Assembly (NCBI GenBank): GCA_018067325.1
Contig: JAGPUU010000027.1
Coordinates: 1 to 12,121 of the forward strand
Source of the DNA: Amphritea sp.
Lineage (GTDB): Bacteria > Pseudomonadota > Gammaproteobacteria > Pseudomonadales > Balneatricaceae
Direction of reading: 5' to 3'
DNA length: 12,121 nucleotides
Numbering within the stretch: the first letter of the stretch is position 1; the number at the start of each line of letters is the position of its first letter. Below, in pieces: positions 1 through 12,121 of this stretch. Both the position numbers and the translations under genes were made by a program. Below the pieces are notes generated by a model. The model did no database searches, was not told the DNA's origin, and was given only the letters and a program-made list of their open reading frames with translations.

Positions 1-335
1 TGCAACGGGCGATGGATGAAACCGAACGTCGTAGAGAAGTACAGGTAATCTATAATAAGAAGCACGGTATTGTACCTGTAGGTATTGTTAAATCTGTTGC
101 CGATATTATGGAAGGAGCATCCGCTATTCCGGGGCGTAAAACCAAAACCGGCCGGAAGGTGGCAGAACCCGTCGCTGAATTTGAGATTGATCCTAAGAAA
201 CTCACCACTGCTGAGTTGGCGAAGACGATGAGCCGCCTGGAAGACAAGATGTATGAATCGGCTAAAAATCTTGAATTTGAAAAAGCAGGCCACTACCGGG
301 ATCAGCTGGAAAAACTTAAGCATAGCGGCTTATGA
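1..335 (+). CDS. uvrB: UvrB, excinuclease ABC subunit B (C-terminal end, partial)
   Basis: This is the last 110 codons of UvrB, the DNA-damage-verifying helicase-like subunit of nucleotide excision repair, which hands the lesion to UvrC. The frame is open from base 3 and the start lies upstream of the window. The first visible residues, QRAMDETERRREVQ, followed by the YNKKHGIVP stretch, match the end of helicase domain 2 of UvrB. After a Lys/Arg-rich linker comes a typical UVR (UvrB/UvrC interaction) motif, about residues 68-103 counted from the Met at base 12, with the hallmark NLEFEKAGHYRDQL. The TGA stop is at 333-335. Its last sense codon is at the same time the stop of the convergent kinase gene. 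Identification is firm; only the extent of the gene is unknown. Confidence 0.95.
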   Translation, partial: QRAMDETERRREVQVIYNKKHGIVPVGIVKSVADIMEGASAIPGRKTKTGRKVAEPVAEFEIDPKKLTTAELAKTMSRLEDKMYESAKNLEFEKAGHYRDQLEKLKHSGL

Positions 336-1280
336 TGTGCCTGCTATAGGCAGGCTAATTTCGAAGCAAGTTCCTTTGCCCTGGGCGCTCTTAACATTAA
401 TAGTGCCATTATGGTCTTTTATAATTCCGTAAACGATCGACAAGCCCATTCCCGTTCCCTGGCCTACGGGCTTTGTAGTGAAAAAAGGGTCAAAAATCTT
501 TTTGCATACCTGTTCATCCATACCGCTGCCGTTATCTTTAATGCGAATAATGATCACATCATCCTGACTGGTGGCGGAGATAAAAATTTGTGGATTCTGG
601 TTATACTCCAGAGCTTGTTTGGCATTTATTAATAGATTGAGAAATACCTGATTTAACTCACCTGGGTTACATTCAACTAAGGGAAGAGAGTCGATCATAC
701 AGTTCACAGCAATACTGTCATTCAGTTCGCTTTGTAGTATTTTTAATGTGCTGTTAAGGCCCGCAGCCAGGTCGGCTTTAACCCGTTCTGATCCCTGACT
801 ATGAGAGAAGTGGCGCAGGTTCTGTACAATATCTCGCAGTCGTATCAGGCCCTCTTCAGTATCCGTAAGTAGTTCTTCCGTATCTTCTTGTATAAATATC
901 AGATCTTGCTCATCCAGTAACGTTTGAAGCTGATCTGATAGTGAAGGGGAGAGGTTTTGTTGCTCCTGCCATTGGCGATTGAGCTTTAATAGCGCGTTGT
1001 ATGAATTAATATAACGGCGCAAACTTTCCATATTGCTTAAAACAAATGCTAGTGGGTTGTTAATCTCATGGGCAATACCCGCTGATAAGGTTCCCAGAGT
1101 AGCCAGTTTTTCATTACGTAACATCAGGCTTTGTTGCTCCTTCAGCCTGTTATTAGTATTTAATAGTTCATTATTGAGTTTGAATAGTTCTCTGGATTTA
1201 TCTTCCAGTAGTTGCTCCGCTTCGCGACGTGCTTTTTTTTCTCTACGGTATGCTTCCTGATAGGCGATATCTTGACTCAT
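330..1280 (-). CDS. Soluble sensor histidine kinase, partner of H-NOX (HnoK-like)
   Basis: This is a 316-residue kinase with no signal peptide or membrane segment, so it is cytoplasmic. Residues 5-60 are strongly charged and heptad-like (coiled coil). The H-box lies around His71 (AGIAHEINNPL), the predicted phosphorylated residue. The ATPase domain has an N-box at 216-223 (NLLINAKQ), a G1 box DNGSGM at 249-254, an F-box FDPFFTTK at 263-270 and a G2 box GQGTGMGLS at 273-281. All catalytic motifs look intact. It has no sensor domain of its own, which fits a kinase whose input comes from a separate protein. The gene starts 11 bp after the H-NOX gene, with the SD GAGGAA, so they form one operon. 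By analogy with HnoK, NO-bound H-NOX should modulate its autophosphorylation. Likely targets are the three divergent receiver proteins. Partner assignment is inference from position. Confidence 0.9.
   Translation of the reverse strand: MSQDIAYQEAYRREKKARREAEQLLEDKSRELFKLNNELLNTNNRLKEQQSLMLRNEKLATLGTLSAGIAHEINNPLAFVLSNMESLRRYINSYNALLKLNRQWQEQQNLSPSLSDQLQTLLDEQDLIFIQEDTEELLTDTEEGLIRLRDIVQNLRHFSHSQGSERVKADLAAGLNSTLKILQSELNDSIAVNCMIDSLPLVECNPGELNQVFLNLLINAKQALEYNQNPQIFISATSQDDVIIIRIKDNGSGMDEQVCKKIFDPFFTTKPVGQGTGMGLSIVYGIIKDHNGTINVKSAQGKGTCFEISLPIAGTS
339..360 (+). terminator. Possible uvrB terminator inside the kinase 3' end
   Basis: Four bases after the uvrB stop, GCCTGC (339-344) pairs perfectly with GCAGGC (350-355) around a 5-base loop, followed by the short T-rich tail TAATTT. 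It lies inside the last codons of the opposing kinase gene, so the sequence does double duty. The U-tract is weak, so termination may be partial. Confidence 0.4.
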
Positions 1281-1291
1281 TTAGTGTTTCC

Positions 1292-1831
1292 TCAAGCCTG
1301 AAATCGGATGATCAAATCACAATGATCATGGCCTTTATGCATACAACGTGGGTGTTCTAAGGTGATGGTTGTTTTGTAGTGTTGCGCTGCACCACGAATC
1401 AGGCCTTCTGCCAGAATACAGAGCTGGCGAGGAGAACGGTATTCCATGAGCAGTGTTTGATCGTCTGTATCAATGCAGTTAAAGGAGGGCAGGTTAGGAT
1501 TTTCATAAAGTTTTCGCACCTCGACATGGATAACTTCATCGACGCTTTTTAAAAAACCGCGAAGCGTGTTTTCCTGTTCAATAAAAATAGGGTAGCGGTC
1601 TGCAAGCTGACTGAACATATATTCACCAAACATTCCGATAACCTCTGAATCCGGCATTTCCAGTTTGGCCGAAACCGCACCAACCAGCACCATTAGGTCT
1701 TCGTCGGGATAGCTCTTTCCAGCGGTATAGATTCCGGCATTACCCAGCTCGGATAAAATGTTGTTCCAGGCCTGCATGCCGCAACGTTGTTCAACCAGCT
1801 CTTCAAGAATATTAAAAATCACACCCTTCAT
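1292..1831 (-). CDS. H-NOX heme nitric oxide sensor
   Basis: This is a heme-based gas sensor of 179 residues, the usual length of stand-alone bacterial H-NOX proteins. I start it at the ATG at 1831-1829 because the family begins MKGxIFN; the frame is open to 1861, but the extra ten residues do not belong to the family, and an AAGG SD lies upstream of 1831. In this numbering the proximal heme ligand is His102 (DEVIHVEV), the heme propionate motif YxSxR is Tyr131-Ser133-Arg135, and the heme-bending residues Ile5 and Pro115 are present. Position 140 is Leu rather than the Tyr that stabilises O2 in obligate-anaerobe homologues, so it should bind NO and not O2. Cys138, His160, Cys163 and Cys171 match the structural zinc site known in Shewanella H-NOX. 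It is the first gene of an operon with the kinase. Confidence 0.95.
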   Translation of the reverse strand: MKGVIFNILEELVEQRCGMQAWNNILSELGNAGIYTAGKSYPDEDLMVLVGAVSAKLEMPDSEVIGMFGEYMFSQLADRYPIFIEQENTLRGFLKSVDEVIHVEVRKLYENPNLPSFNCIDTDDQTLLMEYRSPRQLCILAEGLIRGAAQHYKTTITLEHPRCMHKGHDHCDLIIRFQA

Positions 1832-1843
1832 AAACTTCGCCTT

Positions 1844-1884
1844 CGACATTAAATGTCGCAAATGTCACATATGTCTTAAATGTA
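1844..1884. promoter_or_regulatory. Divergent operator: 15-bp palindrome plus 9-bp-period ATGTC repeats
   Basis: The perfect palindrome CGACATTAAATGTCG spans 1844-1858, 13 bp upstream of the H-NOX ATG. From inside it, ATGTC recurs at 1853, 1862 and 1871, with the variant ATGTA at 1880: four copies with an exact 9-bp period. The block lies between the divergent H-NOX and HTH-receiver genes and overlaps the expected H-NOX leader or RBS region. Directly repeated short sites suit an excisionase-type HTH such as the one encoded next door, so autoregulation by that protein is a reasonable guess. Which protein binds is not shown by the sequence. Confidence 0.5.
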
Positions 1885-1923
1885 GTCTATGCTGAGTCTA
1901 ATGCAAATAAGAGATTGTGTATT

Positions 1924-2505
1924 ATGAAAACTCTTACCAGCGGAGATATCGCTAATTATCTAGATGTGACTCAGAGAACGGTTATCCGTTGGATTAATAG
2001 TGGGAAACTTAAAGGATTTAAACTTCCTGGTCGGGGTAATAATCGAATTCAGACTGTAGATTTTGTTGAATTTCTTAAACAGAACCGGATGCCGATACCC
2101 GATAAATTGCAGGAAGAATTCAGTCCAGCATCAACGAATATCCTACTGATTGATGATGAGCCTGCAGTGCTTAGAGCGATGACCAGAGCATTGAAGTCAT
2201 TGCACCTGAAGATACACAGCGCAGCAGATGGTTTTCATGCAGGGTTGCTTTTAGAGCAGTTAAATCCTGCCATGATTGTGCTGGACCTGAGCATGCCGGG
2301 TATGGATGGGTTTGCTGTCATCAGATACATCAGAGATGAGCAGAAAAATTCTGATATTCGCATATTAGTAGTTTCAGCGTTGGCGGGTCAGCAGTTAGAT
2401 CATGCTTTGGCGATGGGTGCTGATGCCGTTTTGTCTAAGCCTTTTTCTAATGCCCAGCTACGCAAAACTATTTCTGAATGGCAGCATCCAACGGTTGAAA
2501 TATAA
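1924..2505 (+). CDS. HTH-receiver response regulator (excisionase-type DNA-binding domain)
   Basis: This 193-residue response regulator has the unusual order DNA-binding domain first, receiver second. Residues 1-52 form an excisionase/MerR-like HTH (TSGDIANYLDVTQRTVIRWI, then the basic GKLKGFKLPGRGNNR wing). After a short linker, residues 71-187 form a CheY-like receiver with acidic pair Asp77-Asp78, phosphoacceptor Asp121 (VLDLSMPGMDG), switch Ser151 and Lys172, all intact. I start at the ATG at 1924 (SD-like TAAGAGA at 1908-1914) rather than the TTG nine bases upstream. It is divergent from the H-NOX/kinase operon and opens a three-gene receiver operon; the next gene begins 12 bp later. It resembles the HnoC transcription factor of the NO-responsive Hno network by context, though equivalence is inferred. 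Confidence 0.88.
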   Translation: MKTLTSGDIANYLDVTQRTVIRWINSGKLKGFKLPGRGNNRIQTVDFVEFLKQNRMPIPDKLQEEFSPASTNILLIDDEPAVLRAMTRALKSLHLKIHSAADGFHAGLLLEQLNPAMIVLDLSMPGMDGFAVIRYIRDEQKNSDIRILVVSALAGQQLDHALAMGADAVLSKPFSNAQLRKTISEWQHPTVEI

Positions 2506-2517
2506 AAGGGAGTATTT

Positions 2518-3801
2518 ATGGAATATACGGATCGTTCAATACTGTTGGTTGATGATGAGAAGCCGGTACTTAATTCACTGAAGCGGTTACTCAGGCCTTT
2601 GCGCTGCCAGGTGTTAACAGCTGAATCCGCAACCGCGGGGTTGGAACTGCTAGAACAACAGACAGTGGATATTATTATCAGCGATATGCGGATGCCAGAA
2701 ATCGGCGGAGAGGTTTTTTTACAGAAGGTGGCTGAGCGCTGGCCTGAGACTGAGCGAATTATAATTACTGGTTTTTCAGACACTAAGAGCACCATTGATG
2801 CCATTAATAAAGGCAAAGTAAGCCGCTTTCTGATGAAACCCTGGCAGGATGAAGAAGTACTTAAAGTGGTTTGTAAGGGGTTTGAACTGGCCCAGTTGAA
2901 ACAGCAAAACGTATCACTGCAGCAACTGACTGAGAAGAAAAAGAAAGAGCTGGAACAGCTTAATGTTCAATTGGAAGATAAAGTTAAACTGCGCACCGAA
3001 CAACTGGAAGCCAGTAATTTAAAACTGATTTCGAGCTATCGAGCCATGGTTAGAATGTTCTCTGCAATTACCGCCCGCCGTTTGGGGCAGGATAGTCATA
3101 AAGGGAGCCAGCTGAATAGCCTTCTAGTAAGAACAGCAAGACTGACTCCTATAACGGGAAAAGCTTTGAAACAGCTTTATTTTGCCTGGCAGCTTCGTAA
3201 TATTGGCAAGCTTAGTTTTGCGGATGAACTGATTAATCAGGCTTATGTAACGCTTCCGGCTGAAAATCAACGGCAGTTTCAACAACACCCCCTCAGGGCA
3301 CAGGCGGCTACAGTACTGGTTGCTCCTCTGTTTCCTGCGGGTGAAATTATCGTTCAGCATAAAGAATATCTGGATGGCTCGGGTTATCCAAAGGGGCTTA
3401 AAGGGGAACAGATTAGCTACAGTGCGCAGTTGCTTTGCGTCGTTAATGACTATGTAGAGTTGATTTCGGGGCTCTATCAGAAACGCTCTTACAGTAGTCA
3501 TGAAGCGCTTGCGTATTTAAAAGAGTTCGCCGCCGAACGATACAATGCTGAAATTGTTGACCTCTTGTGTTCAGTCGTTGACCAGTTAGTTGCAGAAGGA
3601 GAGGTAGAGCATGAGCGATGCCTGGCGACCAGTGCGCTCATTTCTGGAATGGTGCTCAGCCGAGATCTACTGACGATACAAGATGTTCTGTTGTTGGGAG
3701 CCGGTCAGACGTTGGATAGCTCAGTGATTGCGCGTCTTTCAGAGATGGAGCAGAATCTTGAAGAACAGTTTGAAGTGTTTGTACGGCAGGAGGCTAGTTA
3801 A
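2518..3801 (+). CDS. Receiver-HD-GYP response regulator with degenerate active site (HnoD-like)
   Basis: This 427-residue protein has a receiver at residues 6-120 (acidic Asp12-Asp13, phosphoacceptor Asp56, switch Thr84, Lys107), a charged coiled coil at about 123-170, and an HD-GYP-like domain at about 172-355. Normal HD-GYP enzymes are metal-dependent c-di-GMP phosphodiesterases. Here the HD pair of HDIGK is replaced by Arg227-Asn228 (LRNIGK), the HHE motif reads QHKE (280-283), and the VaD metal Asp is Asn310, while DGSGYP (286-291) is kept. It is therefore very probably inactive as a phosphodiesterase and acts by binding. The closing 365-410 stretch (SGMVLSRDLLT...LLLGAGQ) is a usual HD-GYP tail. 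SD AAGGGAG lies before the ATG. The architecture matches HnoD of Shewanella, a degenerate HD-GYP regulator in the H-NOX network. Confidence 0.9.
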   Translation: MEYTDRSILLVDDEKPVLNSLKRLLRPLRCQVLTAESATAGLELLEQQTVDIIISDMRMPEIGGEVFLQKVAERWPETERIIITGFSDTKSTIDAINKGKVSRFLMKPWQDEEVLKVVCKGFELAQLKQQNVSLQQLTEKKKKELEQLNVQLEDKVKLRTEQLEASNLKLISSYRAMVRMFSAITARRLGQDSHKGSQLNSLLVRTARLTPITGKALKQLYFAWQLRNIGKLSFADELINQAYVTLPAENQRQFQQHPLRAQAATVLVAPLFPAGEIIVQHKEYLDGSGYPKGLKGEQISYSAQLLCVVNDYVELISGLYQKRSYSSHEALAYLKEFAAERYNAEIVDLLCSVVDQLVAEGEVEHERCLATSALISGMVLSRDLLTIQDVLLLGAGQTLDSSVIARLSEMEQNLEEQFEVFVRQEAS

Positions 3802-5151
3802 ATGACAGGGACAATACTATTGATTGATGATGATCCTGCTATTTTACGAGCTTTGAAACGATTACTGCGGCCGAGCGTTGAAAAACTGGGGTTAGAGATT
3901 TTTTCAACTTCAGAAGCGCAAGAAGCATTACAACTGGCGCAGCAGGAAGAACCAGAGCTCATAATATGTGATCAGCGGATGCCAGGGATTCTCGGCACTG
4001 AACTGTTACGAAAAATATCAGATCTGGGTTTGTCAGCGCAGCATTATATCGTTAGTGGTTATGCCGACTTTGATCAGATTACAGAGGCATTTAATCAAGG
4101 GGTTATCCATCAGTTTATTGCTAAGCCCTGGGATGAGCGTCAGCTGTTACATAGTATCGACCAATTGTTCAATATCCAGAAAATGGATGGGCAACCTTTG
4201 AATAGTGATGGCGTATTATTTCATGGCATGCTCAGCCAGGACCCCAAAATGCTGGAGATGTTTCAGCAGCTAACGCGTCTTTCTAATGCTAATGCGCCGA
4301 TAAACCTGTCGGGTGAAACCGGCACAGGTAAAGAGTTGGCGGCACAGGCAATTCATCTTGAAAGCCATCGAAGAGATAAGTCTTTTGTTGCCGTAAATTG
4401 TGCCAATTTTACCGATCAGATGATGGAAGCTGAATTGTTCGGACACAAAAAAGGTGCCTTTACCGGAGCCGTAGAAGATCGGATCGGGTTGTTGCAGGAA
4501 GCCGATGGAGGAACTTTATTCCTTGATGAAGTGACGACATTACCCCTGGCACTACAGGCTAAGTTACTCAGGGTATTGCAGGAACGGCGCTTTCGACCGG
4601 TAGGCGGGAATCATGAGTATAGTTTTGATGTTCAGTTAATATCTGCATCATCGCAGTCTATTCAAGATGCGGTAGCCAGTGGGGCGTTCAGGCCTGATCT
4701 TCAGTATCGTCTTGAGGTTTTGCCGGTACATATACCTCCGCTACGCCAACGGCCGGTTGATATTATTCCGCTGCTACGCTTCTTTCTGAATCAGCTAATG
4801 TTGCCTGAAGAGATAGGCCTTACTGAACGACTGCAGAGTCAGTTGAAAGGGTACTCATGGCCCGGCAACGTACGTCAGTTATATAATGTGGCACAGTACC
4901 TTGCGGCTATGTGTGATAGGCGTGAGACATTAATTGATATAGACCTGCTACCGCAGCATATTATCTGTATAGATTGTCCGGAGCGGCAGGAAGAGTCTGC
5001 TGATCGCCTCAAACCATTGCAGCAGTTAGATGTGACTGAGCTGCAACAATTATTGGATAAACATCAGGGTAACCGTACAGCAACGGCTGAATCTCTTGGA
5101 ATCAGCCGTATGACACTATGGCGTCGTATGAAAGAGCTGGCAGTTAATTGA
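3802..5151 (+). CDS. Sigma-54-dependent response regulator (NtrC family)
   Basis: This 449-residue bacterial enhancer-binding protein has an N-terminal receiver (about 3-120; acidic Asp9-Asp11, phosphoacceptor Asp57, switch Ser85, Lys108), an AAA+ domain (about 138-368) and a Fis-type HTH (about 410-446, GNRTATAESLGISRMTLWRR). Walker A is GETGTGKE (171-178), the sigma-54 contact loop GAFTGA is intact (218-223), Walker B is GGTLFLDE (236-243), and the FRPDLQYRLEVLPVHIPPLRQR-type region carries arginine fingers Arg297 and Arg303. It should remodel sigma-54 RNA polymerase when phosphorylated. The ATG follows directly on the stop of the preceding gene, with AGGAGG at 3788-3793, so translation is probably coupled. 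It ends at a strong terminator. The intergenic region just downstream has repeats and a -24/-12 promoter that make attractive targets. The intact GAFTGA separates it from VpsR-like proteins that lost sigma-54 dependence. Confidence 0.95.
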   Translation: MTGTILLIDDDPAILRALKRLLRPSVEKLGLEIFSTSEAQEALQLAQQEEPELIICDQRMPGILGTELLRKISDLGLSAQHYIVSGYADFDQITEAFNQGVIHQFIAKPWDERQLLHSIDQLFNIQKMDGQPLNSDGVLFHGMLSQDPKMLEMFQQLTRLSNANAPINLSGETGTGKELAAQAIHLESHRRDKSFVAVNCANFTDQMMEAELFGHKKGAFTGAVEDRIGLLQEADGGTLFLDEVTTLPLALQAKLLRVLQERRFRPVGGNHEYSFDVQLISASSQSIQDAVASGAFRPDLQYRLEVLPVHIPPLRQRPVDIIPLLRFFLNQLMLPEEIGLTERLQSQLKGYSWPGNVRQLYNVAQYLAAMCDRRETLIDIDLLPQHIICIDCPERQEESADRLKPLQQLDVTELQQLLDKHQGNRTATAESLGISRMTLWRRMKELAVN

Positions 5152-5170
5152 TTTTTTACTCTCTTTATCG

Positions 5171-5196
5171 AGCCGCCTTATAAGGCGGCTTTTTTG
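5171..5196 (+). terminator. Rho-independent terminator of the receiver operon
   Basis: A perfect 10-bp inverted repeat (AGCCGCCTTA at 5171-5180, TAAGGCGGCT at 5181-5190) is followed by a run of T through 5195. It lies 19 bp after the stop of the sigma-54 regulator. There is no comparable U-tract on the minus strand, so it acts on plus-strand transcripts. Confidence 0.9.
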
Positions 5197-5220
5197 TGTC
5201 ACTTTTATAGTCTTTTCAGG

Positions 5221-5272
5221 TGTAACAAATGCTGTAACAACTGTAACAGGTGATACGTGACCCTATGTAACA
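5221..5272. promoter_or_regulatory. Cluster of four TGTAACA repeats, candidate activator sites
   Basis: The heptamer TGTAACA occurs at 5221-5227, 5233-5239, 5242-5248 and 5266-5272. Each is a near-palindrome (TGT-A-ACA). Offsets between copies include 21 bp (first to third), about two helical turns. The cluster lies roughly 90-140 bp upstream of the predicted start of transcription at 5361, the usual distance for an enhancer-binding-protein site. The activator gene ends only 70 bp upstream, so it is the obvious candidate ligand (inference). Confidence 0.6.
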
Positions 5273-5333
5273 ACCTTCGGCTATCAAGGTGCTGTTATTA
5301 TATAAGCTATTGAAATATATAAATAAAAATTAC

Positions 5334-5350
5334 TTGGCATAGGTTATGTA
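5334..5350 (+). promoter_or_regulatory. Sigma-54 (-24/-12) type promoter for the surface-structure operon
   Basis: TTGGCATAGGTTATGTA at 5334-5350 fits the sigma-54 consensus YTGGCACGRNNNTTGCW in the essential GG (5336-5337), in the spacing of the -24 and -12 elements, and in the G at 5348. The -12 element reads TG-T rather than TG-C, and the C at position 7 is T, so it is good but not perfect. It predicts a transcript start near 5361, about 60 bp before the subunit ATG. No convincing sigma-70 promoter was seen in the same stretch, although AT-rich -10-like sequence lies around 5296-5306. Confidence 0.55.
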
Positions 5351-5360
5351 TAGTCTTGTA

Positions 5361-5392
5361 TGTAAAGTGCGACAGTCAGTTCGCTTTTTACA
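5361..5392 (+). promoter_or_regulatory. 5' leader stem-loop at predicted transcript start
   Basis: TGTAAAGTGCGA (5361-5372) pairs with TCGCTTTTTACA (5381-5392) across an 8-base loop: a 12-position stem with one G-U pair and one U-U mismatch. Its first base coincides with the start of transcription expected from the -24/-12 promoter. Such a 5'-terminal stem could protect an mRNA for an abundant secreted protein. Alternatively, the inverted repeat could be a DNA operator. Confidence 0.5.
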
Positions 5393-5420
5393 GCAAATTA
5401 TAACTTAGGGGGATTTTCCC

Positions 5421-5870
5421 ATGAAAATGTTTAAAAAAATTCTGCTCGTTACTGTAGTTTCTTCGCTGATTAGTGGCCATGCCTTAGCCACAAATCTGGA
5501 CAGTGATTCCGCCACCGTCAGTATGGCTGTTTCCCAGTATGCCGCTTTAACCGGGCTGGACGATTTTGTTCTGTCTACCACAGATACCGATGGTGCTGCT
5601 GGTGCGGTGTATTCGGGTACTGATTCTTTTAATCTGGAATCAAATGATCAGGTACGAGTCAGCCTCTCAGGTGGTGATCTGAGTAACGGTACAGATTCTG
5701 TTTCTACCAGTTACTCGATGGATGATGGTGGTACTACTTTTGATACCACTGCCGACTCAGTGCACAACGGAACTCACACCGTTGCAGCATCAGCAACACT
5801 TGGCGCTATTTCTGCTCAGAAAGCCGGCGCTTATTCTACGGTCATTACTTTGACTGTCGCAGCGTTGTAA
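5421..5870 (+). CDS. Small secreted Ig/fimbrial-like subunit
   Basis: This 149-residue exported protein has a classic signal peptide (MKMFKKILLVTVVSSLISGHALA, cleavage after about residue 23). The mature part is acidic, rich in Ser, Thr, Asp and Gly, cysteine-free and predicted all-beta; it ends in the AGAYSTVITLTV strand pattern common in fimbrial and Ig-like subunits. Its core motifs TGLDDF (44-49), LESN (72-75) and LGAISAQ (127-133) recur in the N-terminal part of the LruC protein four genes on, so the two share a fold and probably an assembly route. It is the first gene after the sigma-54-like promoter, with SD AGGGGGA, and is followed by a stable hairpin before the chaperone gene. It is probably the major structural subunit of an extracellular fibre or matrix. 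I do not recognise a named family, and the role is inferred. Confidence 0.8.
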   Translation: MKMFKKILLVTVVSSLISGHALATNLDSDSATVSMAVSQYAALTGLDDFVLSTTDTDGAAGAVYSGTDSFNLESNDQVRVSLSGGDLSNGTDSVSTSYSMDDGGTTFDTTADSVHNGTHTVAASATLGAISAQKAGAYSTVITLTVAAL

Positions 5871-5871
5871 G

Positions 5872-5914
5872 AGTGGCCGCAAGGCGGCCTTCGGGTCGCC
5901 ACTACTATATTTTT
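5872..5914 (+). promoter_or_regulatory. Intercistronic hairpin with UUCG loop (possible attenuator or mRNA-stability element)
   Basis: Right after the subunit stop, GGCGGCC (5883-5889) and GGTCGCC (5894-5900) form a 7-bp stem (one G-U) closed by the very stable C(UUCG)G tetraloop. Competing pairings exist: GGCCGC 5875-5880 with GCGGCC 5884-5889, and AGTGGC 5872-5877 with GCCACT 5898-5903. A T-rich stretch follows only after several bases (5908-5914), so any termination is likely partial. This would give more subunit than chaperone and secretin mRNA. Confidence 0.55.
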
Positions 5915-5956
5915 AAATCATTGGTGTAATCAAATGTCGCTTGCAGGGGACCTAGC

Positions 5957-7099
5957 ATGAAATATTTCAGGGCACTACTGATTATATGGTTGTTCTCTGC
6001 GCGAAGTTTTGCTGCAGAATTCGCTGTATCACCGATGATGATAGAGCTAGAAAGTTCTCCCAGAGTAATTGAGAACTTCAGCTTTCAGGTATTTGGAAAA
6101 ACCGCTGGCCAGGTGAAAATAACAGCCTGGGATATGGAGCAGCAGCTTACCGGTCATATGGGGTTTGTAGAGGTTAATGGTGATCAGGAAAAGCTTTCCA
6201 GTTGGGTTCAGCTTGATAATCCAACATTTAGCGTGAAAAAAGATGAGTCGGTGGAAGTGACCGGCAAAGTGACTATCCCGCCCTGGGCCAATGGTAGTTA
6301 TCACACTGCCGTTATGGTTGAAGAAGCCCGTGCGCCGGATGCAAAAGGTGTCGTGGTGAATGTGCGTTATGCCGTCATTCTTAATATACGTGTGGCGGGG
6401 AAAAAGTCGCGGATCAGTTCTAGCTTTAGTGATCTGCGTCTGATTGAGCAGGAGGGTGAGTTTTATATCGCAGGCCGGTTTATTAACAATTCAAACCGGG
6501 ATTATCGGCTCAGTTCAAAAGCACAATTACGCAGTGCTGATAATAAGCTACTGGGGAGGGTGTTACTTAAAACTCAGTCTGCCTGGCAGAGGGGTGATGA
6601 GGCTTCAAGGGTCTTTCCTGGTGCAGAAGTAGAAGTGTTCGGACTGCTGACTAAACCGCTACCTGCTGGGAATTATCAGGCTATGGTGCGTAACCGGTTT
6701 GGTGGTCGACATCAGCCAACCTGGCGCAGCCCGGTTAACGTGACAATTGAGATGGCTAAAGGTATGCAGGGTGATGCTAAACCTTTACCTGAAGGCGTCG
6801 CTCTATTGCGTGATCCGGTACTTAAAGTACGACGTGGCGGTTATGCAACTGCGTCAGTGATGCTGGTTAATAATCAGGATCAGGCGGTTGAAATTCGCTT
6901 TCCTAAGAACGTGGATCAGGGTCTCCTGAGCGAGTACCGATTTACCCCCGCAGTATTAAAGCTGGAGCCCAGTCAGCGGGGTATGGTGATTCTTAACCAA
7001 AAATACAAAGATGAGCGAGATGTACAGCCCGTTAAGTACCTGGCACAGGTAGTAGGAGGTGAACAGGTAGAGTGGCTTGAGATACCGACTCAGTTGTGA
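5957..7099 (+). CDS. Periplasmic chaperone-like multi-Ig-domain protein
   Basis: This 380-residue exported protein has a signal peptide at 1-19/20 (LLIIWLFSARSFA). The mature part reads as three beta-sandwich segments. Segment 1 (about 21-125) has FAVSPMMIEL, SSWVQLDNPTFSV and a KVTIPPWANGSYHTAVMVE strand pattern as in PapD-like/Fn3-like chaperones and DUF916-type surface proteins. Segment 2 covers about 135-265. Segment 3 (about 285-380) starts with DPVLKVRRGGYATASVMLVNN. It is longer than a classic two-domain pilus chaperone of about 230 residues, so it is not a standard PapD. SD AGGGGA is at 5945-5950. The secretin ATG lies 7 bp after its stop. The most likely job is to hold or deliver the small subunit and the LruC protein in the periplasm, but a structural role in the fibre base is possible. 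The family call rests on pattern only. Confidence 0.7.
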   Translation: MKYFRALLIIWLFSARSFAAEFAVSPMMIELESSPRVIENFSFQVFGKTAGQVKITAWDMEQQLTGHMGFVEVNGDQEKLSSWVQLDNPTFSVKKDESVEVTGKVTIPPWANGSYHTAVMVEEARAPDAKGVVVNVRYAVILNIRVAGKKSRISSSFSDLRLIEQEGEFYIAGRFINNSNRDYRLSSKAQLRSADNKLLGRVLLKTQSAWQRGDEASRVFPGAEVEVFGLLTKPLPAGNYQAMVRNRFGGRHQPTWRSPVNVTIEMAKGMQGDAKPLPEGVALLRDPVLKVRRGGYATASVMLVNNQDQAVEIRFPKNVDQGLLSEYRFTPAVLKLEPSQRGMVILNQKYKDERDVQPVKYLAQVVGGEQVEWLEIPTQL

Positions 7100-7106
7100 G
7101 GGTGCA

Positions 7107-8534
7107 ATGATGAACAGAATACAAAAGCATGTGTGGGGCTTGATGATCTGCATATCGTTGTCCGGTTGTATTAACCAGGCCAGCTTACAGCAACACATTG
7201 AGGAAGCGCCTTCTGCTATGTCACAGGCTGAGTTACAAACCAGTCTTAGTCAACGCTTCCAGGATGAAGTGACTTCTGAGCAGAGAGCCGCGTATCGTAT
7301 TAATCGCCAACAGCTCAGTCTGGAAAATAAACAGCAATCGACCGTTTCTGAGAGTCCAAGAGCCCAATGTGTACCGCATCCCCGGGGGATGAAGACAGGT
7401 CATATTCGTAAGTTAGATCTGGCTTTTTTCGAGATGCCCCTACGTGATGCGCTGGTGGAAGTAAGTGTCATGAGTGGTGTGCCTGTCGTGATAGGTGAAA
7501 ATGTTGATGGATTGATCACGGTAAATATTACCGGGGTCAGTTTTGATGATGCCCTTGAAGTGATGTTAAGCGGTGGAGATATCTCATTTCGTAAAATGGA
7601 GCGACATATTTTAGTGGGTAGTGCTCGGCCCGATTCGCCCGTATTTCATAAGTTGGCGATCAGTTGTCACTATCGTCCAAGACACACGAAACCTGCTGAT
7701 TTAGCCGTATCCCTGACCCCCTATTTTCAGCAGTTTATAAGTCTGCACAATGAAGCGGATTACCTGACGATAACCGCAACACCGGACACTCTGCGTAAAA
7801 TTCGGAGTCATCTGGATAATTATGATCGTAAACCGCGCCAGCTATTACTGGAAATGCATATTGTTGAAGTCAGTAGTGACGCAATGGAGCTGCTTGGCGT
7901 CGACTGGAACCGTTACGGACGTGACCCTAATACTTCGATGCTGCGTCGTTTGGGAACAGCTGAATGGGATGGTTACAAGCGAGAATCTGATCCCTCCGTT
8001 TCATCTCTGCTATCACTCGGAGCTTTGCCCATGCGGACGCTTTCAGATTCGTTGAACTTTCTTCGTACTCAGGGACAGGCGCAGGTTAAAGCGATGCCTA
8101 GTATTGTCACTCTGGATGGAAAAGAAGCGATATTCTCGTCTATGAATACGGTATGGCTTCCATTTGTTAACGGTGGGGATACGGGCCGTCGACGAGAGTT
8201 GACCTATGGCGTGAATATGAAAGTAGTCCCTCGGATAGCGGCAGGTGGGCAGATAAAACTTGAAATTATTAATGCTTCAGTAAGTGATTTTACTGAGTCT
8301 GATCAGGGAGTACCTCGAATTATTTCTCATTCAATCTCTAATACTGTGCATGTCCAGGACGGTGATTATTTGGTACTGGGAGGGTTATTACAGAAGAAAT
8401 CCCGGCGGGATGGTGAGGGGATTCCAGGGCTTAAAGATGCACCACTGGTAGGTAATCTGTTTGGTCAGAAACAACAGCTTCTTCAGGAGACAGAAGTCTT
8501 AATAATGATTCGGCCAAAAGTATTGGGCAGTTAA
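7107..8534 (+). CDS. Outer-membrane lipoprotein secretin
   Basis: This 475-residue secretin, short for the family, starts at the ATG at 7107 (or the ATG at 7110, whose spacing to GAGGG is better); the open frame further upstream lies inside the chaperone gene. Residues 7-21 are a lipoprotein signal with lipobox LSGC, lipidated Cys21. An N0/STN domain covers about 102-170 (LDLAFFEMPLRDALVEVS...ITVNITGVSFDDALEVML). One N1-like segment covers about 183-240, and the secretin barrel about 245-473, with the VPxIxxHxISNTVHVxDGDYLVLGGL region and the GIPGLKDAPLVGNLF gate motif at 438-452. Secretins form large ring channels for type II/III secretion, type IV pili and filamentous phage. No ATPase, inner-membrane platform, prepilin or pilotin is nearby. 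The neighbours are a chaperone and beta-rich subunits, so it may act as the exit pore for those (inference). Confidence 0.92.
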   Translation: MMNRIQKHVWGLMICISLSGCINQASLQQHIEEAPSAMSQAELQTSLSQRFQDEVTSEQRAAYRINRQQLSLENKQQSTVSESPRAQCVPHPRGMKTGHIRKLDLAFFEMPLRDALVEVSVMSGVPVVIGENVDGLITVNITGVSFDDALEVMLSGGDISFRKMERHILVGSARPDSPVFHKLAISCHYRPRHTKPADLAVSLTPYFQQFISLHNEADYLTITATPDTLRKIRSHLDNYDRKPRQLLLEMHIVEVSSDAMELLGVDWNRYGRDPNTSMLRRLGTAEWDGYKRESDPSVSSLLSLGALPMRTLSDSLNFLRTQGQAQVKAMPSIVTLDGKEAIFSSMNTVWLPFVNGGDTGRRRELTYGVNMKVVPRIAAGGQIKLEIINASVSDFTESDQGVPRIISHSISNTVHVQDGDYLVLGGLLQKKSRRDGEGIPGLKDAPLVGNLFGQKQQLLQETEVLIMIRPKVLGS

Positions 8535-8551
8535 TCTCAGGAGAGGGAGTG

Positions 8552-9880
8552 ATGAATAGTTCCAGAGCCTTCATAATATTAATGCTGACCTCTTTTTATC
8601 TCTTTGCCGATGGAAGGGGAGGTGTTGCTAATAATCAAAATGTTGATGATCAGGCGTCGGTATGTATGACTATCGGGCAGACTGCTAGCCTGACCGGTCT
8701 TGATGATTTCTTGCTTGCGACGACGGATATCTCAGGTCAGGCGGGAGCTAAATATACTGGAGGAGACCAGTTCTACCTCGAAAGTAACGGTCCGGTTAGG
8801 GTTGAAATACAGTCGGGAGCGTTGAAAAACAGCAATTCAGTACTCATTCCTAAATACCTTTTTGATCTTCAGTCTCCGGTACTGAATACCGCTGCTGAAG
8901 GTGGTCATGGGGCAGAACACCGTATTGATGCAGAAATTATGTTAGGTGCTATTTCAGCGCAGCAGGCGGGTGATTATAGTGGGGAATTGGTATTGGTCGT
9001 TGTGCCTCAGGTTGGGGGTGAGGGTGGCTGTGGCGGGTTCAGCGTTAGCTATCCTGGTATCGCAACTTATGATACCGGCAGTAGTACTGGTCAGTGGGCG
9101 ACGCTGGCATTTGAGGACCTGTATCCTAATCCAGGAGATGCCGATTATAACGATATGGTGCTTCAGTTTCGGGTGCAAGAAAACTATAACGCACAGCAGC
9201 AGCTGGAAACTATCCACCTGGATTTTATTCCGCTAGCGCGGGGGGCTGGTTATAACCATAGGCTCTATTTATCCCTGGATGGCAATCTGGATAGTCGTAA
9301 TGCAACATATAATAGTACTCCCGCCGTAGTGGGTGATGCTTCGGTCAAGGTCACTTACAACAATCTTGACTCAGGGGCTTCGCAAATCTCTTATTACGAT
9401 CAGTCAGACGATGTACTGGTATTCCATAATACCCGGTCAGCGTTATCTGGCTTTGCCAATGTCTATGATAACGGTGAGCTGACTGAGCCCCGTGTAATGA
9501 CATCAATCGATATTAGTCTTACAAACCCTGAACTAAACCCGGCATCACAAGCGCTGGCCGGAGGGGAGTTTAATTATCGGCCTTTCCTTTATGTGATGAA
9601 TACCCGGCTGGATATTGACCTGTTTGAGGTGAACCCTTATGACGGAATGATTGATCAGAATGGCTATCCATTTGGCTTAATGGTTCCCGTTGATTGGCGC
9701 TGGCCTTTGGAGGGGGTCGGTATCGATACCGCGTATCCCTACTTCTCGGAGTATCGGTCCTGGCTAGCTGGTGAAACAGATAATATTTCTGATCAAGCGT
9801 TGCAGTGGTACAACTATCCATTATCTGGAGCGGAAGGAAATCTAATCTGGGGAGGGGGGAGTTTTACCGAAGGCTTATAA
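8552..9880 (+). CDS. LruC-domain surface protein with N-terminal subunit-like domain
   Basis: This 442-residue exported protein starts at the ATG at 8552 (SD GGAGAGGGAG just before; a GTG one codon upstream is less likely). It has a hydrophobic signal at 7-19. Residues 28-152 are a divergent copy of the small subunit in the same operon (TGLDDF 48-53, TTD 57-59, LESN 77-80, LGAISAQ 131-137, AGxYS). After a GGEGGCGG linker comes a LruC domain (about 164-442) with the signature AFEDLYPNPGDADYNDMVLQFRV at 186-208, whose Asp-rich core (DADYND, 196-201) looks like a calcium-type site. Its end, GYPFGLMVPVDWRWPLEGVGIDTAYPYFSEYRSW, is typical of the family. Cys38 and Cys160 flank the first domain. Subunit domain plus large extra domain suggests a fibre tip or cap or an adhesin. 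It is the last gene of the operon. Confidence 0.88.
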   Translation: MNSSRAFIILMLTSFYLFADGRGGVANNQNVDDQASVCMTIGQTASLTGLDDFLLATTDISGQAGAKYTGGDQFYLESNGPVRVEIQSGALKNSNSVLIPKYLFDLQSPVLNTAAEGGHGAEHRIDAEIMLGAISAQQAGDYSGELVLVVVPQVGGEGGCGGFSVSYPGIATYDTGSSTGQWATLAFEDLYPNPGDADYNDMVLQFRVQENYNAQQQLETIHLDFIPLARGAGYNHRLYLSLDGNLDSRNATYNSTPAVVGDASVKVTYNNLDSGASQISYYDQSDDVLVFHNTRSALSGFANVYDNGELTEPRVMTSIDISLTNPELNPASQALAGGEFNYRPFLYVMNTRLDIDLFEVNPYDGMIDQNGYPFGLMVPVDWRWPLEGVGIDTAYPYFSEYRSWLAGETDNISDQALQWYNYPLSGAEGNLIWGGGSFTEGL

Positions 9881-9915
9881 GGGACTAACAATAACTATTG
9901 TTTCTGTATAAATGA

Positions 9916-9945
9916 AAGCGCCACTAACGAGTAGTGGCGCTTGTA
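9916..9945. terminator. Bidirectional hairpin terminator between the fibre operon and ald
   Basis: AAGCGCCACTA (9916-9926) and TAGTGGCGCTT (9932-9942) form a perfect 11-bp stem with a 5-base loop in the gap between two convergent genes. On the minus strand it is followed by the U-rich TTTCATTTAT, on the plus strand only by TTGTAT, so it is probably better for ald. A second, weak AT palindrome (AACAATA/TATTGTT, 9887-9902) lies just before it. Confidence 0.75.
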
Positions 9946-9953
9946 TAGGTATC

Positions 9954-11072
9954 TTATTCAGCGATTGCCTGTTCTGCGGGCTGGAAATCATACCCAAGAT
10001 CACGGGCTACTGCTTCATAAGTAACCCTTCCTCGATGTACATTGAGTCCGTTACGAAGGTGTGGATCATCCTGCAGCGCTTGTCGATAACCCTTATTTGC
10101 CAGGGCAAGTGCGAAAGGTAAAGTCGCATTGGTTAGAGCAAAAGTAGAGGTACGGGCGACGCCGCCGGGCATATTAGCAACGCAGTAGTGAATTACTCCA
10201 TCTACTTCGTAAGTTGGTTCCTGGTGAGTTGTTGCATGGGATGTTTCAAAGCAGCCGCCCTGATCGATAGCAACGTCTACCAGTACCGAGCCGTTTTTCA
10301 TCTTACTCAGCATTGCACGGGTAACCAGTTTAGGTGCAGCAGCACCTGGAATCAGAACCGCCCCGACCACCAAATCGGAGTTCACAACTTCCTGCTCAAC
10401 AGATTCAGCGTTTGAGTACAGTGTCTTCAGTTGTGGACCGTACTGGGCATCCAGATCTTTAAGACGTGGCAGAGAGCGATCTATAATCGTGACATCAGCC
10501 CCAAGCCCCATCGCCATTCGTGCAGCGTTAATGCCAACGACACCACCACCAATAACGGTTACTTTAGCTGGCGCTACACCTGGTACACCACCCAGCAGAA
10601 CACCCAGACCTCCCTGCGCTTTTTCAAGTGCATGAGCACCTGCCTGAATGGCCATACGACCAGCAACTTCACTCATGGGAGCCAGCAGAGGCAGGCCACG
10701 GTTAGCATCGGTTACGGTTTCGTAAGCAACAGCGACACAGTCAGATTCAACCAGCAGCTTAGTTTGTGCTGGGTCCGGAGCCAGGTGTAGGTAAGTAAAC
10801 AGCAATTGACCAGGGCGCAGCATCTTGCACTCATTAGGCTGAGGCTCTTTTACTTTAATAATCATATCAGCAGCAGCGAAGATCTCCTCTGGAGTGTCGA
10901 TTAGTTTCGCGCCGGCCGCTTCATATTGATCATTTGTCAGACCAATCGAAGTACCGCCATCACGCTGAACGATAACTTCATGGCCATTTTCAATCAGTTC
11001 ACGGACACCTGCTGGTGTCATACCGATACGATATTCGTGATTCTTAATCTCTTTAGGGATACCAATCAACAT
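9954..11072 (-). CDS. ald: Alanine dehydrogenase
   Basis: This NAD-dependent enzyme interconverts L-alanine and pyruvate plus ammonia in the cytoplasm. At 372 residues it has the usual family length and is complete. It begins [20 protein letters not shown], with substrate-binding Arg15 and Lys75 and catalytic His96 and Asp270 all at the positions numbered in the Mycobacterium enzyme. The Rossmann fold is marked by GGGVVG (175-180) and Asp198 at the end of strand 2, which favours NAD over NADP. The MSEVAGRMA (133-141) and [21 protein letters not shown] segments are also diagnostic. SD AGGAGA precedes the ATG. It is a single-gene unit, convergent with the LruC gene. The leader carries an inverted repeat that overlaps the best promoter candidate. 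It is probably housekeeping and unrelated to the NO/fibre cluster. Confidence 0.97.
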
Positions 11073-11099
11073 AACGGTTCTCCTGCTGAATGTTTTATT

Positions 11100-11142
11100 G
11101 TTAGTGGATTCAATTACACTAACACTGGTATTGAATTGTTAT
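11100..11142 (-). promoter_or_regulatory. Candidate ald promoter overlapped by inverted repeat
   Basis: Read on the minus strand, ATAACA (11142-11137) and TGTAAT (11118-11113) are 18 bp apart and resemble -35 and -10 boxes. GTTAGTG (11100-11106) and CACTAAC (11117-11123) form a 7-bp inverted repeat over the -10 box, a plausible operator. A second pair, ATTCAAT (11108-11114) and ATTGAAT (11130-11136), interleaves with it. In many bacteria ald is controlled by an Lrp-type protein, but the binder here is unknown. Confidence 0.35.
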
Positions 11143-11375
11143 CATTCGAACTTATCTTAATTATCGATAATATGTTCTAATAATTTGATAAAAAATAGTG
11201 TTTTGATGCTGCGTATGTGGTCTATAAATTGCTAATTTCGGCAGTGCAGCAAAGAAAAATTGATAATTATCATATTAGTTAAGTATTGTTTGTTTTTTGT
11301 ACAAGGCCAGTTTTATCGGTTATCACCGAGAGATCTTGGATCTTATCTAACAGGACGATTGTTGAGAAAAGGGGG
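11143..11375. other. AT-rich intergenic spacer without a gene
   Basis: This stretch lies between the ald leader and the tRNA promoter. I see no credible gene in it. It contains two perfect 12-bp AT-rich palindromes, ATTATCGATAAT (11160-11171) and TGATAATTATCA (11261-11272). The second is loosely Fur-box-like but has no well placed target start. An open frame from 11260 runs into the tRNA and is not a gene. Confidence 0.5.
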
Positions 11376-11403
11376 TTGCGTCGAAGAGCTAAAACCCTAT
11401 AAT
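11376..11403 (+). promoter_or_regulatory. tRNA promoter with GC-rich discriminator
   Basis: A perfect -10 box TATAAT (11398-11403) lies 16 bp downstream of the -35-like TTGCGT (11376-11381). The following GCCCTC is the GC-rich discriminator typical of stable-RNA promoters under stringent control. The mature tRNA begins at 11416. Confidence 0.8.
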
Positions 11404-11415
11404 AGCCCTCACTTT

Positions 11416-11492
11416 AGGACTATAGCTCAGTTGGTTAGAGCACTTGCTCGACATGCAAGGGGTCGTCAGTTCGAATCTGACTAGTCCTACCA
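11416..11492 (+). tRNA. tRNA-Val(GAC)
   Basis: This is a 77-nt tRNA with encoded CCA (11490-11492). The acceptor stem AGGACTA pairs perfectly with TAGTCCT, with discriminator A at 11489. The D stem is GCTC/GAGC with loop AGTTGGTTA, the anticodon stem CTTGC/GCAAG, the variable loop five bases (GGGTC) and the T stem GTCAG/CTGAC with loop TTCGAAT. The anticodon loop TCGACAT (11448-11454) gives anticodon GAC (11450-11452), valine. Oddly, position 33, just 5' of the anticodon and almost always U, is C here (11449). All stems are perfect, so the gene otherwise looks functional. Confidence 0.92.
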
Positions 11493-11635
11493 AATTTAAA
11501 AGGCCTCGCGAATGCGGGGCTTTTTGCTATCTGGTGCAGTTGATGAGAACTGAAAGTTCGAACCGAGCGTAGCGAGACAACATTGGAGCTTGCGACGATG
11601 GCCCGCAGGGGAATAATCTGACTAGTCCTACCAAA
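11474..11635 (+). repeat. Direct repeat of the tRNA 3' end (21 bp, 141 bp apart)
   Basis: The 21 bases 11474-11494 (T-loop end, T stem, acceptor strand, CCA and two A) recur exactly at 11615-11635. The DNA between holds the first terminator and about 90 bp with GTTCGAAC (11556-11563) and GAGCGTAGCGAG (11566-11577), but no 5' half of a tRNA. It could be a remnant of a second tandem tRNA, a spacer repeat like that of the E. coli tyrT operon, or a scar of site-specific integration. No integrase is nearby. Confidence 0.75.
11501..11525 (+). terminator. tRNA terminator
   Basis: GCCTCGC (11503-11509) pairs with GCGGGGC (11514-11520), one G-U, with loop GAAT and then TTTTT. It lies about 10 bp after the CCA end of the tRNA. 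Confidence 0.85.
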
Positions 11636-11670
11636 ATTTATGTTGATCTCTTTATAAAGACCTCAGTAGC

Positions 11671-11701
11671 AAAAAGCCGAATCATTTGATTCGGTTTTTT
11701 T
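11671..11701. terminator. Bidirectional terminator downstream of the tRNA repeat
   Basis: CCGAATCA (11677-11684) and TGATTCGG (11687-11694) form an 8-position inverted repeat (about 7 pairs with a 4-base loop). It is flanked by AAAAA on the left (11671-11675) and a run of seven T on the right (11695-11701). It can end plus-strand tRNA-side transcripts and minus-strand transcripts from the LysR gene. Confidence 0.85.
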
Positions 11702-11790
11702 GTTTTTGGGATCTATCCAGCAGATTCTTACATCTTTCTAACCGACCTTCTCATCAAAGGGTAAAATGTTTAGGAAAGGCGGTCGATTCA

Positions 11791-12121
11791 CTAAAACCAT
11801 TCAGCTAACCTGCTCGACAACACTCTTGCCGCAGACTGGGGTGGTTCGGAATCGCGTATCAATGCAGACCAACCAAGATCTAGGCTGTTTTTACCCACCT
11901 GTATGGCCGAAACACTTTTATTTTTAATAGCTGATTGGACTGCCCATCTCGACAGTATGCTCACACCAAATCCGGCAGCTATCAATTCGACAATGGCGTC
12001 TGTCACTTCTACCACTGTTACCAGGTGAGGCACTGTTCCTGAGGGGCGAATAAACCGCTCATATTCAAAGCCCGGCTGAGCTGATTTACTATAGGTCAGG
12101 TATTCTTCACCTTCTAAATCT
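11791..12121 (-). CDS. LysR-family transcriptional regulator, MetR-like (C-terminal part)
   Basis: The frame is open from the window edge to a TAG at 11793-11791, about 109 residues, and the N-terminal HTH lies outside the window. The visible part is the second half of the LysR substrate-binding domain: EGEEYLTYSKSAQPGFEYERF, then VVEVTDAIVELIAAGFGVSILSRWAV, then GWSALIRDSEPPQSAARVLSSRLAEWF. The LTY...F(L)xPxGxxPxLVxVxExTDAI pattern and AAGxGVxxLxxWAV recall MetR, the homocysteine-responsive activator of methionine genes, so MetR-like is my best guess; other LysR members remain possible. A GTG at 12033 is an internal Val codon, not a start. Confidence 0.85.
   Translation of the reverse strand, partial: DLEGEEYLTYSKSAQPGFEYERFIRPSGTVPHLVTVVEVTDAIVELIAAGFGVSILSRWAVQSAIKNKSVSAIQVGKNSLDLGWSALIRDSEPPQSAARVLSSRLAEWF

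Follow-up and report, generated by a model that had tools for sequence, protein, structure and literature searches.

Secretins are the exits of ATPase-driven machines (type II and type III secretion, type IV pili and filamentous phage), and chaperone-held fibres use ushers. In the DNA analysed here, a stretch of 12,121 nucleotides from the marine bacterium Amphritea sp. (contig JAGPUU010000027.1; hereafter the window), a chaperone and a pilin-like subunit are encoded together with a secretin of their own; no usher is detectable, and in one complete genome carrying the set there is no spare ATPase. This combination raises the question of whether folding energy alone is enough for a secretin to pass, or even build, a donor-strand fibre.

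Four genes on the plus strand form one operon in the order SUB, CHAP, SEC and LRUC. SUB (5421-5870) encodes a secreted subunit of 149 aa, CHAP (5957-7099) a periplasmic WxLIP-like chaperone of 380 aa, and SEC (7107-8534) a lipoprotein secretin of 475 aa from the ATG at 7107. LRUC (8549-9880), starting at GTG 8549 or ATG 8552, encodes a SUB-like domain followed by a LruC domain. The intergenic gaps measure 86 bases (SUB-CHAP), 7 bases (CHAP-SEC) and 14 bases (SEC-LRUC). Between LRUC and a convergent alanine-dehydrogenase-like gene, a pattern scan found a terminator-like stem at 9916-9942 on the minus strand. The preliminary description of this DNA had placed a subunit, a chaperone-like multi-Ig protein, a lipoprotein secretin and a LruC protein in one operon, all of which were confirmed. 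It had seen no usher, ATPase, prepilin or platform, in agreement with the family scans of the nine window proteins. The RNA family scan returned nothing but a tRNA, and PADLOC gave no defence-system match. A tRNA-Val lies at 11416-11492, and a second copy of the tRNA 3' end, seen by eye about 140 bases on (about 11615-11633), is perhaps a scar left by an integrated element, or its attachment site. A mobile or phage origin of the operon was rejected: CHAP had no plasmid match, and the 64 phage records that SEC matched were all below 60% identity, none of them over 80% of its length.

The gene set is found well beyond the window. Protein searches at E up to 1e-3 retrieved 49 relatives of CHAP, 146 of SUB and 116 of LRUC. 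Ten CHAP-bearing genomes were compared: G000 (the window's own), G101 (locus L020), G103 (L005/L021), G283 (L006), G190 (L019), G064 (L007/L022), G572 (L008), G573 (L009), G574 (L010) and G575 (L011). The same order of all four families is kept in 7 of the 10 (G000, G101, G103, G283, G573, G574 and G575), which indicates that the gene set is more than chance. SEC is present in 9 of these genomes and LRUC in 7, so that the four-gene set described earlier stands for most loci and is not universal. In G572, SEC comes first, followed by the sigma-54 regulator and SUB-CHAP, with no LRUC. In G190, where LRUC is likewise lacking, two genes for secreted proteins (237 and 230 residues) precede CHAP and SEC; these two are called subunits by position and looks, having no SUB profile match. 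In G064 (96% complete), the SUB-CHAP pair is surrounded by his genes (L022:3181-4872), and the genome has neither LRUC nor a secretin of the SEC clade; either sequence is missing, or the pair uses another exit. In searches with profile A1, genomes with CHAP numbered 4 among the 116 of the family, 2 among 95 sampled from the order and 3 among 369 from the class; the third class match is a divergent gene of G337 (43.5 bits) on an 8.7-kb contig that carries no secretin. For the phylum sample the limit was laxer, and 3 of 398 genomes gave a match, two of them weakly. A different arrangement without an usher is found at L023:3234-8697, where a divergent CHAP-like gene (WxLIP_PGBD, E 4.2e-5) is accompanied by genes for three small proteins that look like subunits and for a protein of 904 aa whose start is LysM-like and whose end is barrel-like; no secretin was seen there, and small proteins similar to those of L023 were found at L060:8060-9915.

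Two elements that had previously been missed bear on the control of the operon. A sigma-54-activating response regulator (3802-5151, plus strand; Sigma54_activat E 4.4e-62, with Response_reg and HTH_8) precedes it; in 7 of 9 related loci (L005, L006, L008, L009, L010, L019 and L020; not L011 and L022), as in the window, SUB or its counterpart is directly preceded by such an activator. It is likely that this regulator activates the operon. A sigma-54-like promoter, TGGCAT-N5-ATGTA (5335-5350, plus strand), stands 86 bases before SUB and agrees with the consensus at 8 of 11 positions. Sites of this kind, with 8-11 of the 11 positions, occur 70-98 bases before SUB in all 9 SUB loci, against a chance expectation of about 0.2 per 200 bases at 8 or more; the two G190 genes have less clear sites (best 6 and 8). 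A terminator-like hairpin after the regulator (5170-5191, plus strand) makes it likely that the operon starts its own transcript, the hairpin being weak on its own since the pattern scan found 5 in the region where 3.6 were expected. Further upstream (330-3801) are genes for a haem-NO-binding protein (HNOB E 6.8e-42), a histidine kinase and two response regulators, one of the HTH type and one with an HD domain; the latter exceeds the NosR family cut-off (454.7 of 400 bits). The kinase (330-1280) has T2SS_HK as its best NCBIfam match, at 246.8 bits and below the cut-off of 450. These genes, which precede the sigma-54 regulator, are conserved as a set in L020 and in part in L005, L009 and L010; they suggest nitric-oxide and cyclic-di-GMP control of the proposed fibre.

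SUB carries a Sec-type signal without a prepilin motif, as read by eye, and the family scans gave no prepilin match. The protein has no Pfam match of its own. Among 26 relatives, aligned at 58-83% identity, the commonest weak match is DUF4402 (17 of 26, best E 0.0069), which was not named in any paper found in the open-licence literature, preprints excluded. By sequence, the PDB held no believable match; the predicted fold of the subunit domain is pilin-like. SUB contains no tryptophan and hence no W-x-L motif, and cysteine beyond residue 30 is absent in 119 of the 120 relatives listed. Behind the gene, a G+C-rich hairpin with a TTCG loop was noticed by eye (5883-5900, plus strand), as were hairpins in this position in most loci. 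The folding energy of the SUB-CHAP gap is not above that of shuffles in the window (z -0.68) and L005 (0.00), and is low in L008 (-5.8), L019 (-3.7) and L022 (-2.5). A hint can be taken from this that the hairpin may act as a brake leaving SUB in excess.

Three Ig-like domains are present in the AlphaFold2 model of CHAP (mean pLDDT 91), and the first two match both WxLIP and pilus chaperones, so the label of a chaperone-like multi-Ig protein was correct. Residues 19-276 show the two-domain Ig chaperone fold, with scores of 12.6 for CfaA, 11.7 for Caf1M and FimC, 11.3 for CsuC and 11.1 for PapD, a range within which unrelated PapD-like tandems (CEP192, 12.1) also fall. The top of the Foldseek table is occupied by ciliary multi-Ig proteins with poor TM-score, and the best TM-score by target belongs to WxLIP (0.58-0.62). 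CHAP is nearest to WxLIP in both fold and sequence and can be regarded as its homologue. A single-sequence search placed no family over the cut-off, and none of the matches listed linked CHAP to pilus-chaperone families at the sequence level. The chaperone assignment is supported in its fold, with the Gram-positive WxL-interacting protein, not the classical pilus chaperones, as nearest relative. In the model, the protein ends in a beta strand (370-377) and has no C-terminal transmembrane helix. Many relatives (P0029-P0046) are only about 270-325 aa long and are without the third Ig-like domain; two domains thus seem enough for the core task.

LRUC passes the cut-off of TIGR04456 (LruC_dom; 98.7 bits, cut-off 36) and matches DUF4842 (E 8.4e-15). 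From about residue 31 to residue 153 it is homologous to SUB, with which it shares 47% identity over 122 residues; this subunit domain had been overlooked in the preliminary description. The LRUC model (mean pLDDT 82) has fold matches, and no PDB entry was matched by sequence. Two cysteines occur in the mature chain: C39 belongs to the N-terminal extension, and C161 follows closely after the SUB-like domain. Both are kept in 39 of 43 aligned relatives. It is proposed that this pair forms a staple fixing a strand in LRUC, which would make LRUC a terminal unit and leave SUB free to exchange strands. LRUC is a candidate tip, cap or adhesin.

SEC belongs to the Secretin family (PF00263, E 2.3e-34), has a weak STN domain and bears a lipobox, LSGC by eye, whose cysteine is found in 8 of 8 SEC proteins. 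By sequence, PilQ and GspD come first among its PDB matches. Two more cysteines, C88 and C187, are invariant in the same eight (alignment A5) and perhaps form a disulfide in the N-terminal region. In a tree of 18 secretins, the eight operon SECs, including those of G190 and G572, form one clade (support 99/99) separate from PilQ, GspD, Tad and others; the long branches of which the tool warns bear on the choice of closest outgroup. Profile A5 scored 551-739 bits in exactly the four CHAP-bearing genomes of the family, the next match being 166 bits. In the class sample, in many genomes of which only four first-look candidates were scored, it exceeded 700 bits in G000 and G283 only, the next match being 157; these are the class-sample genomes with full CHAP. 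That SEC travels with CHAP is supported.

The reading we favour, and consider somewhat better than an even bet, is that chaperone-held donor-strand subunits leave the cell via the dedicated secretin and form a surface fibre. It draws on the gene set and its conservation, the co-inheritance of CHAP and SEC, the predicted folds, the lack of an usher match and the lack of a spare ATPase in the one complete genome. The sigma-54 activator would switch the operon on, and SUB, CHAP and LRUC would enter the periplasm by Sec. There, CHAP would lend a beta strand to hold the incomplete Ig-like domain of SUB, and subunits would be joined by donor-strand exchange of the SUB N-terminal extension. SUB would exit through SEC, used only by this system, with no ATPase or inner-membrane platform, and LRUC, with its subunit domain and LruC domain, would serve as tip, cap or adhesin. 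The earlier proposal that the secretin replaces the usher is partly supported, by the chaperone fold, the pilin-like fold, the lack of an usher match and of a linked ATPase, and the separate SEC clade that travels with CHAP; donor-strand exchange, passage through SEC, fibre formation and the place of LRUC are what we infer.

Another reading is that SEC is an alternative secretin working for a conventional type IV pilus or type II system whose genes lie elsewhere, its neighbours simply riding along. The PilQ, GspD and MshL models do match SEC at E 1e-34 to 1e-37, and T2SSE ATPases (PF00437) are present in 10 of 10 genomes. However, SEC remains below all class cut-offs (PilQ 127.5 of 284 bits, GspD 124.7 of 351, MshL 118.4 of 250; SctC also below). 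No T2SSE ATPase lies near the operon at any of the ten loci, so the co-localisation that would have spoken against the earlier reading was not found; the nearest on the same contig are at about 43 kb (G572), 133 kb (G575) and 289 kb (G101), the others being on other contigs. G101 is complete on one contig. By NCBIfam cut-offs, its four ATPases are assigned to PilB, GspE and (two of them) PilT/PilU, and its two secretins other than SEC to GspD and PilQ. Each extension ATPase there already has its own secretin and none is spare for SEC, which speaks against service to an ordinary pilus encoded elsewhere. G000 has a third further secretin, which by reading lies in a locus of Tad type that has an ATPase of its own, and G190 has, besides SEC, one ATPase and one PilQ/HofQ-like secretin, both below equivalog cut-offs. 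Six class secretins next to the SEC profile (131-151 bits), opened from among those of similar score, were rejected as cousins: each sits with pilMNO-like or prepilin genes, and no CHAP, SUB or LRUC profile match occurs in the stretch around them. The pilMNO, Tad, platform and prepilin labels around other secretins come from reading of the sequences, not from profiles. On account of the clade, the CHAP linkage and the G101 assignments, this alternative was rejected as the main reading and is considered improbable.

The main rival is that the set forms the Gram-negative equivalent of the WxL surface complex, in which CHAP would stay bound to SUB and LRUC and SEC would display the complex with no polymer. 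The nearness of CHAP to WxLIP in fold and sequence favours it, as does a cluster plan that the two have in common, in which a small protein is accompanied by a larger one with the same domain and by a WxLIP (PMC10599100); it is regarded as unlikely, yet with an appreciable chance. A mere secretion route, in which SEC releases the two proteins SUB and LRUC in soluble form or into a matrix, seems very improbable. Apart from SEC, the set has no obvious anchor, and strand complementation outside the cell reportedly occurs in TasA/TapA matrix filaments; however, the chaperone is dedicated, and LRUC has a subunit domain of its own and a conserved pair of cysteines, which suggests components meant to be assembled.

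Set against known systems, the chaperone-secretin fibre would stand apart from each. Its components look like the periplasmic portion of a chaperone-usher system to which a secretin has been added. Archaic (Csu) and class 5 (CFA/I) chaperone-usher pili use an usher, whereas PF00577 was found in 0 of 10 CHAP-bearing genomes (E. coli control positive; several genomes incomplete) and a dedicated secretin is present instead; therefore, the set is not a chaperone-usher system. It also differs in a subunit domain that forms the N-terminus of a large protein, and in the above lack of a listed sequence-level match of CHAP to pilus-chaperone families. The set shares a secretin domain, a weak STN domain and a lipoprotein signal with type IV pili, MSHA and type II secretion, but has no linked ATPase, platform or pilMNO, and its sub-cut-off SEC is in a clade of its own; without a linked ATPase and with SEC below the class cut-offs, it is not a type IV pilus or T2SS. 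Compared with LruC-domain surface proteins (Leptospira LruC, Bacteroides BACOVA_00967), LRUC is fused to a SUB-like domain and encoded in a chaperone-secretin operon.

The closest whole-cluster parallel is the Gram-positive WxL cluster, composed of a small WxL protein, a large one sharing its domain and a WxLIP, and in the published model a strand inserted by WxLIP completes the WxL sandwich (PMC10599100). The strand lending proposed for CHAP and SUB would equal this insertion. In contrast to that cluster, SUB has no WxL motif, CHAP has no transmembrane helix, and a secretin, a Gram-negative host and sigma-54 control are added. A term search of the accessible text of PMC10599100 found none of 'Gram-negative', 'secretin', 'pilus' and 'chaperone'. 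The set had not been recognised as a described system, and the open-licence literature, preprints excluded, likewise yielded no described counterpart of a LruC-secretin or chaperone-secretin system. We tentatively put at a little under even the chance that it represents a separate assembly class, in which a WxLIP-type chaperone delivers donor-strand subunits that are polymerised through a dedicated, ATPase-free lipoprotein secretin.

The set links Gram-positive WxL clusters with Gram-negative pili. If it does represent such a separate class, a secretin can do the work of an usher, and Gram-positive WxL clusters and Gram-negative chaperone-usher pili would have a single chaperone-subunit module in common, combined with a different exit in each case.
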